A stretch of DNA of 64,000 nucleotides from a virus. Every line of letters starts with the position of its first letter. Position 1 is the stretch's first letter. The stretch lies in the IMG/VR virus record IMGVR_UViG_3300044213_000170, positions 1 through 64,000 of that record. The stretch is one strand, 5' to 3'. Positions 1 to 64,000 of the stretch are shown here, one piece after another. The notes beneath the pieces are model-generated. The model saw only the letters and a program-made list of their open reading frames with translations, made no database searches and was not told the DNA's origin. The position numbers and the translations under genes are program-made.

Positions 1-26
1 TCATTAAACTTGCAAGGAGAAATCGA

Positions 27-281
27 ATGGAATTATTCATCATTATGGGAATTTATGTTATTATCGTCGCTGTCTGGTATTTCAAATTCAAAAAATCAGA
101 TCAAGTAACTGAAACGGCTCAAGTAACCGAACAACAACCAGATGCTAGCGTAGCTGCTGAAACACCATCGGCTACACCAGTTACCGTTGCTGAAGCAGTT
201 CAAGAAGCACCAGCTAAAAAACGTGCGCCGGCTAAAAAACGTGCGCCGGCTAAAAAGAAACCAAAAACCAATACACAGTAA
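27..281 (+). CDS. Small membrane protein with basic Lys/Ala/Pro tail
   Basis: The 84-residue protein has one hydrophobic N-terminal helix (about residues 4-19), an acidic/neutral Gln-Thr-Ala-rich middle, and a C-terminal tail of repeated PAKKRA units resembling histone H1-like or AlgP-like basic tails. The DNA for this tail is itself a tandem repeat. The ATG at 27 has a good Shine-Dalgarno AAGGAG at 14-19. The stop overlaps the start of the next gene by one base (TAATG), so the two are probably co-translated. The layout suggests an inner-membrane anchor with a cytoplasmic nucleic-acid- or membrane-binding tail, but I recognise no family and assign no function. Confidence 0.75.
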   Translation: MELFIIMGIYVIIVAVWYFKFKKSDQVTETAQVTEQQPDASVAAETPSATPVTVAEAVQEAPAKKRAPAKKRAPAKKKPKTNTQ

Positions 282-1324
282 TGTCTTTGGATACCAATTT
301 GGGTGGAGTCTTCTATTCATCAGAGGACTCCAATTTTTTTGATTTCTTACTAAGAGATTTCGCCGTTAAACGATACGATGATGTGCAAAGTCTTCTGGTC
401 AGTAATCACGAGATCAAAACAGTGTTTATACATCTTCCTTATCCTTGGACAGACAGTGCGGATAATTTGATAAAACAACATAGTCAAACATCTCTAGAAT
501 TTTGCATTGTTGTCACAGAGCTGCACGGACCAAATTATCATTTTTTTAAAAAATACGATCAAGCAAATATATCATATTTTATTAACGGCCAATTGTCTTT
601 TCCTTTGAATTATAGCCCTGTGCATTCTTATATGGATTGGTTTACAGAGACTAAAGATCATTACTCAAAATATTCATTCTTGTCCGACTATGTTTATAAA
701 TCTTATAGATTCGATGCATTGCTTGGCAGAAACAAACCGCACCGACAACAGGTATACGATCGACTAATTAGTAATTCGGCAATATACTTGAGATACAATA
801 AAAACCAATATACCATCGACTTAGACAATTGGGATCCTGGAGTAGATCATTTAGAAATACATAAAGATCTGAAACATTCGGTCGAACAAGTGACTTATGA
901 CGATAAAATAATTCGCTTAAGTCAAATTATACCTAAAAAAATTTACGATATGTGCCACTATAGTTTGATCACTGAAACACATACCGTCGACGGGATGGTT
1001 TTTCTGACAGAAAAAACTGCTAAACCATTAATCGCCAAACGATTGTTTGTGCTAGCGGGCAATCAGTACAGCTTAAAATTCTTACGCAGTCTAGGATTTA
1101 AAACATTTAACACTGTGATTGACGAATCTTATGATAGTATTCAAGCCACAGATCTAAGAATTAAAATGGCATTAGATCAAGTCGATTACCTTTGTGAACA
1201 AAATCCCAAAGATATACATCAGCAAATACAACCGATACTAGAATACAACCATTGGTTAATTATGAATACCGACTGGCAAAAAGAATTAAAAACCTATCTT
1301 TTTAGCAAATTCAAAGCTAGCTAA
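281..1324 (+). CDS. Glycosyltransferase-like protein (paralogue of 7554-8720)
   Basis: The 347-residue protein is soluble with no signal peptide. Its C-terminal third carries the block LTEKTAKPLIAKRLFVLAG, then a GF-TF step and an IDESYDSI motif. The same block is found in the protein at 7554-8720 (LTEKIFKP, GFQTF, IDEGYDTI). From memory this motif set is common in uncharacterised myovirus proteins and recalls the sugar-nucleotide end of GT-B glycosyltransferases; the enzymatic assignment is inference. It starts at an ATG overlapping the previous stop. Its 3' end overlaps the convergent UV endonuclease gene by 39 bp, so the two ends constrain each other. Confidence 0.6.
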   Translation: MSLDTNLGGVFYSSEDSNFFDFLLRDFAVKRYDDVQSLLVSNHEIKTVFIHLPYPWTDSADNLIKQHSQTSLEFCIVVTELHGPNYHFFKKYDQANISYFINGQLSFPLNYSPVHSYMDWFTETKDHYSKYSFLSDYVYKSYRFDALLGRNKPHRQQVYDRLISNSAIYLRYNKNQYTIDLDNWDPGVDHLEIHKDLKHSVEQVTYDDKIIRLSQIIPKKIYDMCHYSLITETHTVDGMVFLTEKTAKPLIAKRLFVLAGNQYSLKFLRSLGFKTFNTVIDESYDSIQATDLRIKMALDQVDYLCEQNPKDIHQQIQPILEYNHWLIMNTDWQKELKTYLFSKFKAS

Positions 1325-2311
1325 GTTCTTACCCTTAGACTCACACATGATGTCGGCCCACTGTGAATGACTCAATGCCCAATCATTGACCGATTGATTG
1401 GGATAGAAGTCGCTATGTGCACGAAGTTTTGCTTTTTTATGTCCGGTTGCCAATAGGGTAGTCATATCGGGCATAGAATCATGTTTGAATCCAGCAGGCA
1501 AATGTTCGCTTCTACTATAGGAATAGTGTATGACAGGGGTACAGCCACGCCAAGAATCGATTACTTGCTGGACACGATGGTCTGAAGGCAAAATATATTC
1601 GCCCTCGCGACACCAATGGTGATGGATGTCAAGCACTAATGCACAATGATCAGCTAACTCCAGGGTAGAGTTTAATCCCCAGGCATTTTCTTCATTTTCG
1701 ATAGTGATTGTATTTCGTGCCTCGGGGCTTAATCGACTCAGTGTGTCAATGATGCCTTGCGGTCCTTTGCGTCCTGCGATATGCACATTAATTTTAAAGT
1801 CTTGAAATTTTTGACCGTAGCCCATCCATCGGGCCATATCTGCGTGATACTCAAATTCTTCAATGCTTCGATCGACGACGTCTGAATTGTCAGAAGCCAA
1901 TACACAAAATTGACCAGGATGCATAGACAATCGCACATCGAACTTTTTGGCAATATCTCCTACGGACTTGAAATGTTTTTCACAGTATTCAACTACGTCC
2001 GGTTTACGCCAAAAATAACTCCAGGTAGGCTCGGTGTAGACTGGTAAAATATCACTGGATAAACGTAGCATACGTAAATGGTTATCCAATGATCCTACAC
2101 GCTCGACCAGCATTCGTACAGCCTGTATATTTTGAACCATTAGATCCCATAGTTTTTGTTCTGCTACATCAACAGTTTGACGACTTAGCCACGCAACCGT
2201 AGTAGATCCGGTATTGTATTGTTTACAGGAGTCTTTTGGTTTAATGCCGTTGACCTGTTCAGGAGTATCAATCCACTTGCAGGCAAATCCGATTCGTTTG
2301 GTAATAGTCAT
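1286..2311 (-). CDS. uvsE: UV damage endonuclease UvdE/UvsE
   Basis: This 341-residue protein matches the UvdE family throughout. These are TIM-barrel metal-dependent endonucleases that nick DNA 5' of UV photoproducts to start excision repair. Visible hallmarks include RLSMHPGQF, HADMARWMG, KINVHIAGRKG, TIENEE, LVLDIHHHWC, VIHYSYSRSEH and KLRAHSDFY, supplying the His/Glu/Asp metal ligands. Length is typical of bacterial UvsE. The product probably repairs phage DNA after sunlight exposure, as expected for a surface-water virus. It converges on the gene at 281-1324, overlapping its end. Confidence 0.93.
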   Translation of the reverse strand: MTITKRIGFACKWIDTPEQVNGIKPKDSCKQYNTGSTTVAWLSRQTVDVAEQKLWDLMVQNIQAVRMLVERVGSLDNHLRMLRLSSDILPVYTEPTWSYFWRKPDVVEYCEKHFKSVGDIAKKFDVRLSMHPGQFCVLASDNSDVVDRSIEEFEYHADMARWMGYGQKFQDFKINVHIAGRKGPQGIIDTLSRLSPEARNTITIENEENAWGLNSTLELADHCALVLDIHHHWCREGEYILPSDHRVQQVIDSWRGCTPVIHYSYSRSEHLPAGFKHDSMPDMTTLLATGHKKAKLRAHSDFYPNQSVNDWALSHSQWADIMCESKGKNLASFEFAKKIGF

Positions 2312-2342
2312 ACGTTAATTATATACGCATATTACATTTTCG

Positions 2343-2720
2343 TCAAGCTATCCACCCCTGGCCGGAAATGTCGTGATACCAAACATAAAATGGGCCAGGA
2401 ATTTCTAATACCCAAGGAGATTTGAAATCTACATAATTGCATTTTGGATTAGCAAGATGTTGATATTTGGGTAATATCTCGTAACCGTTAATTGACAGCT
2501 CTGCTATCTCTATTCCCGACGAACCTTCAATAAAATCTAATACAGATATTTCTAATTTAATAGTGTCGAATAAATCGAATGATTGAATAAGATAGTCAGA
2601 GTTTAGGATCTTGTTGTTCAATTTTATAATTGCAGAAATAGTGCCATGGCGAACTATACGCAAAATTAATTTTAGTCGGTCCGACGTATCAATAGCCGTA
2701 AGATCGTAGAAATTCTTCAT
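2343..2720 (-). CDS. Conserved phage-type protein of unknown function
   Basis: The protein has 125 residues from the ATG at 2720; an in-frame TTG at 2732 is less likely. It has alternating hydrophobic segments suggesting a beta-sandwich, and a C-terminus rich in aromatic residues (WVLEIPGPFYVWYHD). The start lies inside the end of the radical SAM gene (32-bp overlap), so the pair is translationally coupled and may act together, for example as substrate or accessory protein. I do not recognise the family. Confidence 0.6.
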   Translation of the reverse strand: MKNFYDLTAIDTSDRLKLILRIVRHGTISAIIKLNNKILNSDYLIQSFDLFDTIKLEISVLDFIEGSSGIEIAELSINGYEILPKYQHLANPKCNYVDFKSPWVLEIPGPFYVWYHDISGQGWIA

Positions 2721-4008
2721 ACTCGGGTGCAAAGTCTATTATGGAATTATTTCGAATAAGCTCAAAACTTTTTAAAAATTGTACCAATTCGTGACGGGAT
2801 TCTTCCATATCATCAGGGGAAGTATATGTCGACACAATGTTGTAATAATCAATGATAGTATTAGCTATTCCTTGTTGTATATTGTCGCGTCTTCTTATGT
2901 TTAGTAAGTCTTCTTTTTTGTTAATGTTATATTTGGAAATTAAAGTTTCTAATTTGTGTAAAATATGTTTTCTAATAGAGTCAGGCAGTAGTTCTATCCT
3001 TAAACATCTCGGTTCATTCAGCGTATTGCAACTTTCTGCTATTAGATCGTTTTCAATCATAAATTCAAATAGTTGATCTATTTCATTTACAGTAAAAATG
3101 TTAGGAGTAATTCGCAGTGATATAAACAAATTTGTTTGACTTCTTAGTTCGATAAATTTATTAATATTATCCAATACAGATTCTATTTTACTAGGATATC
3201 GAATATAATTGTTCAATGGACTAACAGATTCTATACTAATCCCCAAATGGAATTCTTTAAACTCTTTAATTAAATCTTTTAATTGATCATTGTAAATGGT
3301 GCCGTTGGTAGTAGTGCCTACTATAATATTTTTACTAATGCCCGATTCGATAAGTTTATTACATATATCATAAAATGCAGGATCATATAAAGTTTCGCCG
3401 CCAAGAAAGTGTATATATTTAATATCTGGTATGGATTTTATTTCTTCCAAAAATTTGTTTAATCTAACAGGATCTTTAGTCCACGGAGTAAACGGGTCTG
3501 ATTGTTTAAATAAGCCGGGGTTTATTTTATGAAGTTTTATGTAATCTTGAGCTAATCTGCTACTGGCATACGGGCCACACATAATACAAGCAGAGTTACA
3601 GGTATTTCCTAATTCTATTTGTAGGTCGGTGGGTTTATGGTTACTATGTCCGTTGTTAGTATAACTATGCAAAAATTCTTCGTAATGGGGACTACTTCTG
3701 AAACTTAAATTAAAATCATCGGGCCGGATTCCGCTTTTAATCAATTGTCGTTGACGACCGCTTAATTTTCCAAAATCATCCTCATAGTAGCAAGATTTGC
3801 ACAAGTCGGGGTTTTCACCGTTCAACAAAGACATTCTTAAATTTCGCATCTCATCGCCATTATAAAATTCCATAATAGAGGTGTTGGCAATATTTTTGTT
3901 ATTCCTATAGCTATGGTTTGGCTTTGGCCATCGACATTCAAGCAACGACCCGTCGTAAGTCATTCTAAGGTGGTACCAAGGACTCGAACAAAATGTTTTC
4001 GAAAACAT
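2689..4008 (-). CDS. Radical SAM protein with SPASM/twitch-like N-terminal Cys cluster
   Basis: This 439-residue protein has the radical SAM [4Fe-4S] motif CNSACIMC (CxxxCxxC, near residue 136), followed by the barrel motifs HFLGGETLYDP and TTNGT. An additional Cys set near the N-terminus (CSSPW, LECRWPK, CKSCYY) resembles a SPASM/twitch auxiliary cluster placed before the core. Such enzymes cleave SAM to a 5'-deoxyadenosyl radical and often modify peptides or sugars. The substrate is unknown. Neighbouring amidinotransferase, dioxygenase and sugar-nucleotide dehydrogenase genes suggest a role in making an unusual modification. Confidence 0.85.
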   Translation of the reverse strand: MFSKTFCSSPWYHLRMTYDGSLLECRWPKPNHSYRNNKNIANTSIMEFYNGDEMRNLRMSLLNGENPDLCKSCYYEDDFGKLSGRQRQLIKSGIRPDDFNLSFRSSPHYEEFLHSYTNNGHSNHKPTDLQIELGNTCNSACIMCGPYASSRLAQDYIKLHKINPGLFKQSDPFTPWTKDPVRLNKFLEEIKSIPDIKYIHFLGGETLYDPAFYDICNKLIESGISKNIIVGTTTNGTIYNDQLKDLIKEFKEFHLGISIESVSPLNNYIRYPSKIESVLDNINKFIELRSQTNLFISLRITPNIFTVNEIDQLFEFMIENDLIAESCNTLNEPRCLRIELLPDSIRKHILHKLETLISKYNINKKEDLLNIRRRDNIQQGIANTIIDYYNIVSTYTSPDDMEESRHELVQFLKSFELIRNNSIIDFAPEYEEFLRSYGY

Positions 4009-4031
4009 AAATTTAATAAACTTGAAAACTA

Positions 4032-4745
4032 TTAGTTTTCGAATCTGATAGAAATAACGTGTTCGTAATTCTTCTTAATCAAACTCTTAAACATCAAACT
4101 TCTATGAACTAAGAAATCAGTTGCACCGGCATCTAAACAGAATTTGGCCAACTGCTTAAAATACATAGTTCTGCGATTGGAAACTGCTGAACAAACTGCA
4201 TTGTTATTTAGTGTGTAGGTAGAGGTAATAAAGCTATTTCTATCAGCCATATCCCAATTGTGTATTTCGGTGTATGCAGTTAAGCTATTATCAAATTTGA
4301 TAATAGCAGGTTGACTGTATTCGCGATCTTTGAAATCTTGATTCTTATAATCTTTAACCGTAGTTATAATTAGTTCTGTAGCAAGATTACAAAGATTTGC
4401 TACTAAATCTTTTTGGTCTTGATCTGTTTTAGCAAAGGTTAAGTATTCATCAACTGCTACTATACAGTCGACTTTCCTAATTTCTTCAAATCGTTTAATT
4501 TCCGGGCGAATATCAGTCAACCAAGAAAAAACCCTGTCAGATACTTCAGTGACGAAAATTTCTTTCGCGTTGACACTTAAAATTGCAGGATTGAACCCGA
4601 TAAACAAAAAGCTATCCGGTGACACATTATAGAATTCTGTTGTTTTATTAATAATATCTTGTTTACGATCAATAATTTCTTTATTTTTCTTATGTAAACA
4701 AAATGCATCAAAAATTACTTCGGTATACGTACTAAACTGACTCAT
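4032..4745 (-). CDS. Unknown protein, possibly methyltransferase-like
   Basis: The 237-residue soluble protein starts at the ATG at 4745. A glycine-containing strand-turn (FLFIGFNPAI) followed by repeated strand/helix pairs (DCIVAVDEYLTF, ELIITTVKDY) loosely resembles a Rossmann-type methyltransferase, but the SAM-binding GxGxG and the acidic ribose-binding position are not clear. It sits between the radical SAM and amidinotransferase genes in the same orientation, so it likely belongs to that cassette. Function is not assigned. Confidence 0.6.
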   Translation of the reverse strand: MSQFSTYTEVIFDAFCLHKKNKEIIDRKQDIINKTTEFYNVSPDSFLFIGFNPAILSVNAKEIFVTEVSDRVFSWLTDIRPEIKRFEEIRKVDCIVAVDEYLTFAKTDQDQKDLVANLCNLATELIITTVKDYKNQDFKDREYSQPAIIKFDNSLTAYTEIHNWDMADRNSFITSTYTLNNNAVCSAVSNRRTMYFKQLAKFCLDAGATDFLVHRSLMFKSLIKKNYEHVISIRFEN

Positions 4746-4797
4746 ACTAACTATAAAACCCTTCGTTTTAATTTTTATTTAAAGTTTTATAGTGTAT

Positions 4798-5811
4798 TTA
4801 GCTAGATCGTATCAAATCTAACGTCACACAATGAAAACCGCCGCCCATAGTTCGACTATGTCGGAGTTCCAATGGCACTACAGTCTGGCCGGTTTGTTCT
4901 AATTGTTTGATCAATTGAGATTGATTTTTGTCTACAATTACCGTTTTTGGGTCTACACTTAACATATTGAGGGCAATCCACTTACTGGCGTAAGGATAGT
5001 TATAGAAAGATTGCGGGGTAACATCATTAACATAAATTTTTGTCCACCCTTTAAATAAATCAGGACAATTATTTTCGTTTACTCTGCTACCATTTAAGAC
5101 GACTAAGCCGTCTCGCAATACGCTTATTGTACTATCAATATGTGCATAGGAGTATAGATTATCGACTATATGTACTCGATATTTTTTACCGATCATTCTC
5201 TGTAACCATTGTGCACCAAGCCTGTTGCCGCTGTTACTAACTAGATACAAAAGATCATCATTATGTCTCAATATATTGGCAGCATCGAACATCGGCTCTC
5301 GTTCATTTAATATAATATTGCCATCACGTACAAAATTATCTTGAGTCAGTAATCTAGGTCTGGGCGCAGAGAACCATCTGGTTCCGTCTACTATTGCCGC
5401 ATCTTTAATCGACCAATAAGCCAGTGCTTCGTGTTGTCTACTTCGATAAACCATTGGGGCTTCGATGACCATATCATCAATTACTAATAATACATCTCTA
5501 GGACAATAGTTGTACATACCGTCCGTGGACCAATTATTTGTGGTAACGACTTGACTATGATTTAATTGATCAGGGCGATATACTGTTACCCCAAAACTTT
5601 TCAATGTATTTGCCAGAATTTCTAAATCTTCGTTGGCTTCACTGATGATATGTTCGGGAAACTTTCCGAAAGGATGCGGGGTTTCTGTCCAAGCAGTAAC
5701 ATCTTTATTATAAGCAAAAATCTTATCCAGTGTCGGGAATTGTGCATCGGTCGCATCGCCCACCACACAGCTAACTAATTTATCATATTCGTTACAACTG
5801 GATATTTTCAT
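4798..5811 (-). CDS. Amidinotransferase (glycine/inosamine-phosphate amidinotransferase family)
   Basis: The 337-residue protein belongs to the guanidino-group-modifying superfamily (StrB1, arginine:glycine amidinotransferase). Visible landmarks are EAPMVYRSR, YAHIDSTISVLRDG (catalytic His with Asp) and the C-terminal GGGFHCVTLDLIRS with the nucleophilic Cys. The enzyme transfers an amidino group from arginine to an amine acceptor; which acceptor cannot be told. I chose the ATG at 5811 because it forms an ATGA overlap with the upstream stop at 5808. The longer reading from 5913 would run inside that gene. Confidence 0.85.
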   Translation of the reverse strand: MKISSCNEYDKLVSCVVGDATDAQFPTLDKIFAYNKDVTAWTETPHPFGKFPEHIISEANEDLEILANTLKSFGVTVYRPDQLNHSQVVTTNNWSTDGMYNYCPRDVLLVIDDMVIEAPMVYRSRQHEALAYWSIKDAAIVDGTRWFSAPRPRLLTQDNFVRDGNIILNEREPMFDAANILRHNDDLLYLVSNSGNRLGAQWLQRMIGKKYRVHIVDNLYSYAHIDSTISVLRDGLVVLNGSRVNENNCPDLFKGWTKIYVNDVTPQSFYNYPYASKWIALNMLSVDPKTVIVDKNQSQLIKQLEQTGQTVVPLELRHSRTMGGGFHCVTLDLIRSS

Positions 5812-6326
5812 GTGTGACCTGTAATTTGGAGAGTATATCTGGGTTCCAATCCCAAATTTGCTGCCATATGCGGAGTATCGTATTTCCATACCATAGTATC
5901 TCCTGCACGCCAATTTGTAAAAGGTTGGCTATTGTATTCTGCTATATGGCCCGGTTTCCAGTCTTCTAAAAATACCACAGCCCGCCATATGGTTTCTTCT
6001 TTACCCTGTAATTTAAAAATATCTATGTATTTTTTGTATAAATCACTGTGCTCGGGTAATACTACACCGGTGTCCATTCTATAATAACTAGTGCCGATAT
6101 CTTTCCATCCCTTACCGGAAAACATATCAATAAATCGATAGTTCCAACTAGGTTGCGGGCTACGCATATCGCACATAACGCCAGTAAACGGACCGGTATA
6201 TCCTTGCCCGGCCCATTTATTTAAACTATCAGCATCATTAAACTGTTCGTGAATGTAATTTAATGACTGATACTCGTCATCCCAGAATTTTTGTAAATGT
6301 ATTTTTTTAACGTCTTGAATTTCCAT
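5808..6326 (-). CDS. Putative 2OG-Fe(II)/cupin-type dioxygenase
   Basis: The 172-residue protein has the double-stranded beta-helix signature of aspartyl-hydroxylase-like oxygenases: PEHSDLY (an HxD pair), a later His in DTPHMAANLG, and RYTLQITG supplying the Arg that holds 2-oxoglutarate. Such enzymes hydroxylate peptides or small molecules. The gene overlaps the amidinotransferase by ATGA and its own start overlaps the dehydrogenase end by 20 bp. The three therefore form one translationally coupled block. The substrate is unknown. Confidence 0.65.
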   Translation of the reverse strand: MEIQDVKKIHLQKFWDDEYQSLNYIHEQFNDADSLNKWAGQGYTGPFTGVMCDMRSPQPSWNYRFIDMFSGKGWKDIGTSYYRMDTGVVLPEHSDLYKKYIDIFKLQGKEETIWRAVVFLEDWKPGHIAEYNSQPFTNWRAGDTMVWKYDTPHMAANLGLEPRYTLQITGHT

Positions 6327-7551
6327 AATGAATGACTTTTATGTTAGCAGTGTCTTGTAATTTGCGCCACGGATCAATAATTATACTACCCGCGACAATA
6401 TTCACATATGGTTTAGTATCTTCTTGTTGTCCAGTATATTCATATGTAATCTTTCGATTATGCGCCCAAAGATAAACTGCGGGATCATTAACTTCTGTTA
6501 CCACGTCTGTTTGATCGTCAGCCAATGGGTCTACGTAGTATACAGGTAGACCTGCTTGTTTAATATAGTGTCCTACTAACGTAGAGTAAGATCCGATACA
6601 GTATTCAACATCGGGTTTATATGCCTTACCGTGAATTACTATAGGCAGGTTTGCTTCTTTTGCAACATCTACTAAAAAGTCTGCCATATTTTTTGCTTGC
6701 ATTTCTCTGGCGTGCATTACGGTGTCGAAAATATCATAACCTACATCATATTCTTTTGCTAACCATCTAAGTGCAATATTATCTCGTGGATGGCAAGCGC
6801 CTGCATCTCCCATACCAGCAGTCATATATTTAGGACCTTGTAGTCTCATAGTTGATTTCGCTAATGCAGTTGTGACAACATCTACATTGATGTTTCCTAT
6901 ACGCATGGCAAAATCTTGAATCATATTTACAATGCCAATTTTTGTGCTGATGTAGGTATTATAGAAAATTTTAATTGCTTCGCATTCGTCCCACGTTCCA
7001 ATTTCGTAACGAGGATTATTTTGCATTACTGTGTTATACAGATCAGTTAATTCTCCGGCTAGTCCAGTTACACTACCATCTTCGGTACCGATCATGATCA
7101 TTTCAGGATTAACCATATCCCATTTTACAGAACCCATCGCAATCAAATAAGGATTGTACACAAACTGATGTTTTGGATCCAATCGGGGAACAAAATGTTT
7201 ACGAGTGGTGCCAGGCAAGACTGTTGAAATCAAAACAACCTTTTTACTTTCCTTTGCATATTTGTTGATATTGTCAATAGCGTCTAAGACTGCATCGTGT
7301 CCAAAGTCTTTTGGTTGCATATGACTGGATGGTACACTACCGTCATATCCCTCGGCGTGCGGAGTAGGAACTGCAATAAAAATCCAATCGGCATTTTCAC
7401 ATAGTTCTTCGATTCCGCAAACTTTTACTAGGTTGCTGGCTCTAGGATAAATATCATAACCCCAGACATCATGCTTTTCTGCCATAACTTCCGCGCAGTC
7501 AAGACCAAGTTTTCCAATTCCAATGAAGCCAATTTTTTGTTTATCAATCAT
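6307..7551 (-). CDS. Nucleotide-sugar 6-dehydrogenase (UDP-glucose/GDP-mannose dehydrogenase family)
   Basis: The 414-residue protein has an N-terminal NAD-binding fold (GFIGIGKLG), the family motifs FIAVPTP and STVLPGTT, and the catalytic Cys in GDAGACHPRDN. The C-terminal UDP-binding region has IHGKAYKPDVEY. These enzymes oxidise UDP-sugars or GDP-mannose to uronic acids for glycans. In a phage this may feed capsule, LPS or glycosylated-base synthesis; nearby glycosyltransferase-like genes fit. The Shine-Dalgarno is AAAGAG. Its start codon lies only 2 bp from that of the divergent gene at 7554. Confidence 0.9.
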   Translation of the reverse strand: MIDKQKIGFIGIGKLGLDCAEVMAEKHDVWGYDIYPRASNLVKVCGIEELCENADWIFIAVPTPHAEGYDGSVPSSHMQPKDFGHDAVLDAIDNINKYAKESKKVVLISTVLPGTTRKHFVPRLDPKHQFVYNPYLIAMGSVKWDMVNPEMIMIGTEDGSVTGLAGELTDLYNTVMQNNPRYEIGTWDECEAIKIFYNTYISTKIGIVNMIQDFAMRIGNINVDVVTTALAKSTMRLQGPKYMTAGMGDAGACHPRDNIALRWLAKEYDVGYDIFDTVMHAREMQAKNMADFLVDVAKEANLPIVIHGKAYKPDVEYCIGSYSTLVGHYIKQAGLPVYYVDPLADDQTDVVTEVNDPAVYLWAHNRKITYEYTGQQEDTKPYVNIVAGSIIIDPWRKLQDTANIKVIHYGNSRR

Positions 7552-7553
7552 CG

Positions 7554-8720
7554 ATGTACTCTTTAAATAATTTTTATTCTATATTATATAGCAATTTGTT
7601 GAAGCCGTCAAAATTTATTTTTGAATATTTTTATCCATTCGGATCAATTAATCCATCAGACATAATAAGCACCGCATGGATATCTCCCATAGAGTCTGAA
7701 GAATTTGGTTATACCTCTCGCCCGTACTGTTTAGCATATGATCAAGAGCCTCTAAATTCTAATTTAAATGATCTAGGTAGATGGTTTGTTAGTCCCACTC
7801 GATTGAGTTTATTTGCAAATAGCGAAAAATCAAAGGTTAAAAGTAAGTATTGCAGAGATTACGGCTATATGAATTGGTATTATTTCTTTCATGGGTTCGC
7901 AGCAGCTGATTGGTATCGAGATGCAAAATATTTCAATATCGAAACAGATAATTTTACTTCACCTTTTATGTCCTTGAATAGACTTAACCTCGGCGATAGA
8001 AGCTATAGATTATATCTTGTCAGTAAACTTAAGGATAAAAACCTATTATCAAAAGGGTTAGTCAGTTTACATTTAAACAACGACGATTGGAAAAAAGAAC
8101 TAATAAGCCCGTCTTTTCAAATGTCAAAAAATGCCAGATTCACTGTTTATCATAATCTTAAGAATCAAACGGATCCCATTATTGCAGATAAACGAAACGC
8201 AGTTGGTTGGGATAGTGCAAATTATGACTATTCTTCATTTTTATTTAATAAATCTGCTTTTTGGCATTCTGTCAGCGAAACTGTATTTTATTATGACAAA
8301 CTGCATTTAACAGAAAAAATATTTAAACCAATTGTTCATAAACGTCCTTTTATGTTAGTCGGTTCGGTAGGTAACTTAGAGTATATTAAATCATACGGGT
8401 TTCAAACATTTGATAAATGGATCGACGAAGGATATGATACTATAACAAATCACGAAGAACGAATTGATGCAATAGTTGAGCAATTAAATAAAATTTGTTC
8501 TATGTCCATAGATGATTTAGTAAAAATGAAAAACGAAATGCAAGAAGTATTAGATTTTAATTTTAATCACTTCTTTGGAAAATTTCGATATATAATATCT
8601 AAAGAATTAGTGGACAATTTTAAAGCATGTATAACTGCTTGGAATCAAAATCAACGTCGAGGGTTAGTTAATATCGATCACTGCGACTTCGAGAGAACTA
8701 TACAACTATTATCGAATTAA
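7554..8720 (+). CDS. Glycosyltransferase-like protein (paralogue of 281-1324)
   Basis: The 388-residue soluble protein shares with the product of 281-1324 the C-terminal block HLTEKIFKPIVHKRPFMLVG, SYGFQTF and IDEGYDTI, followed by an Arg-containing helix. The N-terminal half is aromatic-rich (YCLAYDQEPLN, YYFFHGF). It is one of few plus-strand genes and diverges from the dehydrogenase with two bases between start codons, so each promoter must lie inside the other gene. No clear ribosome-binding site precedes 7554. It ends six bases before the convergent cyclase gene. A glycosyltransferase role is inference. Confidence 0.6.
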   Translation: MYSLNNFYSILYSNLLKPSKFIFEYFYPFGSINPSDIISTAWISPIESEEFGYTSRPYCLAYDQEPLNSNLNDLGRWFVSPTRLSLFANSEKSKVKSKYCRDYGYMNWYYFFHGFAAADWYRDAKYFNIETDNFTSPFMSLNRLNLGDRSYRLYLVSKLKDKNLLSKGLVSLHLNNDDWKKELISPSFQMSKNARFTVYHNLKNQTDPIIADKRNAVGWDSANYDYSSFLFNKSAFWHSVSETVFYYDKLHLTEKIFKPIVHKRPFMLVGSVGNLEYIKSYGFQTFDKWIDEGYDTITNHEERIDAIVEQLNKICSMSIDDLVKMKNEMQEVLDFNFNHFFGKFRYIISKELVDNFKACITAWNQNQRRGLVNIDHCDFERTIQLLSN

Positions 8721-8726
8721 CTGATA

Positions 8727-10799
8727 TTATTTAGATTGTGCTCTGAAAACACCATCCCAATTGTCAGGCAAGCCGGCTTGACGCATTTCCTCTATACGTT
8801 CTAACCATAGACTATAATAGTTGTCCAATTGCCCATCAAACTCCCCGATTAAATCGTTAACTTGCTGCACTGCAAGGTCCCAATCTTGTCTTCGGTAGGA
8901 TGCTAACATTTCTTCATGGCCCTCTCGTGCCAATAACCATTCAGTTACTGAATTCCCCGAAGATGGCATATTTAGAACAGTATATATAGTTACCCCTTCT
9001 GTTTTTCCTTTTACTGCAATACAATCTAATTCAATGGTAAAAAATTCATCGCCGACTCGTTCTGCGGTAACTGGACCTAATACTATAAGAACTCCGTAAT
9101 TTTTACTTTGCCCTTCGAGCCTACTAGCCAAGTTAACAGCATCTCCAAGGCAGGTATAATCAAACCTCTGCTCACTACCCATGTTGCCAACCACGACAAC
9201 GCCAGTATTAATACCAATGCCCATCCCGAAAGGCGGAGTGCCTTCAGCGGAAATTTCTTTATTAAATTCATCCAAGCTCCCTATCATTTCTAATGCCGAT
9301 TTTACTGCCTCTTTGCAATGTACAGTATTATCCAATGGACTATTCCAGAATGCCATTTGAGCATCCCCGATATACTTATCTAACGTACCATTATTTTCTA
9401 ATATCTTTTTGGTCATTGCTGTCATATAGCGGTTCATAATCTTTGTCAGCCCTTGCACATCTTTCCCGTAGTGTTCACTGATACCGGTGAATCCTCGAAC
9501 ATCACTAAAGAGTATTGTCAATTCTTTTTCCTCGCCACCTAACCTTAATAGACTGGGATCCTTGACTAACTTAGCTACCAAGTCAGGACTTAAGTATGTG
9601 GAAAATTGCTTTCTGATCTGTTGTTTTTGTAAAAATTCCGACACAAATTTTACTATATAGGCGTGCAATGCTACTAATAGTAATCCTACTGCAACAAATG
9701 TGCTATCTAATAATATTAGATAATGACTGTATGCATATATGCTGCCGATTATTACACCCGATATGATAATCAATGATGCAAATATTCCTACATATACCCA
9801 TCTCATTAAACATATTAAAACGATTCCCGCCAATGCCAAAATATAAATCTCAATTTGATCTGCATCACCAGGTCTGGAAATGGCACGACCATTTAATAGC
9901 GTGCCCAAGAGACTGGCTTGTAAATATTGCGGCCATACTTCGCCTTTGGCTGTTGCAATAGGTTGAACTAATCCTGCCGCACTGAGTCCTACTACAACAA
10001 TTTCTTTATTGAATGTTGTTGGTAAGTTCATCAACGAAAACTCTGTGGGTGTTGAACTCCAGTCTATCCAAACTCTACTTATTGGGTCTATAGGTATCTT
10101 ATTTAATTTAGGAATACGAATTGCATCGATTCCAGCGCCAGTCACTTTTACTTGAATTCGAGAATCGCCCACACCTACACGTAATGTTTCCAATGCCAAT
10201 GAAGGATGTATATTTTCCCCTGTTTGAATAATCATTGGTATGCGACGAACAACACCATCAATTTCTGGGAATGTGTTAACAATACCGACACCAGCGGCCC
10301 TGTCACTTATTTCATTAACTGATGAAATTAATCCGGGATAGTTAACTAATGATTCTTCTATACCTGTTCCGATAACTTGCACAGGACTACCTGCATCTAT
10401 ATTTTTACTTTTCATACTACCTAGCGCAGGTAACACTACTGGGTATTTTTCTAAAGTTTTTTCTAATATGCTGTCTTTGTTGAATCTATCTTTTTCCGGC
10501 ATCAATACATTGAACACTACTAAACCCGCATCTCTTTTATATAAGTCTTGTATGATCTGTGCATATATGTCTCTGGGGAACGGAAACTGACCGTACTTGT
10601 CCAATGATGCTTCATCGATATTGACTGTATTTACTGGTACTCGACTGGTGGGTTGATTGATAATTAATTGATCGAAATATCTTAATCTGACAGATTCTAT
10701 AAAACTCGGATCCCATGCTCGCATAGCTAGTAAGATAGCTAGTGTAACTAATGCACCCCAGGGGTTTAGTAATATTTTTTTAATTGAAAGTTTTTTCAT
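8727..10799 (-). CDS. CHASE2-domain class III adenylate/guanylate cyclase
   Basis: The 690-residue membrane receptor has an N-terminal membrane segment (about 15-28), a periplasmic CHASE2 sensor (about 30-310), three transmembrane helices (about 316-386) and a class III cyclase domain (about 425-610). Metal-binding Asp are present in FSDVRGFT (D433) and YIGDA (D479); LGDAVNLASR gives the base-contacting Asp, Asn and transition-state Arg; VKGK supplies the substrate Lys. It therefore looks catalytically intact and probably makes cAMP from ATP. It is last in the curli-like operon behind FecR and secreted proteins. In bacteria CHASE2 cyclases are often near FecR proteins. Confidence 0.93.
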   Translation of the reverse strand: MKKLSIKKILLNPWGALVTLAILLAMRAWDPSFIESVRLRYFDQLIINQPTSRVPVNTVNIDEASLDKYGQFPFPRDIYAQIIQDLYKRDAGLVVFNVLMPEKDRFNKDSILEKTLEKYPVVLPALGSMKSKNIDAGSPVQVIGTGIEESLVNYPGLISSVNEISDRAAGVGIVNTFPEIDGVVRRIPMIIQTGENIHPSLALETLRVGVGDSRIQVKVTGAGIDAIRIPKLNKIPIDPISRVWIDWSSTPTEFSLMNLPTTFNKEIVVVGLSAAGLVQPIATAKGEVWPQYLQASLLGTLLNGRAISRPGDADQIEIYILALAGIVLICLMRWVYVGIFASLIIISGVIIGSIYAYSHYLILLDSTFVAVGLLLVALHAYIVKFVSEFLQKQQIRKQFSTYLSPDLVAKLVKDPSLLRLGGEEKELTILFSDVRGFTGISEHYGKDVQGLTKIMNRYMTAMTKKILENNGTLDKYIGDAQMAFWNSPLDNTVHCKEAVKSALEMIGSLDEFNKEISAEGTPPFGMGIGINTGVVVVGNMGSEQRFDYTCLGDAVNLASRLEGQSKNYGVLIVLGPVTAERVGDEFFTIELDCIAVKGKTEGVTIYTVLNMPSSGNSVTEWLLAREGHEEMLASYRRQDWDLAVQQVNDLIGEFDGQLDNYYSLWLERIEEMRQAGLPDNWDGVFRAQSK

Positions 10800-10817
10800 T
10801 TTAAATTATTGACGATA

Positions 10818-11144
10818 TCAGAAAGAAGAAACCTTCTTTCCTAAATTAAATCTAGTAGAGTCACTACCCGACCCAATTAAACAAGCGACTTCGTCGTTCA
10901 TTTGAATAATAGTCCAGGTTTTAGTTTTACTATTGACCATGAGCACGAAGCTGCTGTTGGTCTCAGCATCTTTACCGCCCCACGCAGGGACTTCTTCATA
11001 ATCCTCGCCTAATAAGAATTCTACAATGACCGATGTTTCGCCACAATAAATCTTCTTAGTAGCGGCAAATATTTCTGCTGCACTTGCTGTACTGTAAATC
11101 GCCAAAAGTAATGCTAATCCGCTTAATAATTTTGAAAACTTCAT
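10818..11144 (-). CDS. Small secreted protein of the curli/cyclase operon
   Basis: The 108-residue protein has a clear Sec signal peptide (FSKLLSGLALLLAIYSTASA) and a short mature domain with two Cys (KIYCGET and EVACLIG) that could form a disulfide, plus a WTIIQ strand. The ATG at 11144 is preferred over 11150 because AAGGA lies about nine bases upstream. It lies between the PA14-curlin gene and the cyclase and may be a periplasmic ligand or accessory for either. No function is known to me. Confidence 0.7.
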   Translation of the reverse strand: MKFSKLLSGLALLLAIYSTASAAEIFAATKKIYCGETSVIVEFLLGEDYEEVPAWGGKDAETNSSFVLMVNSKTKTWTIIQMNDEVACLIGSGSDSTRFNLGKKVSSF

Positions 11145-11172
11145 GATCATCGATCCTTAAAATAGTATTTAC

Positions 11173-12582
11173 TCATTTATTTCTAATGATAGATAATCCA
11201 CACCCTGCAGGATTTGTACAGGTCTGTGACAAACTATATGAATCTCCGATACCCGTCTGTACAAGATTGACAGAATTTGTTCCACCGGCATTGACTAAAT
11301 TTAATACTGCACTATGGCTATTACCAGTTTGACTTATACTGGCATTATTGCTGTCACCATATAAATTAATAGATGCTAAATTGGAATTCCCATTTTGGAT
11401 TATAGTAGAAGTATTATTATTCCCGTTAATTAATCCGTAAGACTGATTATTATTTCCGGTTTGATTTACCGTTGATGTATTTGTATTTCCCGAGATATTA
11501 ATAATCGAACTATTAGATAAGCCTATTTGTGTGTTTGTGATGTTGTTATAATTTCCAGTTACGGTAGCACCTAGAATATTGAAATTACTGGGCGTCAATG
11601 ACTCTGCCGGAATACCAATGGTGTTGTAAGTATATCCTTGCCCACTATTTAATTTATTAGATGATCCATTTAATGTAATGTCTTGATAATTGCCATGGCC
11701 GCTTTGATCCAAAGTAAGATTATTTTCACTGCTCGCTGTTACTTGTTTAATATATACGCCATTATAATTATTTCCTGTATAAGGACTAACAGGTATAGTG
11801 TTGGGACCATTAACTGCATAAGACCATGTGGTAGTGCTAGCAGTAGTACTGGGGCCCGTTGTATTAGTAGTTGTATTATCGCTATATGTTGTGGTCGTTA
11901 TTTGTGTCGTTGTGGTCGTGGTTGTTATGGGAGTTGCAGTCCCCACTACCGTATATGTGGTGTTATTCCAACCAGAATTGTTAGTAGTTGTTATAGTCGA
12001 CCCCACTTGTGAATCGGTAGTGGTTGTATTATATGTAGATGTTCCTGTTACCGTTGGCGCCCAATAATCTGCAGAAGTGGCCAACATACTGCTAGGTATA
12101 ATTTCCCAATTATTGGTAGACGGATTAAACCAATATAACATGGCCACGGCCTCGCCGCCGTTTTCATAATACCAAAAATCCACCGGCACAACTTGGCCGC
12201 TGGTTAATGGAGTAGTTCCTGACCAAAATGTTGGGGCCTGCTCTCGCCAAGCATTTACAACTATAGAATTATTAATTTTTAATATAGAACCATCATCGGT
12301 TGATGTTCCGAAATAATATGTACCGGCCGACGCAGCTTTGAAGTATCCCGTAAAGTGAACAATTACTTGATCCACTCTTCCGCTATCCATAACCACTCCC
12401 GATCCCCAATTAAAATTCACAGTAGATACAATACCAGTAGTTAACGGAGTAGGATATGTTAAGGGATTGATACTAGGTGTTGCACCGGTCCCTATATATG
12501 TGGTATAATTTAATCCGGCGGATCCTGACGCCCAGCTGGCACTTGTTATAGAAAACAACAAAAATAGTAAAAATTTTTTCAT
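11173..12582 (-). CDS. Secreted PA14-domain protein with C-terminal curlin-type repeats
   Basis: The 469-residue protein has a signal peptide ending ASWASG. A PA14/GLEYA-like domain follows (about 20-165: TGYFKAASAGTYYFGTSTDDGSILKINN, then WYYENGGEAVAMLYW in strand order). A very Thr-rich linker (about 175-260) leads to Asn/Gln/Gly-rich repeats such as NTSTVNQTGNNNQ and NNASISQTGNSHS. These match the CsgA/curlin pattern in which Gln and Asn stack in a beta-solenoid amyloid. The stop is preceded by a Cys pair. It overlaps FecR by ATGA. It is probably a fibre-tip adhesin or minor subunit exported through CsgG. Confidence 0.85.
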   Translation of the reverse strand: MKKFLLFLLFSITSASWASGSAGLNYTTYIGTGATPSINPLTYPTPLTTGIVSTVNFNWGSGVVMDSGRVDQVIVHFTGYFKAASAGTYYFGTSTDDGSILKINNSIVVNAWREQAPTFWSGTTPLTSGQVVPVDFWYYENGGEAVAMLYWFNPSTNNWEIIPSSMLATSADYWAPTVTGTSTYNTTTTDSQVGSTITTTNNSGWNNTTYTVVGTATPITTTTTTTQITTTTYSDNTTTNTTGPSTTASTTTWSYAVNGPNTIPVSPYTGNNYNGVYIKQVTASSENNLTLDQSGHGNYQDITLNGSSNKLNSGQGYTYNTIGIPAESLTPSNFNILGATVTGNYNNITNTQIGLSNSSIINISGNTNTSTVNQTGNNNQSYGLINGNNNTSTIIQNGNSNLASINLYGDSNNASISQTGNSHSAVLNLVNAGGTNSVNLVQTGIGDSYSLSQTCTNPAGCGLSIIRNK

Positions 12583-13697
12583 TTATAACTTTGACTGATT
12601 ATTATAGAACCTTGCGGTTTTCCATAAACCCCACTAAAATTCATAGCATCGGTGATTCTGTCCTGAGTTACTACAACTAATACCTTCGTATCATTTGCCA
12701 AGGAAACGGCAGCAAAATTATTGCCGTTAGGACTTAGTCCCATCCACGCCCACCCAAGTTGATTTAAATTCGGGTTATCATTTTTATAGATGCGTACTAT
12801 GTGTTCGTCTACATTAACGCTGGATTTAACTGCTACTCCAGTATCTGTTAATTTTGTCAGTAGTGCCAATGCCGAGCTTTGATCTTCTTGTTCTTTCGCT
12901 GCTTGCTTTTGATTTGCTTGTTGTTGATCTTGAACGGTCTGAACCTCAGCTTCAGATAGTGTATTATCTTTTTTAATGTCGCCTGTTTTTTGTGCAGCAG
13001 ATTTAGCGGCCTGTGTAATTAACACCCCGGTGATTGTATTGGGCGGAGTAATTAACAAATTATTGCCTATCGGTGTGTTACTTAGATTTACTATAACCGG
13101 AGGCAATGGCGGAGTGGCTGCTGTTTCAACTATAGTTGCCTGATAAGGTTTATCTAATCTTATGTTCGTTGATCCGCTATTAACATCTATTTTACCACTG
13201 CCGCAACTAGTACCTTTTAAGTTTACTGTTTGTGGTAATTCGCAAGCAGGCATTAAAAGTACCATACTTTTACCAGTTTCGTCTACTGCCATAACAAAAT
13301 CAGTACCACGGACAGTGATTGTGGCAGTCGGTGTGTTAATTTTTACACTATTGGGATTATTATGTGCAATATTACCGGACACATATCGTACTGTACCGCT
13401 AGCGGCTTTAAGACTAAGTTTACCGCCTTGAGAATTTTTTGGATCGTAAACAAAATCATCAATGACGAGACTGGAATTTTCCGTTACCTTAACGGTAGTA
13501 TTATCTTTAAACCTAATATTTACTATACCGTTTTTAGTTTCGACTTTATCGTCGGTCTCTATTAGAGAGCCTTGAGTCACTATAATAGTTTGTTTCCCGC
13601 GTTTAATTACTGCACTACCCGAGAGTTCGACTACCGAACCTATGTCGGCATAAGCTACAGTGGCCAATAGCCAAAGCAACAAGAGCCAGTTTTTCAC
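12579..13697 (-). CDS. Secreted FecR-domain protein
   Basis: The 372-residue protein starts at a GTG (13697) with Shine-Dalgarno AAGGAG and has a signal peptide (LLLLWLLATVAYA). A FecR domain follows: VVELSGSAVIKRG, LIETDDKVETKNG, VNIRFKDNTTVKVTENS and TPTATITVRGTDF. The C-terminal half is a Gln/Lys/Ala-rich helical stretch (about 230-285) and a small beta domain. FecR domains are periplasmic sensors or scaffolds. No sigma factor is nearby, but a CHASE2 cyclase is, a pairing also seen in bacteria. It likely links fibre secretion to the cyclase. Confidence 0.88.
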   Translation of the reverse strand: MKNWLLLLWLLATVAYADIGSVVELSGSAVIKRGKQTIIVTQGSLIETDDKVETKNGIVNIRFKDNTTVKVTENSSLVIDDFVYDPKNSQGGKLSLKAASGTVRYVSGNIAHNNPNSVKINTPTATITVRGTDFVMAVDETGKSMVLLMPACELPQTVNLKGTSCGSGKIDVNSGSTNIRLDKPYQATIVETAATPPLPPVIVNLSNTPIGNNLLITPPNTITGVLITQAAKSAAQKTGDIKKDNTLSEAEVQTVQDQQQANQKQAAKEQEDQSSALALLTKLTDTGVAVKSSVNVDEHIVRIYKNDNPNLNQLGWAWMGLSPNGNNFAAVSLANDTKVLVVVTQDRITDAMNFSGVYGKPQGSIIISQSYK

Positions 13698-13706
13698 AAG
13701 AACTCC

Positions 13707-14510
13707 TTAGTGACTCTTCTGAATAATATTAAAGCTACCACCCGCAGCAACTGCCTGCACATTAGCGACATTACTGTATGTACCTGTTTGACTAACATTA
13801 AACGTAGTACTACCTGCGCCGGTTTGCGATAACACCAAACTGCTCAAACTTGCACTAGTTTGTGTCAAGTTAATAGTATTGTTATCGCTACTAGTCAAAT
13901 TAATCAATGCTTGTTGACCAGCAGTACTATTTTGTTGGATAGTAACAGTGTTACCACTACCTGTGGTATAAACAGCGGCTTGCAATGCAGGACCATTACC
14001 TGTATAGTTTAATCCGTTATTATTTCCAGTAAATCTAGCATCTAATGCCGCATTATTCGTATACGTAGAAGTTGCAGAACAACTAGTTGTTAATCCACAA
14101 CTTACGTTAGCAGTATTGCTATTGCCCAATTGTTGAAGATACACATTAGCTGCATTACCAGTGATCTTCATGGTATTAATGACGTTGTTATTTCCAGTTT
14201 GATCAATTGTAACAACCTGATTATTCCCATTCAGCACCATGCTGTTAATAGCGCCGCTGGAATCACTTCCTGCTCGGTTACTATTACCATCTTGATTGAT
14301 ACTTATAGTAGGTGAATTACCTGTTTGTTGCAAATAGATAATATTGGTTGTGCTAGCATTTAAACTGGCAGTTACACCGGCTGCAAAACGAGTTGTTGAC
14401 TCGGTTGTAATGGCAGGTGCGGATGCTTGAGTAGGTGCGGTAGGTGCTGTCTGTGCAAACACCGCGCCAAATATTGTACTAACCGCTAACGATAATAATT
14501 TTTTTATCAT
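13707..14510 (-). CDS. Curlin-repeat (CsgA/CsgB-like) secreted protein
   Basis: The 267-residue protein has a signal peptide ending VFAQ and a Thr/Ala/Pro-rich N-terminal segment. At least six imperfect curlin repeats follow in the pattern x-I/V-x-Q-x-G-x-x-N (for example TISINQDGNSNRA, VVTIDQTGNNNVI, NVYLQQLGNSNTA, FNVSQTGTYSN). This is the amyloid-forming beta-solenoid pattern of E. coli CsgA and CsgB. A Cys pair (CGLTTSC) interrupts the repeats. It has a good ribosome-binding site and sits directly after CsgG, as expected for the export substrate. It is longer than CsgA (about 150 residues). Confidence 0.87.
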   Translation of the reverse strand: MIKKLLSLAVSTIFGAVFAQTAPTAPTQASAPAITTESTTRFAAGVTASLNASTTNIIYLQQTGNSPTISINQDGNSNRAGSDSSGAINSMVLNGNNQVVTIDQTGNNNVINTMKITGNAANVYLQQLGNSNTANVSCGLTTSCSATSTYTNNAALDARFTGNNNGLNYTGNGPALQAAVYTTGSGNTVTIQQNSTAGQQALINLTSSDNNTINLTQTSASLSSLVLSQTGAGSTTFNVSQTGTYSNVANVQAVAAGGSFNIIQKSH

Positions 14511-14529
14511 GATATTTCCTTATAAGGTT

Positions 14530-15342
14530 TTACTCCCTCTCTTTTTCTTCCTTGAATTTCCATAGGCCTATGCTTTCGCCCTTCTTGATAAGCTCGACAA
14601 TTCCCTGTTCGATTGCTGATCGTAAAGCATAGTTTCCTGGTTCATTGAAAGTTTGACTGATGTCAAATTCGAATGTTTTGGTATTTTGATTATAAAATTT
14701 TAATCCGGTCATACCGTCCTGGGTACTTAACAAATTTTTCTCAATTGTGATACTTGTTAATACTTCTCCAGTCTGAACACTAACTAACCGTAAACTGATT
14801 ACCACTTGATCCTGCGTATACTGAGTGTAAGGGCCGATTCCCAATGTAGCGAATCCTGATCCCCCAGTCAGTACATTAGTATTGTAATCAATGATGCCGC
14901 CTTCTAAAATAACGCCTGCTAGTGTTAATGGCGGTAACATTTTGGCTTTTTCACCTTCATAGATTTCACGTGTTTGTTTAATCATTTGACGTTCTTTTAA
15001 CAAATTCTCTAAATTCACACGTTCTACTACCGTGAACCATTGACGATTTCCGGCTTCTTGAAGGCTTCTGATTAGGTAACTTTCGGCACCTTGAGTGACT
15101 GCGGTGCTGAATAAACTTAATGTTTGACTATTTTTGCGTTGGCCGGTCAAATCTTTAAATCCGTATACTGCTATGGCAATTTTAGGACCATCTGGTGCAG
15201 GCAAAGAATCGATTTCTTTTATAATTGTAACTGATTCTTTAGGCTGATCTTTGATGCTTAATTCGGTGAATGGTCGAATAGTGCTACAACCAATTATGGA
15301 ATTTAGTATTAGAGATGGTATAATTACTTTGATTAAGTTCAT
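14530..15342 (-). CDS. csgG: CsgG-like outer-membrane curli secretion lipoprotein
   Basis: The 270-residue protein has a lipoprotein signal with lipobox IIGC (Cys19). CsgG landmarks follow in order: LPAPDGPKIAIAVYGFKDLTGQ, FSTAVTQGAESYLI, WFTVVERVNLENLLKERQ, GVILEGGIIDYNTN, GFATLGIGPYTQY, ISLRLVSVQTGEVL and a C-terminal GLWKFK helix. CsgG forms a nine-fold outer-membrane channel exporting curlin subunits. Of the E. coli constriction residues, Phe56 (before STAV) is kept, whereas the Asn55 and Tyr51 positions appear to be Leu and Gln. It lies 10 bp from csgF, with the substrate gene next. Confidence 0.95.
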   Translation of the reverse strand: MNLIKVIIPSLILNSIIGCSTIRPFTELSIKDQPKESVTIIKEIDSLPAPDGPKIAIAVYGFKDLTGQRKNSQTLSLFSTAVTQGAESYLIRSLQEAGNRQWFTVVERVNLENLLKERQMIKQTREIYEGEKAKMLPPLTLAGVILEGGIIDYNTNVLTGGSGFATLGIGPYTQYTQDQVVISLRLVSVQTGEVLTSITIEKNLLSTQDGMTGLKFYNQNTKTFEFDISQTFNEPGNYALRSAIEQGIVELIKKGESIGLWKFKEEKERE

Positions 15343-15352
15343 TTATATCTCC

Positions 15353-15841
15353 TCAAAAACTAAAACTCGATATTGGTACAGTAATGGTCTGTGTTGGGCT
15401 AGCGTTTGGAATAAATGTTCCAGCAGAATTCTTTGTGCCATCGTATACAGTTAATGTAACAGACCCGTTGGACTTAACCCATTGTATTTGTTGGGCATCG
15501 CTGACCATAAAATTACCGCTAGTACAACTTGCGCCACCGCTGGATACACAGTCTTTAAATAAATTGTTTGTTAGTTGTGTGGCCAGCTGACTGTATACTT
15601 GACCTGTAAACAGGGCCATAAATTTAGCCAGCGGAGTATTTGCTGCTGCAGACTGGGCTGCAGCAGCATCTGCTGCGGCTTTTGAGTCAACCTGAGCCTT
15701 GGCTGTTTGACGCATTTGCTCCAAAGTCAACACTTGACTAGACCAACCGTTGCCGCTGAACGTTGGATCTTTAAACTGTTGTACTAAATCGGCATTTGAT
15801 ATTATTGGTGCAAATAATAACCCCACCAAGATCTTTCTCAT
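15353..15841 (-). CDS. csgF: CsgF-like curli assembly factor
   Basis: The protein has 162 residues from the ATG at 15841, which has GGAG six bases upstream and gives a proper signal peptide (MRKILVGLLFAPIISNA); in-frame starts upstream are unlikely. The mature N-terminus LVQQFKDPTFSGNGW matches the CsgF pattern F-[RK]-[ND]-P-x-F-x-G that inserts into the CsgG channel, and the end TITVPISSFSF matches the CsgF C-terminus. An Ala-rich helix and a Cys pair lie between. CsgF caps CsgG and couples secretion to nucleation. It is the first gene of the operon; a weak late-promoter-like CTAAATATT lies just upstream. Confidence 0.85.
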   Translation of the reverse strand: MRKILVGLLFAPIISNADLVQQFKDPTFSGNGWSSQVLTLEQMRQTAKAQVDSKAAADAAAAQSAAANTPLAKFMALFTGQVYSQLATQLTNNLFKDCVSSGGASCTSGNFMVSDAQQIQWVKSNGSVTLTVYDGTKNSAGTFIPNASPTQTITVPISSFSF

Positions 15842-15889
15842 ACTAAACTCCATAGTCACTTAAATATTTAGTGAAACTGTGATTTTTTA

Positions 15890-16240
15890 TCAGGTAACTA
15901 TTAAATAAACTATTAACAAATAGGTCAGCTGATGCGCCAATTGATCTAACCCAAACTCACGCCAATATCTGGGAGTTTTATTATCTTTAGTACCATAATG
16001 TACTTTAACGTAATCTACGTGATAGTGAATGAATAAATCTAATAATGCCAACATCAGTATCATTGATACTGTAATAGGCATAAAAAACGAAACAAGTAGT
16101 AGCGATATCAATGTACCGATTACATGTTCCAAGGTATGGCTCAATCCAACGAAATCTCCGTAGATTCCTTTGCAAACAGTTTGTCGATAGTTCTGGCTCC
16201 AGAAATCAGCATACCAATGCTTGAGTTGAAGCAACAACAT
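15890..16240 (-). CDS. DUF3307-family membrane protein
   Basis: The protein has 116 residues from the ATG at 16240. An in-frame ATG at 16258 sits only five bases from a TATAAATA promoter and is unlikely to be used. Landmarks of DUF3307 are visible: LKHWYADFWSQ, a His-rich LSHTLEHVIG, HYHVDYVKVHYG and LDQLAHQLTYLLIVYLIV, with three or four membrane helices. The family is frequent in phages and plasmids and its role is unknown. It precedes csgF but has its own late promoter. Confidence 0.75.
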   Translation of the reverse strand: MLLLQLKHWYADFWSQNYRQTVCKGIYGDFVGLSHTLEHVIGTLISLLLVSFFMPITVSMILMLALLDLFIHYHVDYVKVHYGTKDNKTPRYWREFGLDQLAHQLTYLLIVYLIVT

Positions 16241-16263
16241 AATTGAAAGGGCTTCCATAACTA

Positions 16264-16271
16264 TATTTATA
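16264..16271 (-). promoter_or_regulatory. T4-type late promoter (TATAAATA)
   Basis: An exact TATAAATA on the minus strand lies 23 bases upstream of the preferred DUF3307 start. In T4 relatives this octamer is the sole core element of late promoters, read by the gp55/gp33-modified polymerase. Confidence 0.6.
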
Positions 16272-16308
16272 TCGCCTAATTTAATTGGAATTTTTAATAA
16301 ATACCATT

Positions 16309-16584
16309 ATGGACTTTTTTAAATTAGTAGCAGAATTAGGATTTCCGATAGCAGCCGCGTTAGGCGCCGGATATTTTGTATTTTTGACCTTAAAATTTAT
16401 TCTTGCTGGTGTTACATCTAGTGTAAACAGTATGGGCGGAATTATTAAAGGTTTAGATGCACGTGTAGACACCATGACCAATCAACTGCAACGAATTGAT
16501 GTAAAAGTTAGCCATGGGTTGGGGTTACAGCCAGATTACGATAGAATAGCAAGAGCCAAACAATCGGATCAGCGTAAGGATTAA
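16309..16584 (+). CDS. Holin-like small membrane protein 1
   Basis: The protein has 91 residues from the ATG at 16309; a TTG at 16285 is also in frame. One long N-terminal membrane helix (GFPIAAALGAGYFVFLTLKFIL) is followed by an amphipathic helix with heptad-like spacing (LDARVDTMTNQLQRIDVKV). It is closely related in layout to the next gene, two bases downstream. The topology resembles BhlA/UviB-type phage holins, but that is only an analogy. Confidence 0.6.
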   Translation: MDFFKLVAELGFPIAAALGAGYFVFLTLKFILAGVTSSVNSMGGIIKGLDARVDTMTNQLQRIDVKVSHGLGLQPDYDRIARAKQSDQRKD

Positions 16585-16586
16585 AA

Positions 16587-16946
16587 ATGAGTAATGATCT
16601 AGTAGAAATAGTCAATAAGTATGGATTTCCGGTCATTGCCGCCGGCGGGTTAGGTTATTTTGTCTACTATATTTGGAAATGGGTAACCACAGAAATCAAA
16701 CCAGTAATAGGACAAGCCAATGGAACTCTCATCGCTCTTATTGACCGAATTCGTATGCTCGATAATGATCTTATACGTCTTAACCAAAAAGTAGAAACCG
16801 TAATGGAACTACGCGGTAAGAGTATTGAATTTGAACGTATTAAAGCTGAACAAGAAATTAACAAAGCTGCCGCGGCGGAACAACAAATCGGCAGACATAG
16901 AAAAGCTACTAAAGCCGAAATTCGAAGTTCAGCAGGCGACGATTAA
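16587..16946 (+). CDS. Holin-like small membrane protein 2
   Basis: The 119-residue protein has an N-terminal segment NKYGFPVIAAGGLGYFVYYIWKWV forming one membrane helix. A coiled-coil helix (LIDRIRMLDNDLIRLNQKVETV) and a charged Lys/Glu-rich tail follow. It is paralogous in layout to the preceding gene and its N-terminus recurs in the 30-residue ORF at 24718-24810. The topology fits a BhlA-like holin or phage membrane scaffold. It ends convergently, overlapping the next minus-strand gene by four bases. Confidence 0.6.
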   Translation: MSNDLVEIVNKYGFPVIAAGGLGYFVYYIWKWVTTEIKPVIGQANGTLIALIDRIRMLDNDLIRLNQKVETVMELRGKSIEFERIKAEQEINKAAAAEQQIGRHRKATKAEIRSSAGDD

Positions 16947-17245
16947 TTATTAATTCTTGCTAAAATTTCGTCGTAAAAGGTGTCCATTTCGCCACCGAAT
17001 TTTCCTTTTAATTCTTCACCTAAGAATTTGCAAAGAGTAGTATTATTTCCGGTATACGCTGCAATAAACGCCTTATGTAGATCTTTAAGGCGATCTAAAT
17101 CATTGAGATCAACCAATGGTGTATTTTCTAAGACACAATATGCAGTGATCGTTTTATCATCACCCACACTAAAAGTTTCTAGTTCAAGTACTATGTAATT
17201 TTCTTGAATTTGTTTTAAATTTTCATCACCCAATATGATATTCAT
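16943..17245 (-). CDS. Unknown 100-residue phage protein
   Basis: This small acidic soluble protein (LELETFSVGDDKTITAYCVLENTPL, then helices ending FYDEILARINN) overlaps the start region of the gamma-glutamylcyclotransferase-like gene by 20 bp and so is probably co-translated with it. I do not recognise a family. Confidence 0.6.
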   Translation of the reverse strand: MNIILGDENLKQIQENYIVLELETFSVGDDKTITAYCVLENTPLVDLNDLDRLKDLHKAFIAAYTGNNTTLCKFLGEELKGKFGGEMDTFYDEILARINN

Positions 17246-17675
17246 TTTTGTCAGGAACCTCGTCTAATGCTTTGAATACAGGAATTAAATCTATTCCGTG
17301 TTGAATATAACCCTGGGCAACAGTTTTCAAATATGAATCGCTAGGCATTCCGGGTCTATCATAAAACCCTGACATATAATAAATCATGGCTCTAATGGTT
17401 TGATTATTGTGTTTAATAGAAACTTCTTTTTTCTTATAAAATTCAGGATAACCTTCTAATGCATCTAATGCACGTTCGCAATTATCGGTGATCGACCATA
17501 GTACACATTCCATACTTTCTCCTGTCGCAGGAGTTATGTCACAGAATGTTTTAAATGCAAGTTTATGATTTTCTAATTTAACTTTCCCTAAACTTTTTGC
17601 AGAAGGGCATCTCTTTCGCATCTCAGTTAAATTAGTATTCATGCCATAGGCAAGATAAAATTTTCTTGTGTTCAT
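17226..17675 (-). CDS. Gamma-glutamylcyclotransferase-like (GGCT/AIG2) protein
   Basis: The 149-residue protein has the family start FYLAYGMNTN (the YGxN loop that binds the gamma-glutamyl moiety) and ALDALEGYPEFYKK, supplying the catalytic Glu. Length is typical of the fold. Family members release 5-oxoproline from gamma-glutamyl peptides or amines, so a role in glutathione or gamma-glutamylamine turnover is possible. It overlaps the exonuclease stop by four bases (ATGA). Confidence 0.82.
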   Translation of the reverse strand: MNTRKFYLAYGMNTNLTEMRKRCPSAKSLGKVKLENHKLAFKTFCDITPATGESMECVLWSITDNCERALDALEGYPEFYKKKEVSIKHNNQTIRAMIYYMSGFYDRPGMPSDSYLKTVAQGYIQHGIDLIPVFKALDEVPDKNEYHIG

Positions 17676-18205
17676 AGTTCTGTCAAGTTATATTTTTTAA
17701 CAGCCATCTGAACCGCCTGTGCTTGACTTACACAGTCGGCTAATGCATTGTGTAACATAGCTCCGGGTTGACGACTATCTCCCAATGCTTTAAGTAATGT
17801 TCTACTGTCACGAATCGTATAGAACGGCCAAGGAACAGGCTTTCCTAGTTGCCTATATAAATTTTCTAGGATAACAATATCGAATACAGTACCTTGTGCC
17901 CAAATTCGGGTAGCGCCTACTACAAATCGATTTAGCTCTTTTGAGAATTCTTCGAGACTTACACGATCGTGCTCACCCATTGCTTCCTCTCGAACTTCTT
18001 CGTTTTGTGTACCCCACCAATCTACGGTACCTTGATCTACATTTCTGCCTAATGCAATTTGCTCATCTACGTTTATGCGAAAATACAGCCCGCTGTCTAA
18101 CTCTTGATTTGTATCAAATGGATTAAACTTGACTGCTCCAAAAGTCAAAATAACACTGTCGGGGCTAGTAGCCAGTGTTTCGATATCTAGCATTATGTCT
18201 GACAT
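17672..18205 (-). CDS. dexA: DexA-like 3'-5' exonuclease (DEDD family)
   Basis: The 177-residue protein carries Exo I (MLDIETLATSPD), Exo II (IWAQGTVFDIVILENL) and Exo III (LHNALADCVSQAQ), giving the DEDDh-type catalytic residues. TVDWW matches the STIEWW region of T4 DexA. Such enzymes trim 3' ends of DNA or RNA and in T4 help host DNA breakdown. It is shorter than T4 DexA (227 residues). It begins directly after the ClpS stop. Confidence 0.85.
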   Translation of the reverse strand: MSDIMLDIETLATSPDSVILTFGAVKFNPFDTNQELDSGLYFRINVDEQIALGRNVDQGTVDWWGTQNEEVREEAMGEHDRVSLEEFSKELNRFVVGATRIWAQGTVFDIVILENLYRQLGKPVPWPFYTIRDSRTLLKALGDSRQPGAMLHNALADCVSQAQAVQMAVKKYNLTEL

Positions 18206-18520
18206 TTAATTACTCGGTTCTAATTTTACTATTAACGGAAACCCATTACTTCTTGCTAGCAATGAGACTTCTACTCCTTTTTGCTCAGCAAGTTCATACG
18301 GCATTGTGGCGACAATGGCACTACCATCAGTATGGATTTTCATGGTCATTTCGTCCGCCGATTCTCTTGCGTAGTCAAAGAAAATAATTAATGTTTCAAC
18401 AACAAACTCCTGAGTAGTTACTTCGTCGTTGATATAGATGATATTGTATTCCGGAGGAGGTTTGATGTCCTCTCGGGGTTTAATTTTATGTACAATGGTT
18501 GGGTCTGCTTGTTCTGACAT
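18206..18520 (-). CDS. clpS: ClpS adaptor of the ClpAP protease
   Basis: The 104-residue protein has the complete ClpS core: PPPEYNIIYINDEVTTQEFV, FFDYARESADEMTMKIHTDG and ATMPYELAEQKGVEV. The N-degron pocket residues Asn-Asp (IND) and His (KIHTDG) are conserved, so it should bind N-end-rule substrates and deliver them to host ClpA. The flexible N-terminal tail needed for delivery is present. A phage copy could redirect host proteolysis. The gene lies directly downstream of the hsp20 terminator. Confidence 0.92.
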   Translation of the reverse strand: MSEQADPTIVHKIKPREDIKPPPEYNIIYINDEVTTQEFVVETLIIFFDYARESADEMTMKIHTDGSAIVATMPYELAEQKGVEVSLLARSNGFPLIVKLEPSN

Positions 18521-18535
18521 ATGATTTATAAATTA

Positions 18536-18561
18536 AAAAGGAAGCTGTTACGCTTCCTTTT
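18536..18561 (-). terminator. Rho-independent terminator after hsp20
   Basis: A perfect 10-bp inverted repeat (AAAAGGAAGC ... GCTTCCTTTT, 6-base loop) lies between hsp20 and clpS. Both strands have an oligo-T side, so it can act bidirectionally; on the minus strand it ends the hsp20 transcript. Confidence 0.85.
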
Positions 18562-18602
18562 ATTTTAACATAGAGACTAATTATTGTCAACTATATTATG
18601 GA

Positions 18603-19046
18603 TTACTTTTGAAAAGTAATTTGGATTTTTTTAGGTTTTTGTGCCTCGGGAATCACTTGTTCCAACGTAACGGTTAAAATACCATTTTGTACAGTAGCAT
18701 TACGAACTTCTACATTGTCGGCCAATGTAAAGGTGCGGTCGAAACTGCGATTACTGATACCTTTGTAAATATAGTCGGTTTCCTGATCTTTCTTGGGTTG
18801 GTTACCCTTGATAGTTAGACTATTTTCTTTAAGTTCGATATCAATTTCTTCTTCCGAAAATCCCGCAACAGCTAACTCGATAACATAGTGTGTTTCGTCA
18901 AGTTTAGCAATATTATATGGGGGATATTTGTCGTCGCTGCGACTGTTGGCGAATGATCGATTCATTTCGTCGAATAAACGATTGAAACCAATTGCATGAC
19001 GAGCAAAGCTCGGAAGATCGATGGTACGAATGTCATAGTTTGTCAT
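18603..19046 (-). CDS. hsp20: Small heat-shock protein Hsp20 (IbpA-like)
   Basis: The 147-residue protein has an N-terminal FDEMNRSF segment and an alpha-crystallin domain (about 40-130: YNIAKLDETHYVIELAVAGFSEEEI, then LTIKGN, NRSFDRTFTL, NGILTVTLEQ). The tail ends with PKKIQITF. It should hold unfolding proteins in a refoldable state and may protect virion assembly. It has its own sigma70 promoter, a late-type element, a structured leader, a strong ribosome-binding site (AAGGAG) and its own terminator, so it is an independently controlled and probably highly expressed unit. Confidence 0.95.
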   Translation of the reverse strand: MTNYDIRTIDLPSFARHAIGFNRLFDEMNRSFANSRSDDKYPPYNIAKLDETHYVIELAVAGFSEEEIDIELKENSLTIKGNQPKKDQETDYIYKGISNRSFDRTFTLADNVEVRNATVQNGILTVTLEQVIPEAQKPKKIQITFQK

Positions 19047-19080
19047 ATTATATTCTCCTTAAAAAGCAAGTTAATGACCT

Positions 19081-19103
19081 GTAGACCCCACCCGGGCATC
19101 TAC
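19081..19103 (-). promoter_or_regulatory. Hairpin in the hsp20 leader
   Basis: The 5' leader of hsp20 contains an inverted repeat GTAGA...TCTAC enclosing CCC/GGG pairs, about 20 bases upstream of the AAGGAG ribosome-binding site. It could be a regulatory stem such as an RNA thermometer, but the ribosome-binding site is not obviously inside the stem. Confidence 0.35.
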
Positions 19104-19108
19104 ATTAG

Positions 19109-19142
19109 TATTTATTATAATAAAATCACTACCGACTGTCAA
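19109..19142 (-). promoter_or_regulatory. hsp20 promoter: sigma70-type overlapping late-type element
   Basis: On the minus strand TTGACA (19137-19142) is followed after exactly 17 bp by TATAAT (19114-19119). The sequence continues AATAAATA (19109-19116), a late-promoter-like octamer overlapping the -10. The gene may thus be read both early and late. The -35 lies inside the end of the upstream gene. Confidence 0.75.
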
Positions 19143-19407
19143 TTGATTTGGTTACTATTTTTGGTTCCACAAATCGATAATCTTTGAGATATTCTACTAT
19201 TTTGGGAAGCGGATGTTCAGGATCCCAAGTTAAAGCAAAGAACTCGTACAGTGATTGGTTTTTGAGAAATACTCTAATAGTGAATTTTACTGGTTTAATT
19301 CTAACTATTTCAATTGAGTAGCGTTCGCCCCAAACTCGAATTTGCTCCAGAATTACTTGATGAACGTACCAAATATCTTCGATAGGTAAAGCAAATTCGA
19401 TATACAT
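19129..19407 (-). CDS. Unknown protein coupled to bS21
   Basis: The 92-residue protein begins at the ATG at 19407, which overlaps the bS21 stop (TGATG). It is rich in aromatic and hydrophobic strand-like segments (YIEFALPIEDIWYVHQVI, IRVFLKNQSLYEFF). It is presumably translated together with bS21. I do not recognise the family. Confidence 0.6.
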   Translation of the reverse strand: MYIEFALPIEDIWYVHQVILEQIRVWGERYSIEIVRIKPVKFTIRVFLKNQSLYEFFALTWDPEHPLPKIVEYLKDYRFVEPKIVTKSIDSR

Positions 19408-19649
19408 CAATAAAGACGTTTAGGCAACTGCTGCGACCTTAGGTGCTTTTGCCAGCGATTTTTGGCCGCGGATTTTTTCTTTTTTCGTGTAATTGTCGGT
19501 TTTTCAAAAAACTCTTTATCTCGCAGAATTTGTAGCAATCCGTTGTCTGCAATTTTCTTTTTAAATTTTCTAAGAGCCTTTTCAATATTGTCGTCTTTGA
19601 CAAAAACTGCTGTTCCTCTGATTCGTTGACGTCTGTCTGGAAAACTCAT
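19407..19649 (-). CDS. rpsU: Ribosomal protein bS21
   Basis: The 80-residue protein matches bS21: GTAVFVKDDNIEKALRKFKKKI, LRDKEFFEKPTITRKKK and a strongly basic Arg/Lys/Gln-rich C-terminus. bS21 sits near the anti-Shine-Dalgarno end of 16S rRNA and influences initiation. Phage copies are known in large phages and are thought to bias host ribosomes toward phage mRNAs. Length is slightly greater than E. coli bS21 (71 residues). Confidence 0.92.
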   Translation of the reverse strand: MSFPDRRQRIRGTAVFVKDDNIEKALRKFKKKIADNGLLQILRDKEFFEKPTITRKKKKSAAKNRWQKHLRSQQLPKRLY

Positions 19650-19684
19650 TTTAATCCTTTAAATTAATATAGTATATATCTTTT

Positions 19685-20392
19685 TTATGATATAACAGTT
19701 AATATTTTCTGAATCCACCGAGACAAATCTTGTTGTCTCTCGGGGTGTGAATAATCGTCAGGGTTTGACGGATCTACTCCGTCGGCGGCATAACTGCGTT
19801 CTTTAAAAGTTTCGTCATTATTGCCTCCGGTAACATCGGCTCGATCATGAAATACTTCTACCGCAATATTTTTTAGTCTACCTGCTGGGGCTGTTACATT
19901 ATAAATCCACCAATCACTATGTGCAACAGGACTTATACAACCAAATGTATCAATCCAACTGCGAGGGATAATGGGAAATAATGCGAATGGATGATTCATA
20001 CTAACACAAGGCATACGCAATAATCCAAAATAGCCGTCTTGCTCGATTATTTTTTCATCCCAATTGTCGGTTAACATTAATGCATCGTCATTCCAAAACA
20101 TCAACCAATCACCAGAAGCTTTTTCACCCAAAAAGTTAACATAACGATTTAACTTTAGATATCCAAACCTTTCAGTTTCAAAAACCTTAGAGCTGGCATT
20201 TACTTGCTGGATAAACGGGAACCAAGTAGTGGAAAAAAATTCTCTACTTTCTGCATCATCATCGTCGTATGCAATTAAAATTTCAAGTTGCTCGGGATGT
20301 TTGGCCGTAGCCAATAAACTACCTATACTTTTAATAACTGCTGCAGATCGTTTTCTTGTAGGTAATAAAATTGATATTTTAGGTGTGGTCAT
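19685..20392 (-). CDS. Family 2-type glycosyltransferase
   Basis: The 235-residue protein has the GT-A start ISILLPTRKRSAAVIKSI, an acidic DDDDAE stretch, the nucleotide-sugar motif WLMFWNDDALM (a DxD equivalent) and the acceptor-side SDWWIYN. It lacks membrane segments. It could glycosylate virion proteins, DNA or host surface glycans. Its start overlaps the end of the large membrane-protein gene by 14 bp. Confidence 0.75.
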   Translation of the reverse strand: MTTPKISILLPTRKRSAAVIKSIGSLLATAKHPEQLEILIAYDDDDAESREFFSTTWFPFIQQVNASSKVFETERFGYLKLNRYVNFLGEKASGDWLMFWNDDALMLTDNWDEKIIEQDGYFGLLRMPCVSMNHPFALFPIIPRSWIDTFGCISPVAHSDWWIYNVTAPAGRLKNIAVEVFHDRADVTGGNNDETFKERSYAADGVDPSNPDDYSHPERQQDLSRWIQKILTVIS

Positions 20393-21998
20393 CTGTTCCT
20401 AGACGTTTGAGTTCTTCGGCCACTAATTCCTGTTCGGTGGCACTTAATTGATCTAATTCATACTCACCCGATGTAAGTTTATCTATTAGGAAATTAATAT
20501 ATTGTTTATCGTAAGTATAGCTATCGGTTAACTCTTTGTCAACTTCTATCCACTTGAATCCATTAAATTTGAACAATTTATTTGGTATGATATCTACTCG
20601 TAGGAACATATCTCCTTTGGCTGCGGAATTCGGAAATTGCGAGCCGAAGGTTGTTGAGGTGTCGATCTGTGCCGTATTATCAGCACGTAACCCTATTTTT
20701 ACAGCTAATTCTGGATGTTCCAAAGCAAAAATGTCTGCATGCATTTTTTTACCAGCAACTTCAATATAGTCTGATTCTTGTATTCTTTTAACCGACTTGT
20801 GAATCTCGTCTTGTTTGCCATCGACTATATCAACCACCGACGTTGGATCCTCTGCTATAGGTTCGTCCTTAGGTCCAAATTTATCCCATATGGCCTGAAC
20901 ATCTGCGTAGGAAAGCTCTTGATCCTGCTGGTCGGGCGGTAAGAGATCAGGATCGGTTTCCTGAACCGTTAATGGTTCCATTGGTTCGATTTCTGCAATA
21001 GCGTTATTTGCTTGTTCTACCAATTTATTATCTTCCTCTATAGAGGAAAATGTTTCTGCAATATCCACGGTCTTGTCATCGGGTAGTTCCTCTATTACTG
21101 CGCCTGGAATAGGTTCCCCGTTGTCCAGTGCCCTGGCAATTGTTCGTCCTCGATCAAAAAATTCCTGTAGTTCCGGATCGTTTTCTAATTCTCGCTTAAA
21201 TTCTTCTTCGGATATTTTTTCTTGCTGTTCGGTTTCTTTATCTTCTTTGGCCCAACGTAAACTTTGTTGTGCAGCTAAAATTAATACCAATGCCAATGGA
21301 TCAAATACTGCAACAATAATAATAATGACAAAACGAACTGCTTTTTCTAAAATAGATGTGTCCGGGTTGTCACTATATAATAATGCCGCAATATATTTTA
21401 TTGGGCCAACTTCTGCTTCAACTTTTCTAACCTCTGATCGAATAGGCGCGGATTCGTCATTAAGAGTAGCAATAAGCTTCTGGTTGGTTTCGATGTCTTT
21501 GGCCAACGTATTCCTATCACGCGACTGTGACTTACGGATACTGTTGGCTTTGTCGGCACCTTTTTCATCTGAACTTCGTACCATGACCTGGTCGACAGCC
21601 TCATCCATCTGTTTAAGTTGCTTGCGGTCACTTTCAATATTTTCTCTTGCAGTTTTAATTTTTTCATCATAGATTGCTATCTTTCCTTGAACATCACCAC
21701 TTACTAAACTTTGATCGCTATGTGCTTTACTTAAGAAACCGAAGATACCCATAGAAGTCAGTAGCATAAGAAATGCCACTGCCGGAACCAAATACAATTT
21801 ATACGTGATTTTTGCACGATCCCAATTTAATTTTAACCATACTGCGGCCGTTACTTTACCTATTTCTAGACTAGCACCCATAATAATAATAGGAATAAGT
21901 GCCGCACTAAAGATAGCAGTTAACCCGACGATACTATAGTAAGCAGCAACACAGCTAATTACTAATGCAACAAATAATGTGAATAACCCAAATATCAT
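20379..21998 (-). CDS. Large membrane protein with coiled coil and acidic tail
   Basis: The 539-residue protein has two or three N-terminal membrane helices (FTLFVALVISCVAAYYSIVGL, FSAALIPIIIMGASLEIGKV, YLVPAVAFLMLLTSMGIFGFL). A long Lys/Glu/Asp-rich coiled coil (about 105-195) follows, then another membrane helix (VIIIIVAVFDPLALVLILAA) and a roughly 270-residue soluble acidic tail. The pattern is common among T4-like marine phages, where it is annotated only as a membrane or virion protein. A CTAAATAC late-type element lies five bases before the ATG, so it may be a late, nearly leaderless gene. Confidence 0.7.
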   Translation of the reverse strand: MIFGLFTLFVALVISCVAAYYSIVGLTAIFSAALIPIIIMGASLEIGKVTAAVWLKLNWDRAKITYKLYLVPAVAFLMLLTSMGIFGFLSKAHSDQSLVSGDVQGKIAIYDEKIKTARENIESDRKQLKQMDEAVDQVMVRSSDEKGADKANSIRKSQSRDRNTLAKDIETNQKLIATLNDESAPIRSEVRKVEAEVGPIKYIAALLYSDNPDTSILEKAVRFVIIIIVAVFDPLALVLILAAQQSLRWAKEDKETEQQEKISEEEFKRELENDPELQEFFDRGRTIARALDNGEPIPGAVIEELPDDKTVDIAETFSSIEEDNKLVEQANNAIAEIEPMEPLTVQETDPDLLPPDQQDQELSYADVQAIWDKFGPKDEPIAEDPTSVVDIVDGKQDEIHKSVKRIQESDYIEVAGKKMHADIFALEHPELAVKIGLRADNTAQIDTSTTFGSQFPNSAAKGDMFLRVDIIPNKLFKFNGFKWIEVDKELTDSYTYDKQYINFLIDKLTSGEYELDQLSATEQELVAEELKRLGTDDHT

Positions 21999-22019
21999 AA
22001 AAAGTATTTAGTATCCTTT

Positions 22020-22370
22020 TTAAGTAATTTTAATATGCTGTTTATTGGCACGATCAGAAAATATATTTCTGCCGCGTTCTCGAATCAGATCCGCTGACCC
22101 TTGTGGATCATTGTTGAACATCTGTTTAATGTCTGTTGCGGTGATTCCATCCTCGACATCTATGGCATAAATTTCGTAATGTCTTTGAGGATTATATCTG
22201 GCTCTAAGCACTAACATATTTAGCAGACTATTTGGATTGTGTGATCTGTTGTTGTCTCCGTCGTAGGTGCCAGCTAATATATCGAAAGTTACTTGTCTAT
22301 CTGCCTCGGTGGCATTAAACACACATTCTACACCGAGTTGATCCCAACTAATAATAAAAGTCTCAGCCAT
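22020..22370 (-). CDS. Unknown 116-residue early protein
   Basis: The soluble protein (FIISWDQLGVECVFNATEADRQ, then LLNMLVLRARYNPQRHYEIY and a C-terminal basic helix) starts after an AAGGGG ribosome-binding site. It is preceded by a sigma70-like promoter at 22391-22419, so it is likely an early gene. No recognised family. Confidence 0.65.
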   Translation of the reverse strand: MAETFIISWDQLGVECVFNATEADRQVTFDILAGTYDGDNNRSHNPNSLLNMLVLRARYNPQRHYEIYAIDVEDGITATDIKQMFNNDPQGSADLIRERGRNIFSDRANKQHIKIT

Positions 22371-22390
22371 AAAAATCCCCTTCAGGGACT

Positions 22391-22419
22391 ATTATAATCT
22401 ATAAAGTCAACAAAATCAA
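22391..22419 (-). promoter_or_regulatory. Sigma70-type promoter for 22020-22370
   Basis: TTGATT (22414-22419), 17 bp, TATAAT (22391-22396) on the minus strand, about 20 bases before the start codon. A small hairpin TCCC-TGAA-GGGGA follows in the leader. Confidence 0.7.
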
Positions 22420-22420
22420 A

Positions 22421-22616
22421 TTATTGATAACCGTAATGTAAGGACATTTTATTAATTTCATCATCGGTCAAGTGCTCGGGCTCGGTACTCGGGCATTTCC
22501 GAAAAAGTTGTTGTTAGATACAACGAATGTAATTGTTGATTTCGTTTTCGGAATTCCGAAAACAATTGATTATTTACAAAATGAGCCATTTCAATCTCAG
22601 TAGCTAAATTACTCAT
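22421..22616 (-). pseudogene. Small gene with apparent +1 frameshift at a T5/A5 run
   Basis: From the ATG at 22616, which overlaps the upstream stop as ATGA, 51 codons run to a TGA at 22461. In the +1 frame, immediately after the homopolymer at 22502-22506, a convincing C-terminus continues to a TAA at 22421 (FRKCPSTEPEHLTDDEINKM...). Removing one base of the run joins both parts into a 65-residue protein. This is therefore a sequencing indel, a natural frameshift or a programmed shift. Function unknown. Confidence 0.5.
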
Positions 22617-22876
22617 TTCCCCAATAGGTTTGGAACTGCTGGTTGCTTAAGCATATACATTATAACATCGGCACAATCAACTATAACAACATCCCATGGA
22701 TACTTATTACCGTCGAAAGTACAACGTTTATTACTAACTTCTTCAACCCTAAGCATCTTGGGATTAATTTTAACTATCTTTCCAATCACTAAACTATTTC
22801 TGTGCGGGAAGGCCACGCAATCGTTTAACTGTATTTCTTTGCCCAACTTGTCTAAATGAATGGGAATTTCTTTCAT
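22613..22876 (-). CDS. Unknown 87-residue protein, SH3-like
   Basis: This small basic beta-rich protein has the pattern LGKEIQLNDCVAFPHRNSLVIGKIVKINPKML, typical of short SH3-like barrels seen in phage early proteins. It overlaps both neighbours by ATGA, so it is translated in a chain. Function unknown. Confidence 0.65.
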   Translation of the reverse strand: MKEIPIHLDKLGKEIQLNDCVAFPHRNSLVIGKIVKINPKMLRVEEVSNKRCTFDGNKYPWDVVIVDCADVIMYMLKQPAVPNLLGK

Positions 22877-23445
22877 TTTCTTAATATCCCTATAATTTCA
22901 TCAAAGGTGGCATCTTTCCAGTACCATTTAATAAATTGTCTCAGACCTGCTTTGTGTGCTGTTACTGTATGAATTTGTGCCACATTAAATAGGTACAGCT
23001 CATTGGTGCTGGCTGTAAATTCATCAACATACTCTACTTGATCCCAAGTATAGACGTTCGCAGTATCTTTACCTGGATACACCGTGGGAGTTGCGTGGCC
23101 TTTTACTTTAAAAAACTGTGTAGTCGACTCGGCCGGATTAGAGTAATAATTGGCACATACAGATATACCGTGGTCAACGTGTGGGTTCAAGGAGCCTGCA
23201 CTCGCATTGTTGACCTCAGCAACTACGACCTCAGCAACCATAACGTTATCCGGGGGCAAGGCATCCCACGGCATCTCATCAGGCAACAAACTATTTAGAT
23301 AGTCCTTGTCTTTAATATCATAATATGATATCACAGGAAACGGATGATTTCCATATGACGTCAAGAATGCTCCCTTCAATCGTTCGAAATCAAGATCTTC
23401 CTTTAACTTAAAGTCAAGTTTCTGATACATTACATTTTTCGCCAT
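22873..23445 (-). CDS. Putative 2OG-Fe(II) oxygenase-like protein
   Basis: The 190-residue protein has HVDHG (an HxD pair, about residues 90-94), a distal His in QIHTV and a following Arg in LRQFIKWYW. These could be the Fe(II) and 2-oxoglutarate ligands of a double-stranded beta-helix oxygenase. The overall length fits. The substrate is unknown, and the match rests on motifs only. Confidence 0.6.
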   Translation of the reverse strand: MAKNVMYQKLDFKLKEDLDFERLKGAFLTSYGNHPFPVISYYDIKDKDYLNSLLPDEMPWDALPPDNVMVAEVVVAEVNNASAGSLNPHVDHGISVCANYYSNPAESTTQFFKVKGHATPTVYPGKDTANVYTWDQVEYVDEFTASTNELYLFNVAQIHTVTAHKAGLRQFIKWYWKDATFDEIIGILRK

Positions 23446-23658
23446 TTATACTCCCAGTTTTAACAACATCATAAGATACTCTGCAGGCTGCTCGGGCTTA
23501 CCGTCACGATGACTAATCTTGTTATAGCACTTGGAGCAGAAGGTGCCCGAGATTTTAAAATATCCCGAGCAGACCCACCATTGCTCACGATCACGATAGT
23601 CGTCTTCGTGAGGTTTAGTCTTACCACAGCCTCGACAAGTCGTTTTAAGTTCAAACAT
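23446..23658 (-). CDS. Small zinc-finger protein
   Basis: The protein has 70 residues from the ATG at 23658, which overlaps the stop of the upstream membrane ORF (TAATG). Two Cys pairs, CRGCGKTK and CSKCYNK, about 30 residues apart with a WWVCSGYF strand between them, indicate a treble-clef-like zinc site. It is one base from the next gene. Probably a small regulatory or nuclease-like early protein. Confidence 0.65.
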   Translation of the reverse strand: MFELKTTCRGCGKTKPHEDDYRDREQWWVCSGYFKISGTFCSKCYNKISHRDGKPEQPAEYLMMLLKLGV

Positions 23659-23786
23659 TACATCCCCGCAATCATTGCCGCCAACACAATCCACCATCCG
23701 CTGTATGGACTTTGTATGATCTATACCGCGAATGCTAGAACTGCTAATATGCGTAGAGTTTTATTACATTCCATATTAGACCTCAT
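23658..23786 (-). CDS. Two-helix membrane ORF interrupted by an in-frame TAG
   Basis: From an ATG at 23786 the frame encodes a short basic start and a hydrophobic helix (LRILAVLAFAV). A TAG follows at 23721-23723, then 20 further codons (IIQSPYSGWWIVLAAMIAGM) to a TAA that overlaps the next ATG as TAATG. The second half is also membrane-like and keeps the translational coupling, so the whole may be one 41-residue protein read through the TAG. Alternatively it is a decayed gene. Confidence 0.4.
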
Positions 23787-23790
23787 TGAC

Positions 23791-23943
23791 TCAAATGTGT
23801 TTTCCAAAAATACAATAAATTACAAACCATTTTTCGGGCTTATTGTCGATCCAATATGGGTTGACACGAAAGGTAATCTCCCAATCTCTACTGAATTGAA
23901 AATGCCTCGTGCCAAACCTAATGTTAAACCAAAGATTGCTCAT
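23791..23943 (-). CDS. Small aromatic-rich ORF of the ATGA chain
   Basis: The 50 codons start at 23943 with an ATGA overlap to the upstream stop at 23940. The product is rich in Trp, Phe and Arg (FGTRHFQFSRDWEITFRV) and resembles in style the beta-strand protein at 24153-24470. The overlap and consistent composition support translation. Function unknown. Confidence 0.5.
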   Translation of the reverse strand: MSNLWFNIRFGTRHFQFSRDWEITFRVNPYWIDNKPEKWFVIYCIFGKHI

Positions 23944-24149
23944 AGTTCAATTCCGAAATGTGCCAACACACTATTCTTTACAGTTAACCGATCATCTGGA
24001 TGCGAATTTATAGGCATACTGATTTCAGCAATACCGGCACATTCTTTAACAATCGATTCAGAAAAATTTTCCAGAAATTTAACCTGGCCCGCCCATGTAT
24101 CATCGTTATTAATTGCTTGTTCCCATAAATGTTTGATTCGCTCGTTCAT
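23940..24149 (-). CDS. Small early protein, HFG-E family member 1
   Basis: The 69-residue helical protein has the layout shared with 24467-24721 and 24929-25210: an ER-K-L-EQA start, a FAE/FSE-IV-ECA helix and the terminal signature HFGIEL. This is a paralogous family of tiny phage proteins. It overlaps the following ORF by ATGA. Confidence 0.6.
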   Translation of the reverse strand: MNERIKHLWEQAINNDDTWAGQVKFLENFSESIVKECAGIAEISMPINSHPDDRLTVKNSVLAHFGIEL

Positions 24150-24152
24150 ACT

Positions 24153-24470
24153 TTACCACCACTTCTCTACTTCTTCTGGATTGTTATAATCGACCCAACG
24201 ATTTGCATCACAATTCCAATGACGATTATCACTGATGCCTAGTCGGATTCCGAGTCCAAGTACTCGCAACTTAAACTTTGGTCCGGCGTGACTTTGGCCT
24301 CGCCAACGTGTGTCAATGCTTAAATCAAACCAATCCCAAGTATAGAAATCAATGCCCCACTCAAAAGTTTTGTTTTTAGTGATAGCGTGATCGGCTTGCC
24401 CGAGATCTCGCCACGGACTCGTGGTGTCATTATGCCACGGGTTCTGAATAGAAAATCCAATATAAATCAT
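24153..24470 (-). CDS. Unknown beta-rich 105-residue early protein
   Basis: This Trp-rich protein (FEWGIDFYTWDWFDLSIDTRW, FKLRVLGLGIRLGI) looks like an all-beta sheet. It overlaps the preceding gene's stop by ATGA at 24467-24470 and ends three bases before the next start, so it is embedded in a translational chain. No function recognised. Confidence 0.6.
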   Translation of the reverse strand: MIYIGFSIQNPWHNDTTSPWRDLGQADHAITKNKTFEWGIDFYTWDWFDLSIDTRWRGQSHAGPKFKLRVLGLGIRLGISDNRHWNCDANRWVDYNNPEEVEKWW

Positions 24471-24721
24471 TCTTCAACTCCGAAATGTTTTAGAATATTG
24501 GTGTGAACACGGCGCATAATAGCATCAATGTCATCACCATCTTCTACACTGTCATATCCAACTTCGGCACATTCCCTGACAATCAACTCGGCGAACTTGG
24601 CCAATTCTTCATCATAGTTGCTTGACCAGTCAATAGTGTTGCCTTTGGGTCGCCAATCTTCATCAGCCCAAAAGATAAATCCAGCCTGCTCTGCTAATTC
24701 TAAAAATCTTTCTTTGTTCAT
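24467..24721 (-). CDS. Small early protein, HFG-E family member 2
   Basis: The 84-residue helical acidic protein (RFLELAEQAGFIF, KFAELIVRECAEV) ends HFGVEE. It is paralogous to 23940-24149 and 24929-25210. The stop forms ATGA with the next gene, and its own start forms ATGA with the 30-residue ORF upstream. Confidence 0.65.
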   Translation of the reverse strand: MNKERFLELAEQAGFIFWADEDWRPKGNTIDWSSNYDEELAKFAELIVRECAEVGYDSVEDGDDIDAIMRRVHTNILKHFGVEE

Positions 24722-24810
24722 TCTTCAACTCCGAAATAAGTGTATCCCATTCCCCCGGCAGCTACGACAGGAAAACCATACTTGTTAACTAGATCAACTA
24801 CGCTATCCAT
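24718..24810 (-). CDS. 30-residue chimeric ORF (holin-like N-terminus, HFG-E-family C-terminus)
   Basis: The 30 codons begin with DLVNKYGFPVVAAGGMGY, closely matching the N-terminal membrane segment of the holin-like protein at 16587-16946, and end YFGVEE, the terminal signature of the neighbouring paralogous family. It starts at an ATG with AGAGA upstream and its stop overlaps the next start (ATGA). It looks like a deletion fusion of two genes that may still be translated as a micro-membrane peptide. Confidence 0.5.
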   Translation of the reverse strand: MDSVVDLVNKYGFPVVAAGGMGYTYFGVEE

Positions 24811-24932
24811 AATCCAAATCTCTTTCTAAAAATGTAGAATTTAAGCCTTAGTCTATACCAAGGATTACTCAATCTTTGTGCTTTCTCTATCTCAAACAGC
24901 CTAAGATTTTCTGCTACGGTTTGGATGTTCAT
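24798..24932 (-). CDS. 44-residue basic ORF of the ATGA chain
   Basis: The ORF starts at 24932 with an ATGA overlap to the upstream gene stop and ends 13 bases inside the 30-residue ORF. The product is basic and aromatic (NPWYRLRLKFYIFRKRF). Too short to recognise; supported mainly by the overlap pattern. Confidence 0.45.
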   Translation of the reverse strand: MNIQTVAENLRLFEIEKAQRLSNPWYRLRLKFYIFRKRFGLWIA

Positions 24933-25210
24933 TCTTCAACTCCGAAATGTTCTTTCACTCTACGAATAGATTCATCAATAGCACCAATGGCAAAATCCTC
25001 AATGTCTGCCATATTACGGTATGGATTGCCGCGTTCAATTTGCATTTGTTGGATACATTCCAGAACAATCAACTCGGCGAACTTTTCTCGGTCCCATACC
25101 TTTTGTTTATGAACAGATACAATCGTAGGATCTACTACAGAACTTTCGTAAGGCACTTCATAGACCACATAAGCCTGTTCATAAAGTTCGTTGATTTTTG
25201 CTTTGTTCAT
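24929..25210 (-). CDS. Small early protein, HFG-E family member 3
   Basis: The 93-residue helical protein (INELYEQAYVVYEV, KFAELIVLECIQQM, SIRRVKEHFGVEE) belongs to the paralogous family with 24467-24721 and 23940-24149. Its start overlaps the upstream 41-residue ORF stop (ATGA). Confidence 0.65.
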   Translation of the reverse strand: MNKAKINELYEQAYVVYEVPYESSVVDPTIVSVHKQKVWDREKFAELIVLECIQQMQIERGNPYRNMADIEDFAIGAIDESIRRVKEHFGVEE

Positions 25211-25332
25211 TCCACTTCCTTCTCAAGGATAACAGCATCGTAGAGGGCACCTTTCCGGCTGGCTCGGGCCTTGGCCAGGCTATCGTAGACACCGTAGACG
25301 GTACCTTTATAGCAAACGATGTAAACGGTCAT
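25207..25332 (-). CDS. 41-residue early protein
   Basis: The ORF has an ATG at 25332 with a strong ribosome-binding site (CAAGGAG), its own sigma70-like promoter and an ATGA overlap downstream. The product (MTVYIVCYKGTVYGVYDSLAKARA...) resembles the tiny beta-hairpin/helix proteins common in phage early regions. GC is higher than in neighbouring late genes. Confidence 0.65.
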   Translation of the reverse strand: MTVYIVCYKGTVYGVYDSLAKARASRKGALYDAVILEKEVE

Positions 25333-25358
25333 TTGTCGCTCCTTGTTGTCTTGTATGT

Positions 25359-25387
25359 ATTATATCATCAATTGTAGTCCGTATCAA
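25359..25387 (-). promoter_or_regulatory. Sigma70-type promoter for 25207-25332
   Basis: TTGATA (25382-25387), 17 bp, TATAAT (25359-25364). The leader contains the element ACATACAAGACAACAAGGAG, closely matching the leaders of the promoters at 25665 and 25893. Confidence 0.8.
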
Positions 25388-25637
25388 GCTCATATTGATC
25401 ATCATAGCGATGATCTTCCTGCATAGCATCGCGTTCGTCCAGGATGCGCGTGATCTCGGCCACATCAACAAGGATCGTCTCACGAACTGCACCGTAGACC
25501 TTGAAGGGCTCGTCAACCTTGATAGTATGCTGGACTTGTCCGCCGTACTTAACGCGACTCTCAGTGATCAAGCCTGAGTAGGGGAACAGGCCCATGTAGA
25601 GTCCATTAACCCGATTGCCTTCCAAGTTCCAGTTCAT
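25368..25637 (-). CDS. Unknown 89-residue early protein
   Basis: This small beta-rich protein (GLYMGLFPYSGLITESRVKYGG, then VYGAVRETILVDVAEI) has an acidic tail. It starts after AAAGGAG and is driven by a consensus sigma70 promoter. Composition is more GC-rich than the late genes. No recognised family. Confidence 0.65.
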   Translation of the reverse strand: MNWNLEGNRVNGLYMGLFPYSGLITESRVKYGGQVQHTIKVDEPFKVYGAVRETILVDVAEITRILDERDAMQEDHRYDDQYELDTDYN

Positions 25638-25664
25638 ATCAGCTCCTTTGTTGTCTATGTCAGT

Positions 25665-25693
25665 ATTATACGATCGTTTGGATAACCTGTCAA
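25665..25693 (-). promoter_or_regulatory. Consensus sigma70 promoter for 25368-25637
   Basis: TTGACA (25688-25693), exactly 17 bp, TATAAT (25665-25670), a perfect match to the bacterial consensus, followed by the shared leader element ACATAGACAACAAAGGAG. Confidence 0.9.
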
Positions 25694-25702
25694 GTGGTAG
25701 GG

Positions 25703-25864
25703 TTATTCTTCGCAGACCTCACACTCGGCCCAATGCTGGTCCACGAAGGCATAGGCTTCGTCCACAGTGTCGAACCAAGCCACTGCCTTACCTACCCAAC
25801 GCTCAGGACCAGTGCCATCTACATCACCGCCCCACTCTACTTCTCTGACTACGAACTGGGTCAT
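25703..25864 (-). CDS. 53-residue acidic early protein
   Basis: The ORF has an ATG at 25864 after CAAAGGAG and its own promoter. The product (FVVREVEWGGDVDG..., then a helix DEAYAFVDQHWAECEVCEE) has a CEVC pair at the end. Reading frame, ribosome-binding site and promoter all agree. Function unknown. Confidence 0.65.
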   Translation of the reverse strand: MTQFVVREVEWGGDVDGTGPERWVGKAVAWFDTVDEAYAFVDQHWAECEVCEE

Positions 25865-25892
25865 AGTGTGCTCCTTTGTTGTCTATGTATGT

Positions 25893-25921
25893 ATTATAGC
25901 AAAATACCGAATTTTGATCAA
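25893..25921 (-). promoter_or_regulatory. Sigma70-type promoter for 25703-25864
   Basis: TTGATC (25916-25921), 17 bp, TATAAT (25893-25898). The TTTTGC before the -10 and the leader ACATAGACAACAAAGGAG are shared with other early promoters here. Confidence 0.85.
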
Positions 25922-25922
25922 G

Positions 25923-25938
25923 TAATACCGAAGTATTA
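25923..25938. repeat. Stop-codon palindrome, copy 1
   Basis: TAATACCGAAGTATTA, a near-perfect palindrome whose right end is the TAA stop of the gene at 25936-26250 on the minus strand. Similar 16-mers sit on the stops at 61487 and 61796. Confidence 0.6.
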
Positions 25939-26250
25939 ATATTGGTTCAGTGCAGGCTGAATTTCGGCGATCACGCTGCGTTCGAATGCGTGAGCGTCCA
26001 ATCGACCACGTACCACAGCCAACACATCCATTTCAAATGCTTCGGCACCGTGTTCACGTATGCTACGGCATAAATTCCAATCCTTGCCCTCGGTCAGAGC
26101 GCGGCGGATATGCTTTTGCATACGAACTTTAAGTGCCTTTTTCAATTGTTGACCGCATACAGTAATACCTACATAAAACTCGCCTGTGTTAGTATTCGCT
26201 AACATATAGACAGCGTGTTTACGATCGTTTCTGGCTTTGCGTTTCATCAT
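25936..26250 (-). CDS. Small GIY-YIG-type endonuclease-like protein
   Basis: The 104-residue protein opens with HAVYMLANTNTGEFYVGIT, the GIY-YIG core with Ala-Val-Tyr and Tyr-Val-Gly variants. It then has the catalytic-type Arg (KVRMQKHI) and Glu (FERSVIAEI) and a terminal Asn (PALNQY). It lacks a DNA-binding extension, so it is a minimal nuclease domain. The -10 element ends only a few bases before the ATG, suggesting a nearly leaderless mRNA. Confidence 0.7.
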   Translation of the reverse strand: MMKRKARNDRKHAVYMLANTNTGEFYVGITVCGQQLKKALKVRMQKHIRRALTEGKDWNLCRSIREHGAEAFEMDVLAVVRGRLDAHAFERSVIAEIQPALNQY

Positions 26251-26256
26251 AATGTA

Positions 26257-26285
26257 ATTATAACACCAAAATGAATAATGAGCAA
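26257..26285 (-). promoter_or_regulatory. Sigma70-type promoter for 25936-26250
   Basis: TTGCTC (26280-26285), 17 bp, TATAAT (26257-26262). The ATG at 26250 lies six bases after the -10. Confidence 0.7.
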
Positions 26286-26301
26286 TACCTACCCGTATTA
26301 G

Positions 26302-26340
26302 TAAGGTAGTACTAAGGTAGTACTAAGGTAGTACTAAGGT
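26302..26340. repeat. Tandem 11-bp repeat with palindromic TAGTACTA core
   Basis: Three and a half copies of TAAGGTAGTAC run head to tail, so the perfect palindrome TAGTACTA occurs three times at 11-bp spacing, one per helical turn. It lies between the stop of 26342-26515 and the promoter of 25936-26250. It may bind a regulator or help termination. Confidence 0.8.
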
Positions 26341-26341
26341 T

Positions 26342-26515
26342 TTACTTTTTGAGCTTGATAATTGTGTCGGTTTCCGCATAATAGCTAACATAGCGGGGAC
26401 CTTGCTCTCCGTTGCGCTTCAAAAATGCTTCTGCTTCGGAGCGGCTGTTGGCCTGGACAATAACCATATTGCTGTCTGTTTGGGAATAGTCGAGACGGAA
26501 AATGTAGTATGTCAT
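26342..26515 (-). CDS. 57-residue early protein
   Basis: The ORF has an ATG at 26515 and a sigma70 promoter. The product starts with a strand (TYYIFRLDY) followed by a helix (SRSEAEAFLKRNG) and a strand, an alpha/beta mini-fold seen in phage early proteins. The stop abuts the tandem repeat. Function unknown. Confidence 0.65.
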   Translation of the reverse strand: MTYYIFRLDYSQTDSNMVIVQANSRSEAEAFLKRNGEQGPRYVSYYAETDTIIKLKK

Positions 26516-26542
26516 TTTGGACTCATTTCTTACTAGGCTTTT

Positions 26543-26571
26543 AGTATAAGCGATATTGAATTAAATGTCAA
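26543..26571 (-). promoter_or_regulatory. Sigma70-type promoter for 26342-26515
   Basis: TTGACA (26566-26571), 17 bp, TATACT (26543-26548) on the minus strand. Confidence 0.85.
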
Positions 26572-26594
26572 TTAAAATTTATACTACTAAAGTG

Positions 26595-26822
26595 TTAGTT
26601 CAATAATCCAGCAATATACACTAATCCGCAAAAAATATTAAGCACCCAAACACTAGGTTGCCGCCATAACACCCCCACCCAAGTCCATAGCATACAGCCT
26701 GCTAGAAATAAGACTTTGTTAATGGGATTGACATCAAAGGCAGTAGCCAAGGTAGCCAAAATAACTACCACCATGGCTAGCCATTTTAGATAAAAATCAA
26801 GATTTTTCAAATTCTCTCGCAA
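26595..26822 (-). CDS. Small membrane protein with three helices
   Basis: The 75-residue product consists of hydrophobic helices (WLAMVVVILATLATAF, VLFLAGCMLWTWVGVLW, VWVLNIFCGLVYIAGLL) after a charged N-terminus. Its start overlaps the upstream gene's end by 26 bp. Such small proteins in phage early regions often target the host inner membrane; no specific role can be given. Confidence 0.65.
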   Translation of the reverse strand: MRENLKNLDFYLKWLAMVVVILATLATAFDVNPINKVLFLAGCMLWTWVGVLWRQPSVWVLNIFCGLVYIAGLLN

Positions 26823-27012
26823 TATAATAAGAAATCATTTTTCGATCAATGTTAGTAGGCAGATCGACATAAGGTTCTTCTACAATGAATCGAAATTTAC
26901 ATCCATCCCAACTACGGGAATTGATATATGTAAAATATGCACGACGATGCTCTTCATTTTCGGCATCAAAAATCGTATGCGGGCGAGTATGTTTTACAAA
27001 AGTTTTGAGCAT
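26797..27012 (-). CDS. Unknown 71-residue early protein
   Basis: The soluble basic protein (KHTRPHTIFDAENEEHRRAYFTYI, then a FIVEEPYVDLPTNI segment and a helix) has a good promoter upstream and an overlapping membrane gene downstream. The family is not recognised by name. Confidence 0.6.
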   Translation of the reverse strand: MLKTFVKHTRPHTIFDAENEEHRRAYFTYINSRSWDGCKFRFIVEEPYVDLPTNIDRKMISYYIAREFEKS

Positions 27013-27044
27013 TTTGAATCATTAAAAAGTTATTGATGCTGCGT

Positions 27045-27073
27045 ATTGTACAAAAATACGGTATTGTTGTCAA
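27045..27073 (-). promoter_or_regulatory. Sigma70-type promoter for 26797-27012
   Basis: TTGACA (27068-27073), 17 bp, TACAAT (27045-27050). The -35 overlaps the end of the upstream gene. Confidence 0.85.
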
Positions 27074-27285
27074 TGCAAAGTGTGTGTATCATGCAACCCT
27101 ATACCAAATAGTTTCATAAGTTTCAGAATTCCATCACTGTGAACAACGGATTCATCTTCGGGACACATTAATGTTTTCAAATTGCCATCCGCATCCACTA
27201 CAAACACATAATCATTTGGATCAATTGATTCAATCGATTCTTCGTCGATACCAATCAAATCAACAATATTTGGTTCTTGTTTCAT
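27070..27285 (-). CDS. Unknown acidic 71-residue protein
   Basis: The acidic soluble protein (VDLIGIDEESIESIDPNDYVFVVDADG) ends His-rich (GLHDTHTLH). It overlaps the end of the metallopeptidase-like gene by 26 bp, so it is likely co-translated. No family recognised. Confidence 0.6.
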   Translation of the reverse strand: MKQEPNIVDLIGIDEESIESIDPNDYVFVVDADGNLKTLMCPEDESVVHSDGILKLMKLFGIGLHDTHTLH

Positions 27286-27925
27286 TTTTTTGTTTCTCCA
27301 ATTTTTTAAAATATGTATTTGCTTTTCGAACCAGTTTTAAAACTACTGGGTCGTCTTTATCAAATGCATTCACATACATTTTATAAATTCTAGTAGATGT
27401 TATTTTTCTCTTATAAGGCTTAAGTTCGACTACGGCATTTGCTGCCGCCGTCCAAGCATACGCATCCACTTCATCACTATCACCTAGATAATTTTGCAGA
27501 TCACGCTTTGATTTATTTTTATGTTTGCTAACATACGGGCGATTCATATTAAAATTTCTTCGTCTGAATTGATTCATATGAATAAATTCGTGCCCGAGTA
27601 TAGTTGCAAAATCAATACAAAATTCAGCCCATCTATCTAATGAAATGTGTTTTTCATCAAATATCACTGCTTCCCACATTTTATGAATAGAAACTTCTAT
27701 ATCTATAGGGTTTTCCGATTCGGAGTCTAATTCGGCATCGTATAAACCTGCAATTTCTATTATCGACGAAGGATATACGTTTAATGTTCGATTAATTCTT
27801 ATATTGCATTCCGTGTAAGGAACAGCTTTTTTTAAAAAGTATAAAAACTGACGATCCGTTAATTGTTTATTGCGTAGTTTATCATACGCACCAAATAATC
27901 TAGTCAACAGATCAAAATAATTCAT
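27260..27925 (-). CDS. Zincin-type metallopeptidase-like protein
   Basis: The 221-residue protein has LGHEFIHMNQF, the HExxH zinc site, at about residues 111-115, with a downstream acidic DSDEVDAYAWTAA helix that could give the third ligand (Glu or Asp). A Lys-rich tail follows. Similar proteins occur in T4-like phages without known substrate. It lies behind the SleB-type lysin and a membrane protein and overlaps the latter by one base, so lysis or envelope processing is a reasonable guess. Confidence 0.7.
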   Translation of the reverse strand: MNYFDLLTRLFGAYDKLRNKQLTDRQFLYFLKKAVPYTECNIRINRTLNVYPSSIIEIAGLYDAELDSESENPIDIEVSIHKMWEAVIFDEKHISLDRWAEFCIDFATILGHEFIHMNQFRRRNFNMNRPYVSKHKNKSKRDLQNYLGDSDEVDAYAWTAAANAVVELKPYKRKITSTRIYKMYVNAFDKDDPVVLKLVRKANTYFKKLEKQKNETRTKYC

Positions 27926-28239
27926 TATCTAAATAATATAAAAGCCATTAGTACTGCTTGACACATAAACCCAATGCCAACGGTAATAATATTTAAGTAA
28001 TCTTTAGAAATTATTGCTTTTCCGAATAATAATCCCAAGCTCGCATAGATAAACAACACCAGATCCACATTGGGCGGTTTATCTGCTATCCCGCTCATAT
28101 ATGCCAGCATACTAGGAACCGTACTGAAATGCAGAGTGACGGTGGCCATCCAATTTAATGTTTCTGCTGTAGTTTTTTTGAAATATCCGATGAAGTTTTG
28201 TTTTACTAAAACAATAAATTTTTTAATAGAGTAGTTCAT
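27925..28239 (-). CDS. Membrane protein between lysin and zincin genes
   Basis: The 104-residue product has three hydrophobic segments (TLHFSTVPSMLAYMSGI, LVLFIYASLGLLFG, IITVGIGFMCQAVLMAFILF) after a basic N-terminus. Its position after a cell-wall hydrolase makes it a holin candidate by context only. It starts three bases after the hydrolase stop. Confidence 0.6.
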   Translation of the reverse strand: MNYSIKKFIVLVKQNFIGYFKKTTAETLNWMATVTLHFSTVPSMLAYMSGIADKPPNVDLVLFIYASLGLLFGKAIISKDYLNIITVGIGFMCQAVLMAFILFR

Positions 28240-28242
28240 AAT

Positions 28243-28812
28243 TTACTTGTAAAAAATGTGTTGACCGATTTGACCTACTTTTTGTCTATCCCAATGAGGG
28301 TTTACATAAGATGCATGATAGTACATAGCATCGTTCAACCCTTGTAATCTAAAGTTTTCTAGTAGAACTTTTTTAGCAACTTCTTGACTTTCTTTATACC
28401 AGTCTTCCCTTACTGATTTTACCTTGTACGTTCCTTCACAGACCCAGCTAAATTGACAAATAACTTTTTCGTATATAATATTTTTTTGATATACAACTCC
28501 GCATATACCATTACCAAATCGTTTGGATTCTGCACGATTTAAGGTTACTTGTGCAACTGCAACCTTGCCTTCGAATGGCTCAGACGCAGCTTCCCAATAA
28601 ATATTTTTAGACAAGCAATCTAATTCTTTTTCTCGTTGGGCTGCGGTAACGATCTCAATATCATTATTTTGAAAGATCGATTGATTAAGTTTGTATTTTA
28701 CTGATTTCATGCCAACTGATACCATGATAATAGTGGCAAGTAAAATTAGAGCAACTTTTACTGATATTATGACCCCATTATAATATCGTTTCGATATAGC
28801 TGTTGAAGCCAT
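28243..28812 (-). CDS. SleB-family cell-wall hydrolase (Hydrolase_2), membrane-anchored
   Basis: The 189-residue protein has one N-terminal membrane helix (VKVALILLATIIMVSVGM), then the SleB domain: LSKNIYWEAASEPFEGKVAVAQVTLNR with its catalytic-type Glu, FGNGICGVVYQ, CQFSWVCEG and YYHASYVNPHW. The family cleaves peptidoglycan (lytic transglycosylase or amidase). With an uncleaved anchor it resembles a signal-arrest endolysin. Ribosome-binding site AAGGAG and a sigma70-like promoter precede it. Confidence 0.88.
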   Translation of the reverse strand: MASTAISKRYYNGVIISVKVALILLATIIMVSVGMKSVKYKLNQSIFQNNDIEIVTAAQREKELDCLSKNIYWEAASEPFEGKVAVAQVTLNRAESKRFGNGICGVVYQKNIIYEKVICQFSWVCEGTYKVKSVREDWYKESQEVAKKVLLENFRLQGLNDAMYYHASYVNPHWDRQKVGQIGQHIFYK

Positions 28813-28897
28813 ATTTGTGTTCTCCTTTTTATGAGTGTTAGTTATATAATCAAAATTACAAATAGTTAACTACGCGGATAACCATATAACTGCGTAT

Positions 28898-28926
28898 ATT
28901 ATAGATGATAATTTGAATTTAATCAA
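28898..28926 (-). promoter_or_regulatory. Sigma70-type promoter of the SleB operon
   Basis: TTGATT (28921-28926), 17 bp, TATAAT (28898-28903). The leader of about 85 bases has a GTAGTTAACTA inverted repeat. Confidence 0.75.
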
Positions 28927-28931
28927 TGATT

Positions 28932-30749
28932 TTACACCAATCCGGTGATTTTGCCGCCAATCGACGACACCGTATTAGAATTCATTACATAGTTCATCAA
29001 ATTCTGAGCAACATTACCTGCCGCATTGGGTTGGCATAGTTGATACCAAAAATAGTCGGCGCCTACACCATTTGCATCTAATGTATACGTAGGCAAAGAT
29101 TCTGTAAAGTTCAATAGTTGTCCGTTGTCGTTATATGAAGATGCTACAAAATTTGCTTTGTTATAATTTGTGTGTTCGCTTTCTAAGTGACTGCACACAA
29201 ATGTGTAATTAGAATTGATCTTATTAACTATGGCGGCCATTTTAGGATCAGCCGCAATGGTATTTAATAATGCAAAATACGCAGATTGGCTAGCTAAACA
29301 GTTGGCCTGATCACCGATAGATAGATATCTACTGATTTCAGATAGTACTGTAGTTATTTGCGGACCGTAAGATGTTGCAGCTAACTCTGCTAATCCCTCA
29401 TTGACATTCTCTAATAGATTTGCATAATATCCGGTTGCAGTACCGATTACATTTAAAATACTAATAGGCTGATTAGAACCCACATTAGCCGGCAAAAATG
29501 TACGTAAAGCTGTGATAAATTCCGGAGATAATAAACTAGTATCGCTGTTTAATTGCTCGATTGAGTCAGCAGTAGAAGATTGTATGCTAACTATAAATTG
29601 CGAAACTTGCGACCCTAATGTAAATGTTGATCCGGGATTTTTTAGATTCATATCCGTCCCAACATCGGCTAAACTAGCAAACTTGCTATCGTTTGCTTGA
29701 CCACTGGTTATTTCTATACTTGTATAGCTTAACGGAGATTTAAACAACTTTGCAGGTACTGTTGTTTGCAATACTTCTTGAATGGTTGTTAAATCATTGG
29801 GGTCCGTAATAGTTTCCAATATCGAATCGATTTGTTTGGTCTTCTCTAAATCCCATATATTTGAATAAGATATTCCCACAGAATGCAATAGGTTACTTAA
29901 ATTACCAATAGCACCTAACCCATGATCTATCATTGACTTTGCTACAGCATTTGACGTCCCGAAGTACCCCAGTGGTATGGTTTCAACTAATACACCTAAA
30001 TTATTAAATGCCGTGATCAACGCACTACCCGATTTGTAATTACTCCATCCGTGGGTAACTAAATCATTGTAACTGCTAACCCCATGATATTGTAAATTTT
30101 GATTTTCGCTGTTCACTAATGCACTGTTATATTTGTTGGTATTATTCACCCAATTGAGTAATTGATTAAATGCATTCATTGCATAATTATTATACCAATA
30201 TTGACCGCCGGTCAATCTTGTAGTTTGCAAATCTACATAATACACAAAACTTCCTGGCATAGTATTCTGAAAACCCTCGGGTACTACACCAGTTATTGCA
30301 GGTATTGCACTATTGGCTCCAAATGTTGTTTTTTGTGGATTAGTCCAATAAGTTCTAAGATAGCCTGATAGCCAAGGCACAATTTTTGTGCCTAATGGAT
30401 ATATCGGATATTGATGCCCCGTAACTGTGTTTGTTGCAGTTCCTGTTGGTGCAACCACATTTTCATTACTGTCTATGCATTTATAATCAAATGCATTGTT
30501 TTTGTTAATTAGATAATTATCACCTAAGGCAGTTGCCACCATATTACCCAATGACGATATAGTTCCAGCATAAACACCACTATATCCTTCATGCCATTGA
30601 TTAGTTATATTGGCCAATAGTGCGGGGTCGAAAGCCAAGTTTGCATTAAAGGTGCTGTTCCAAGATTTTTGTGTTATGGTGGCAGGTTGAGGTTTAATTA
30701 CTGGACCATTGTCAAGAATATCATTTATTGTAGAAGAATAATAGCTCAT
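28932..30749 (-). CDS. Large putative virion protein (spike/baseplate region)
   Basis: The 605-residue soluble protein is rich in Asn, Ser, Thr and aromatic residues with no signal peptide. The first half has SYYSSTINDILDNGP and NQWHEGYSGVYAG; the second half is largely helical. It is followed upstream by a 140-residue protein and a PAAR-repeat spike-tip gene. I therefore place it in the baseplate or cell-puncturing module by context. No enzyme motif is visible. Confidence 0.6.
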   Translation of the reverse strand: MSYYSSTINDILDNGPVIKPQPATITQKSWNSTFNANLAFDPALLANITNQWHEGYSGVYAGTISSLGNMVATALGDNYLINKNNAFDYKCIDSNENVVAPTGTATNTVTGHQYPIYPLGTKIVPWLSGYLRTYWTNPQKTTFGANSAIPAITGVVPEGFQNTMPGSFVYYVDLQTTRLTGGQYWYNNYAMNAFNQLLNWVNNTNKYNSALVNSENQNLQYHGVSSYNDLVTHGWSNYKSGSALITAFNNLGVLVETIPLGYFGTSNAVAKSMIDHGLGAIGNLSNLLHSVGISYSNIWDLEKTKQIDSILETITDPNDLTTIQEVLQTTVPAKLFKSPLSYTSIEITSGQANDSKFASLADVGTDMNLKNPGSTFTLGSQVSQFIVSIQSSTADSIEQLNSDTSLLSPEFITALRTFLPANVGSNQPISILNVIGTATGYYANLLENVNEGLAELAATSYGPQITTVLSEISRYLSIGDQANCLASQSAYFALLNTIAADPKMAAIVNKINSNYTFVCSHLESEHTNYNKANFVASSYNDNGQLLNFTESLPTYTLDANGVGADYFWYQLCQPNAAGNVAQNLMNYVMNSNTVSSIGGKITGLV

Positions 30750-30767
30750 TGATTTTTACCTAAAATA

Positions 30768-31190
30768 TTATATGCCGGCGCCATTATTAAAATCTACATC
30801 ACTACCAGACGATACTACTCCGTTGGATACTTTTGCAGCATAATAAACCCACGTAGCAAAAGGTAATTCGGATCTTTTACCTATAAGTGCATATTCGTAT
30901 ACGCCAGGAGTCGAAGTTTGACGATAGATGTAAATATCGTCTCCTATCGCATAATATCCGAGACCAGTAATAGTTTTACTAATATCCGGTTGTCTTGGCA
31001 GACCCGATCTGGGATCGATAGTTAAAGGACTTTGCGGTATACTGTCTGAAAAGATTCTCATGGCATTTAAAAATCTTTGATTAACATCAAATGCTCGTGG
31101 GGTACCATCCACTAGATATTTCAACAATGCCAATTGCAAAGGAGATAATGTAGGGGTAACTACTGGATTAATATTAGGCACGGTTGACAT
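30768..31190 (-). CDS. Putative structural protein next to the PAAR spike
   Basis: The 140-residue protein (LSPLQLALLKYLVDGTPRAFDV, then GYYAIGDDIYIYRQTSTPGVYEYALIG and WVYYAAKV) has a beta-rich C-terminal half. Its spacing to both neighbours is tight. It is probably a baseplate component; family not recognised. Confidence 0.55.
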   Translation of the reverse strand: MSTVPNINPVVTPTLSPLQLALLKYLVDGTPRAFDVNQRFLNAMRIFSDSIPQSPLTIDPRSGLPRQPDISKTITGLGYYAIGDDIYIYRQTSTPGVYEYALIGKRSELPFATWVYYAAKVSNGVVSSGSDVDFNNGAGI

Positions 31191-31196
31191 TTATGA

Positions 31197-31532
31197 TCAC
31201 CCGTTGGCTGCAGCACCGGCCACCAAGCCTAGTATGCTGCCTTTGCCAAAAATAACATTACTACTTGCAGTCATTACAGTATGACCGCATAGTCCTATAG
31301 ATCCTTTGCGTAAAGGTATTTGATTATTAACCATAACACCACAGTCAGAATCTACAGTGGGACCGAAACAATGCGTAGGCGGACAATTTGCTACTCCGCA
31401 ACAAGGATGCGGCGTATAGATACATCCCAATAATGCCACTGGTCTGCCATTTACAATCACATTGGAACTAGCAGGGGCAGTTAATAACCCCCCTGGTCCT
31501 AAAATATCACCTACTCTTGCTGCTCCTGACAT
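31197..31532 (-). CDS. PAAR-repeat spike-tip protein (gp5.4-like)
   Basis: The 111-residue protein shows the PAAR pattern: AARVGDILGPGGLL, SSNVIVNGRPVALLGC, CGVMVNNQIPLRKGS, CGHTVMTASSNVIFGKGS. These proteins fold into a metal-stabilised cone that sharpens the membrane-piercing spike of contractile tails. Seven Cys (CC, CPPTHC and others) and several His suggest an unusually Cys-rich metal site or disulfides. Confidence 0.88.
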   Translation of the reverse strand: MSGAARVGDILGPGGLLTAPASSNVIVNGRPVALLGCIYTPHPCCGVANCPPTHCFGPTVDSDCGVMVNNQIPLRKGSIGLCGHTVMTASSNVIFGKGSILGLVAGAAANG

Positions 31533-31539
31533 GTTAATC

Positions 31540-31857
31540 TCACTTAATAATTGAGCCGCCGTTTACTGGTGCAATACCTGTAGTAGTTTGTATATAATGA
31601 TTTTCCATCTCTTTTATCGTCACAGAATGTATCATTACATGATCGGTTCTTAGCTCTATATTTTTATTTATATCCCCAGTAAATAGGCTTTGTATTAACC
31701 CTATACCTTGAGCACTAGGCACTACAGTGCAGGGTCTATTAACGATCCAGCCTGTCATTGACGTTTCGACTATTTTAGCAATTAATTCATCACCATTTAC
31801 TAATTTAAATGAAACAACATCGTCTTTATCGTACTTAGAGTTATTGTTAAACAGCAT
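31540..31857 (-). CDS. Sm-like (LSm-fold) phage protein
   Basis: The 105-residue protein has the Sm-type start DVVSFKLVNGDELIAKIVE (Sm1-like), WIVNRPCTVVP and a later TDHVMIHSVTI strand. The family is common in T4-like marine phages and the fold recalls Hfq/LSm RNA-binding rings. RNA binding here is inferred. It overlaps the glutaredoxin gene by 11 bp. Confidence 0.6.
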   Translation of the reverse strand: MLFNNNSKYDKDDVVSFKLVNGDELIAKIVETSMTGWIVNRPCTVVPSAQGIGLIQSLFTGDINKNIELRTDHVMIHSVTIKEMENHYIQTTTGIAPVNGGSIIK

Positions 31858-32098
31858 TTGCTCGCTCCATTAATTCGCTTTCGGTTAATTTGGAAAGTCC
31901 TTGATATCCGCCCTGTACAAATAACTTGCCATCTTTATAAAGTTGCGGTACTGTTCTATGGCCTTCGTTTACGATGAATTGTCGTGCATCTGGGTTTTCA
32001 TCCACTTTAATTTCTTCGTACGAAATATTTTTTAATTTAAGAAGATTTTTTGCTTGATCGCAAAAAGGGCAATTGTTTTTTGAATAAATTGTTATCAC
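31847..32098 (-). CDS. grx: Glutaredoxin
   Basis: The 83-residue protein is a standard glutaredoxin: CPFC active site (residues 11-14), TVPQLY with cis-Pro and a GG loop before the last helix. It donates electrons to ribonucleotide reductase, matching its place just after nrdB. Length is typical of short Grx3-type proteins. Confidence 0.95.
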   Translation of the reverse strand: MITIYSKNNCPFCDQAKNLLKLKNISYEEIKVDENPDARQFIVNEGHRTVPQLYKDGKLFVQGGYQGLSKLTESELMERANAV

Positions 32099-32142
32099 GT
32101 GTTAATTCCTTATTATGTAATTAGTGTAAAATGTCGCCGCAA

Positions 32143-33246
32143 TTAAATTTCAGGAAGTTCATCATAATTAAGTTGATCGGTCATAACACCAATTACATAA
32201 TTAGTGCTTTCATTTTCTTGCAATGCGGTTTGTTTTTTACTAGTATCACTATGTTTATTAAACCAAGGGATAGGTGTATTCTTTGGTGCAGGTAAATGAT
32301 ATTTAATACCGATTTCTTTTAATGCCGTCGCTGCAGTATAATCTACAAACTCTTTAAGAATAGACGGCCCTAATCCAATAACCGGACCTTTATGGAACAA
32401 ATAATCGGCCCACTCTTTCTCCTCACGAATAACATCTAAATACATGGCATACACTTCGTCTTTACATTCTTGTGCAACCCTAGCAAACCTAGCATCTTCT
32501 TTTACTACTTGATTAATAATATATGCCGTCCACCCCTTATGCAACATTTCATCCTGAAGAATTAAACTAATAATATTGCCATTACCGATAAAAATCTTAT
32601 TTTCTACCATTGCCAAACTTGTAGCAAATGATACCATAAATCTAAAGGCTTCTAATGCATAACTAGCATTAAGAGCCAACCAGATTGCTTTAATGTGGGA
32701 TTCCTCACTGACGGTTCTTGGAGATACTTCTTTAAAACAATTTAGTTGATGCAAGTCGTCATAATACTTACCAACACTACTAGCCATGTTTACGATTTCT
32801 TGTGTGTCATGTATAGTATTGAATACCGCTTTTGGTACATTATAAATGTTACGAATGATGTGACTATAACTGCGACTATGAATATTTGTTTCAAAGAATG
32901 TCCAATTATATACAAGTGCTTCTAATTCTGGTAAACTTACAACAGGTGTAAAGATTTGACTGGGACCGCGACCTTGCAAACTGTCTAATGCTGTTTGACG
33001 TAATAGGTTGCTAGTGAAGATATGTCTAACTGTATCACTAGCATCCTTGAAGTCGCCGGCGTCTTTAGTTAAACTGATTTCTTCCGGAACCCAAAAGAAT
33101 CCACGTGCGGTTTGTTCAAAGTCAGCGATTTTTTTATATTTCACCTCTTCAAACCTTTGTATTACCACCGGTCCTTCGGGATCCAAAAACATTTTTCTTG
33201 TTAGATAGTTTGGATTTTTTGACAAATCATATTGTGCTCTACTCAT
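32143..33246 (-). CDS. nrdB: Ribonucleotide reductase class Ia beta subunit NrdB
   Basis: The 367-residue protein contains the diiron ligand helices: LEALVYNWTFFETNIHSRSY (Glu, His), the upstream DAGDFKDASD region, EESHIKAIWLA and DEMLHKGW (Glu, His). The tyrosyl-radical candidate lies near the first Glu-His pair. It supplies the radical to NrdA for dNTP synthesis. It is uninterrupted, unlike nrdA. Downstream is glutaredoxin; upstream a GIY-YIG endonuclease separates it from nrdA. Confidence 0.95.
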   Translation of the reverse strand: MSRAQYDLSKNPNYLTRKMFLDPEGPVVIQRFEEVKYKKIADFEQTARGFFWVPEEISLTKDAGDFKDASDTVRHIFTSNLLRQTALDSLQGRGPSQIFTPVVSLPELEALVYNWTFFETNIHSRSYSHIIRNIYNVPKAVFNTIHDTQEIVNMASSVGKYYDDLHQLNCFKEVSPRTVSEESHIKAIWLALNASYALEAFRFMVSFATSLAMVENKIFIGNGNIISLILQDEMLHKGWTAYIINQVVKEDARFARVAQECKDEVYAMYLDVIREEKEWADYLFHKGPVIGLGPSILKEFVDYTAATALKEIGIKYHLPAPKNTPIPWFNKHSDTSKKQTALQENESTNYVIGVMTDQLNYDELPEI

Positions 33247-33254
33247 TTATTTCC

Positions 33255-33944
33255 TTATTGATGTTTATGGAATCTAGATAATCCCATATTATTAGTTTCT
33301 TTTTGACACACTACGCAAGATACTCTGGTTCGGGCAGGATTATTATTTATAAAGTAACATTCGCCATTTTCAATCTGTTCTTTCATCCATTCTGAGTGCT
33401 TAATACCATGTTGCTTCTTCCACTCAGGATCAATGAAATGATGCGTACCTGCCTTAACTCTATCAGATGCCACACTGGTGCCGTCAGGGCGTTTTAGTAA
33501 ATTATGTTTTCCCTCCGCAACTAACCTTTTAGTTACCTTACCACCTAAGTTTGCTTTTGGAGGATCATTGACAAAATTGTGCGTCCCATTATCTATTCTT
33601 TTCTGTGCATTTTCTTTTCCAGCATCTCTCAGTTTTTCAATGGCAGATTCAGTGTGTTTATATCCAGAATTATTGCCTCTACCACCATTGGTAGAATTTC
33701 TCAGTATCCCCGTACCCAAATCTTTTCGTCCATATTGTTCAATTAGTTCCGATTCATAATCGTATGCTTCTTCTTCATACAAACAATCTCTTAGAATGAC
33801 TATTTTACTTTTATCTTTCGGCAAAAGATTAGTTCCATTCGTTCCCGTATGTGATTTCCATGCTCTATCGTTACTGCCCTTACCAATGTAATAAGGTGTT
33901 AGGTCTTCTCGTAGATATGCGTAAACATAAAATATATTTTCCAT
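33255..33944 (-). CDS. GIY-YIG homing endonuclease
   Basis: The 229-residue protein opens with YVYAYLREDLTPYYIGKGSNDRAW (GIY-YIG with catalytic Tyr and Arg) and has a Glu-bearing YESELIEQYG. It ends with NUMOD-like repeated helix modules and a Cys pair (CVVCQKE) suggesting a zinc finger. It sits between nrdA-C and nrdB, a classical homing site in T4 phages. A strong ribosome-binding site (AGGAG) and its own late-like promoter are present. Confidence 0.9.
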   Translation of the reverse strand: MENIFYVYAYLREDLTPYYIGKGSNDRAWKSHTGTNGTNLLPKDKSKIVILRDCLYEEEAYDYESELIEQYGRKDLGTGILRNSTNGGRGNNSGYKHTESAIEKLRDAGKENAQKRIDNGTHNFVNDPPKANLGGKVTKRLVAEGKHNLLKRPDGTSVASDRVKAGTHHFIDPEWKKQHGIKHSEWMKEQIENGECYFINNNPARTRVSCVVCQKETNNMGLSRFHKHQ

Positions 33945-33966
33945 TATTTCTCCTAATGCATAATAC

Positions 33967-33974
33967 TATTTATC
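33967..33974 (-). promoter_or_regulatory. Late-type promoter GATAAATA before the GIY-YIG gene
   Basis: GATAAATA on the minus strand lies about 22 bases before the endonuclease start. Homing endonuclease genes in T4 relatives are often under late promoters. Confidence 0.5.
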
Positions 33975-34003
33975 ATTTACGCTTCATATCGTTGAATAGT
34001 TAC

Positions 34004-35017
34004 TCAAAGTTTGCATGCCTCACAATCTTCCATGTCGTCAAAATCAATGACTTCTGGTGGTGCTTCAATATCATCTTGTACTTTGGCTCCCTGCTTATTA
34101 ATAAGTGAGTAATAAAAAGTTTTGGTTCCGTAATAATGTGCCATCATCAAGTTTTTAGCAACCAATGTCGTTGGAACTTTTCTGTCAGGAAAATGTGCCG
34201 GATTGTAGAAAGTATTTACAGATATTGCCTGATCAACATATGCTTGTAATACAGCCGATGTTTTTAGATACCCGACACAATCTGTTTGATCCCACATCAA
34301 TTGATATTTGTTTTTCAATTTGTGATATTCTGGAACAACTTGTGTAAATGATCCTGCTTTGCTTTCTTTAACTGTAATTAAACTCATTGGCATTTCTATG
34401 CCGTTAGTGCTATTAATAACGACACTACTAGATTCTACAGGAGCAATCGCCATTTGTGTAGCATTACGGACACCATATTCTTTCATCTGAATTCTCAGTG
34501 ATTCCCAATCCAATTCCGGTGCAAAGTTTGCTAGTTCATTTACACCTGCGGCACGTACTTCCCACGGGAATGTACCTTGTCCATATCTAGTTTTGTCACT
34601 GTCTAAACATTTACCACGCTCTTTTGCTAACTCAACCGATGCCTCTGTTAAATAGTAGGCTTGATGTTCCATCCAAGTTTTTACATCTTGCAACGCATCT
34701 TTATCACCATACTTATAATCTCGCTTGGCGTGCCAATACGCTAAGTTAGTGACACCAATACCTAGCGGACGGATTTCGTCATTGCTTAATTTACTTTGGA
34801 TACTTAGAAAATCTTGATAGTCCAAAATATTATTGAGACTGCGGTGAAGAATACGACAGGCACGACGCATATCTTCCGGGTTACGGAAGGCACCCCAATT
34901 GATAGAGCCGAGTGTGCAAAGAGCCACTCTGCCCTCCGCTTCATCAATCTCAAAATATTCGTATTCATCATCTAACTCTTCGGGTAGATATTCTATTTCT
35001 TCATATAGTTCGTTCAT
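34004..35017 (-). CDS. nrdA-C: Ribonucleotide reductase NrdA, C-terminal piece
   Basis: The 337-residue protein corresponds to the C-terminal 45 percent of class Ia NrdA. It contains VALCTLGSINWGAF (second active-site Cys, E. coli C462), GIGVTNLAYW, PVESSSVVINSTNGIEMP, ISVNTFYNP and the tail CEACKL that takes electrons from glutaredoxin. It begins with an added or extended acidic segment rich in Glu, Asp and Tyr. It must pair with the N-terminal piece at 35025-36494 to be active. Confidence 0.93.
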   Translation of the reverse strand: MNELYEEIEYLPEELDDEYEYFEIDEAEGRVALCTLGSINWGAFRNPEDMRRACRILHRSLNNILDYQDFLSIQSKLSNDEIRPLGIGVTNLAYWHAKRDYKYGDKDALQDVKTWMEHQAYYLTEASVELAKERGKCLDSDKTRYGQGTFPWEVRAAGVNELANFAPELDWESLRIQMKEYGVRNATQMAIAPVESSSVVINSTNGIEMPMSLITVKESKAGSFTQVVPEYHKLKNKYQLMWDQTDCVGYLKTSAVLQAYVDQAISVNTFYNPAHFPDRKVPTTLVAKNLMMAHYYGTKTFYYSLINKQGAKVQDDIEAPPEVIDFDDMEDCEACKL

Positions 35018-35024
35018 TATTCAT

Positions 35025-36494
35025 CTACCTTATCTTCCTGATGTTAACAATGTCATTTGATTTTGTTTTCATAAACTCGTCTACATTGGACTTTTTAACT
35101 CTAATCAACTTTCGTTCAGAATTCATTCGCTTGAAACTCTTGGTGGGCAAAAGGATTTCGCAACATAAATTCGACTGATAAATCTTATGATATTCAGGAT
35201 CAAACGGACCTTGATTCATTACATTGTCTATGAACACAAGATAGATACGTCCGGTGTCTGTACGTTCTTTTAAAATGCCGCCTTTGAATACTTCTTCTGC
35301 TGACATAACTTTTTTACGCAAGCCCGATTGTTTTTCATATTTTGTATATAATTGTTCAAACAACTGAGTATCTCTGTAAAATGCTTCGTACAAGTCAGGT
35401 ACTTCGTTGGGATCAAAGAAAGTAATATTTTCTTTATTTTTAAAGCGGCGCCAAAAGAAGGCACTTAATACAACGCCATAGTCCATATGACGTACACGTG
35501 TTTCTTCCGTACCTTGATTATTCTTTAGAACGATAAGATCATCAAATTGATGATGCCAAATTGGATAAAATACTGTGGCGCTGGCATTACGTATACCACC
35601 CTGACTACAACTTCGTAGATCGCCGAACCATTTCTTTAAGAATGGTATCATACCTGTATGCATAATTTCCCCGCCACGAATAGGACTACCAAGCGGACGT
35701 AAGCGACCAATCTCTAATCCTATGCCAGCACGTTTGCTGGCATACTTGGCCATCATTTCGCCCGAAGCAAAGATACTATCAAGATCGTCGTCACTGCGAA
35801 TGAGAACACAACTGCTAAACTGTTTAGTTGGAGTTCCAAGGCCAGCAAGCACAGGAGTAGCGAGAGTGAAAAGACCATCGGACGCCGCATGGTAATACTC
35901 TTTAATGTATCGCATCCTTGCTGTGTTAGGTTCTTCTTTGTGAAATACTGTTGCAGCCGCGACCATATATCTAATTTGGGGAGTTTCATATGTTTCCTTA
36001 GTAGCACGATTTCTAACTAGATATTTTTCAATTAACTGTTCAATCGCAGCATAGCTATATTGTTCGTCCTTCTCATGGTCCAACATGGCGTTCATTTTAT
36101 CCCAGTCTTCTTTTGTATACCACTCAAGAAGTTCAGGAGTATATAATCCTACGCTTACATTTTTTTTAACAATCTCATATATGTGTGGTACTTCGTAGTC
36201 GCCGTAGACATCTTTGCGTAACATACTAAGACGTTGTTTACCGGCCACATATTGATAATTTGTATGTCCTACTTCGGGGTTATTTTCTACGTCGATTAAA
36301 TCGACTATAGCTCGCAGTGTTATTTCATCTATTTCTCGTGTAGTGATATTATCATAAAATTGAGGATGACTTTTAATTTCGATCATACTCTGACTTACAT
36401 CTGCTACACCTCTACAAACTTTTTGAACTTGTGCTTGCCACTTTTCAACCGACAATGGTTCTTTATTGCCTGAACGTTTTACTACTTGAATCAT
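35025..36494 (-). CDS. nrdA-N: Ribonucleotide reductase NrdA, N-terminal piece
   Basis: The 489-residue protein begins with an ATP-cone (VVKRSGNKEPLSVEKWQAQV) and holds SSCVLIRSDDDLDSI (E. coli C225), GIGLEIGRLR and QSNLCCEILLPTK (thiyl-radical Cys C439 and Glu). It then ends with a non-homologous basic tail rich in Lys and Arg and stops with TAG, seven bases before the C-terminal piece. All N-side catalytic residues are present. Confidence 0.93.
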   Translation of the reverse strand: MIQVVKRSGNKEPLSVEKWQAQVQKVCRGVADVSQSMIEIKSHPQFYDNITTREIDEITLRAIVDLIDVENNPEVGHTNYQYVAGKQRLSMLRKDVYGDYEVPHIYEIVKKNVSVGLYTPELLEWYTKEDWDKMNAMLDHEKDEQYSYAAIEQLIEKYLVRNRATKETYETPQIRYMVAAATVFHKEEPNTARMRYIKEYYHAASDGLFTLATPVLAGLGTPTKQFSSCVLIRSDDDLDSIFASGEMMAKYASKRAGIGLEIGRLRPLGSPIRGGEIMHTGMIPFLKKWFGDLRSCSQGGIRNASATVFYPIWHHQFDDLIVLKNNQGTEETRVRHMDYGVVLSAFFWRRFKNKENITFFDPNEVPDLYEAFYRDTQLFEQLYTKYEKQSGLRKKVMSAEEVFKGGILKERTDTGRIYLVFIDNVMNQGPFDPEYHKIYQSNLCCEILLPTKSFKRMNSERKLIRVKKSNVDEFMKTKSNDIVNIRKIR

Positions 36495-36514
36495 TTATCT
36501 TGAACCTATACTTA

Positions 36515-36970
36515 TTATATTATTTTATCAAGACCCAAATCCGCTATGGTTATGGTTCTTTTTAATTTTAAGTTTTTATTGACTTGTGCTTTATTTAATA
36601 CCGTGTCATGTTCCATATTAAGAACATATAATCCTTGGTTAACAAAGACTAAATTATACTGTTCATTAGTTGATGGGTCAACAAATATTTTTATTTCTAA
36701 CTCAGGCTTATGTTCGCTTAGATATAAAGTATATACTATACCTAGTGCAATTGCAAGAGTACAGTAATAATTTTCAAAAATTAATTCCCAAGGACCGGGC
36801 CACAGGGAAATATCATCCAAGCTAAGATAATGTTTTTGATATGGAGTATAACTCCACATATGTTCGGTTTCTTTAACTGCATCAGCCAAAGATAAGCCAG
36901 AAATTTTTGTTCTAAATTCTTGCCATAACCGAAGTCGGTGGTATGGCATCTCGTTCCAAAAAGTATTCAA
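36515..36970 (-). CDS. Conserved phage protein of unknown function
   Basis: The 151-residue protein starts PYHRLRLWQEFRTKISGLSLADAVKETEHMW and has SLWPGPWELIFENYYCTLAIALGIVYTLYLS in the middle. I recall this pattern from marine T4-like phages. The WPxPWEL/CxLAxALG core suggests a compact globular fold without membrane insertion. Function unknown; likely co-transcribed with nrd genes or the fibre gene upstream. Confidence 0.6.
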   Translation of the reverse strand: MNTFWNEMPYHRLRLWQEFRTKISGLSLADAVKETEHMWSYTPYQKHYLSLDDISLWPGPWELIFENYYCTLAIALGIVYTLYLSEHKPELEIKIFVDPSTNEQYNLVFVNQGLYVLNMEHDTVLNKAQVNKNLKLKRTITIADLGLDKII

Positions 36971-36973
36971 TTT

Positions 36974-37522
36974 TTACCAGGTAAAATCAGATTTTGTAAA
37001 TTTCATATCTGCCGAATTACCGGCAGTTGTTGTTGCTACCAGCACCGCAGTGTTACCATGCATCACTGCCCCTAATATAATACCTATATTAGTGGATTCA
37101 ACATAGTCATCTCTGGTTGAAACATAAGTACCATTATGTGCAATAAAAAAATTCCCTGCTCTAAAATCAGAGTCACGTTTGATTGTATAATTTATAACTG
37201 CGGCAGGTTCATCAATCCCGAATGATACCGGTATGGTATTGACAGTCACATTGGCTAGTGTTACCCCTGCACTGATGCTATCAGTGTTTTGTTGGACATT
37301 GGCACCATAGTAAATGTTCACATTGGCATTACCGCTAGTAATATCCTGCTGTGTAATCACCTTAACTATGGACCCAGGATTAACTGCCTCAGGATCGGAC
37401 CCTACACCGATATATAATTCATGTGTATCTACACACCAGCCGAATTCGCCACCGTCTAATTGCGATAAATCGTCCTTGATACCCCTACGAGTTTTAACTT
37501 TGCTAATCTGTGTTACGGCCAT
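36974..37522 (-). CDS. Fibre-like structural protein
   Basis: The 182-residue protein begins ISKVKTRRGIKDDLSQLDGGEFGWCVDTHELYIG, the N-terminal pattern shared by phage tail-fibre and appendage proteins (a short beta module with Gly-Glu-Phe/Leu-Gly-Trp and an Asp-Thr turn). A beta-rich body of Asn, Thr and Val follows. An exact TATAAATA lies upstream, consistent with late expression. Confidence 0.65.
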   Translation of the reverse strand: MAVTQISKVKTRRGIKDDLSQLDGGEFGWCVDTHELYIGVGSDPEAVNPGSIVKVITQQDITSGNANVNIYYGANVQQNTDSISAGVTLANVTVNTIPVSFGIDEPAAVINYTIKRDSDFRAGNFFIAHNGTYVSTRDDYVESTNIGIILGAVMHGNTAVLVATTTAGNSADMKFTKSDFTW

Positions 37523-37544
37523 TTTTTTATTACCTTAATAGTTA

Positions 37545-37552
37545 TATTTATA
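37545..37552 (-). promoter_or_regulatory. T4-type late promoter (TATAAATA)
   Basis: Exact octamer on the minus strand, 22 bases before the fibre-like gene start at 37522. It overlaps the last codons of the nuclease gene. Confidence 0.65.
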
Positions 37553-38231
37553 GTGATTGATAATACTGTTCTACTCTTGCGAGCCAGTTTTCTGTCCACA
37601 TCGAAAATTCGTCACCCTCAATGACAAATTCTTGGTAATTACAATCGGCACTGCACATTAAAATAACACCTTGATTTATAGTTGTACCATATGTTTCATT
37701 ATGCGCCAATGCATACGCAGTCAGCTGAAGAAAATAATCCTCAATCCATTCGCGTTTTTTAAGTTTATTTGTTTGTTTAAAGTCTAAAATTGCTGGGTTT
37801 CCACGCCATTCGGCAATACAATCTGTTGTGCCCGCATACAATCCTTTACAGTATAAAGGAATCTCTACCCCCCAATATTCAGTGACATTTTTGCCTAATC
37901 CGTCAAAAATGATAGTATTGGCCATACTGTGACTTTGTTTACTAAAAGGATTAGATCCGGGTTGGCCCAAGAATCCATCTTTAATATAGTCTTCAAGCCA
38001 TTTGTGCATTCTGGTGCCACGCCCGGCAGCTTCAGCTGTTATTTCTTTTGCTTTTACTTCGCCTACACGTTTACGCCACTGTTGCAACGCATCTCGTTTT
38101 TCTTGAGGTTTAGTAGCGTCTAGAATAGTTGTGACAGACGGCAAGGCTTCACCGTCCGGAGTTAGATAAACCCGTTTACCATTACGAGACTCTCGTATCA
38201 TTGATTTATATGTAAATTTATTGGTTATCAT
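37548..38231 (-). CDS. PD-(D/E)XK (RecB/MGME1-like) exonuclease
   Basis: The 227-residue protein has the core GTTDCIAEW...PAILDFKQTNK (Asp, Asp-x-Lys), a preceding helix AAGRGTRMHKWLEDYI with RGTxxH, and a following QLTAYALAHNE (QxxxY) helix. These five features define RecB-like nucleases such as phage recombination exonucleases. It probably processes DNA ends in replication or recombination. It overlaps the SGNH-like gene by 14 bp. Confidence 0.85.
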   Translation of the reverse strand: MITNKFTYKSMIRESRNGKRVYLTPDGEALPSVTTILDATKPQEKRDALQQWRKRVGEVKAKEITAEAAGRGTRMHKWLEDYIKDGFLGQPGSNPFSKQSHSMANTIIFDGLGKNVTEYWGVEIPLYCKGLYAGTTDCIAEWRGNPAILDFKQTNKLKKREWIEDYFLQLTAYALAHNETYGTTINQGVILMCSADCNYQEFVIEGDEFSMWTENWLARVEQYYQSL

Positions 38232-39027
38232 AATATCTTGTATATTGAGTTAACATTTTTTGTTTAAAATATTCTTGTGTTTTTTTACCAGGATGTTGAC
38301 CATCTCTTGCCAAGTCAATTGACTGAAAAAATTCTTTCAAGCCGGCAGGAGAAGGTAGCTTTGCGTCTTCTTGATTTTTATTAAAATCTAATAACTGTTC
38401 TGCATCTTCCGAAAATACTGCCTTTACGCCATAAACGTTTGCTAATAAATTTACCATTAATTTATTTTTATGCAGCCTATGTGTGGCGTGCGGGTCGCTT
38501 AATAGATCAATTGACTCCCCTATCTTGCTCCACGGGCCCAGGAATTCGAACCTATTAAATTTTGCTCCAAAATCTCCCTTTGTTAATACTTCAAATCTCG
38601 CTGCACTCGGCCATAATATAAAAACGAATTCCGGGTTAAAGTATGGTATCGTATTTGCAGCCAGTCTGGCAATTGTATCCGAACTAGCACCAGGAAGACC
38701 GAAATTATAAATGGTATGAGTTGGAAACTCTTTTTCTAATAGCACAGGCCACGGCTCGTCTACTCCGACACCTTCAGTAAAGCTGCATCCAAAGCACAAA
38801 ATGGTGTTAGTTAACTCGACGAACTCGTGTGTTCGCCATCCATACGTATTAAATCTATATTCAAAAGAATCGGGCGTGTAGTCGGGTTCGATGCCTTTCG
38901 ATGCACAGTTAGATAGATATTTTTTAAAATTTTTAAGATTATCGGTTCCGGACCAAGTCGAAACCACAGGTTTTGATATGTGCTCTTGTTTTTTAGGTAT
39001 TACCCCTAATTCGAATTTATTTTCCAT
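38218..39027 (-). CDS. SGNH/GDSL-like hydrolase
   Basis: The 269-residue protein has block I LCFGCSFTEGVGVDEPWP (Ser in CSFT), a block-II-like FGLPGASSD, block III-like FVFILWPSAARFE and a late DGQHPG (Asp/His) segment. This fits the SGNH catalytic order. Such phage enzymes may deacetylate or cleave esters on host glycans. A second member is at 52816-53628. Confidence 0.7.
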   Translation of the reverse strand: MENKFELGVIPKKQEHISKPVVSTWSGTDNLKNFKKYLSNCASKGIEPDYTPDSFEYRFNTYGWRTHEFVELTNTILCFGCSFTEGVGVDEPWPVLLEKEFPTHTIYNFGLPGASSDTIARLAANTIPYFNPEFVFILWPSAARFEVLTKGDFGAKFNRFEFLGPWSKIGESIDLLSDPHATHRLHKNKLMVNLLANVYGVKAVFSEDAEQLLDFNKNQEDAKLPSPAGLKEFFQSIDLARDGQHPGKKTQEYFKQKMLTQYTRYYDNQ

Positions 39028-39655
39028 TATGCTTGGTCGACTGTTTTATTTTATTTGCCGCTATCTCTTTGTTGGAGATATCATAATTCTTTAAGAATAA
39101 AAAAGGATTTAAGTTTTTAACCCATTTACTTTGCAAGAGTTGAATTTTGCTTAATAAGTTGTGTTGTTCAACAAAAAAGTCATTTGTATATTCAAGTGTA
39201 GTAGGTTTAGGTAATTCTACCCGACTGGTAATTTCTAATCCATCACGTTCAACAATTCGCAGACCAAATTTTGTTGCAAGGTGTTGAATTTTTTTGTTTT
39301 GAGTAATACAGTGCATGAATACATTATCAATGCCGTGTAACTTGGCCCAGGCAATCATATACTTCATTAATTCTCCGGCCACACCTTTGCCTTGAGATAT
39401 AGCATCTACACTTACTGCCAGTTCCCAATCATTTCCAAATTTTGCCAAATGTCCAAATCCTATTATTTCTTCGGAGTCGATCGCACAAAATAAATGGTGG
39501 TCTTGTTGGTTATACAAAATATTTAATATTAGAGCATCAATTTGATGATCGGTTATGTTGTGACAAAATCGAGTGTATTTGTCATCGGCTGGAAGATTTT
39601 TTAAATGTAAACCATACACAGCCAAAACGTCGATTGATTTATGTTGAATTTTCAT
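39017..39655 (-). CDS. GNAT-family N-acetyltransferase
   Basis: The 212-residue protein has the acetyl-CoA-binding motif A: WELAVSVDAISQGKGVAGELMKYMI (Q-x-x-G-x-G/A) and the motif-B segment IDNVFMHCITQNKKIQHLATKFGL. The C-terminal 60 residues are an extra helical extension. Possible targets are host or virion proteins, or small molecules. It overlaps the SGNH-like gene by 11 bp. Confidence 0.85.
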   Translation of the reverse strand: MKIQHKSIDVLAVYGLHLKNLPADDKYTRFCHNITDHQIDALILNILYNQQDHHLFCAIDSEEIIGFGHLAKFGNDWELAVSVDAISQGKGVAGELMKYMIAWAKLHGIDNVFMHCITQNKKIQHLATKFGLRIVERDGLEITSRVELPKPTTLEYTNDFFVEQHNLLSKIQLLQSKWVKNLNPFLFLKNYDISNKEIAANKIKQSTKHNGK

Positions 39656-39668
39656 AGATGAAGAATAT

Positions 39669-39714
39669 AGTGGGTACCATTGGTGCCCACTTGTGTAATT
39701 ATAAAATATTTATT
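39669..39714 (-). promoter_or_regulatory. Late-type element AATAAATA and leader hairpin before the GNAT gene
   Basis: On the minus strand AATAAATA (39707-39714) is followed by a GTGGGCACC-AAT-GGTACCCAC hairpin (39669-39689, one mismatch) about 14 bases before the ATG. The hairpin could stabilise the mRNA or attenuate readthrough from the upstream gene. Confidence 0.45.
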
Positions 39715-40097
39715 TAACTTTGTCTACGTTTCAAGGCGCTTTTGGCCATATTAGAAACCGTTTGTGCAGGATTATCCACAGATGTACCGGATGACTCGGA
39801 ATCCTGTGTATTACTGACATTTGAGTAACTATGAGTAACAAACACTATTTCGTTCGGAGTAATTTGTTTAATGATGTTTTTCATAGCCGGAATCTCGTCA
39901 TTCGCAGCCATTAAATCTTCTAAACTAAAACTCGATGCTCCAGTATTTTGAATAAGGCGGACAACAAATTGAACGGGCAATTTGGATTTTAATTCGCCTT
40001 GATCTATTTTACTCTTAATAAGGCTAAGAGCGGTGATAACATTACTATGTACATCACCGTCTTCATTGACTGTATCGAGGAAGTCGTTTGCTCGCAT
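39714..40097 (-). CDS. Small conserved phage protein, possible structural or core component
   Basis: The 127-residue protein (MRANDFLDTVNEDGD start, Ser/Asp-rich tail) has the short MRxxxF-x-E style start seen in several neighbouring virion-type genes. It overlaps the next upstream gene by one base. No family is recognised. Confidence 0.55.
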   Translation of the reverse strand: MRANDFLDTVNEDGDVHSNVITALSLIKSKIDQGELKSKLPVQFVVRLIQNTGASSFSLEDLMAANDEIPAMKNIIKQITPNEIVFVTHSYSNVSNTQDSESSGTSVDNPAQTVSNMAKSALKRRQS

Positions 40098-40783
40098 TAA
40101 CGACGCTCACGACCTAATTCTTCTTCGCCGCCCGCTGCTGCGTCAGAAGTTGCAAAACCATCATCATCATGATCAAAATCGTCTTCAGGAGCAGGTAACT
40201 CACCGCCAGGTGCAGATAAGTCAGCACCCGAATCGGCACCGCCCATAGCCATCGGCTCAGCAATTTGTTCACCGGCTAATGCACGACTACCCTGATCTAA
40301 ATTGTCACGTGCGCCATTTAATGCATCCATTAAACCTTGTAATGCTGCGGTTGCTGTACCTTTAAACTGATCGGCTTGAGCTGTGCCCAATTGGTCACGG
40401 ATACTATCTAACAATGGAGGTAATTGTTCATTTAACATTTTACTAGCGTCGCTGATCATATCTTGAATGCTGTCCACCATATCTTTAGCGGCCAACACTG
40501 CTTCTGCTGTTTCCAATTCTCCTTCAGTTAAGACATTATTATCTACTAACCAAGCATCAATTCCTTCCTTGACCATGAACATTTCCATATATTTAGGATT
40601 TTGCTCAGCAGTATGAATGCCATAACTTTTACGGATTTTATTCAGACTTTCTTCTAATGCAATGCTTAAGCGTTGCGCTTTAGCATAAGTCATATTTTTA
40701 TAATCAACGGAGAATCCAAAGCGACTTTCCATTACTTTGTTCAAACGTTTTGTTGCCTTAGGGGCTAATTCTTTTAAATTCAT
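40097..40783 (-). CDS. Conserved T4-like phage protein, helical with acidic tail
   Basis: The 228-residue protein has a start LKELAPKATKRLNKVMESRFGFSVDYKNMTYAKA that I recall as conserved in marine T4-like phages. A long helical region follows, then a Gly/Ala/Asp/Glu-rich acidic tail. The acidic low-complexity end suggests a scaffold or prohead-core role, but this is inference. Confidence 0.6.
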   Translation of the reverse strand: MNLKELAPKATKRLNKVMESRFGFSVDYKNMTYAKAQRLSIALEESLNKIRKSYGIHTAEQNPKYMEMFMVKEGIDAWLVDNNVLTEGELETAEAVLAAKDMVDSIQDMISDASKMLNEQLPPLLDSIRDQLGTAQADQFKGTATAALQGLMDALNGARDNLDQGSRALAGEQIAEPMAMGGADSGADLSAPGGELPAPEDDFDHDDDGFATSDAAAGGEEELGRERR

Positions 40784-41295
40784 ATTAAGGTATCCCAGAT
40801 TTTATTATATTTAGCCGTTGTTAGAATTTTTGTAAATTCTGATTCTGCATTTTTTAACCTATAATAAGCTAGTTGAAATTTAGCTAATCGTATGTTATGT
40901 TCGACTTCGTCAGCATTTGCGTGATTTCTAATTCTATGTGCTAATATGATATAATCGGCACGCGACTTTGCTAATTCTAAGTCGGCTGATAATAATCTAG
41001 TAGATCTGGTAAATTTATGCAGTTTTTCGTAAGCCGAGTAGTAAATTGCTATTTGTTTATTCTGAAAATGATGTACTAACTTATCATCATTATATACTTT
41101 AGCTGTGCCGTCTTGTTGGATTTTAATATCAAAATTGCCAATACCATAATGTTGTTTGGAATATTCGATGCAAAATGCTTGCGGTTTGTTTTTTATTTTT
41201 GCGAGTTCGCTTTTGGCCCAGTTTTCTACTTGTTCAACTGGCAACTTTTTTGCTATTAATTTAGTGAGTTTTTCTTTTATAAACGACACAGCCAT
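40780..41295 (-). CDS. Unknown 171-residue protein
   Basis: The mostly helical basic protein has FDIKIQQDGTAKVYNDDKLVHHF, a small beta stretch, in the middle. Overlaps on both sides (ATGA-like with the next gene, 35 bp with the 70-residue gene) place it in a translational chain with the probable structural genes around it. Confidence 0.55.
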   Translation of the reverse strand: MAVSFIKEKLTKLIAKKLPVEQVENWAKSELAKIKNKPQAFCIEYSKQHYGIGNFDIKIQQDGTAKVYNDDKLVHHFQNKQIAIYYSAYEKLHKFTRSTRLLSADLELAKSRADYIILAHRIRNHANADEVEHNIRLAKFQLAYYRLKNAESEFTKILTTAKYNKIWDTLI

Positions 41296-41473
41296 TTTCT
41301 TTAACCCTTGTTAGTACATTCTTATTTACTAAATTGCTGGCCATGAGTTGTTGTCTTTGATCCAAGTCGCGCTTGAGCACAACCGGAGTGTGTTCGTCAA
41401 ACTTCAATAACAGATCTGATTCTTCGTTTGTGATTGCTACAGATAAACCGTGTGTTATTTCTAATATCTTCAT
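41261..41473 (-). CDS. Unknown 70-residue protein
   Basis: The small protein (MKILEITHGLSVAITNEESDLLLKF... then KRDLDQRQQLMASNLVNKNVLTRV) overlaps neighbours by 4 and 35 bp. The start MKILEIT resembles the leader-like starts of other virion genes here (MKLFEI, MKVNEV, MKIAEL), which may be a shared head-targeting or proteolysis signal. Confidence 0.55.
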   Translation of the reverse strand: MKILEITHGLSVAITNEESDLLLKFDEHTPVVLKRDLDQRQQLMASNLVNKNVLTRVKENGCVVYKRKTH

Positions 41474-41730
41474 TTATTGACTAAATTAATTAATAATGTG
41501 ATGATTGCTGTAAACATTACCCCCAAAATTGCTGTACCAATAGTTACTAATCTGCTATCAAATCCATTTGCTTTGTTAGATACGGTATCTTTGATTTCTA
41601 ATAAATGCGATTCAACAACGACCAATCTATGATCTAGTTGTTCGAGTTTATTTTCCAATTGTTTGTACCTTTCTGCACATAACTCAACATGCGCTTCTAG
41701 GTTCTCTTTCTCAATGTTGGTGGTAGCCAT
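41470..41730 (-). CDS. Small coiled-coil membrane-tail protein
   Basis: The 86-residue protein has an N-terminal coiled coil (LEAHVELCAERYKQLENKLEQLDHRLVVVESHLLEIKDTV) followed by one C-terminal membrane helix (TIGTAILGVMFTAIITLLINL). This is a tail-anchored topology, found in phage lysis or membrane-scaffold proteins. It overlaps the next gene by ATGA. A CTAAATATA late-like element lies 85 bases upstream. Confidence 0.6.
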   Translation of the reverse strand: MATTNIEKENLEAHVELCAERYKQLENKLEQLDHRLVVVESHLLEIKDTVSNKANGFDSRLVTIGTAILGVMFTAIITLLINLVNK

Positions 41731-41859
41731 TTAAATCTCTCTTCAATGAAAGATGCTGTGAATCCTTTGCCTGTGTGTGCCATGAAAAAGTGCCTGAATA
41801 TGCCGTGAGCATCAAATATATTTAGTTTTTGTTACTAATTGTAAAACTATGTTTTATTA

Positions 41860-41893
41860 AAAAAGTAAGGCAGCAAATGCCGCCTTACTTTTT
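41860..41893 (-). terminator. Strong bidirectional terminator after the 84-residue late gene
   Basis: The 12-bp arms AAAAAGTAAGGC / GCCTTACTTTTT are separated by 10 bases and have oligo-T on both strands. The hairpin lies just downstream of 41912-42166, isolating that gene's transcript. Confidence 0.9.
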
Positions 41894-41911
41894 ACTAATA
41901 TTAAATGGATA

Positions 41912-42166
41912 TTAAGCGAATGCTAAACCACTTAATTGAACTTCTGTCCAACCATCTGCTGATGTAAAGTTCTCAACACCACAAGTTACACCAGCTGCTG
42001 TTGGTGTTCCGATGATTGTAATCGATACTTGTGCTTGTAAAACTTGAATAGCTGCTTCAAAGTTAGCATGTACGCTCATGTCGCCTGTGTGTTGAACCCA
42101 GTGAATGTCGCGACCTACTTGTTCCATTGGTGCTACAGCACCGTTTACTCTTGCAAATACTGCCAT
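41912..42166 (-). CDS. Small, probably abundant late (virion) protein
   Basis: The 84-residue neutral, Ala/Val/Gly-rich beta protein (VFARVNGAVAPMEQVGRDIHWVQHTGDM) has a perfect TATAAATA promoter, a purine-rich ribosome-binding site (AAAGGAAAAG) and a dedicated terminator. That regulatory set implies very high late expression, as for a capsid decoration or appendage protein. The sequence itself is not recognised. Confidence 0.7.
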   Translation of the reverse strand: MAVFARVNGAVAPMEQVGRDIHWVQHTGDMSVHANFEAAIQVLQAQVSITIIGTPTAAGVTCGVENFTSADGWTEVQLSGLAFA

Positions 42167-42207
42167 TTTCTTTTCCTTTAATGTTTAGCACCTAAAGTGC
42201 ATAATAA

Positions 42208-42215
42208 TATTTATA
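42208..42215 (-). promoter_or_regulatory. T4-type late promoter (TATAAATA)
   Basis: Exact octamer on the minus strand, 41 bases before the start at 42166. The leader carries a small GCAC...GTGC hairpin. Confidence 0.75.
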
Positions 42216-42218
42216 CCT

Positions 42219-43583
42219 TTAGTCTTTTTTCCACTGTTTTGTGGCGGTAAAGTTCTGCTTACTAAATTCTAATCTATCTACTAATTTTACTGCCCCGCCG
42301 TCATGACCAATGGCAACAAATCCTTCAGGTGCAGTTACTTTGTATCCGTCGTCTGTTTTAATAAACGTTCCGATACTCTCGACCTGTTGAATCTTACTGA
42401 GAATAGCTAGTTTTACTTCAATGATTCGTTTATATATAGCTAATACACCTAATAGTGTATTGCTATTATCTTCCATAAATTCTTCGTTTAAAACAATCTT
42501 TTCAATCCTGCGTAAAACTGCTACTTTAACTCCGCTGTCGACTAATGCGGTGTCCAACTGTTTTCTGGCAGAAGGCTCACGTGTGGCCATATATTGATGA
42601 ATTAAGTCTTCTTGTGGTTCTGTAAATTGACTTTGTTTCATTAGATCGTCGATGTCTTTTTCCATCTTACCACGATAATATGACATAAACTCTTGTAGGA
42701 ATTTAGTAGGCTCGCCTGTTTGTTCTCCGCCGCGAACTTTATTGTTGATGAATGGTTTAATATATTGACTGAATTCTGTGTTATTTAAAACAACATTAAA
42801 TTTTTCAGGACTAATCTTCTTTAATGTGTTGGCCGCTGCCCCCAATGTTCTGCCAATCGCACTATTTTCATCTGGGGTTAAACTTGCAATTCCCGTCAAA
42901 TCTTTATATGTTGCATCATCGAACCATACATCAGCATTGGGTTGTAATCCAGCTACACTTGCACCAAAACTGGCTCTCATTTCAGGTAAATTGGGACCTT
43001 CGTACTGGGTATGAAATATAATTCCCAATTTAGCACGAGCGATACGTTTACCTAACTCACTGGCTACAGGTACTGCGTATGTTATGGTATTGGGTTGAAA
43101 TACATGGCAGGGTTCACCATTGATGTCGACGGTTTGTAAGTCACCTTCTGTAAACATCAAATCCCCTTGTAACACATTGCCTATTCCTAATTTAGGCAAA
43201 TATTTTAGTGCTGCTTCTAATTTAGCCGCAAGACCTTCTTGTTGAGAATAAAATTTACGAATATCCGCAGATGACTTACACGCCTTGGGCTCAGTTTTAG
43301 CAAATACACTTTTTGTACCTACAAAAAACTTACCGTCCGCGGGATCTACTCCGCAAATAATTGCAGGTGCTCCGTCCCATTTAACTGTTACTTTTGTGTT
43401 AGTGCCTATGCCGTCGGCAAACATCTTACGTAGGCCTTCACAGTAGCTCAATGCTCGTTGTGCACCTTGATAGCCTTCGTTAAACACTAAATCTTCAATG
43501 TGTTCTAAGTGTACATTTTTGCCCTCTTTGCTTTCAAAGAGTTGCCATTGGGGTATTGACTTTTTAATTTCAAATAATTTCAT
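42219..43583 (-). CDS. DUF6267-like protein with ligase/nucleotidyltransferase motifs
   Basis: The 454-residue protein is of a type conserved in T4-like marine phages. I read a covalent-nucleotidyltransferase pattern: motif I VKWDGAP (Lys68), FFVGTKSVF near 86-94, LQGDLMF near 138-144, and near the C-terminus PEGFVAIG plus AVKLVDR, matching motifs IV and V of DNA/RNA ligases and capping enzymes. A roughly 270-residue helical insertion separates the halves. A ligase-like activity is inference. It overlaps the next gene by four bases. Confidence 0.7.
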   Translation of the reverse strand: MKLFEIKKSIPQWQLFESKEGKNVHLEHIEDLVFNEGYQGAQRALSYCEGLRKMFADGIGTNTKVTVKWDGAPAIICGVDPADGKFFVGTKSVFAKTEPKACKSSADIRKFYSQQEGLAAKLEAALKYLPKLGIGNVLQGDLMFTEGDLQTVDINGEPCHVFQPNTITYAVPVASELGKRIARAKLGIIFHTQYEGPNLPEMRASFGASVAGLQPNADVWFDDATYKDLTGIASLTPDENSAIGRTLGAAANTLKKISPEKFNVVLNNTEFSQYIKPFINNKVRGGEQTGEPTKFLQEFMSYYRGKMEKDIDDLMKQSQFTEPQEDLIHQYMATREPSARKQLDTALVDSGVKVAVLRRIEKIVLNEEFMEDNSNTLLGVLAIYKRIIEVKLAILSKIQQVESIGTFIKTDDGYKVTAPEGFVAIGHDGGAVKLVDRLEFSKQNFTATKQWKKD

Positions 43584-44005
43584 AATAAATGTAAGTATTG
43601 GTTTAGTATTGCAGCCTGGCCCGAAGAAACCTTAGAGTTCGGTCTATTCAATGGATGCCATTCGTCGAAGTCGTCTAATTCAAATCGTTGTTTGTCAACT
43701 TGTAATACAATAGGATGTCTTGCCAATAGTTTAACATTTGGTGGAAGACCTTGTTGCTGTTGTGTAGCAGCGGCAGGTCTCGGAGACATGCTTTGCTGAG
43801 ATGCGGCAGACTGTGTGGCTGTCGGGGATTTATATGCTAAGTTTGTGGGTGCGTGATAAAATCGATCGCTTTCGGCTTTTTGACTAGCTAGCCAACTGGC
43901 ATTAGTTTCTCCCGCCTTTGCGTTCGGACCGGATTTTCTGGCACCACCTCGCAATTGATTTACAAAATCGCCCAACCCTTCTTTAATTACTTCATTTACT
44001 TTCAT
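43580..44005 (-). CDS. Unknown protein with Gln/Ala-rich linker
   Basis: The 141-residue protein (MKVNEVIKEGLGDFVNQLRGGARK start, Gln/Ser/Pro-rich centre, ordered end VKLLARHPIVLQVDKQRFELDDFDEW) has the short MKxxEv start of several virion-type neighbours. It overlaps neighbouring genes on both sides. Probably a minor virion protein. Confidence 0.55.
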   Translation of the reverse strand: MKVNEVIKEGLGDFVNQLRGGARKSGPNAKAGETNASWLASQKAESDRFYHAPTNLAYKSPTATQSAASQQSMSPRPAAATQQQQGLPPNVKLLARHPIVLQVDKQRFELDDFDEWHPLNRPNSKVSSGQAAILNQYLHLL

Positions 44006-44243
44006 TTTGAATTCGTTTAACTCCGCGACTAAATTTAGCAGGATCTTGACCTCTAATACTATTGATCAAACGACGCTCAAGTTCGTCTGCTTGATCTGCA
44101 TCATATGTTTCTCGAATAAAATTAATAAGATTAATCGCACCTTGAATAACGTGGTTGGCACGACTTTCTACTAGGTTCTCCCTGTCTCGTTGTAAACGAT
44201 AAGAGTCTAGTTCTTCCAATAAGCTACGAGTTTTTTTCTGCAA
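43992..44243 (-). CDS. Conserved small helical phage protein
   Basis: The 83-residue protein (RSLLEELDSYRLQRDRENLVESRANHVIQGAINLINFI..., then LERRLINSIRGQDPAKFSRGVKRI) belongs to a family I recall in cyanophages. It is entirely helical and charged. A TATAAATA promoter lies 21 bases upstream. Confidence 0.65.
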   Translation of the reverse strand: MQKKTRSLLEELDSYRLQRDRENLVESRANHVIQGAINLINFIRETYDADQADELERRLINSIRGQDPAKFSRGVKRIQNESK

Positions 44244-44264
44244 AATAAGGCTCCAGATTAACTA

Positions 44265-44272
44265 TATTTATA
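44265..44272 (-). promoter_or_regulatory. T4-type late promoter (TATAAATA)
   Basis: Exact octamer on the minus strand before 43992-44243, in the short gap after the helicase gene. Confidence 0.65.
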
Positions 44273-44306
44273 AAATTTTTAAAAGTTCAGGTAGAGGTTT
44301 TCGGGG

Positions 44307-45752
44307 TTATTCTGTTTTCTTCAATCCTGCTAACATAGCTTTGAGCTTGGTATTATTTGCTTCACCGTGTACTGGTTTATCTAAACTCCAACCTTCCCTG
44401 GGCTGTGCTCGCTGAAACCCAGATTCAGGACTTCGATCATCATCACCGACTGTACTTTTTGGTTTAATTTGATTCATTATACTACCGACCTGTGGTTTAA
44501 TAGTACCAGGAGTTCCTTGCGCCTCTTCACCAGGATCGGTAATACGTAACGTTTCAATGTCGAAATCTAAGTCAACTTTCATACCAACACCGCTAGAACT
44601 ACGAGTTTTCATCAATTGAATCTGATATCTTCCACGTTCACGCATTGCTCTACTTGTAAAAATACCAAATACATTATCTGCGGTGTTAATTTTACTAATA
44701 CCGCCCGATATATGACTATGATCAAATTCAATTTCTTCCACTGCACTACGATTTAACTGACTGGCTGTGACCATTAAAATTTGAAATTCACGGGCCAGAT
44801 TACGCAATTCTTCAGACACATATTTGTCTTTAACAAATAAATCATTTGGACTAACTTTGGCACTAACTGGCATTACCAAATCCAAATAGTCCACCATAAT
44901 AAAGTCAGTTTTACGTCCGGTTTGTACTTCGAGTTCTTTAAGATATGCACGAATTTGATTTACGTTGCTTTGTGCTGGCATATACTTAATACGTAAATTA
45001 CCTGATTTTTTGCCTGCCATTTTCACTTTAAGTTCAACAGTTTCCATATCCTTAAATACTTCTCTTGTACTAACATTGGCTACCATACTATCCATGCGCA
45101 TAGCACACAATTCTTCACTGAGTTCTAATGTAAGAAATACCCCGTTAAGTCCTTGAGTGACCCAATTAATTGCAATATTTTGCATAAACAATGACTTGCC
45201 TGATCCTGACCCGCCTGCAAAAATATTCAATTCGCCGCGATTCATGCCGCCAAATAAACGCTTATCTAAGGTTGGCCAGCCTGTGCTAACTTGACCATTA
45301 TTATCTTTAATTTTCATTAACCTGGATCTAGGATCAGCAAAATATTCTGTACCCATATCTTTAGTTAAACTGATTTGCACTGCGTCTTTAATGAGTTTTT
45401 CCACCGGATCAAAATCGCCTTTTTCAATCATATCGGCGGCTTTGAGGATAGCTCTTTCTAATTCTTGTTTTTTAGTGAACCCTTCGAATTCACTCATAAA
45501 CCAGTCATAATGATTGTCGCCTAAGTCGGGTACCGGTTTAAGTTCAGTCCCTGTTACTGCTGCTAACTGATCCCTAGTGGGCATTGCTTTATATTGTTCT
45601 ACATGATCTTTAATAAACGTTGCCACAGGTCGTAGACTGCGATCAAAGTTTTCTGGATTGTAAATATTTTGCACTCGCAGATAACTTTCTGCATTTTGCA
45701 TCATCATTTCTAAAAATAGCTTTTGTAAGTCCTGCGAGTATTCTTTTGTCAT
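44307..45752 (-). CDS. gp41: Replicative DNA helicase, gp41/DnaB type
   Basis: The 481-residue protein has an N-terminal helical domain and a RecA-like core: Walker A GGSGSGKS, FLTLELSEELCAMRMD, Walker B IMVDYLDLV and LMVTASQLNRSA with its sensor Gln, then MKTRSSSGVG. It unwinds the fork 5' to 3' and partners the primase encoded immediately upstream, with which it overlaps by four bases. No intein is seen in it. Confidence 0.95.
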   Translation of the reverse strand: MTKEYSQDLQKLFLEMMMQNAESYLRVQNIYNPENFDRSLRPVATFIKDHVEQYKAMPTRDQLAAVTGTELKPVPDLGDNHYDWFMSEFEGFTKKQELERAILKAADMIEKGDFDPVEKLIKDAVQISLTKDMGTEYFADPRSRLMKIKDNNGQVSTGWPTLDKRLFGGMNRGELNIFAGGSGSGKSLFMQNIAINWVTQGLNGVFLTLELSEELCAMRMDSMVANVSTREVFKDMETVELKVKMAGKKSGNLRIKYMPAQSNVNQIRAYLKELEVQTGRKTDFIMVDYLDLVMPVSAKVSPNDLFVKDKYVSEELRNLAREFQILMVTASQLNRSAVEEIEFDHSHISGGISKINTADNVFGIFTSRAMRERGRYQIQLMKTRSSSGVGMKVDLDFDIETLRITDPGEEAQGTPGTIKPQVGSIMNQIKPKSTVGDDDRSPESGFQRAQPREGWSLDKPVHGEANNTKLKAMLAGLKKTE

Positions 45753-46771
45753 TTATTTTTCATTAATTTAATTTTTAAAGGATTTGTTTCTGCCGCGGTT
45801 AGTATTGCCTTTAGCACAAATAATTTCCCATATTTCTGAACAGCCGAGTTAATATCCTTGCAAGTTTCTCTCCAAACAGGAAAACTCACATCCCACCCAT
45901 ATTCGATAGCATGATCGATCATTTGTTTGCCAGGTTCATCCCAGTCTGGTACTACTATTACACGTTTGCCCAATGATTCGATCAACTCTGCTTGCTGTTC
46001 GCTTATTTGGTTGCCCTGCACACTGATCCCGTCAATACTCATAGCATCTATCGGCCCTTCACATACAATAACAAATTTATTGTTTGGTAACTGTTCGTCT
46101 AAATTAAAAACAAAATCCGAAGGATGGTTGCTATAGTATTTTGGTTTTATCCCGTCAACTAATGCTCTTGCAGTATATCCCACTATCCCTTGTTTGTATT
46201 TAAACGGAATAATCACTCGATGACTTAATTTGTGTTCTACTTCGGGTGTCCAATAAAAATCATATTTTTGAGCATTTAACCCTCGATCTCGTGTAATGTA
46301 GTTTACTGAATCAGAGAACAGGGTGGGCAAATTATTATAATCGGCCAAACGGTAAAATTCTGCCAATGCCCAAAAACTTTTAGCTTCCTTGGGTAACTCT
46401 CTTATTTCAAATTCGATTTTTTCTTCGGGTTCTTTAACATCTGCGGGTTCTATTAGATCTTTAATTCTGACAGCTTCGATTACCAGTCGCTGAACTTCGT
46501 TTTGATCTGCACCCAACCATCTCAGTAATTTTCTAAATTTAAAACTTAATGGGCGCCCAGGAATATAGCTGGTTTTAAATTTACAATTGAAACAAGAATA
46601 GCTTACTCCACCGTCCGGATTGGAAATTACCCCGCCGCGTCCCCGAGTGTCCAGTGACTCGCCGTTATGTTGACAACAAACCGCGTTGAAAGAAAGCCAA
46701 CCAGATTGGCTTTTTCTTCGTTTGGCTGGCAATAAACTTAATGTGTAATCTTGAACCGCATTGAACATCAA
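45749..46771 (-). CDS. gp61: DNA primase, gp61 type
   Basis: The 340-residue protein has an N-terminal zinc-ribbon (CCQHNGES, CFNCKF), a linker and a TOPRIM domain (VIVCEGPIDAMSIDG with the catalytic Glu; VIVVPDWDEPG with the DxD acids). It makes RNA primers on the lagging strand and works as a complex with the overlapping gp41-type helicase gene. Confidence 0.93.
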   Translation of the reverse strand: MMFNAVQDYTLSLLPAKRRKSQSGWLSFNAVCCQHNGESLDTRGRGGVISNPDGGVSYSCFNCKFKTSYIPGRPLSFKFRKLLRWLGADQNEVQRLVIEAVRIKDLIEPADVKEPEEKIEFEIRELPKEAKSFWALAEFYRLADYNNLPTLFSDSVNYITRDRGLNAQKYDFYWTPEVEHKLSHRVIIPFKYKQGIVGYTARALVDGIKPKYYSNHPSDFVFNLDEQLPNNKFVIVCEGPIDAMSIDGISVQGNQISEQQAELIESLGKRVIVVPDWDEPGKQMIDHAIEYGWDVSFPVWRETCKDINSAVQKYGKLFVLKAILTAAETNPLKIKLMKNK

Positions 46772-46824
46772 AGTATTTTATACTAAATTACAGACAAAGT
46801 CAAAGAAATTATCTGTAATTTATA

Positions 46825-48939
46825 TTATAAAATTACCGCTTCGATTAGTTTTTCGCCGGTATCTTCGCTAGATTCGAGTGCGATTCCAAAAGACATAAAG
46901 CTCAATGCAGATCCCGCAATTGCGACCCCGGCGGTTTCTGAAGCAATTAAACTATCGCCTTTGTTGACTGGTCCTACTACTCTGACTGGTACACGACCTT
47001 TTAACGCCACAGCCTGACCGTCGGCTTTTTCATTCATTAAAAATGCCGGAGCTTCACTGATTACCCCGATTGGTCTGCTGCCAACTAAACTGGCCGTTAC
47101 TTCTGCGGAACCACCGACAGATACTACCGTGCCAGTAGTATAGTTAACATCAGTCAAGTATTTTTCTGCAATGTCGGCATATAGAGCATTAACTGCGGTT
47201 ACAGTTAACGTATTAGTACTTGGATTATAGTAGAATCCGCTGTTGGTGTATGCCGTTGAATTAGCTCCCTGGGTGTTCACAAACACTGGATAATAGTTCG
47301 CATTTGTTGTTTGGTTTGCCGCATTAATAGTAGTGCTTGGCCCTGTTGGTCCTTGTGGACCTTGTGGACCTGTTGACCCAGTTGGACCTTGTGGACCTTG
47401 TGGACCTTGTGGACCTGTACCCGATCCTGCAGGTCCTGCCGGGCCTGTTGGTCCTTGCGGGCCCTGTGGGCCACCTGCCGGACCTTGTGGACCTTGCGGG
47501 CCTGTTGCACCTTGTGCACCTGTTGGACCTTGAGGACCTTGCGGACCTGTACTACCAGTTGCACCTTGCGGACCTTGCGGGCCAATCGAGCCACCGCCCG
47601 AAGTAACTGCTGCATATCCGGATACTGCACTACTAAAAGTCAATACCGCTTGTGTGTTACTGACAAAGGAAACAGATGGATAATCATATCTACCCACATA
47701 TGATACACCAGTGTTATCAATTGGTTCAATATTAACATACTGAACGCCTAAATTATGGTTGATAGTCCAAGTTGTACTTGGGGTAGTTTGTGTGTGTATG
47801 TATCCGCCACCCGAATCGCCCTTAGGACCTTGTGGACCTTGTGGACCTGTCGACCCAGCTGGGCCTTGTGGCCCTTGTGGACCAGGTGAGCCCGAGCCCG
47901 ATCCTTCCGGGCCTGCCGGGCCTGTTGGTCCTTGCGGGCCCTGTGGGCCACCTGCCGGACCTTGTGGGCCTTGTGGGCCTGTTGCACCTATTGTCCCAGC
48001 TGTACCTGCTGGACCTTGTGGACCTTGCGGACCTGTCGACCCTGCTGGACCTTGTGGGCCAGCTGGTCCGCCACCCGAGGTAACAGCTGCCCACCCCGAA
48101 ACAGCACTATCAAATGTCAATACCGCTTGTGTATTACTAGCAAAGGAAACAGATGGATAATCATATCTACCCACATATGATACACCAGTGTTATCAATTG
48201 GTTCGATATTGACGTATTGTATACCTAAGTTGTGGTTAATAGTCCAAGTTGTACTAGCAGAACTTTGAGTATGGATGTATCCGCCAGTTGCCCCCGAATC
48301 GCCTTTAGGCCCTTGTGGACCTTGTGGACCTGTACCGCCCGGCGAACCCGGTAATCCTGCTGCACCGTTAGTACCAGCCGGGCCTTGTGGTCCTTGCGGA
48401 CCTGTTGCCCCAGTTGCCCCAGGTAATCCTTGTATTCCGATTGGTCCTTGTGGACCTGTTAAACCTACCGGACCTTGTGGTCCTTGTGGACCTTGTGGTC
48501 CTACTGTGCCGACTGCGCCGGCTAAACCTATCTGCCAATTATTATACGTTCCACTGCCAAGTACGCCAGATACGCTAACAATCAATTGACCATTTGCTGT
48601 AGTATAACTAGTAATATTACCAGTCATCAAATCTGAACCATCATAAGCAATAATTACTTCTTGCCCAATGGAGTATGCTAACCCTGCTTCAACAGTTAAA
48701 GTATGTGTTCCTGTGCCAATAGTTAAATTAGTGGAAGATATAGTTGTATATTTGTCGCCAAATACCCCGTCAGCTCCTTGGGGTCCTTGGGGTCCTTGGG
48801 GCCCTTGTGGGCCACTCGACCCGAGTGTTGAAGTTACATTTGCAAAATTTTTGTTTATTTTATTAAATGCATCTCGTAAATTATCTCCAGTCCCGTCGTT
48901 GGGACTGGTGCCGATATTAATATTTCCAAATGAACTCAT
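46825..48939 (-). CDS. Collagen-like tail fibre protein
   Basis: The 704-residue protein has an attachment module [28 protein letters not shown] (typical of T4-like fibres) and several blocks of GPQGPQGP collagen triplets (Gly-Xaa-Yaa). Two nearly identical roughly 75-residue beta modules ([20 protein letters not shown]...) lie between them, and the C-terminal domain includes [24 protein letters not shown]. It should form a trimeric triple-helical fibre for host recognition. A late-type AATAAATA element precedes it. Confidence 0.93.
47333..48589. repeat. Collagen-repeat DNA (9-bp GGACCTTGT-like units)
   Basis: Several blocks of degenerate 9-bp units encoding Gly-Pro-Gln, plus the duplicated module at about 47585-47815 and 48065-48290. 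These give long open frames on all strands that are shadows of the fibre gene. The repeats favour recombination and length variation of the fibre. Confidence 0.85.
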
Positions 48940-48961
48940 GTTTTAACCCAAATAATAGTTG

Positions 48962-48969
48962 TATTTATT
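48962..48969 (-). promoter_or_regulatory. Late-type promoter AATAAATA before the fibre gene
   Basis: AATAAATA (followed by C) on the minus strand, 23 bases before the fibre start. Confidence 0.5.
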
Positions 48970-49001
48970 CAATTTAAATTATTCATGATATTGGGTATAC
49001 A

Positions 49002-49223
49002 TTAGTTTATTTCTTGCCGTTCGATACTTGACACCACTTTCTGATTATTGCCACTTGTACATACTTCAATCACAAACTCGTAATATTTACCATGCAACCC
49101 ATCTCGCGCCAACTGATAAGTAAATCCTGTCGGAGCTTGGGATGTTATAGAACTAGATTGATTACTTGCTATAATGTAGCTTGTTGTATTAACTCGTTGT
49201 GGGTAGCGTGGTTCTGCAGACAT
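49002..49223 (-). CDS. Small putative structural protein
   Basis: The 73-residue Ser/Thr/Asn/Gln-rich beta protein (NTTSYIIASNQSSSITSQAPTGF) lies directly upstream of the fibre in transcription order, likely an accessory of the fibre or neck. Not recognised. Confidence 0.55.
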   Translation of the reverse strand: MSAEPRYPQRVNTTSYIIASNQSSSITSQAPTGFTYQLARDGLHGKYYEFVIEVCTSGNNQKVVSSIERQEIN

Positions 49224-49240
49224 TTTAATTTGCCTTCGTA

Positions 49241-49447
49241 TTATTTCCAGGGGCGTCCTTCTATTAGTCCGCCGGCATTCGGCTGCGAATCAGGTTCAAT
49301 ATTATTTCCTACATAAGGATTAGGCAATTCAGTTTTATCTAATAGATGACGACGGCCATCGGATATACGTTTAGCAGTTGCAAGTGCTAGTTTAGCATCT
49401 TGTTTTTGTTGTCGTGTGGTTAAATGTGCTATTCCATTTGCGGACAT
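49241..49447 (-). CDS. Small basic helical protein, probably virion-associated
   Basis: The 68-residue protein (AHLTTRQQKQDAKLALATAKRISDGRRHLLDKTEL, then a flexible Pro/Asn/Gly tail) has spacing of 3 and 17 bases to neighbours that suggests one transcript with the fibre genes. Function unknown. Confidence 0.55.
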   Translation of the reverse strand: MSANGIAHLTTRQQKQDAKLALATAKRISDGRRHLLDKTELPNPYVGNNIEPDSQPNAGGLIEGRPWK

Positions 49448-49450
49448 AAT

Positions 49451-49750
49451 TTACTCCTCGGCAGAATATTTAGGATACATGCTAATACTATCACTACGCA
49501 TATCAGCAGGATTTTTACTGTGATGCATGTCTGTACCTGCAGGGAAAGCCGCGGTTATTGGAAATATCTGTTCGTTAGGTTTCGTGGTTGCACGTGCAAC
49601 ACCTGCCAATCTAGCCAACTGTTCCAATTCGCTGGTATTTTCGGGCTCTTGTTGTGCTACTATTTCAACAGTATTTACTTGCGGCATCTGTTCTGCTTGT
49701 TCGGCATCTACCAAATCTGCCAGTGTTCTTAAAAGTTCTGCTATTTTCAT
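49451..49750 (-). CDS. Unknown 99-residue protein, MKIAEL start
   Basis: The protein has an N-terminal helix KIAELLRTLADLVDAEQAEQM, an acidic-Gln linker and a partly ordered C-terminus. The start matches the MK-x-x-E-(I/L/V) style shared with other virion-type genes here. A late-type AATAAATA lies 19 bases upstream. Confidence 0.55.
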   Translation of the reverse strand: MKIAELLRTLADLVDAEQAEQMPQVNTVEIVAQQEPENTSELEQLARLAGVARATTKPNEQIFPITAAFPAGTDMHHSKNPADMRSDSISMYPKYSAEE

Positions 49751-49768
49751 AAATTGTTGCCTATTAGA

Positions 49769-49776
49769 TATTTATT
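49769..49776 (-). promoter_or_regulatory. Late-type promoter AATAAATA
   Basis: AATAAATA on the minus strand before the gene at 49451-49750. Confidence 0.5.
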
Positions 49777-49788
49777 GTATTCCGTATG

Positions 49789-50229
49789 TTATCGAGGGAT
49801 AGAACTAATTAATAATTGGCCACTGGCTCCATAGTTATCATCAACATAAGCCGCAACGTTAGCGGTACCGGTGTTGACCACCACTGCGTATGTATAACTT
49901 TCTCTATCTAACACCGCGACATCATTGCTACTTAATGTAACAGTACCTAATCCAGCTGCAGAGTTTACTATAGTTACATTAGCACGTAAAACTACATTAG
50001 CATCGGCATTAACATAAGCATCGACAATGTTAAATTGTAAGGCATACCCAGTAATATCAACGGCTTTTTGATCACCGTTTTGCACTTTAATTTTTAAAAT
50101 ATTATCTACACCTTTGTAGATTTGTATTGGTCGTGTATACACTACTCTATTCCTTTGCGTGATAGTGGGATCTGTAGTAACTTGTACTGTGACCCATTGA
50201 TCATATAAAAACGAATTTATTTGTTGCAT
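49789..50229 (-). CDS. Beta-rich putative structural protein
   Basis: The protein has 146 residues from the ATG at 50229; the TTG at 50247 lies upstream of the promoter element and is rejected. It is all-beta with Val/Asn/Ala strands (VTVQVTTDPTITQRNRVVYTRPIQIY, VLDRESYTYAVVV), like a small tail or neck domain. A divergent late promoter drives it and the gene at 50293. Confidence 0.6.
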   Translation of the reverse strand: MQQINSFLYDQWVTVQVTTDPTITQRNRVVYTRPIQIYKGVDNILKIKVQNGDQKAVDITGYALQFNIVDAYVNADANVVLRANVTIVNSAAGLGTVTLSSNDVAVLDRESYTYAVVVNTGTANVAAYVDDNYGASGQLLISSIPR

Positions 50230-50293
50230 TATAGAGTATTTATTCAAAAACCATAATCAAATCACACAAAATTTTTGGATTATAAATACTCTG
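50229..50293. promoter_or_regulatory. Divergent late promoter pair with inverted repeat
   Basis: AGAGTATTTAT (50233-50243) and ATAAATACTCT (50282-50292) form an exact 11-bp inverted repeat. The minus-strand element AATAAATAC and the plus-strand TATAAATAC each lead into a start codon within about a dozen bases (ATG at 50229, GTG at 50293). Both genes would have almost no leader. Confidence 0.65.
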
Positions 50294-50664
50294 TGACTGA
50301 AATTCAAGAACTACTGGATAACTACCCCTTTTTAAGTTTCGTAACTTATGGTGGTAATGAATATATCGGGATTATACAAAACATCGATGATGTTATTACC
50401 AGCATCTACGATTTTAGTATGCTTAAAACCCCCGAGCAGAAACATCTCTATCTAGAATTAGGAGAGGCTTGGTGGTGGGAAAGTAATAGGATGGTTCCTA
50501 TTAATATTTTCTTGAAAACAGAATGGATATACTTTAAACCTTGCTTAAAAACATTCAACAGCAAAGATGTAGAAGTAAAATATGGCCCAGCATTGAGCCT
50601 TAAAGAAAATGCTCAAAAACGTTCAAAGCGACGTAGTATTACATTAGTTCGTCGGATCGTTTAA
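50293..50664 (+). CDS. Unknown plus-strand late protein
   Basis: The protein has 123 residues from GTG 50293; the earlier in-frame TTG at 50275 lies upstream of the promoter. The sequence TEIQELLDNYPFLSFVTYGGNEYIGIIQNIDDVI has an Sm/SH3-like strand order, and the C-terminus is basic (QKRSKRRSITLVRRI). One of few plus-strand genes; it converges with the DnaE-like gene, overlapping by 21 bp. Confidence 0.6.
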   Translation: MTEIQELLDNYPFLSFVTYGGNEYIGIIQNIDDVITSIYDFSMLKTPEQKHLYLELGEAWWWESNRMVPINIFLKTEWIYFKPCLKTFNSKDVEVKYGPALSLKENAQKRSKRRSITLVRRIV

Positions 50665-51228
50665 ATTCATATTAACTACCACAAGTTGTGAATAGGCCAG
50701 ACTATGGCTCTTCTTGAAATAATAACTGTCATCAGCAGGTTTTTCCCAAATGGTTTCAGCAACTTCTTTCCACGGTTTCCCTATTAAATGCCGCTTTGCA
50801 GGCCTAATCACTGACAAAAACATGGCCAGCCTGGGAATACTGTCTATGTGCTCGGGCATTTTCATCATAGTGTCATAATGATTATTAATGTGAATTAACT
50901 GCTCACAGAATGCACGATCACGCAACTTGCTCCAGTCGGGCTCGCGAGTCATTAAATCTATTAGATGTTGCTCGCTGGTAATCCTATTATAGATATTCAC
51001 ATTAAGAAAGTCCAACTTTAAATATCCGCGAGATTCTGCAACTTGATAATCCAAGCTAGCTTGTCCAGTAAAAGGGTCTACTGGGATCTTTTGAAAATAG
51101 ACACCGGTATTGTGCTTAGTGATATTGCCATCCTTGATAATACTAGCCGGGGTATGCACTAATAAAGCAAGAATTTGATCTCTGTTAGCAAAATCTATGT
51201 CAATGTCTGAGTTAAATTTTTGATCCAT
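50644..51228 (-). CDS. Miniature DnaE (Pol III alpha)-like protein
   Basis: The 194-residue protein carries, in the right order, short versions of the Pol III alpha palm motifs: DIDIDFANRDQI (compare DFDVDF; Asp10 and Asp12), KHNTGVYF (compare KHAGGVVI), GYLKLDFLNV (compare GLVKFDFLGL; Asp73), VIRPAK (compare LFRPGP) and FKKSHSLAYSQLVVVNM (compare FNKSHSAAYALVSYQT). All three catalytic Asp equivalents are kept, while about 950 residues of normal DnaE are absent. It may be a relic polymerase, primer-handling enzyme or decoy. Confidence 0.72.
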   Translation of the reverse strand: MDQKFNSDIDIDFANRDQILALLVHTPASIIKDGNITKHNTGVYFQKIPVDPFTGQASLDYQVAESRGYLKLDFLNVNIYNRITSEQHLIDLMTREPDWSKLRDRAFCEQLIHINNHYDTMMKMPEHIDSIPRLAMFLSVIRPAKRHLIGKPWKEVAETIWEKPADDSYYFKKSHSLAYSQLVVVNMNLNDPTN

Positions 51229-51433
51229 ATTTTAATAAAATCCAAGTTGCAATGTCATCGGTGCATTCAAATTCTACATATCTATTAGACATAGTTTGGT
51301 AAACATTGTCCCAAACAGAGGGATTGTATGTCCAACTAAAATCCTTATGGACAGTATATCCGATATTATCTAATCCTTCGAGTATTCTGTAGATCTCGCC
51401 GACGTCGTCTAATAGTATAGTAACTGTTGTCAT
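51212..51433 (-). CDS. Unknown 73-residue protein
   Basis: The start at the ATG at 51433 is chosen because longer readings run into the upstream gene. The product (TVTILLDDVGEIYRILEGLDNIGYTVHKDFSW, then YVEFECTDDIATWILLKYG) is a small alpha/beta domain. It overlaps the DnaE-like gene start by 17 bp, so the two may be co-translated. No family recognised. Confidence 0.55.
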   Translation of the reverse strand: MTTVTILLDDVGEIYRILEGLDNIGYTVHKDFSWTYNPSVWDNVYQTMSNRYVEFECTDDIATWILLKYGSKI

Positions 51434-51449
51434 CAAAAATATATAGATT

Positions 51450-52133
51450 TTACAATCCTGCTTCCTGTAAAATATTTTTAATATACTCAGTATCTGCAAC
51501 ATAATCTTTGAATTTTTGTTGCCAAAAATCAGGATCGATCCACGGTATGATTAATTCAATTTGTTCGTCATTGAGTTGACTTAATAAGGTAACTCCTGTG
51601 TCACAATTAAACACAATCCACGGGCTGATTCTACCATTGGATATGTGATGACATATTCTATTAACATTGCCGGCACGAAAATAGTTACTAAAATTGTTTT
51701 GTAATTGTTGACTATTTTCTGCATATTCCTGCATTTCCTTAAATGCTCGATCTAATGCGTCATCGACACTTTCTTTACGCATATATTGTTTAAGCCACTC
51801 AACGTAAAACTCATCCTTGGTCCATTGATCCAATTTTTTATTATTTTTAAGTAGCCAGTCAGCGAAACTGCTAAAATTTACACAACGAATTCCACGACAA
51901 TATCTGCCGAATTTTACAAATGCCGAATAGAAATTACTGGTGGCAAAATCCTCGTAAGTTTTTAACTTGGCACTGCCTTGAGTAATTTCGTAAAATCTTA
52001 AATACGCCTTAAATCCCAGCTGAACATCGGGATCAGACTGATTTCGTGCCCTGCGTTTAGGCTCACAAAGGTGTACAGCCAGTGTACTCTCCTTTGCATA
52101 AGTCTTTTTGCAGTATTGGCAAGTATAGTTCAA
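51450..52133 (-). CDS. Zinc-finger protein of the replication region
   Basis: The 227-residue protein begins with a C2HC/C2H2-like finger CQYCKKTYAKESTLAVHLC. A helical body with repeated Trp/Tyr (FVKFGRYCRGIRCVNFSSFADWLL) and a C-terminal YIKNILQEAGL follow. Similar proteins occur in marine T4-like phages with no known function. DNA binding is likely. It overlaps the next gene by four bases. Confidence 0.65.
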   Translation of the reverse strand: MNYTCQYCKKTYAKESTLAVHLCEPKRRARNQSDPDVQLGFKAYLRFYEITQGSAKLKTYEDFATSNFYSAFVKFGRYCRGIRCVNFSSFADWLLKNNKKLDQWTKDEFYVEWLKQYMRKESVDDALDRAFKEMQEYAENSQQLQNNFSNYFRAGNVNRICHHISNGRISPWIVFNCDTGVTLLSQLNDEQIELIIPWIDPDFWQQKFKDYVADTEYIKNILQEAGL

Positions 52134-52594
52134 CCCAGTTCCTTTTTAATCTCAGCATCGGTCATACCAAGGTTTTTGGCCAATTCTTTTAACTCTTTAT
52201 CTGTGTTAATGCTAGCCAGCAATGCCGCTTCATCTTCTTTAATATGTGGAAATAATTTAATAATAAATTTAATTGCTTTGCTATTGCCGCTTTCTTTCTT
52301 TTTACTGGCTTGCCAATAATGTCTTTGTGTGCCCATGTCGGGGCTAACTGTAGTGCATAGCAACCATTGTAATTTAGGGTGGCGACCAAGGTCAAAGAAA
52401 TTTCTATTTACTTTTTCATTAGTCGAACGCAAATACCATTCTTGCAAATCTGCAGAACCTTGTACACTGGCGGCATATCTCAACATTAAATAAGGACTAA
52501 ACTTTTTGCGTTCTTCCTCATTGAGATCATCGTAAAAGTCTCTGTTTTTACGATCAAGTTGAGTCATTTCATTGTTAATTGATAGCTTATCCAT
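52130..52594 (-). CDS. Possible clamp-loader small subunit (gp62-like) or conserved replication protein
   Basis: The 154-residue helical protein has the pattern LDRKNRDFYDDLNEEERKKFSPYLMLRYAASVQGS and NRNFFDLGRHPKLQWLLCTTVSP, which I associate with phage clamp-loader A proteins. The resemblance to T4 gp62 itself is weak. Its position among replication genes fits. It overlaps the zinc-finger gene by ATGA and the next gene by eight bases. Confidence 0.45.
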   Translation of the reverse strand: MDKLSINNEMTQLDRKNRDFYDDLNEEERKKFSPYLMLRYAASVQGSADLQEWYLRSTNEKVNRNFFDLGRHPKLQWLLCTTVSPDMGTQRHYWQASKKKESGNSKAIKFIIKLFPHIKEDEAALLASINTDKELKELAKNLGMTDAEIKKELG

Positions 52595-52829
52595 TTTCTT
52601 TAATCAAGTGATATAGCATTATAACACGATCTACTTCTTCTTGTAAAGCCTTGTTGGTCTTTGCAGTCTGTCGAATTTTAATCCAAAGATTGTGTTCGTC
52701 TAGTTCAATTTGACTAGCAGTTCTGCCAACTTCAAATCGTTCGCTGTGTGGGGCACCGAACTCTCTGGCATAGGTAACCCCACTTGCACGTTCGTAAATA
52801 TAAGTTACACCCGGTTTAAGTTTTCCCAT
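52587..52829 (-). CDS. Conserved small phage protein
   Basis: The 80-residue protein (LKPGVTYIYERASGVTYAREFGAPHSERFEVG, then a helical end LQEEVDRVIMLYHLIKE) is a small strand-then-helix protein I recall from marine T4-like phages. Function unknown; overlapped on both sides in a translational chain. Confidence 0.6.
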   Translation of the reverse strand: MGKLKPGVTYIYERASGVTYAREFGAPHSERFEVGRTASQIELDEHNLWIKIRQTAKTNKALQEEVDRVIMLYHLIKENG

Positions 52830-53628
52830 TTTCTGCCTCCTGTCCGGGTAATCGACTTATTTCTTTACCCGGAAAATCCCATTGTTCATAAGACTTGATT
52901 GTATCACTGTCCCACTGTTTAATAATTTCATAAAAAATATTTGCAAGATATTGCTGACTTTTTGGACTACCATGGTACCCAGGGTCTTTATTTTCTACCG
53001 GATATAACCAAGTGGCATGCTGGGGCAACATTTCGTTTTTGGTAATCAGATATTTGTCCGGAATAAATGAAGGAATGATGTTCCGTACTGTATCAGCCGA
53101 CCATAAGTTATCCGGCAATACAATAAATTTAATACCCGCCGCATAGGCCTGTACTATCCCATCACGCATGATCCAAGTGTCAATTTGCAATTTCCAGTTG
53201 CTGTCATAAAGATAACTGACATAAGATTTAACTGCCTGTTGAGTAGCACTATCTAATTTAGGACATCTGTCAGAATGTAGATAATTTTCTGCAAGACTGG
53301 CGATTGGTTCACAAATTAACGAATAAGGCTGTTTACCATAGTTTACATTTTTAATACCCAGCTCAGATTGATATCCTACGGAGTTTGATACTTTTGCAGG
53401 AATCTCCATACGATCATGGAACGTAGGGGCTATGATAGCAAAATCGGGCTTCTGGCGTATGACTTCATCAATTTGAAGCCTGATTCCGCCGTTACTACAC
53501 CCCGGTCGTGCAAGTTGTACTAATTCCCAATCGAGTTGTTGGGCTAATAACTCTCCGTAACTTGTATCGGGAAATTCTTTACTGGCAGCACTAAAACTAC
53601 ATCCACATATGACCAGTTTTTTCTTCAT
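52816..53628 (-). CDS. SGNH-like hydrolase 2
   Basis: The 270-residue protein has a start KLVICGCSFSAASKEFPDTSYGE (CSFS, block I), LARPGCSNGGI (block II-like Gly/Asn), IIAPTFHDRMEI (block III) and a late PGYHGSPKSQ (Asp/His region). This is the same superfamily as 38218-39027 but divergent. Substrate unknown; glycan or lipid esters are possible. Confidence 0.65.
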   Translation of the reverse strand: MKKKLVICGCSFSAASKEFPDTSYGELLAQQLDWELVQLARPGCSNGGIRLQIDEVIRQKPDFAIIAPTFHDRMEIPAKVSNSVGYQSELGIKNVNYGKQPYSLICEPIASLAENYLHSDRCPKLDSATQQAVKSYVSYLYDSNWKLQIDTWIMRDGIVQAYAAGIKFIVLPDNLWSADTVRNIIPSFIPDKYLITKNEMLPQHATWLYPVENKDPGYHGSPKSQQYLANIFYEIIKQWDSDTIKSYEQWDFPGKEISRLPGQEAENGKT

Positions 53629-53638
53629 ACATGAGATT

Positions 53639-54142
53639 TTACCAAACTTTGGTGTAATTTATCACTTCACATTGTCGGCTAATATCTTTAACAAAGTAAA
53701 CACATAATGGTTTTTCTTTGTCTGTTTCTAATGGAACTGCCAACATCTGACCTGGCTTCAATTTAGGAAAATACCATTTAATATCTTGATAAATGTCCAC
53801 TACTTCGATCTTAAAGAATTCAGGTCTAAAACTACCCATGGGATTAAATGCAAATGCGCTAAAACCACGATCGTTGATACTGGTTAACGGCACAACTTCC
53901 AGATCTCCCAAATCTGGTTCTCCTATTAGTATTTGCCAATCCATTGGCATCTTAATAATATTCCCGCCTATGTTTAGTACTAATGCAGGGCTATTAAATG
54001 ATTCTAAAAAGATAAGCGGTATGAAAAAATAATCGGGGTCTTTTGGATCACTGTTGTCCAGCACACAAAACCTTACGTCATCTACTTCTTCGGGTATCTC
54101 GTTAAGTTCATAGCTGGTGTTTTCTAAAGTTAAAAGTCGCAT
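53639..54142 (-). CDS. Conserved phage protein of unknown function
   Basis: The 167-residue beta-rich protein (RLLTLENTSYELNEIPEEVDDVRFCVLDNSDPKDPDYFFIPLIFLESFNSPALVL) has a MDWQILIGEPDLGDLEVVPL centre. It lies next to uvsW, and I believe related genes keep that position in marine T4-like phages. Function unknown. Confidence 0.6.
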   Translation of the reverse strand: MRLLTLENTSYELNEIPEEVDDVRFCVLDNSDPKDPDYFFIPLIFLESFNSPALVLNIGGNIIKMPMDWQILIGEPDLGDLEVVPLTSINDRGFSAFAFNPMGSFRPEFFKIEVVDIYQDIKWYFPKLKPGQMLAVPLETDKEKPLCVYFVKDISRQCEVINYTKVW

Positions 54143-54173
54143 ATTTGTATAATATAAGATTTACATCTGTTTG

Positions 54174-55016
54174 TCAAGATTGCCAGTCTATTTTTTCCAG
54201 ACTGAATGGGTAGTTGGCTTCTTTGTAGAATGATTTTCGTTTAGTAAGATGTCGTTTGGCAAATTTACAGGTGCTTGTGATGTCCCAAATTTCAACGTGG
54301 TCCTTGTCTTGAGCTTTCCTAATACCTCGGCCAATAGATTGTATAACCCTAACAAAGCTCTTTCCGGGTTCCACAAGAACCAAATTAAAGATCCGAGGAA
54401 TATTAATCCCCACAGCGGCCACACCATAAGTCGCCACAATAACTTTCCCATCTGCGGTAGCCACCTCATCATATTCTTCCTTTCGATCCTTGGCCTTTGT
54501 TGCGCCACTAACAAATACAGCATCTTTGATTCTGCTGGTCAATTCCTTGCCCGGGCCCACTCTATCTACTAGAACTAATGTGTTACCTGACTCCGCTATC
54601 TTACTGATCATATTGCTCATATAATCAATTCGTTCTTGTGTTTCTAACAAATATCGTAGCTCTTGCTGATAGTCTTTGTATTCTACATAGTCTACCATCT
54701 GTACTATATTTACATGACAATTACTCAAGTGGCCTGCTTCTTGAAGTTCGTTGGCGCTGAGTTTTCCTACCACTGGCCCGATGCAACAAAATAATGCTTG
54801 AGCTGCATATTCTTCTTTTGGTATGGTCCCCGTTAGCCCCCAACGGATCGGTGTATTGGCAAATACGCTGGTTAACAAAGTTTTTAATGCATCTGCTTTA
54901 GCACTATGGCAATTAGATACAACTGCGCCATTAACAATATAGTTGTGATCATTTTGAATATGTAGGTTATACACCAATTCAGGTTTTGTGATTTCTGTTT
55001 TCTTTATTAATTTCAT
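54174..55016 (-). CDS. uvsW-C: Split intein C-fragment fused to C-terminal half of UvsW helicase
   Basis: Residues 1-35 are an intein C-domain (KKTEITKPELVYNLHIQNDHNYIVNGAVVSN) with block F His and terminal Asn. The +1 residue is Cys of CHSAKAD, which completes the DECH box of a superfamily-2 helicase. The 245-residue extein continues with WGLTGTIPKE (motif III), TLVLVDRVGPG (IV), VATYGVAAVGINIP (V) and VIQSIGRGIRK (VI). Trans-splicing with the product of 55940-56956 would give a 486-residue UvsW (T4 UvsW about 503). Confidence 0.93.
   Translation of the reverse strand: MKLIKKTEITKPELVYNLHIQNDHNYIVNGAVVSNCHSAKADALKTLLTSVFANTPIRWGLTGTIPKEEYAAQALFCCIGPVVGKLSANELQEAGHLSNCHVNIVQMVDYVEYKDYQQELRYLLETQERIDYMSNMISKIAESGNTLVLVDRVGPGKELTSRIKDAVFVSGATKAKDRKEEYDEVATADGKVIVATYGVAAVGINIPRIFNLVLVEPGKSFVRVIQSIGRGIRKAQDKDHVEIWDITSTCKFAKRHLTKRKSFYKEANYPFSLEKIDWQS
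54884..54902. repeat. 19-bp extein repeat, copy in the C-extein
   Basis: TTAATGCATCTGCTTTAGC encodes, on the minus strand, the first residues (SAKADAL) of the UvsW C-extein. The same 19 bases recur at 55912-55930. Confidence 0.85.
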
Positions 55017-55912
55017 AATGTTATTAATTTCTTAATTTTTTCCTGTGTGTTAACATCAAACACAGTATAATCAATATTGCCAATTTTCTTAGCAGTTAAA
55101 CAAATCCATTCTTTGTTTACTAGGATTACATTATAACAGCTATTTTCGGCCCATTGCAACAATGCAGTATATTTTGCCATAAATTTTTGTTCGGAACATA
55201 ATTCTATCGGTTTTACTTCGATGCAAGTTTTGGTTATGTGATTTACAAAATCAACTATATAAACACGTTCTTTACTGTTATACTGATATGGTATTCTCAG
55301 AGTTTCATATAATGCATCTTTATCAAAATACTGATACAATGCCTCCCAGCTTGATCGGTAACGCTTACCATTATACTGTGCATCCCAATGAGTATTTCTA
55401 TTATTAGAGTTCGGAGTAAACTTACCTGATAAAATTAGTGATTTCATTAATTTAGAATGTGCCTCTTTTTGATCAGCTGACATTCGTTTGCCGTACATAC
55501 CGTTGTTTTTACCTTTGTTCTTTTCACTAATTTTTAATTTAGATTCTTCTGTATGCGGTGTACCCAGAAATCCTGTTTTCCCTTTGTTCCAAGGAATACC
55601 TGTATTTAAATTGTTTATTATTTTATTTTTATGAATATGCCAACAAGAATTACCACCCAATTTGGCTAATTCTGTCTTGATTTCTTTTTCTGTTTGTGCA
55701 CCGTCAAGTAAGTTATCAACGTTTTTAACCCATATATCCGTTTTTTTGTTTAGCAGGCGCCTTTTAAACTTCTGCAAATCTTTACCACTTATTAATATAC
55801 CGTTTGATAACTCAACTGTTTTATTTTTATAATCCACAATTCTGGTAATTTGACCATAATGTGTTAACAAGTTATTAATATCTACAATCCAACTATTATT
55901 TGTTTTTTTCAT
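55013..55912 (-). CDS. Free-standing homing endonuclease inside the split intein
   Basis: The 299-residue protein has an N-terminal WIVDINNLL/VKNVDNLLDG repeat and NUMOD3-like DNA-binding motifs (GFLGTPHTEESKLKISEKNKGKNNGMYG). A nuclease domain follows with RSSWEALYQYFD, YIVDFVNHITKTCIEVKP (Asp...Glu-x-Lys) resembling the EDxHD/PD-(D/E)XK-type endonucleases of fractured split-intein genes. It overlaps the downstream uvsW-C start by four bases. It should spread the intein by cutting intact uvsW. Confidence 0.85.
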   Translation of the reverse strand: MKKTNNSWIVDINNLLTHYGQITRIVDYKNKTVELSNGILISGKDLQKFKRRLLNKKTDIWVKNVDNLLDGAQTEKEIKTELAKLGGNSCWHIHKNKIINNLNTGIPWNKGKTGFLGTPHTEESKLKISEKNKGKNNGMYGKRMSADQKEAHSKLMKSLILSGKFTPNSNNRNTHWDAQYNGKRYRSSWEALYQYFDKDALYETLRIPYQYNSKERVYIVDFVNHITKTCIEVKPIELCSEQKFMAKYTALLQWAENSCYNVILVNKEWICLTAKKIGNIDYTVFDVNTQEKIKKLITL

Positions 55913-55930
55913 TAATGCATCTGCTTTAGC
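55912..55930. repeat. 19-bp extein repeat, footprint copy upstream of the endonuclease
   Basis: Exact copy of 54884-54902, lying between the intein N-fragment stop and the endonuclease start. On the minus strand it still spells HSAKADAL before the ATG, a remnant of the uninterrupted UvsW target. Adjacent Ser codons differ (TCA here, AGT in the extein), so it is not a recent copy. Confidence 0.85.
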
Positions 55931-55939
55931 TGAATGTAC

Positions 55940-56956
55940 TTATGTTTTATTTATTATTTCGTGATTTTCGGTCAACTCATCGGCCCTGCACCAACCCAAG
56001 TTAGTCAAAAATTTATGGTTACCAGTTACTTCTATTATAGTCCCATTATCAAATTCTAACTTATACATTTTTTCTGACTCAGAATTTGTTAAATTTATGT
56101 GCTGTTTTACCACCGTGTCTGTTTTAAATTCTTTTGCGGTCTCAGAATAATTAATGATTACATCACCAACAGCAACATCTTTTATGGGCTTATATCCGTC
56201 CACTGTTAATACTAACGAATCGCCGGAAAAGCATTCATCGACCATAACACAAACCACATTTTCTACGAATTCACCGATAGTCATATCGGCTTCGTAATTT
56301 TTTGTATTTTTAAGTAAAGCATTGAGGCTTTGCCAAGTGCATATTGTATGTGTACGGTTATACTCTTTCCTGTCGCCGAATAATACCCCAACATCCAGCC
56401 CCATATTAATATAATCGGCTTCGGTCTGTGTCACAAGACTTTTGCTGGGCACAATAACTATGCTACGACCATATTTTTGCACACTTGCAGACAATGCCGC
56501 TGTCATAATAGTTTTACCCGCACCTGTAGCCACTTCCTGTATGCATTGAGGATTTTCTAAAAATTTATTTACAATTTCAACTTGATAATCTCTCATTAAT
56601 ATCGGTTGACCTTCTGCCGGATGTCCTTTTGGCCATTTGATATCTTGGAATGTTGTTTCTGTAACAGGGTCAAATTCAAATGTAGTGCTGTATTGCCGTA
56701 AATCATTTACTTCTATATCGTAACCCCGTTCGTCCAAAAACGGCAAAATTTCGGGCAACAAGTTAATATATGTAGTGCCTCCTAGATTAAAATAAGGAAC
56801 TTTGCCGTCCCAACGACCAAGACGTACTGCTGGCAAGTACCTTGCTCCAGGAATCTCATATTTAAACTTATCAACTAATCGTTTCCGATCAGTTAATTCT
56901 ACGTTATGAAGTTTACAATTAACTTCATCTTTAATTTCAATTATACAGGTTGTCAT
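55940..56956 (-). CDS. uvsW-N: N-terminal half of UvsW helicase fused to split intein N-fragment
   Basis: The first 241 residues are UvsW: an N-terminal domain, the Q-like MRDYQVEIVNKF, Walker A ATGAGKTI, motif Ia IVIVPSKSLVTQ and CVMVDE (first half of DECH). The remaining 97 residues (55943-56233) are an intein N-domain beginning CFSGDSLVLTVDGYKPI (Cys1, block A) with block B VTGNHKFLTNLGW. It needs the C-fragment at 54174-55016 for splicing. UvsW remodels branched DNA and drives recombination-dependent replication. Confidence 0.95.
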   Translation of the reverse strand: MTTCIIEIKDEVNCKLHNVELTDRKRLVDKFKYEIPGARYLPAVRLGRWDGKVPYFNLGGTTYINLLPEILPFLDERGYDIEVNDLRQYSTTFEFDPVTETTFQDIKWPKGHPAEGQPILMRDYQVEIVNKFLENPQCIQEVATGAGKTIMTAALSASVQKYGRSIVIVPSKSLVTQTEADYINMGLDVGVLFGDRKEYNRTHTICTWQSLNALLKNTKNYEADMTIGEFVENVVCVMVDECFSGDSLVLTVDGYKPIKDVAVGDVIINYSETAKEFKTDTVVKQHINLTNSESEKMYKLEFDNGTIIEVTGNHKFLTNLGWCRADELTENHEIINKT

Positions 56957-58008
56957 TCGATGTAAAAAATCTTTTCTGCGTTAAGCAACCAACTGGTTTT
57001 TCTAGAACCGACCATTAATGAACTTTCACTGACCATACAACGAATGGGTGTATTTGCATTTTCTGATCTTAAGTATTTAATTTCGTCGGTACTGGTCTTG
57101 GGTATTCCAGTAGCATATACATATACCGGCAAGCGGTTAGTGGATCTTGCATATTCCACTATATCGAGTAATGAAGTACTGTCTTTGGGGAAATGATATA
57201 GTCTTTTGACTGTACACATAATTTGTGCAGTGTTTAGCTCAGTGGTACTGCCCGATAAAAACTTTTGCAATATTTCATCTGCGACCTCATATCCAAGAAT
57301 CTCGGAATTATCTATCAAGGATAATAAATTATCGTACCCGAATCCGCCCAGTTTATCATTGATATATTCTTTCAATGAATCGCTGGCATTTTCTATATCA
57401 TATCCTGTACCGGTATCAACTAACTTAATAGCAAATCCACGACTTTCGACATCAAGTATTTTTTGATATAGTTCTTGAATCTCTTGATCCACTTCAATTT
57501 GTCGATTTTCTGCAATTGTGCATAGCCAATTGATTGCATTTTCAGTTAATCCTAAGATCCATACTTTCTGATCGTGATCAAATTTAACCGATCCTTGACC
57601 ATCACGACCCTGAGCTTTAATTACATTAATTAATTCGGAATCATATGGAAATCTCAATACTATCCTTTGATTTTCTATATATGCTCGTTTGCTTCTATCA
57701 ATTTGTCTAATAGGGAATCTAAAGTTATCTAGCTCGGTTTCGTCAGGCACAAGTACAGGCACTTTCAATTGACTCAATTGTTTACGATATTTACTAACAA
57801 TCTTAACTGCCAATAGTGCTTGTTTGTCAGTGTACCCGCGAGACAATTCCGAAGTTTGAATTGCTAAACTGTCAACAATTTTTACATCGTATCTGGCTAA
57901 ACTAACAGGGCAAGGTCGATAACCAAACATTCCCAGTTTTTTATTATTTTCATCTCGATATCCAGCAATGAATTCAAGATAATCTTCGACGTAATAAAAT
58001 GTGCTCAT
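56953..58008 (-). CDS. UvsW-associated protein with HARP-like domain
   Basis: The 351-residue protein contains IVLRFPYDSELINVIKAQGRDGQGSVKFDHDQKVWILGL, resembling the HARP module of annealing helicases (SMARCAL1), followed by a mostly helical C-terminal half. It overlaps uvsW-N by ATGA, so the two are translated together. It is probably a DNA-binding partner of UvsW; I see no helicase motifs of its own. Confidence 0.65.
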   Translation of the reverse strand: MSTFYYVEDYLEFIAGYRDENNKKLGMFGYRPCPVSLARYDVKIVDSLAIQTSELSRGYTDKQALLAVKIVSKYRKQLSQLKVPVLVPDETELDNFRFPIRQIDRSKRAYIENQRIVLRFPYDSELINVIKAQGRDGQGSVKFDHDQKVWILGLTENAINWLCTIAENRQIEVDQEIQELYQKILDVESRGFAIKLVDTGTGYDIENASDSLKEYINDKLGGFGYDNLLSLIDNSEILGYEVADEILQKFLSGSTTELNTAQIMCTVKRLYHFPKDSTSLLDIVEYARSTNRLPVYVYATGIPKTSTDEIKYLRSENANTPIRCMVSESSLMVGSRKTSWLLNAEKIFYIE

Positions 58009-58040
58009 GAATCTATTATATAGTAAACAGATCGCAAAGT

Positions 58041-58140
58041 CAAAAAAAATCCTGCATAATGCAGGATTAAAAATACCAATCGATACACGAGTTAGTTAAG
58101 AGCTGTATCGGTTGGGATTTGCAGCAAGCCGCAAATTTTT
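58041..58140. ncRNA. Three-stem structured intergenic element
   Basis: Three hairpins lie in a 100-bp gap. Stem 1: ATCCTGCAT/ATGCAGGAT (58049-58067), with eight T on the minus strand, a terminator for 58144-58575. Stem 2: CCAATCGATACA/TGTATCGGTTGG (58076-58115), 12 bp with one G-T pair and a 16-base loop. Stem 3: ATTTGC/GCAAAT (58117-58136) followed by T5 on the plus strand. The set may be back-to-back terminators or a small RNA. Confidence 0.55.
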
Positions 58141-58143
58141 ATT

Positions 58144-58575
58144 CTAGAGGGTCGGTGATATTCCAATGGATGACAACTCTGCCAAAATTTGAAATTGATC
58201 CCACGCTAATTTGGCAGCAGGATTCTTTTCAATATCCGAATCAATCAATACTGTTTCTAACCAGTAATAGGGCAAACGCTGAGGATTCGCTCCAAATTTA
58301 CGGGGCTGGTGTAGTTTGCCCATCTCAAATAGTTCTATACTGACACTGCGAAAACGGCCTTCGTCCTCGTCAGCATAGTTGCCCCACTCGGGCATACTCC
58401 AGATGCTGCCCGCACCTCCGTTGCCGCCGCCATACCCTTGCCAAATACCTTTCCATTGATCGTCATCGTGGGGATCAAAATCTGTGCGGGCAATGATCAC
58501 AAGTACATCTCGAATGCCGACCTTGCCTTCTACAATATCTCGCACACAGCGGCTATAACTTAATCCGATCCGCAT
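58144..58575 (-). CDS. Conserved phage protein of unknown function
   Basis: The 143-residue protein (RIGLSYSRCVRDIVEGKVGIRDVLVIIARTDFDP, then DQWKGIWQGYGGGNGG) is of a type I recall from several phage lineages. The conserved SRCVRDIV and RTDFDP blocks look like an active or binding site. GC is higher than in late genes. It ends with TAG immediately before the hairpin cluster. Confidence 0.65.
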   Translation of the reverse strand: MRIGLSYSRCVRDIVEGKVGIRDVLVIIARTDFDPHDDDQWKGIWQGYGGGNGGAGSIWSMPEWGNYADEDEGRFRSVSIELFEMGKLHQPRKFGANPQRLPYYWLETVLIDSDIEKNPAAKLAWDQFQILAELSSIGISPTL

Positions 58576-58581
58576 TTTAGT

Positions 58582-58773
58582 TTAATTCTCTGTAGGTAGC
58601 AGGTTCCACTCTTTGACGATTGCCAGCATTTCTTCTTCGGTGTTGCAAAGAATCTTACAAGTCTTCCAATCGTCGTCATAATCTCGACCACCCACTTCGA
58701 CCATCCAACCGTTGTCATAACGGTTGATGCTGATGCTTTCATTTACTTTTGATAATTTGTTTAAAAATGCCAT
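58582..58773 (-). CDS. Unknown 63-residue early protein
   Basis: The product (FLNKLSKVNESISINRYDNGWMVEVGGRDYDDDWKTCKILCNTEEEM) is a small alpha/beta protein of the kind clustered in the early region. It starts one base after the end of the 37-residue ORF. Confidence 0.6.
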   Translation of the reverse strand: MAFLNKLSKVNESISINRYDNGWMVEVGGRDYDDDWKTCKILCNTEEEMLAIVKEWNLLPTEN

Positions 58774-58774
58774 T

Positions 58775-58888
58775 TTATGCTTCCTCTTTCTTTGTTAATA
58801 CTGTAAATCCAGCGTCTACAGCTTCATCGGCTTCGTATTCTGTATCTACAGAATACAAAAATAAATTGCCGTCCCATACCTCGTACAT
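58775..58888 (-). CDS. 37-residue acidic early protein
   Basis: ATG at 58888. The product (MYEVWDGNLFLYSVDTEYEADEAVDAGFTVLTKKEEA) has a beta-hairpin-then-helix pattern like other tiny early proteins. It ends one base before the next start. Supported by spacing and composition only. Confidence 0.5.
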   Translation of the reverse strand: MYEVWDGNLFLYSVDTEYEADEAVDAGFTVLTKKEEA

Positions 58889-58898
58889 AATAATACCT

Positions 58899-59294
58899 TT
58901 AGATTAATTTGTCAATTTCTTTTTCGGATTTATTTGCCAGAATAGCAAACATCTTTTTCTTTTCTTCACGCTCTTTAGCCAACCGTTGACGTTCAACTTC
59001 TTTGGCTTCGAATTTCTTACGCTTCTTGTCGTCACTCATACGCAAGAGCATATCGTATTGTTGGGCACGTGCCCAACCGGTTAAGAATATCTCTACCTGA
59101 CTAAATGTACCTATAAAAAGTTCAGCATCACGAGTGTAAACTGGCAAAGCGTCGATGTCAGGGAACACTGCGACCTCGTCCTGATCAGAGGAAGTAGAGC
59201 CCCACCCACTCTTGGGACTAGCAAGGCGAAACCCCAAGGATTTAGCTTGTTCTTCGATTCGACTCCAACGTTTATAAGTTGTATATCCGCTCAT
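58899..59294 (-). CDS. Unknown helical early protein
   Basis: The 131-residue protein has YKRWSRIEEQAKSLGFRLASPK at the start and a Lys/Glu/Arg-rich coiled coil at the end (KKRKKFEAKEVERQRLAKEREEKKKMF). It overlaps the next gene by ATGA. No family recognised. Confidence 0.6.
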   Translation of the reverse strand: MSGYTTYKRWSRIEEQAKSLGFRLASPKSGWGSTSSDQDEVAVFPDIDALPVYTRDAELFIGTFSQVEIFLTGWARAQQYDMLLRMSDDKKRKKFEAKEVERQRLAKEREEKKKMFAILANKSEKEIDKLI

Positions 59295-59605
59295 TTTTTC
59301 TTCAATCCCAACAATATTTTTTCTTCATCAGTAAGTCTGGCTAGAAGTTGTGCTTTGGCTTCTTCTTTCCGTTGTTTGGCTTCTGCAGCTTCACGAGTAC
59401 GACGATCAGCTTCTTGGTGAGCGATCCACCATTCTCGAAGTTCGTCATCTTCTAACAGAAGAAAATCTTCTTGTTCATTCTCTTGTAAAGCCAAAAGGGC
59501 CTTACAAGCAATACGAGTTACTTTATCAAGTTCCCGTTTCAGACGCCGAACTTCGCCATCGCTACTACGAGTAGCCCAATCCGTATCGTAACTTTGACAA
59601 GGCAT
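59291..59605 (-). CDS. Unknown coiled-coil early protein
   Basis: The 104-residue, strongly charged helical protein (VRRLKRELDKVTRIACKALLALQENEQEDF, EEKILLGLKKK) overlaps 58899-59294 by ATGA and may form a complex with its coiled coil. Similar Arg/Glu-rich small proteins are usual in phage early regions. Confidence 0.6.
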   Translation of the reverse strand: MPCQSYDTDWATRSSDGEVRRLKRELDKVTRIACKALLALQENEQEDFLLLEDDELREWWIAHQEADRRTREAAEAKQRKEEAKAQLLARLTDEEKILLGLKKK

Positions 59606-59614
59606 ATAACCCCT

Positions 59615-59719
59615 TTAGCCTATTGCTATACAAAAGATAATCAAGGCAATAATTGGGTGACCGCAAAACAATGCAAACAATGCGATCACTGATCCAAAGA
59701 ATATCCGATCATCATTCAT
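59615..59719 (-). CDS. 34-residue membrane peptide
   Basis: ATG at 59719 overlaps the stop of the 71-residue gene (ATGA). The product is almost entirely hydrophobic (FFGSVIALFALFCGHPIIALIIFCIAIG) with an acidic start. Translation is supported by the overlap. It could insert in the inner membrane. Confidence 0.5.
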   Translation of the reverse strand: MNDDRIFFGSVIALFALFCGHPIIALIIFCIAIG

Positions 59720-59931
59720 ATAACTTTTCCTAGACCGGAATAGATCAATTGATCTAACTCTTTTGTAAAATCTTGGCCTGTCCTACGTTTGTGCCACACT
59801 TGCGTTAATAAGCTATGAAAAGGTTCCGGCGCAGCAGAATCCCGGAGTCCTCGACTGTCTAGTTCGTCTAGTAGATCGTCATCATCAAACATATCTAAAT
59901 CAACATTAACATCAATATTTATATAAGCCAT
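59716..59931 (-). CDS. Unknown acidic 71-residue early protein
   Basis: The protein starts with a very acidic segment (VDLDMFDDDDLLDELDSRGL) and continues with a helical HSLLTQVWHKRRTGQDFTKELDQLI. It has AAAGGA upstream. A structured leader precedes it. Function unknown. Confidence 0.6.
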   Translation of the reverse strand: MAYINIDVNVDLDMFDDDDLLDELDSRGLRDSAAPEPFHSLLTQVWHKRRTGQDFTKELDQLIYSGLGKVI

Positions 59932-59956
59932 TTTTGCTATCCTTTTATATTATCGA

Positions 59957-59993
59957 AACCGGACTTACATCATACGTGGTATGAATGCCGGTT
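59957..59993 (-). promoter_or_regulatory. Stem-loop in the 5' region of 59716-59931
   Basis: AACCGG (59957-59962) pairs with CCGGTT (59988-59993), and an inner CATAC/GTATG stem caps it. The element lies between the AAA ATPase stop and the small gene start. It could be a terminator, attenuator or leader structure; no clear sigma70 promoter was found next to it. Confidence 0.4.
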
Positions 59994-60014
59994 ACGCACA
60001 CGGCAGGGGTAATT

Positions 60015-61046
60015 TTACACGGGCTTAGTGCAAGTAGTCAATGCCATCGACTTCCAACGCAAAGGGAAACTCTTATACAAATCTGCAATTTTCAAAGCCA
60101 TACGCAAACTCATTTCGCGCAACTTGTTCTTATTCTCATCCATAAACGACAGGATCTCATCCTGACCAACTTGGCCAAATTCATAGTCTCGAAACAATTC
60201 ACCATCGTTGGCAATTTGCTTAATACGCAAGAATTTGTCACGCATGGTGTCAAGTGTCAAGTCCAAATAGTGACAACGGCTTTGCAAGGCATCCAAGTGA
60301 TCACGAAGTTTTTGGCTTCGCATAGTATCAAACTTCAAGTTCGTGATAAAGATCACACTTCCATTAAAGTTGAAACTGTCAGGGACACCTTCACGGCGCA
60401 ACATATTGCTATCACTCAACCAAGAAATCTTACGCTTCTTACCCGAGTCCAACGCACCTTTCAGCAAGTTCAAAGCAACATCATCCAACAAAATACTATC
60501 ACAGTCATCGAACACCAACACACAATTGGGATCGGAATATTTGTACAAAGTGCAATACAAACCCAATGCGGTAGCAGAACCTTTGACTACTTCTGCACGA
60601 AGGCGCTTGCCTGCAATTTGATCAAAAAGACAAGCCTTTTCGATTTCGGTTTCTACACCGTGAGATTTACCAACGCCGGGAGGTCCTGAAACAATCATTG
60701 CACGAATGTCGCCGTTGGTGGATGCTTTGGTCATCTCAGTGAGAATATCAAAACGTTCACGGATGCGTTCAATCGCTTGTTCATCTGTTTCTGTCGGGGT
60801 CAGGACTTCCGTCGATTCTTCGACAACATTATTCAAATTTTCTACTCCATTTACAAACTCATAAGCATCGGTTCCCGACACTTTAATACGAATGACATCA
60901 GGAAACCCAGGAAAAGCGTCACCGTTTTTGACTGTTACAAACCCACCAGTGGCAGTACGCTTATACTGATCTACCAACTCAAACACTTTACCTTTGATTT
61001 TTTGATTACGGTAAGTGCCTTTGGTGATGCGGATAGTTGCTGACAT
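60015..61046 (-). CDS. AAA+ ATPase
   Basis: The 343-residue protein has an N-terminal beta domain (ITKGTYRNQKIKGKVFELVDQ), Walker A GPPGVGKSHG, Walker B CVLVFDDCDSIL, sensor 1 VIFITNL and an Arg-rich downstream helix (LQSRCHYLDL). It resembles the single-domain AAA ATPases of T4-like marine phages. It probably remodels a protein or DNA complex. A consensus sigma70 promoter marks it as early. Confidence 0.88.
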   Translation of the reverse strand: MSATIRITKGTYRNQKIKGKVFELVDQYKRTATGGFVTVKNGDAFPGFPDVIRIKVSGTDAYEFVNGVENLNNVVEESTEVLTPTETDEQAIERIRERFDILTEMTKASTNGDIRAMIVSGPPGVGKSHGVETEIEKACLFDQIAGKRLRAEVVKGSATALGLYCTLYKYSDPNCVLVFDDCDSILLDDVALNLLKGALDSGKKRKISWLSDSNMLRREGVPDSFNFNGSVIFITNLKFDTMRSQKLRDHLDALQSRCHYLDLTLDTMRDKFLRIKQIANDGELFRDYEFGQVGQDEILSFMDENKNKLREMSLRMALKIADLYKSFPLRWKSMALTTCTKPV

Positions 61047-61079
61047 TTACTAACTCCTGTTGCGTTATTGTAAGTTTAT

Positions 61080-61108
61080 ATTATACAATGATTTGGTTTT
61101 TTAGTCAA
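61080..61108 (-). promoter_or_regulatory. Sigma70-type promoter for the AAA+ ATPase
   Basis: TTGACT (61103-61108), 17 bp, TATAAT (61080-61085). The -35 overlaps the stop codon of the upstream gene. Confidence 0.88.
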
Positions 61109-61382
61109 CCAAATCGACTTGAACTGGAACTAATACTTCGGTTTTACCGTCGGCAGTATAGCGGTAATTAAATCCGAACCCCACCGGAGCGACCGTGCGT
61201 TTCACTTGGGCAACGCTGCGTTCGTGTGCAAGATTTTGCAGAGCCATTGTCACTGCTACTTGATGTGAATGAGTACAGATGTTAGTGGTGCCGTAAACCG
61301 TAGTGTAAAAGCCAACACCGTCAACAATTACACGAATTTTTTGACTATTTTTCAAGCCTGAAATGTAAGTCGGTTTACGCAT
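61101..61382 (-). CDS. Unknown early protein
   Basis: The protein has 93 residues from the ATG at 61382 (GGAG six bases before it); a TTG at 61388 is rejected. It is a small alpha/beta product (QKIRVIVDGVGFYTTVYGT, HSHQVAVTMALQNLAHERS). No family recognised. It has its own promoter. Confidence 0.6.
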   Translation of the reverse strand: MRKPTYISGLKNSQKIRVIVDGVGFYTTVYGTTNICTHSHQVAVTMALQNLAHERSVAQVKRTVAPVGFGFNYRYTADGKTEVLVPVQVDLVD

Positions 61383-61414
61383 CTTCAACTCCTGTTTTGT
61401 TACTGTATGTCATT

Positions 61415-61443
61415 ATTATAGCAAAACACCCAATTTCAGTCAA
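61415..61443 (-). promoter_or_regulatory. Sigma70-type promoter for 61101-61382
   Basis: TTGACT (61438-61443), 17 bp, TATAAT (61415-61420), with TTTTGC before the -10 as in the promoter at 25893. Confidence 0.88.
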
Positions 61444-61473
61444 TACCCGCCAATTTGACAGGGTATTAATTTG

Positions 61474-61489
61474 TAATACTTAAGTATTA
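61474..61489. repeat. Stop-codon palindrome, copy 2
   Basis: TAATACTTAAGTATTA, a perfect 16-bp palindrome ending in the stop codon of 61487-61708 (minus). Downstream an AATACCC/GGGTATT stem (61442-61467) precedes the promoter. Confidence 0.75.
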
Positions 61490-61708
61490 CTTTTTAGACA
61501 CTTCGTTCAAACGCTCAAGCGCCTCTGCTTTGTGCAACTCAAAATCGTATTCCAATTTGAGCAGATACACTATAAAAATGCCGCCGAGACCAGCCAAAAT
61601 TTCATTAGTGCTAAACACATTAAATGCGACCACCAACCCTGCGTAACATGCGATAACGTAGGCGATCAATTTGGTAACGCGCAAAAGCGCCGTTTGTTTT
61701 GGGGTCAT
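61487..61708 (-). CDS. Small membrane protein, early
   Basis: The 73-residue product has two hydrophobic helices (LIAYVIACYAGLVVAFNVF, LAGLGGIFIVYLLKL) and a charged C-terminal helix. Strong ribosome-binding site (AAGGAAG) and a sigma70-like promoter. It probably sits in the host inner membrane; function unknown. Confidence 0.65.
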   Translation of the reverse strand: MTPKQTALLRVTKLIAYVIACYAGLVVAFNVFSTNEILAGLGGIFIVYLLKLEYDFELHKAEALERLNEVSKK

Positions 61709-61732
61709 AAACTTCCTTTCTTTGTATACTAC

Positions 61733-61761
61733 ATTATAACAAATATGCGAATTAAATGCAA
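61733..61761 (-). promoter_or_regulatory. Sigma70-type promoter for 61487-61708
   Basis: TTGCAT (61756-61761), 17 bp, TATAAT (61733-61738). A weak terminator-like stem AACCCTT/AAGGGT lies just upstream. Confidence 0.8.
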
Positions 61762-61782
61762 TACCCTTATAAAAACAAGGGT

Positions 61783-61798
61783 TAATACCTAAGTGTTA
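61783..61798. repeat. Stop-codon palindrome, copy 3
   Basis: TAATACCTAAGTGTTA, an imperfect palindrome ending in the stop of 61796-61951 (minus), followed by a stem and the promoter of the next gene. Confidence 0.55.
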
Positions 61799-61951
61799 CT
61801 CTTCAGATTTATCGTTTGCATCTAGATGCTGTTTGACTACCCGCATCAGCTTACGGCTGGTGTCGTATACATATTCCTTAGCATCGTCTTCGGTGTTGAC
61901 TACAAGGATAAAACCGTTTGCGGCTTTGCGAACTTCGAGTGATTCGAACAT
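61796..61951 (-). CDS. Unknown 51-residue early protein
   Basis: Start at the ATG at 61951, with TTGGAG upstream. The in-frame ATG at 61978 is rejected because it lies one base from the -10 of the gene's own promoter. The product (FESLEVRKAANGFILVVNTEDDAKEYVYD...) is a small beta/helix protein. Function unknown. Confidence 0.6.
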   Translation of the reverse strand: MFESLEVRKAANGFILVVNTEDDAKEYVYDTSRKLMRVVKQHLDANDKSEE

Positions 61952-61979
61952 ATTGGCTCCAAAAGTTAATTGATTCATA

Positions 61980-62008
61980 ATAATAGCATATTATTGAATA
62001 ATAGTCAA
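61980..62008 (-). promoter_or_regulatory. Sigma70-type promoter for 61796-61951
   Basis: TTGACT (62003-62008), 17 bp, TATTAT (61980-61985). It decides the start codon of the downstream gene. Confidence 0.8.
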
Positions 62009-62373
62009 GCGATTCGGCGAAACACGGTATGTAATACTAAACTGGCACTGTCAAAATTTGATTCCATATGGGGCAAATTTGCAAAACCATATGCAATGGC
62101 GCCCATGTCTCTATAATAAGTATCACTGGGCCACCGTCTTTTCTTTAACGGATAACTGTTTATAAGTAAACACTCATCGCCTATATGTTGATAATTTCCG
62201 CCGGTTAAGAGCTGGATTGCGATGGCTTCTTCATCAATTTTTAGTTCAACAAAGTTTTTAGCAAGTAAATAGACAACATACTGTTCAACCGTATCGTCTA
62301 AGTATGTATTTGCTATACTTTCACTTTCCATTATAAGATCATACGAAGCTGTTAGGAAATTTTGCCAACTCAT
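62005..62373 (-). CDS. Unknown 122-residue protein
   Basis: The soluble, largely helical protein (SYDLIMESESIANTYLDDTVEQYVVYLLAKNFVELKIDEE) has a conserved-looking RRWPSDTYYRDMGAIAYGFANLPHMES segment. A CTAAATA late-type element lies about 12 bases upstream. No family recognised. Confidence 0.55.
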   Translation of the reverse strand: MSWQNFLTASYDLIMESESIANTYLDDTVEQYVVYLLAKNFVELKIDEEAIAIQLLTGGNYQHIGDECLLINSYPLKKRRWPSDTYYRDMGAIAYGFANLPHMESNFDSASLVLHTVFRRIA

Positions 62374-62391
62374 ACAATTATTTAGTAGCTG

Positions 62392-63123
62392 TCACAATAA
62401 ACCAATTTGGCCGGCAACTTGTTGCATCAACGCCAATCTTTGTTGGGCACCGCGACTACTGTGCCAATGAATAATATTGGCATCGCTAAACGCACATCGG
62501 TTCCATTGATCTGCGTAATGCTCGCCGCCGGGTAACATAAATGCTTGATAGGCCAGTGCAGGTCTAATCATAGCTGCTGGCGGAATTTGTTGATGCCACG
62601 CCATAGTGTTTAATATGATTTGTTCAGTATTCCAATCAGATAAATCCCAATCGTGTGCCATGGCCAGTCCAATGTCCCAAGTTTCTTTTTTCATCGACGC
62701 TGGAAAATACCTAACACCCGCATTTAAAAAAATATCAAATGATTTATTATAACGATTGGGTGCTTGAAAAACAGGAGGGTCTGTTATGTTAAACATGGAA
62801 AAATAATCAAACTTTCCAAATATCTCTGTGTGAGTTATCATTAACGTATCGGGATCAGTATATAAAATATTACAAGGTTCGCTGGACCATAAATCGTAAA
62901 TTTTAAAGAAAGTTTCTTTTAATGCTTGATGTATATTGTCGGTTTTGCCGCCGTAAAACACCAATTCCCAATCATCTTTAAGACATACTCGATGACTTAA
63001 AATGGATAAGTCGTGCATTTCTTGATACACAGGAAATATATTGTTTTCTCCGCTGCGATCAATATCAGGGCTCCATTTCGGGTCTACGACTTCGAATAAT
63101 GATTTAACTAAATAATTCTTCAT
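62392..63123 (-). CDS. GT-A-type glycosyltransferase-like protein
   Basis: The 243-residue protein has ILYTDPDTLMITHTE, a DxD-type metal/nucleotide-sugar site, and FDIFLNAGVRYFP, the family-8/GT-A acceptor-side motif, followed by WNTEQIILNTMAW. It lacks membrane helices. It overlaps the FkbM methyltransferase gene by 20 bp, so glycan and methyl decoration may be coupled. Confidence 0.7.
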   Translation of the reverse strand: MKNYLVKSLFEVVDPKWSPDIDRSGENNIFPVYQEMHDLSILSHRVCLKDDWELVFYGGKTDNIHQALKETFFKIYDLWSSEPCNILYTDPDTLMITHTEIFGKFDYFSMFNITDPPVFQAPNRYNKSFDIFLNAGVRYFPASMKKETWDIGLAMAHDWDLSDWNTEQIILNTMAWHQQIPPAAMIRPALAYQAFMLPGGEHYADQWNRCAFSDANIIHWHSSRGAQQRLALMQQVAGQIGLL

Positions 63124-63862
63124 ATATACGGGTCATTGATTTATGAATAGCGATACAAGCATCATCGTGCCTATGTAATGTGTAGCCCAAGTCTATTAGA
63201 TAGGTTTTAAGTTTCTCGGCATTATCATCCCACCAACGATTATAACTCCATAATTCGTAAACTATCGGTGGATAATCATTTCCGGCAATGGTATTAATAG
63301 CACCGTCTAATACGTGTTGCTCTAGCCCTTCGACATCTAGTTTAATTGCACGAATTCGGCCCTTGAGTCCTAATGAATCTAAGGTCTTGACTTCTACTTC
63401 AGCCATTTGTCCATACCCTTGTGCAATGTCAGACTGATCCTGAACATATGAATTTAAACTGAATGCACCTATATTGGTGGCGGTATCATAATCGGGCAAT
63501 CGAATCGATATTGTCTTGATTACATTACTCAGACCGTATGGATGTACTTGTATGTTAGTGATGTTATTTGATGTGATATTTTCGTTAATTATCGACACCA
63601 TGTGAGGTTGTACTTCAAAAGCGTGGAATTGATATTTTTTATATTTTACGGCCAAAGGTAAGGATACAGATGCCATATTAGCACCCACATCTAAAAAAAC
63701 CCCGTCGTTGAACTTTGACAACAGATAATCTAATATATCAACCACATACCATTCATATTCTCCGGTACGCAGTAATTGTTGACTGATAAGATCATCGGGA
63801 TGATGGATATTCATTAAACCGTGACGAGTTTTAACCAGTAAAGGCAGATTATTTGTATTCAT
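63104..63862 (-). CDS. FkbM-family methyltransferase
   Basis: The 252-residue protein has the SAM-binding motif VFLDVGANMASVSLPLA, the acidic FHAFEVQPHM (motif II), IQVHPYGLSN and the FkbM signature IRAIKLDVEGLEQHVLDGA. The family O-methylates sugars and polyketides. Together with the adjacent glycosyltransferase it likely tailors a glycan on phage or host surface. Confidence 0.88.
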   Translation of the reverse strand: MNTNNLPLLVKTRHGLMNIHHPDDLISQQLLRTGEYEWYVVDILDYLLSKFNDGVFLDVGANMASVSLPLAVKYKKYQFHAFEVQPHMVSIINENITSNNITNIQVHPYGLSNVIKTISIRLPDYDTATNIGAFSLNSYVQDQSDIAQGYGQMAEVEVKTLDSLGLKGRIRAIKLDVEGLEQHVLDGAINTIAGNDYPPIVYELWSYNRWWDDNAEKLKTYLIDLGYTLHRHDDACIAIHKSMTRIYEELFS

Positions 63863-64000
63863 AATTTACACTTGTTTCGTTGATGCGATAAATGGTAGCA
63901 CCATTTTTCAAATGGAATCTACGAGCCAATTCTGTCGGTGGACTTAATGTTACAAATTGTTTTACTCCGGGCATTTCAGATTTAATTTGTAATAAAACTT
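63849..64000 (-). CDS. C-terminal end of a malonyl-CoA-decarboxylase-like protein (partial)
   Basis: Only the last 49 codons lie in the window; the gene runs off the right edge and overlaps the methyltransferase start by 14 bp. The visible end (PGVKQFVTLSPPTELARRFHLKNGATIYRIN) matches the malonyl-CoA decarboxylase C-terminus: the TLSP element, RFHL-NGA and a terminal VNY-Y. The insertion normally found after RIN is absent. The match is to a short segment only. Confidence 0.5.
   Translation of the reverse strand, partial: VLLQIKSEMPGVKQFVTLSPPTELARRFHLKNGATIYRINETSVNYEYK

What the first reader, a model, noticed from the sequence alone, without database searches (positions are those of the whole stretch)
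42219..43583. Ligase/capping-type motifs in a conserved phage protein of unknown function
KWDG near the N-terminus, FFVGTKS, LQGDLMF, and a C-terminal EGFVAIG with VKLVDR fit motifs I, III, IV and V of covalent nucleotidyltransferases. A long insertion between them could hide the relation from simple searches. It would make this family a nucleic-acid or protein nucleotidyl-transferring enzyme.
Basis: partly seen in the sequence, partly recalled or inferred. Interest (0 to 1): 0.7.

Follow-up and report, generated by a model that had tools for sequence, protein, structure and literature searches.

The report
Ligase-type enzyme in marine phages
A protein of unknown function carried by nearly all known T4-like viruses of marine cyanobacteria has the predicted shape and the invariant active-site residues of enzymes that join RNA or DNA strands, and many versions, probably including this one, carry a tag like the one T4 uses to load proteins into its head for delivery into the host.

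Summary
The 454-aa ORF at 42219-43583 (-) is a full DUF6267 (PF19782; phrog_455) protein, a family with no assigned function and no paper naming it in the library searched. Across 86 diverse members the motif residues are invariant: Lys68, Asp70, Gly71, Asp141, Glu420, Gly421, Lys433.

A natural compact member (294 aa, lacking most of the long helical insert) gives a confident model (pLDDT 92.6, pTM 0.87). All 50 listed VIA-align rows are ligases of the covalent nucleotidyltransferase superfamily: Naegleria RNA ligase (Z 8.2-9.1), T4 Rnl1, T4 Rnl2, tRNA ligases, DNA ligases. The first 12 Foldseek rows are also ligases, though individually not significant. Sequence-profile searches miss this.

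The family is therefore best read as a new, divergent, OB-less ligase-type lysyl-NMP transferase, with Asp for Glu in motif III and an altered motif V. Substrate is inferred, not shown.

This suggests an enzyme ejected with the DNA in those lineages. The window's clade has a variant leader; leaderless cyanophage versions are probably not packaged.

The parts
42219..43583 (-). DUF6267 gene, 454 aa; predicted ligase-type covalent nucleotidyltransferase
   Evidence: PF19782 E=6.4e-109; phrog_455 E=1.8e-114; fold
43533..43583 (-). N-terminal leader MKLFEIKKSIPQWQLFE (residues 1-17), candidate capsid-targeting / prohead-protease propeptide of variant type; disordered in the model
   Evidence: pLDDT <50 over residues 1-25; MKLFEI...[hydrophobic]xE[SAG] in 26 of 26 members of this clade; MK..E[IV] start shared by 6 of 175 ORFs of this genome, including the upstream neighbour and a predicted virion protein
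43491..43511 (-). HLEHIED (residues 25-31), family signature HLEHxED
   Evidence: H25, H28, E30, D31 at least 96% conserved in 86 sequences
43371..43382 (-). motif I KWDG (residues 68-71); Lys68 = predicted nucleotidyl-lysine
   Evidence: invariant once the P-TIM68 start is corrected; many compact relatives read the classic KIDG
43308..43328 (-). FFVGTKS (86-92), strand after motif I; K91 invariant
43152..43169 (-). motif III QGDLMF (139-144); D141 invariant, Asp in place of the usual Glu
43002..43022 (-). IIFHTQY (188-194), strand in the place of motif IIIa; H191, T192, Y194 invariant
42387..42875 (-). helical insert (residues 237-399) between motifs IIIa and IV; N280 and K391 invariant
   Evidence: secondary structure; shortened in the 294-aa compact forms; conservation
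42306..42326 (-). motif IV EGFVAIG (420-426)
   Evidence: E420 and G421 invariant
42273..42290 (-). motif V VKLVDR (432-437); K433 and R437 invariant, second motif-V Lys absent
43580..44005 (-). upstream gene, 141 aa, overlaps by ATGA; its own CTS-like leader MKVNEVIKEG
   Evidence: homologues at -1 carry MKINEIIVE-type leaders
44307..45752 (-). gp41/DnaB-like replicative helicase; a helicase (gp41 in annotated phages) lies upstream of DUF6267 in most relatives
   Evidence: phrog_19 E=1.3e-74
41261..41473 (-). 70-aa predicted virion structural protein with the same MK..E[IV] start (MKILEI)
   Evidence: phrog_16215 E=5e-7

Best explanation
DUF6267 is a single-domain, ATP-dependent, ligase-type covalent nucleotidyltransferase. 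Lys68 in KxDG attacks ATP to give enzyme-lysyl-AMP, with Asp70, Lys91, Asp141, Glu420, Lys433 and Arg437 lining the pocket, and the AMP is passed to a 5'-phosphorylated nucleic-acid end, which is then sealed. There is no C-terminal OB domain, as in RNA ligases of the Rnl1 type; the helical insert with invariant Asn280 and Lys391 probably grips the substrate. Shown computationally: fold and invariant active site. Inferred: activity, ATP as donor, polynucleotide as acceptor (about 0.65; RNA somewhat more likely than DNA). In lineages with a leader, probably including the window's phage, the enzyme is made with an N-terminal targeting peptide, packaged in the prohead, trimmed after a Glu, and ejected with the genome with neighbouring leader-bearing enzymes (packaging about 0.6 for the clades with the strict leader, about 0.45 for the window's own clade). 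It would then act in the first minutes, repairing RNA or DNA cut by the host.
For: Invariant motif I/III/IV/V residues in order over 86 sequences. Confident AF2 model of a compact natural member (pLDDT 92.6, pTM 0.87). Every listed VIA row is a ligase: Naegleria RNA ligase Z 8.2-9.1 over 179-186 residues at 3.8-4.1 A, T4 Rnl1 up to Z 8.5, T4 Rnl2 Z 7.1-7.3; Foldseek ranks 1-12 are all DNA or RNA ligases. The window protein's own model (pLDDT 81.5) ranks RNA ligases first. The VIA ranges keep motifs in register: model 2-288 vs chain 143-339 places K33, E262 and K274 within a few residues of K170, E312 and K326, the residues mutated in the Naegleria entries. Leader: 25 of 34 members outside the window's clade match the T4-type pattern vs 17 of 498 background ORFs (Fisher p about 2e-16 with all 60 members); the same regex recovers T4 ipII, ipIII, Alt, gp24 and gp2. 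T4 CTS residues 4 and 7 direct targeting and 8 and 10 direct processing (PMC9026906), the spacing the regex demands. The syntenic cytidylyltransferase carries the same leader (MKKFSAFLNEAE, MKNFSSFLTEAD, MRFRQFIIEAV) and is found in purified virions of S-SM1 (PMC3037559), S-CREM2 (PMC10665884) and S-SZBM1 (PMC9146016).
Against: No activity data. Foldseek E-values are above 0.01. Z 8-9 is modest on the tool's own scale. Profile-profile comparison with T4 Rnl2 relatives is not significant. Motif III has Asp for Glu and motif V lacks the second Lys. No DUF6267 protein has been reported in a virion: the leaderless S-SZBM1 copy (SSZBM1_141) is absent from its virion table while its neighbours 139 and 140 are present. 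The window clade's leader is a variant. No T4-type prohead protease, capsid or portal was found in the window's own genome. Members are related, so the Fisher p overstates independence.
Confidence: 0.75

Rival explanations
1. It is the replicative or repair DNA ligase of marine T4-like phages, made during infection beside gp41 helicase and UvsX, filling the place of T4 gp30.
For: Syntenic with uvsX, gp41 and mazG in cyanophages, HTVC008M and Melnitz. Of 10 DUF6267 phages scanned first (9 isolates and the window's phage), 9 have no recognisable ATP DNA ligase, and none of the 10 has an NAD ligase or Rnl-type RNA ligase, while T4 rings with the ATP DNA ligase and RNA ligase models. DUF6267 is absent from T4 and 11 relatives. 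Foldseek's first 8 rows are DNA ligases. Cyanophage forms have no leader.
Against: 4 of 4 contigs over 100 kb from the window's own clade, and S-CRM01, carry a PF01068 DNA ligase besides DUF6267. VIA ranks RNA ligases above DNA ligases and the OB domain is missing. Many lineages carry a packaging-type leader.
Confidence: 0.25
2. It is a nucleotidyltransferase that uses lysyl-NMP chemistry to AMPylate or GMPylate a protein or small molecule, a modifier in the role of T4 Alt.
For: Same leader type as Alt; neighbours include kinases and cytidylyltransferases, not only nucleic-acid enzymes; variant motifs III and V.
Against: All close structural matches act on polynucleotide ends.
Confidence: 0.15
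3. Catalytically dead structural relative of ligases used in head or DNA packaging.
For: Altered motifs III and V; gene cassette with virion-associated proteins.
Against: The catalytic residues are among the most conserved positions in the family, the reverse of what loss of catalysis predicts.
Confidence: 0.07

Closest known systems
Naegleria gruberi RNA ligase (5COT, 6VT0 and related entries)
   Same: Nucleotidyltransferase domain fold, order of motifs I-V, register of the catalytic residues
   Different: Naegleria enzyme has an additional N-terminal domain before residue 143; DUF6267 has a helical insert, Asp in motif III and no second motif-V Lys
T4 RNA ligase 1 (gp63, RnlA)
   Same: Nucleotidyltransferase domain without OB fold; phage-encoded; EGYV and FK motifs
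   Different: No detectable sequence similarity; Rnl1 has its own C-terminal domain, and nothing seen here suggests it is packaged
T4 RNA ligase 2 (RnlB) family
   Same: Fold (Z 7.1-7.3), Kx[HD]G and EGYV motifs
   Different: hhalign not significant; Rnl2 has a C-terminal domain and a KxK motif V
T4 internal proteins and Alt (capsid-targeting sequence)
   Same: Short N-terminal hydrophobic-xx-hydrophobic-hydrophobic-x-E leader in many members; works like this if packaged
   Different: Unrelated mature domains; packaging of DUF6267 not demonstrated; window's clade has a variant leader and no recognised T4 protease
PF19782 DUF6267 / phrog_455 / T4-GC71
   Same: Full-length member
   Different: Function unassigned in these resources; T4-GC71 is the cluster name in the Syn1 and S-SM1 records

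Membership tests
PF19782 DUF6267 | Match above the curated cut-off | tested here: met
   365 bits vs 27
Covalent nucleotidyltransferase (ligase/capping) superfamily | Motif I KxDG with invariant Lys | tested here: met
   Lys and DG invariant in 86 sequences after correcting one late start
Covalent nucleotidyltransferase (ligase/capping) superfamily | Motif III acidic residue | tested here: met
   D141 invariant; Asp rather than the usual Glu
Covalent nucleotidyltransferase (ligase/capping) superfamily | Motif IV EG-hydrophobic | tested here: met
   E420 and G421 invariant, V423 98%
Covalent nucleotidyltransferase (ligase/capping) superfamily | Motif V with first Lys | tested here: met
   K433 invariant
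Covalent nucleotidyltransferase (ligase/capping) superfamily | Second basic residue of motif V (KxK or KxR) | tested here: inconclusive
   Position 435 is V or I; an invariant Arg lies at 437
Covalent nucleotidyltransferase (ligase/capping) superfamily | Nucleotidyltransferase-domain fold | tested here: met
   AF2 model; all listed VIA rows are ligases
Covalent nucleotidyltransferase (ligase/capping) superfamily | Self-nucleotidylation at the motif I Lys | not testable with these tools
   Needs a bench assay
Rnl2-type RNA ligase | Sequence-profile relation | tested here: inconclusive
   hhalign probability 0.3, only EGYV aligned, shallow profiles; no Pfam RNA_ligase hit
ATP-dependent DNA ligase / capping enzyme | C-terminal OB domain with motif VI | tested here: not met
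   In the compact 294-aa member only about 15-20 residues follow motif V, a short helix
T4-type capsid-targeted internal protein | N-terminal CTS-like leader | tested here: inconclusive
   Met in 25 of 34 members outside the window's clade; variant form in 26 of 26 of that clade; absent in 60 of 60 compact forms
T4-type capsid-targeted internal protein | Presence in the virion | tested here: inconclusive
   Leaderless S-SZBM1 copy not listed; no virion proteome of a leader-bearing phage found
T4-type capsid-targeted internal protein | Phage encodes a gp21-type prohead protease | tested here: inconclusive
   Annotated in HTVC008M and S-SZBM1; not found in the window's own record

The most novel reading that the evidence does not exclude
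DUF6267 founds a new RNA/DNA-ligase family that T4-like phages of abundant marine bacteria package in their heads with companion kinases, phosphatases, cytidylyltransferases and minimal nucleotidyltransferases, an end-repair and modification kit ejected with the genome to undo host nuclease attack before any phage gene is expressed.
Probability: 0.3. Interest if true: 0.87.

Novelty: new variant of a known kind. Interest (0 to 1): 0.68.

Why it matters
The family occurs in 464 phage records, mostly T4-like cyanophages, and in hundreds of uncultivated viruses, yet has no assigned function. Placing it in the ligase superfamily gives an immediately testable chemistry (lysyl-AMP at Lys68) and a candidate for the ligase that most of the marine T4-like genomes checked here appear to lack. 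If the leader-bearing forms are packaged, they would be the first ligase-type enzymes I know of to be delivered with phage DNA, and the shared leader would let one list the injected proteins of marine phages from sequence alone.

Tried and rejected
Direct PDB sequence searches, NCBIfam, Pfam beyond DUF6267 and PADLOC gave nothing useful for this protein. Foldseek on the 454-aa model failed because the long helices dominate, which is why a compact natural relative was folded instead. hhalign with 15 T4 Rnl2 relatives was uninformative. The idea that DUF6267 simply replaces DNA ligase was weakened: the window's own clade carries PF01068 as well. A strict Pnkp-like kit reading was toned down: the neighbouring kinases match adenylate-kinase and zeta-toxin models and the HAD proteins acid-phosphatase-type models, not polynucleotide kinase. 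S-CREM2 gp160, a virion protein of similar size, was checked and is not DUF6267. S-SZBM1_139, a virion protein next to the cytidylyltransferase, is the gene on the other side, not DUF6267.

Full report
OBSERVATION. The ORF at 42219-43583 (-) encodes 454 aa with all the quoted motifs. It is a full DUF6267 protein (PF19782 E 6.4e-109; phrog_455, unknown function, E 1.8e-114). The full-text library holds no paper that names DUF6267 or phrog_455. The ATG overlaps the upstream stop (ATGA), so the N-terminus is reliable.

CONSERVATION. Relatives were taken from IMG/VR and MAGs, from distant compact cyanophage-type members and from annotated isolates. In 61 representatives and in an 86-sequence set that adds compact forms, the 100% conserved positions include D70, G71, K91, D141, Y169, H191, T192, Y194, N280, K391, E420, G421, K433, R437 and N444. 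K68 is missing only from P-TIM68, whose annotated start lies inside motif I; the DNA in frame upstream reads KMDG. Compact members show textbook versions: KIDG, GDFIG, EGYV, FKLVNR. Two departures from textbook ligases are constant: Asp for Glu in motif III, and K-L-V-[DN]-R in motif V.

FOLD. The model of the window protein (pLDDT 81.5, pTM 0.73) has a long helical insert at 237-399, and Foldseek alone finds no significant match. Re-alignment ranks Naegleria RNA ligase (Z 7.1-7.5, about 184 residues), T. brucei REL1, T4 Rnl1 and T4 Rnl2 above nearly all helical-bundle noise. To remove the insert without altering any sequence, a natural 294-aa member (L276:707-1588) was folded on 47 relatives: pLDDT 92.6, pTM 0.87. 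Its first 12 Foldseek rows are all ATP-dependent DNA or RNA ligases, E 0.02-0.4, and all 50 listed VIA rows are ligases, led by Naegleria RNA ligase (Z 8.2-9.1, 3.8-4.1 A, 179-186 residues) and T4 Rnl1 (Z up to 8.5). The end-to-end ranges keep the catalytic residues in register with those mutated in the Naegleria entries (K170, E312, K326). No OB domain follows: the chain ends shortly after motif V. The unanimity of the list, rather than any single score, is the argument. Sequence profiles do not see the link.

CONTEXT. A helicase (gp41 in annotated phages) lies upstream in most relatives, with uvsX and mazG nearby in cyanophages, HTVC008M and Melnitz. A cytidylyltransferase follows in cyanophages and lies two or three genes downstream in HTVC008M and Melnitz. 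S-PM2 has a 591-aa protein named cytidyltransferase-like that matches the DUF6267 model over 439 columns, which suggests a fusion.

LEADER. Many members begin with sequences such as MNFTEYLTEG, MKSYKQFLVEA and MYSFKQYLNEA. T4 IPII and IPIII begin MKTYQEFIAEA. In T4, residues 4 and 7 direct targeting and residues 8 and 10 direct processing (PMC9026906). A regex with this spacing finds 17 of 498 ORFs in three genomes; of the 9 in T4, ipII, ipIII, Alt, gp24 and gp2 are head-associated proteins. It matches 25 of 34 DUF6267 members outside the window's clade. The window's clade has the variant MKLFEI...[hydrophobic]xE[SAG] in 26 of 26. The compact cyanophage forms have none (0 of 60). Neighbouring genes share the leader: HAD-type and adenylate-kinase-type enzymes, cytidylyltransferases, small basic proteins, and in the window the upstream gene MKVNEVIKEG.

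VIRION EVIDENCE. The leader-bearing cytidylyltransferase is in virions of S-SM1 (PMC3037559), S-CREM2 (PMC10665884) and S-SZBM1 (PMC9146016). A protein kinase was reported from S-CRM01 virions (PMC10665884), and the S-CRM01 kinase gene two places after DUF6267 carries a leader. The authors caution that abundant infection proteins can contaminate virions. No DUF6267 protein has been seen: the leaderless copy of S-SZBM1 is not in its list although its neighbour is. That fits the leader idea but does not prove it.

OTHER LIGASES. Nine of the first ten DUF6267 phages scanned lack an ATP DNA ligase, and none has an NAD ligase or Rnl-type RNA ligase; T4, which has no DUF6267, rings with the ATP DNA ligase and RNA ligase models. 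In the window's clade, 4 of 4 contigs over 100 kb also carry a DNA ligase, and S-CRM01 does too. The window's own 145-kb record shows none, and it may be incomplete. So replacement of gp30 is possible in cyanophages but cannot be the general role.

MECHANISM. Shown: fold and invariant active site by computation. Inferred: lysyl-AMP formation, transfer to a 5'-phosphate, sealing; helical insert as substrate grip; packaging and ejection in leader-bearing lineages. Probabilities: active covalent nucleotidyltransferase 0.9; polynucleotide ligase 0.65; packaged 0.6 for strict-leader clades and 0.45 for the window's clade, lowered there by the variant leader and by the failure to find a T4-type protease, capsid or portal in this genome.

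NOVELTY. A known superfamily and known chemistry, but an unrecognised family with constant motif changes and a possible new use. Hence 'new variant of a known kind'.

Noticed in passing
window 11173-15859 (-): Curli-type genes in the phage: CsgG (PF03783 E 1.8e-47), CsgF (PF10614 E 4.7e-9) and a PA14 + curlin-repeat protein; HTVC008M has annotated CsgF, CsgG and CsgB.
   Followed up: partly
G000 whole record (145400 bp): T4-like helicase, primase, UvsX, terminase and sheath are present, but Pfam Gp23 and S77 protease and the HTVC008M capsid, portal and protease find no match; the head of this lineage is unidentified or the record is incomplete.
   Followed up: partly
L106:3236-5248, L113:2053-3615, L116:3104-5233: DUF6267 ORFs extended at the N-terminus (521-710 aa), which in L106 and L116 look like fusions with the upstream gene and start with a leader-like sequence.
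   Followed up: no
L186:3001-3120 (P-TIM68, KM359505): GenBank start of the DUF6267 gene is too late: it begins inside motif I.
   Followed up: yes
L196:7679-10144 (S-CRM01 kinase): Leader-bearing kinase near DUF6267 weakly matches PADLOC PD-T4-6 kinase models.
   Followed up: no
L198:4013-4726 and L196:12215-12943: Pol-beta-type minimal nucleotidyltransferase (NTP_transf_2, E 3e-4 for S-CREM2 gp156) near the cytidylyltransferase; S-CREM2 gp156 is in the virion list.
   Followed up: partly
L313:7218-7610 and L314:6227-6598: Small lysine-rich proteins directly after DUF6267 in Melnitz and C48C1, C48C1's with a clear CTS-like leader, reminiscent of T4 basic internal proteins.
   Followed up: no

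What the first reader, a model, noticed from the sequence alone, without database searches (positions are those of the whole stretch)
54174..56956. Split intein in the DECH box of UvsW with a free-standing endonuclease
uvsW is broken exactly between DE and CH of the catalytic motif. The upstream ORF ends with a 97-residue intein N-fragment (Cys1, block B His), and the downstream ORF begins with a 35-residue C-fragment ending in Asn before Cys+1. An EDxHD-like homing endonuclease gene lies between. This is the fractured-gene layout described from marine metagenomes for genes such as gp41, applied here to UvsW.
Basis: partly seen in the sequence, partly recalled or inferred. Interest (0 to 1): 0.9.

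Follow-up and report, generated by a model that had tools for sequence, protein, structure and literature searches.

The report
Phage helicase gene split by intein
A virus of bacteria makes its UvsW DNA-repair helicase as two proteins that an intein cut in two should stitch together, with a DNA-cutting 'homing' gene lodged between them; the layout is a known kind, but the stretch just before that gene unexpectedly copies the gene's own target site, which suggests that the cutter regulates itself.

Summary
It is a 'fractured gene'. The same site and layout occur, unrecognised, in cultured phages S16 and PM2 and in about 55-60 distinct environmental virus loci; 31 other virus contigs hold the empty site. 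Splicing residues are kept in 60 of 62 loci. Several groups lost the nuclease but kept both intein halves, and one fused them in frame: comparative evidence that splicing is needed. The nuclease is not EDxHD but PD-(D/E)xK, TnsA-like, with NUMOD3. New here: the ~30 nt before the nuclease start codon copy its presumed target (19 nt exact in the window; 63% mean identity in 30 loci, 43% at the next best of 1,200 offsets) and are far more conserved than saturated codon positions. An unrelated EDxHD nuclease at the Walker A site of relatives does the same. This resembles the self-repression operator of T4's I-TevI. Splicing, cleavage and repression are untested.

The parts
56234..56956 (-). UvsW N-extein (241 aa), ends ...VMVDE
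55943..56233 (-). intein N-fragment (97 aa), Cys1, block B TGNH; stop codon 55942-55940
55913..55936 (-). leader that copies the C-extein start (CATTCAGCTAAAGCAGATGCATTA; 21 of 24 nt identical), directly before the nuclease ATG; proposed operator / homing-site mimic
55013..55912 (-). free-standing homing endonuclease, 299 aa, NUMOD3 plus TnsA-like PD-(D/E)xK domain
54912..55016 (-). intein C-fragment (35 aa), ends ...VVSN
54174..54911 (-). UvsW C-extein (245 aa, starts CHSAKADAL) and stop codon
54884..54902 (-). homing-site half in the C-extein that is repeated exactly at 55912-55930

Best explanation
A fractured uvsW gene. The two ORFs are translated separately; the intein halves associate, fold into one HINT domain and trans-splice, joining ...VMVDE to CHSAKA... 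to restore the DECH motif and a 486-residue helicase (inferred). The gene between the halves encodes a TnsA-like PD-(D/E)xK homing endonuclease that cuts intein-less uvsW at DE|CHxAKA, so that repair copies the whole block into it (inferred). The leader before the nuclease ATG is a copy of that target site, kept by selection; most likely the nuclease binds it and represses its own expression, as I-TevI does in T4 (inferred; the least certain step, about 0.5). Shown here: the anatomy, conserved splicing residues, empty sites, repeated nuclease loss with retention of the split intein, one in-frame re-fusion, and the statistical copy of the target in the leader.
For: Anatomy and motifs. Same layout in phages S16 and PM2 and about 55-60 distinct IMG/VR loci, with C1, TxxH and DE before the intein in 60 of 62 and CH after it in 62 of 62. 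Empty sites in 31 contigs, several about 73% identical to the window's halves. Nuclease lost or fragmentary but intein kept in L018, L035, L051, L056, L057, L060, L064, L068; fused in frame in L021/L023-L026. Nuclease class. Leader: mean identity 0.628 at C-extein codon 2, next best offset 0.431, mean 0.272, sd 0.046 over 1,200 offsets, 0.622 without the window; 77% of leaders score >=15/27 against 0.4% of 229 other ORF leaders in the same loci; leader identity 0.77-0.82 between loci whose nucleases are 39-54% identical with third positions at 0.41-0.46; leader changes concentrate where the consensus departs from the site and favour the site's base. Second example: leaders of the unrelated EDxHD nuclease at Walker A score 14-17/22 in six of seven, controls mean 10.3. 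Precedent: I-TevI operator, 15/20 nt like its homing site, directly upstream of its ORF, repression shown (PMC2988022).
Against: No splicing, cleavage or binding data exist. The penultimate intein residue is Ser or Ala, not His, in most members; from general knowledge this is also so in the active Npu DnaE intein. Leader copies are absent in S16, PM2 and TG1, where the nuclease ORF starts inside the IntN ORF. Matching of each leader to its own site rather than to the family's site is weak (permutation p 0.019, 0.065; not corrected for kinship). A promoter that the nuclease could occlude is not established: TATAAATA is not enriched. The Walker A site is not the best match in two of seven leaders.
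Confidence: 0.85

Rival explanations
1. Genes in pieces without splicing: the two UvsW halves work as a non-covalent complex and the intein halves are degenerate tails, as in the split NrdA of phage Aeh1.
For: Phage enzymes with unspliced halves are known (PMC2988022), and this window's own nrdA is split without an intein.
Against: Splicing residues kept in 60 of 62 distinct loci; both intein halves survive loss of the nuclease and in L021 became a continuous intein; the break cuts the catalytic DECH motif itself; intein halves are better conserved than the exteins.
Confidence: 0.06
2. The target-like leader is a scar of the nuclease gene's entry: it carried along the uvsW sequence next to which it once sat (collaborative homing), and the copy survives only as a ribosome-binding site.
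For: The copy is in register with the codons of the C-extein and directly abuts the nuclease ATG; leaders contain Shine-Dalgarno-like AAAGGAG or AGAGGT.
Against: Conservation is strongest in the part farthest from the ribosome site (0.83-0.89 in the first 20 nt) although the neighbouring coding sequence is saturated; later changes still lean towards the site; an unrelated nuclease at another site shows the same.
Confidence: 0.25
3. The leader is simply a conserved promoter plus ribosome-binding site that resembles the extein by composition.
For: CATAAATA/TATAAATA looks like a T4 late promoter and a Shine-Dalgarno sequence follows.
Against: Other ORF leaders in the same loci do not match the site (0.4% against 77% at >=15/27); only the junction offset of 1,200 stands out; TATAAATA is not enriched in the genome.
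Confidence: 0.2

Closest known systems
Fractured genes with split inteins and free-standing nucleases (Dassa et al. 2009, Nucleic Acids Res 37:2560; known through citations in PMC10448857 and PMC7090010, the paper itself is not held)
   Same: Host gene cut into two ORFs by a split intein with a free-standing nuclease gene between.
   Different: Host gene uvsW, and the nuclease is TnsA-like PD-(D/E)xK rather than the EDxHD family. The EDxHD type does occur at the Walker A site of relatives (L066, L084, L097).
uvsW of Salmonella phage S16 (NC_020416) and Proteus phage PM2 (NC_055727)
   Same: Same insertion site DE|CH, same three-ORF layout, homologous intein halves (51-61% identical) and nuclease (32-36% identical; phrog_22417).
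   Different: Exteins only 26-29% identical; the nuclease ORF starts inside the IntN ORF and no target-like leader is found. Annotated only as helicase / hypothetical protein / helicase.
Phage T4 td intron I-TevI autorepressor operator (PMC2988022)
   Same: A homing-site-like sequence directly upstream of a mobile element's nuclease gene.
   Different: Split intein instead of group I intron; PD-(D/E)xK instead of GIY-YIG nuclease; promoter overlap and repression not shown here.
Split inteins NrdJ-1, gp41-1 and Npu DnaE
   Same: Canonical split position (97/35 here), Cys1, short IntC; the natural fused relative L021 matches Spl DnaX, Npu DnaE and NrdJ-1 structures by sequence.
   Different: Only distant sequence similarity; mostly Ser-Asn or Ala-Asn end; uvsW host. 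gp41-1 and IMPDH-1 were not compared directly.

Membership tests
Fractured gene with split intein | Host gene broken into two ORFs exactly at a conserved motif | tested here: met
   DE|CH, exteins 241 + 245 aa; site uninterrupted in 31 contigs
Fractured gene with split intein | IntN with Cys1 and block B TxxH; IntC ending Asn before Cys/Ser/Thr +1 | tested here: met
Fractured gene with split intein | Free-standing nuclease ORF between the halves | tested here: met
   55912-55013, homologues in most relatives
Fractured gene with split intein | Trans-splicing restores the host protein | not testable with these tools
   Only comparative support: retention after nuclease loss, in-frame re-fusion
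EDxHD homing endonucleases | Conserved E, D, H, D catalytic motif | tested here: not met
   Invariant E190, D221, E232 and near-invariant K234 instead; no invariant H-D pair in 29 sequences. I-Bth0305I is a distant fold match, Z 7.0
PD-(D/E)xK nucleases, TnsA-like | E ... D ... (D/E)xK active site on a restriction-endonuclease fold | tested here: met
   Motif invariant or nearly so; TnsA 1t0f and 1f1z best by Foldseek and VIA-align, Z 8.5
PD-(D/E)xK nucleases, TnsA-like | Pfam TnsA-like N domain above its cut-off | tested here: inconclusive
   Window protein 16 bits (cut-off 26.5); 22 of 29 relatives hit at E <= 0.1, best 2.8e-10
I-TevI-type autorepressor operator | Homing-site-like sequence directly upstream of the nuclease ORF | tested here: met
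I-TevI-type autorepressor operator | Operator overlaps the promoter of the nuclease gene | tested here: inconclusive
   Family leaders carry CATAAATA or TATAAATA, but TATAAATA is not enriched in the genome
I-TevI-type autorepressor operator | Nuclease binds without cutting and represses | not testable with these tools
   needs binding and reporter assays

The most novel reading that the evidence does not exclude
Free-standing nucleases inside split inteins carry a copy of their own homing site as an operator over their start signals and repress themselves; this arose independently in a TnsA-like nuclease (Walker B site) and an EDxHD nuclease (Walker A site) of uvsW, in parallel with the intron nucleases of phage T4. 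To my knowledge no intein-associated nuclease has been described with such control; a nuclease embedded in a continuous intein could not have its own.
Probability: 0.5. Interest if true: 0.75.

Novelty: new variant of a known kind. Interest (0 to 1): 0.6.

Why it matters
It shows what a free nuclease gene may gain from a split intein: its own start signals, and apparently its own control. The about 55-60 loci hold empty, occupied, nuclease-less and re-fused states of one element at one site, which makes the homing cycle of split inteins, and the reversal from split to continuous intein, directly testable. They also supply many new natural split-intein pairs with a Cys+1 and a 97/35 split.

Tried and rejected
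EDxHD assignment: rejected on motif. T4 late promoter as explanation of the conserved CATAAATA: TATAAATA not enriched in window or genome; not excluded. Target-like leader in S16, PM2 and the TerL case TG1: not found, so it is not a general feature of this nuclease family. A first control of leaders against the site (end) used a site shifted by three bases and was discarded; one search is the corrected one. Gapped local alignment of leaders to the empty site was less decisive (site best in 9 of 30). Sequence search of solved structures with the nuclease profile: no match. The alignments meant for an intein structure misplaced the fragments, so the intein was not modelled. No held paper joins 'split intein' with 'UvsW', or homing endonuclease, intein, autoregulation and operator. 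Dassa et al. 2009 is not held.

Full report
Check of the observation. On the minus strand the window holds three consecutive ORFs: 56956-55940 (338 aa), 55912-55013 (299 aa) and 55016-54174 (280 aa). The first is the N-terminal half of a UvsW helicase up to ...CVMVDE followed by a 97-aa intein N-fragment; the third is a 35-aa intein C-fragment ending ...VVSN followed by CHSAKADAL and the rest of UvsW. Profile searches agree: ResIII, UvsW_N, Hint and Intein_splicing on the first, Helicase_C and the intein C-terminal region on the third, and PHROGs 16259 and 9690, which are themselves the two halves of such split helicases. The record is a 145.4-kb IMG/VR virus; no other intein match was found in it.

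The arrangement is not unique. Salmonella phage S16 and Proteus phage PM2, both cultured, carry the same three ORFs at the same DE|CH site, annotated only as helicase, hypothetical protein, helicase. Between window and S16 the intein halves are 61% and 51% identical and the nucleases 32%, but the exteins only 27% and 26%, the pattern expected of an element that moved between distant uvsW genes. Scans of IMG/VR with the two alignments gave 64 and 74 loci, which reduce to about 55-60 distinct split uvsW loci. In 62 distinct loci Cys1, TxxH and the preceding DE are kept in 60 and the following CH in 62. A scan for the uninterrupted site gave 31 contigs with uvsW running through DE|CH, some about 73% identical to both halves of the window.

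Nuclease loss. L018, L035, L051, L056, L057, L060, L064 and L068 have lost the nuclease or keep fragments of it, yet both intein halves persist as two ORFs; in L021 and L023-L026 the deletion restored one frame, so that the intein is a continuous 139-aa mini-intein. That the halves survive without the nuclease is the best comparative evidence that they are needed, that is, that they splice. Splicing itself was not and could not be shown here. The fused L021 intein matches Spl DnaX, Npu DnaE and NrdJ-1 intein structures by sequence.

The nuclease. In 29 relatives E190, D221 and E232 are invariant and K234 nearly so...RSSWE...YIVDF...EVKP. Pfam's TnsA-like domain is hit by 22 of 29 (best 2.8e-10) and NUMOD3 by 17. 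The AlphaFold2 model (mean pLDDT 86, catalytic domain mostly above 90) is closest to TnsA (Z 8.5), then Vsr (7.6) and I-Bth0305I (7.0). It is thus a PD-(D/E)xK nuclease with a modular DNA-binding motif, not EDxHD, although EDxHD and Vsr share the wider fold.

The leader. The window repeats 19 nt of the C-extein start exactly at 55912-55930, directly before the nuclease ATG. In relatives this spacer is conserved with consensus CATAAATACATATAACTAAAGCAGAAGTATTTATG and resembles the start of the C-extein, CAYATGGCNAARGCNGAY..., codon for codon. Averaged over 30 distinct leaders the identity is 0.628 at C-extein codon 2 and at most 0.431 at any other of 1,200 uvsW offsets (mean 0.272, sd 0.046), and 0.622 without the window. 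Of these leaders 77% score 15 or more of 27, against 0.4% of 229 leaders of other ORFs in the same loci. Leaders stay 77-82% identical between loci whose nucleases are 39-54% identical and whose third codon positions are at 0.41-0.46, and the part farthest from the ribosome site is the most conserved. Changes in leaders fall preferentially where the consensus departs from the site (p 2.6e-5) and favour the site's base (32 of 57, p 3e-4); in the window five of six such positions changed and four became matches. These p-values ignore kinship. Whether each leader follows its own site rather than the family's is only weakly supported (p 0.02 to 0.065).

A second case. Some relatives (L064/L066, L084/L181, L182, L183, L097/L184, L188, L194) have another split intein in the same gene, at Walker A (ATGAGK|T), with an unrelated free-standing nuclease whose invariant E245, D258, H276 and D300 fit EDxHD (three sequences). 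Its leaders copy the N-extein side of that site: L183 reads ACTGCTACAGGAGCAGGAAA before the ATG where its own P-loop reads ATCGCTACAGGAGCAGGCAAA. Six of seven score 14-17 of 22 against a control mean of 10.3, and the site is the best match in the tested coding sequence in five of seven. S16, PM2 and the TerL case of Yersinia phage TG1, whose nuclease ORFs start inside the IntN ORF, show nothing of the kind.

Interpretation. The closest precedent is I-TevI of phage T4: a sequence 15/20 identical to its homing site lies directly upstream of its ORF, is bound by it, and represses transcription (PMC2988022). I therefore propose that the leader is an operator-like copy through which the nuclease limits its own synthesis. 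This step is inferred, at about 0.5. A scar of the nuclease's entry, kept as a ribosome-binding site, is the main alternative; chance similarity of purine-rich sequences is less likely given the controls. A promoter under the leader was not established.

Verdict. Observation confirmed; interpretation partly supported (wrong nuclease class; layout already present, unrecognised, in cultured phages). A new variant of the fractured-gene kind, with a conserved target-site copy before the nuclease gene as the new element.

Noticed in passing
L084/L181, L182, L097/L184, L194 (also L067): uvsW in three pieces: a split intein at Walker A (with an EDxHD nuclease where examined) and another at Walker B with the TnsA-like nuclease, so that two trans-splicing reactions would be needed to make one helicase. 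The Walker A intein has a very short N-fragment (about 30-40 aa).
   Followed up: partly
window 34004-36494 (-): nrdA is also in two ORFs: the first ends with a basic tail (NSERKLIRVKKSNVDEFMKTKSNDIVNIRKIR), the second starts with an acidic head (MNELYEEIEYLPEELDDEYEYFE); only a few nt between, no intein or nuclease. The opposite charges suggest docking.
   Followed up: partly
window 33255-33944 (-): ORF between nrdA and nrdB that reads like a GIY-YIG nuclease (YVYAYL...YYIGKG); no Pfam match at 0.001.
   Followed up: no
window 8727-15859 (-): Curli-type secretion genes in a virus record: CsgG (1.8e-47), CsgF (4.7e-9), a PA14 plus curlin-repeat protein, a further repeat-rich ORF, FecR, and a CHASE2-adenylate cyclase. 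Either unusual phage cargo or a chimeric contig.
   Followed up: partly
window 46825-48939 (-): 704-aa collagen-like (GPQ repeat) protein with a weak Peptidase_G2-like match near its end, possibly a virion fibre.
   Followed up: no
L022 4724-5980 and L123 3701-4696: IntN and nuclease fused in one ORF with IntC separate: an intermediate between split and continuous layouts.
   Followed up: no
L021 2212-4086: Continuous uvsW with a 139-aa mini-intein that apparently arose by in-frame deletion of the nuclease from a split form: a reversal from split to cis intein.
   Followed up: partly
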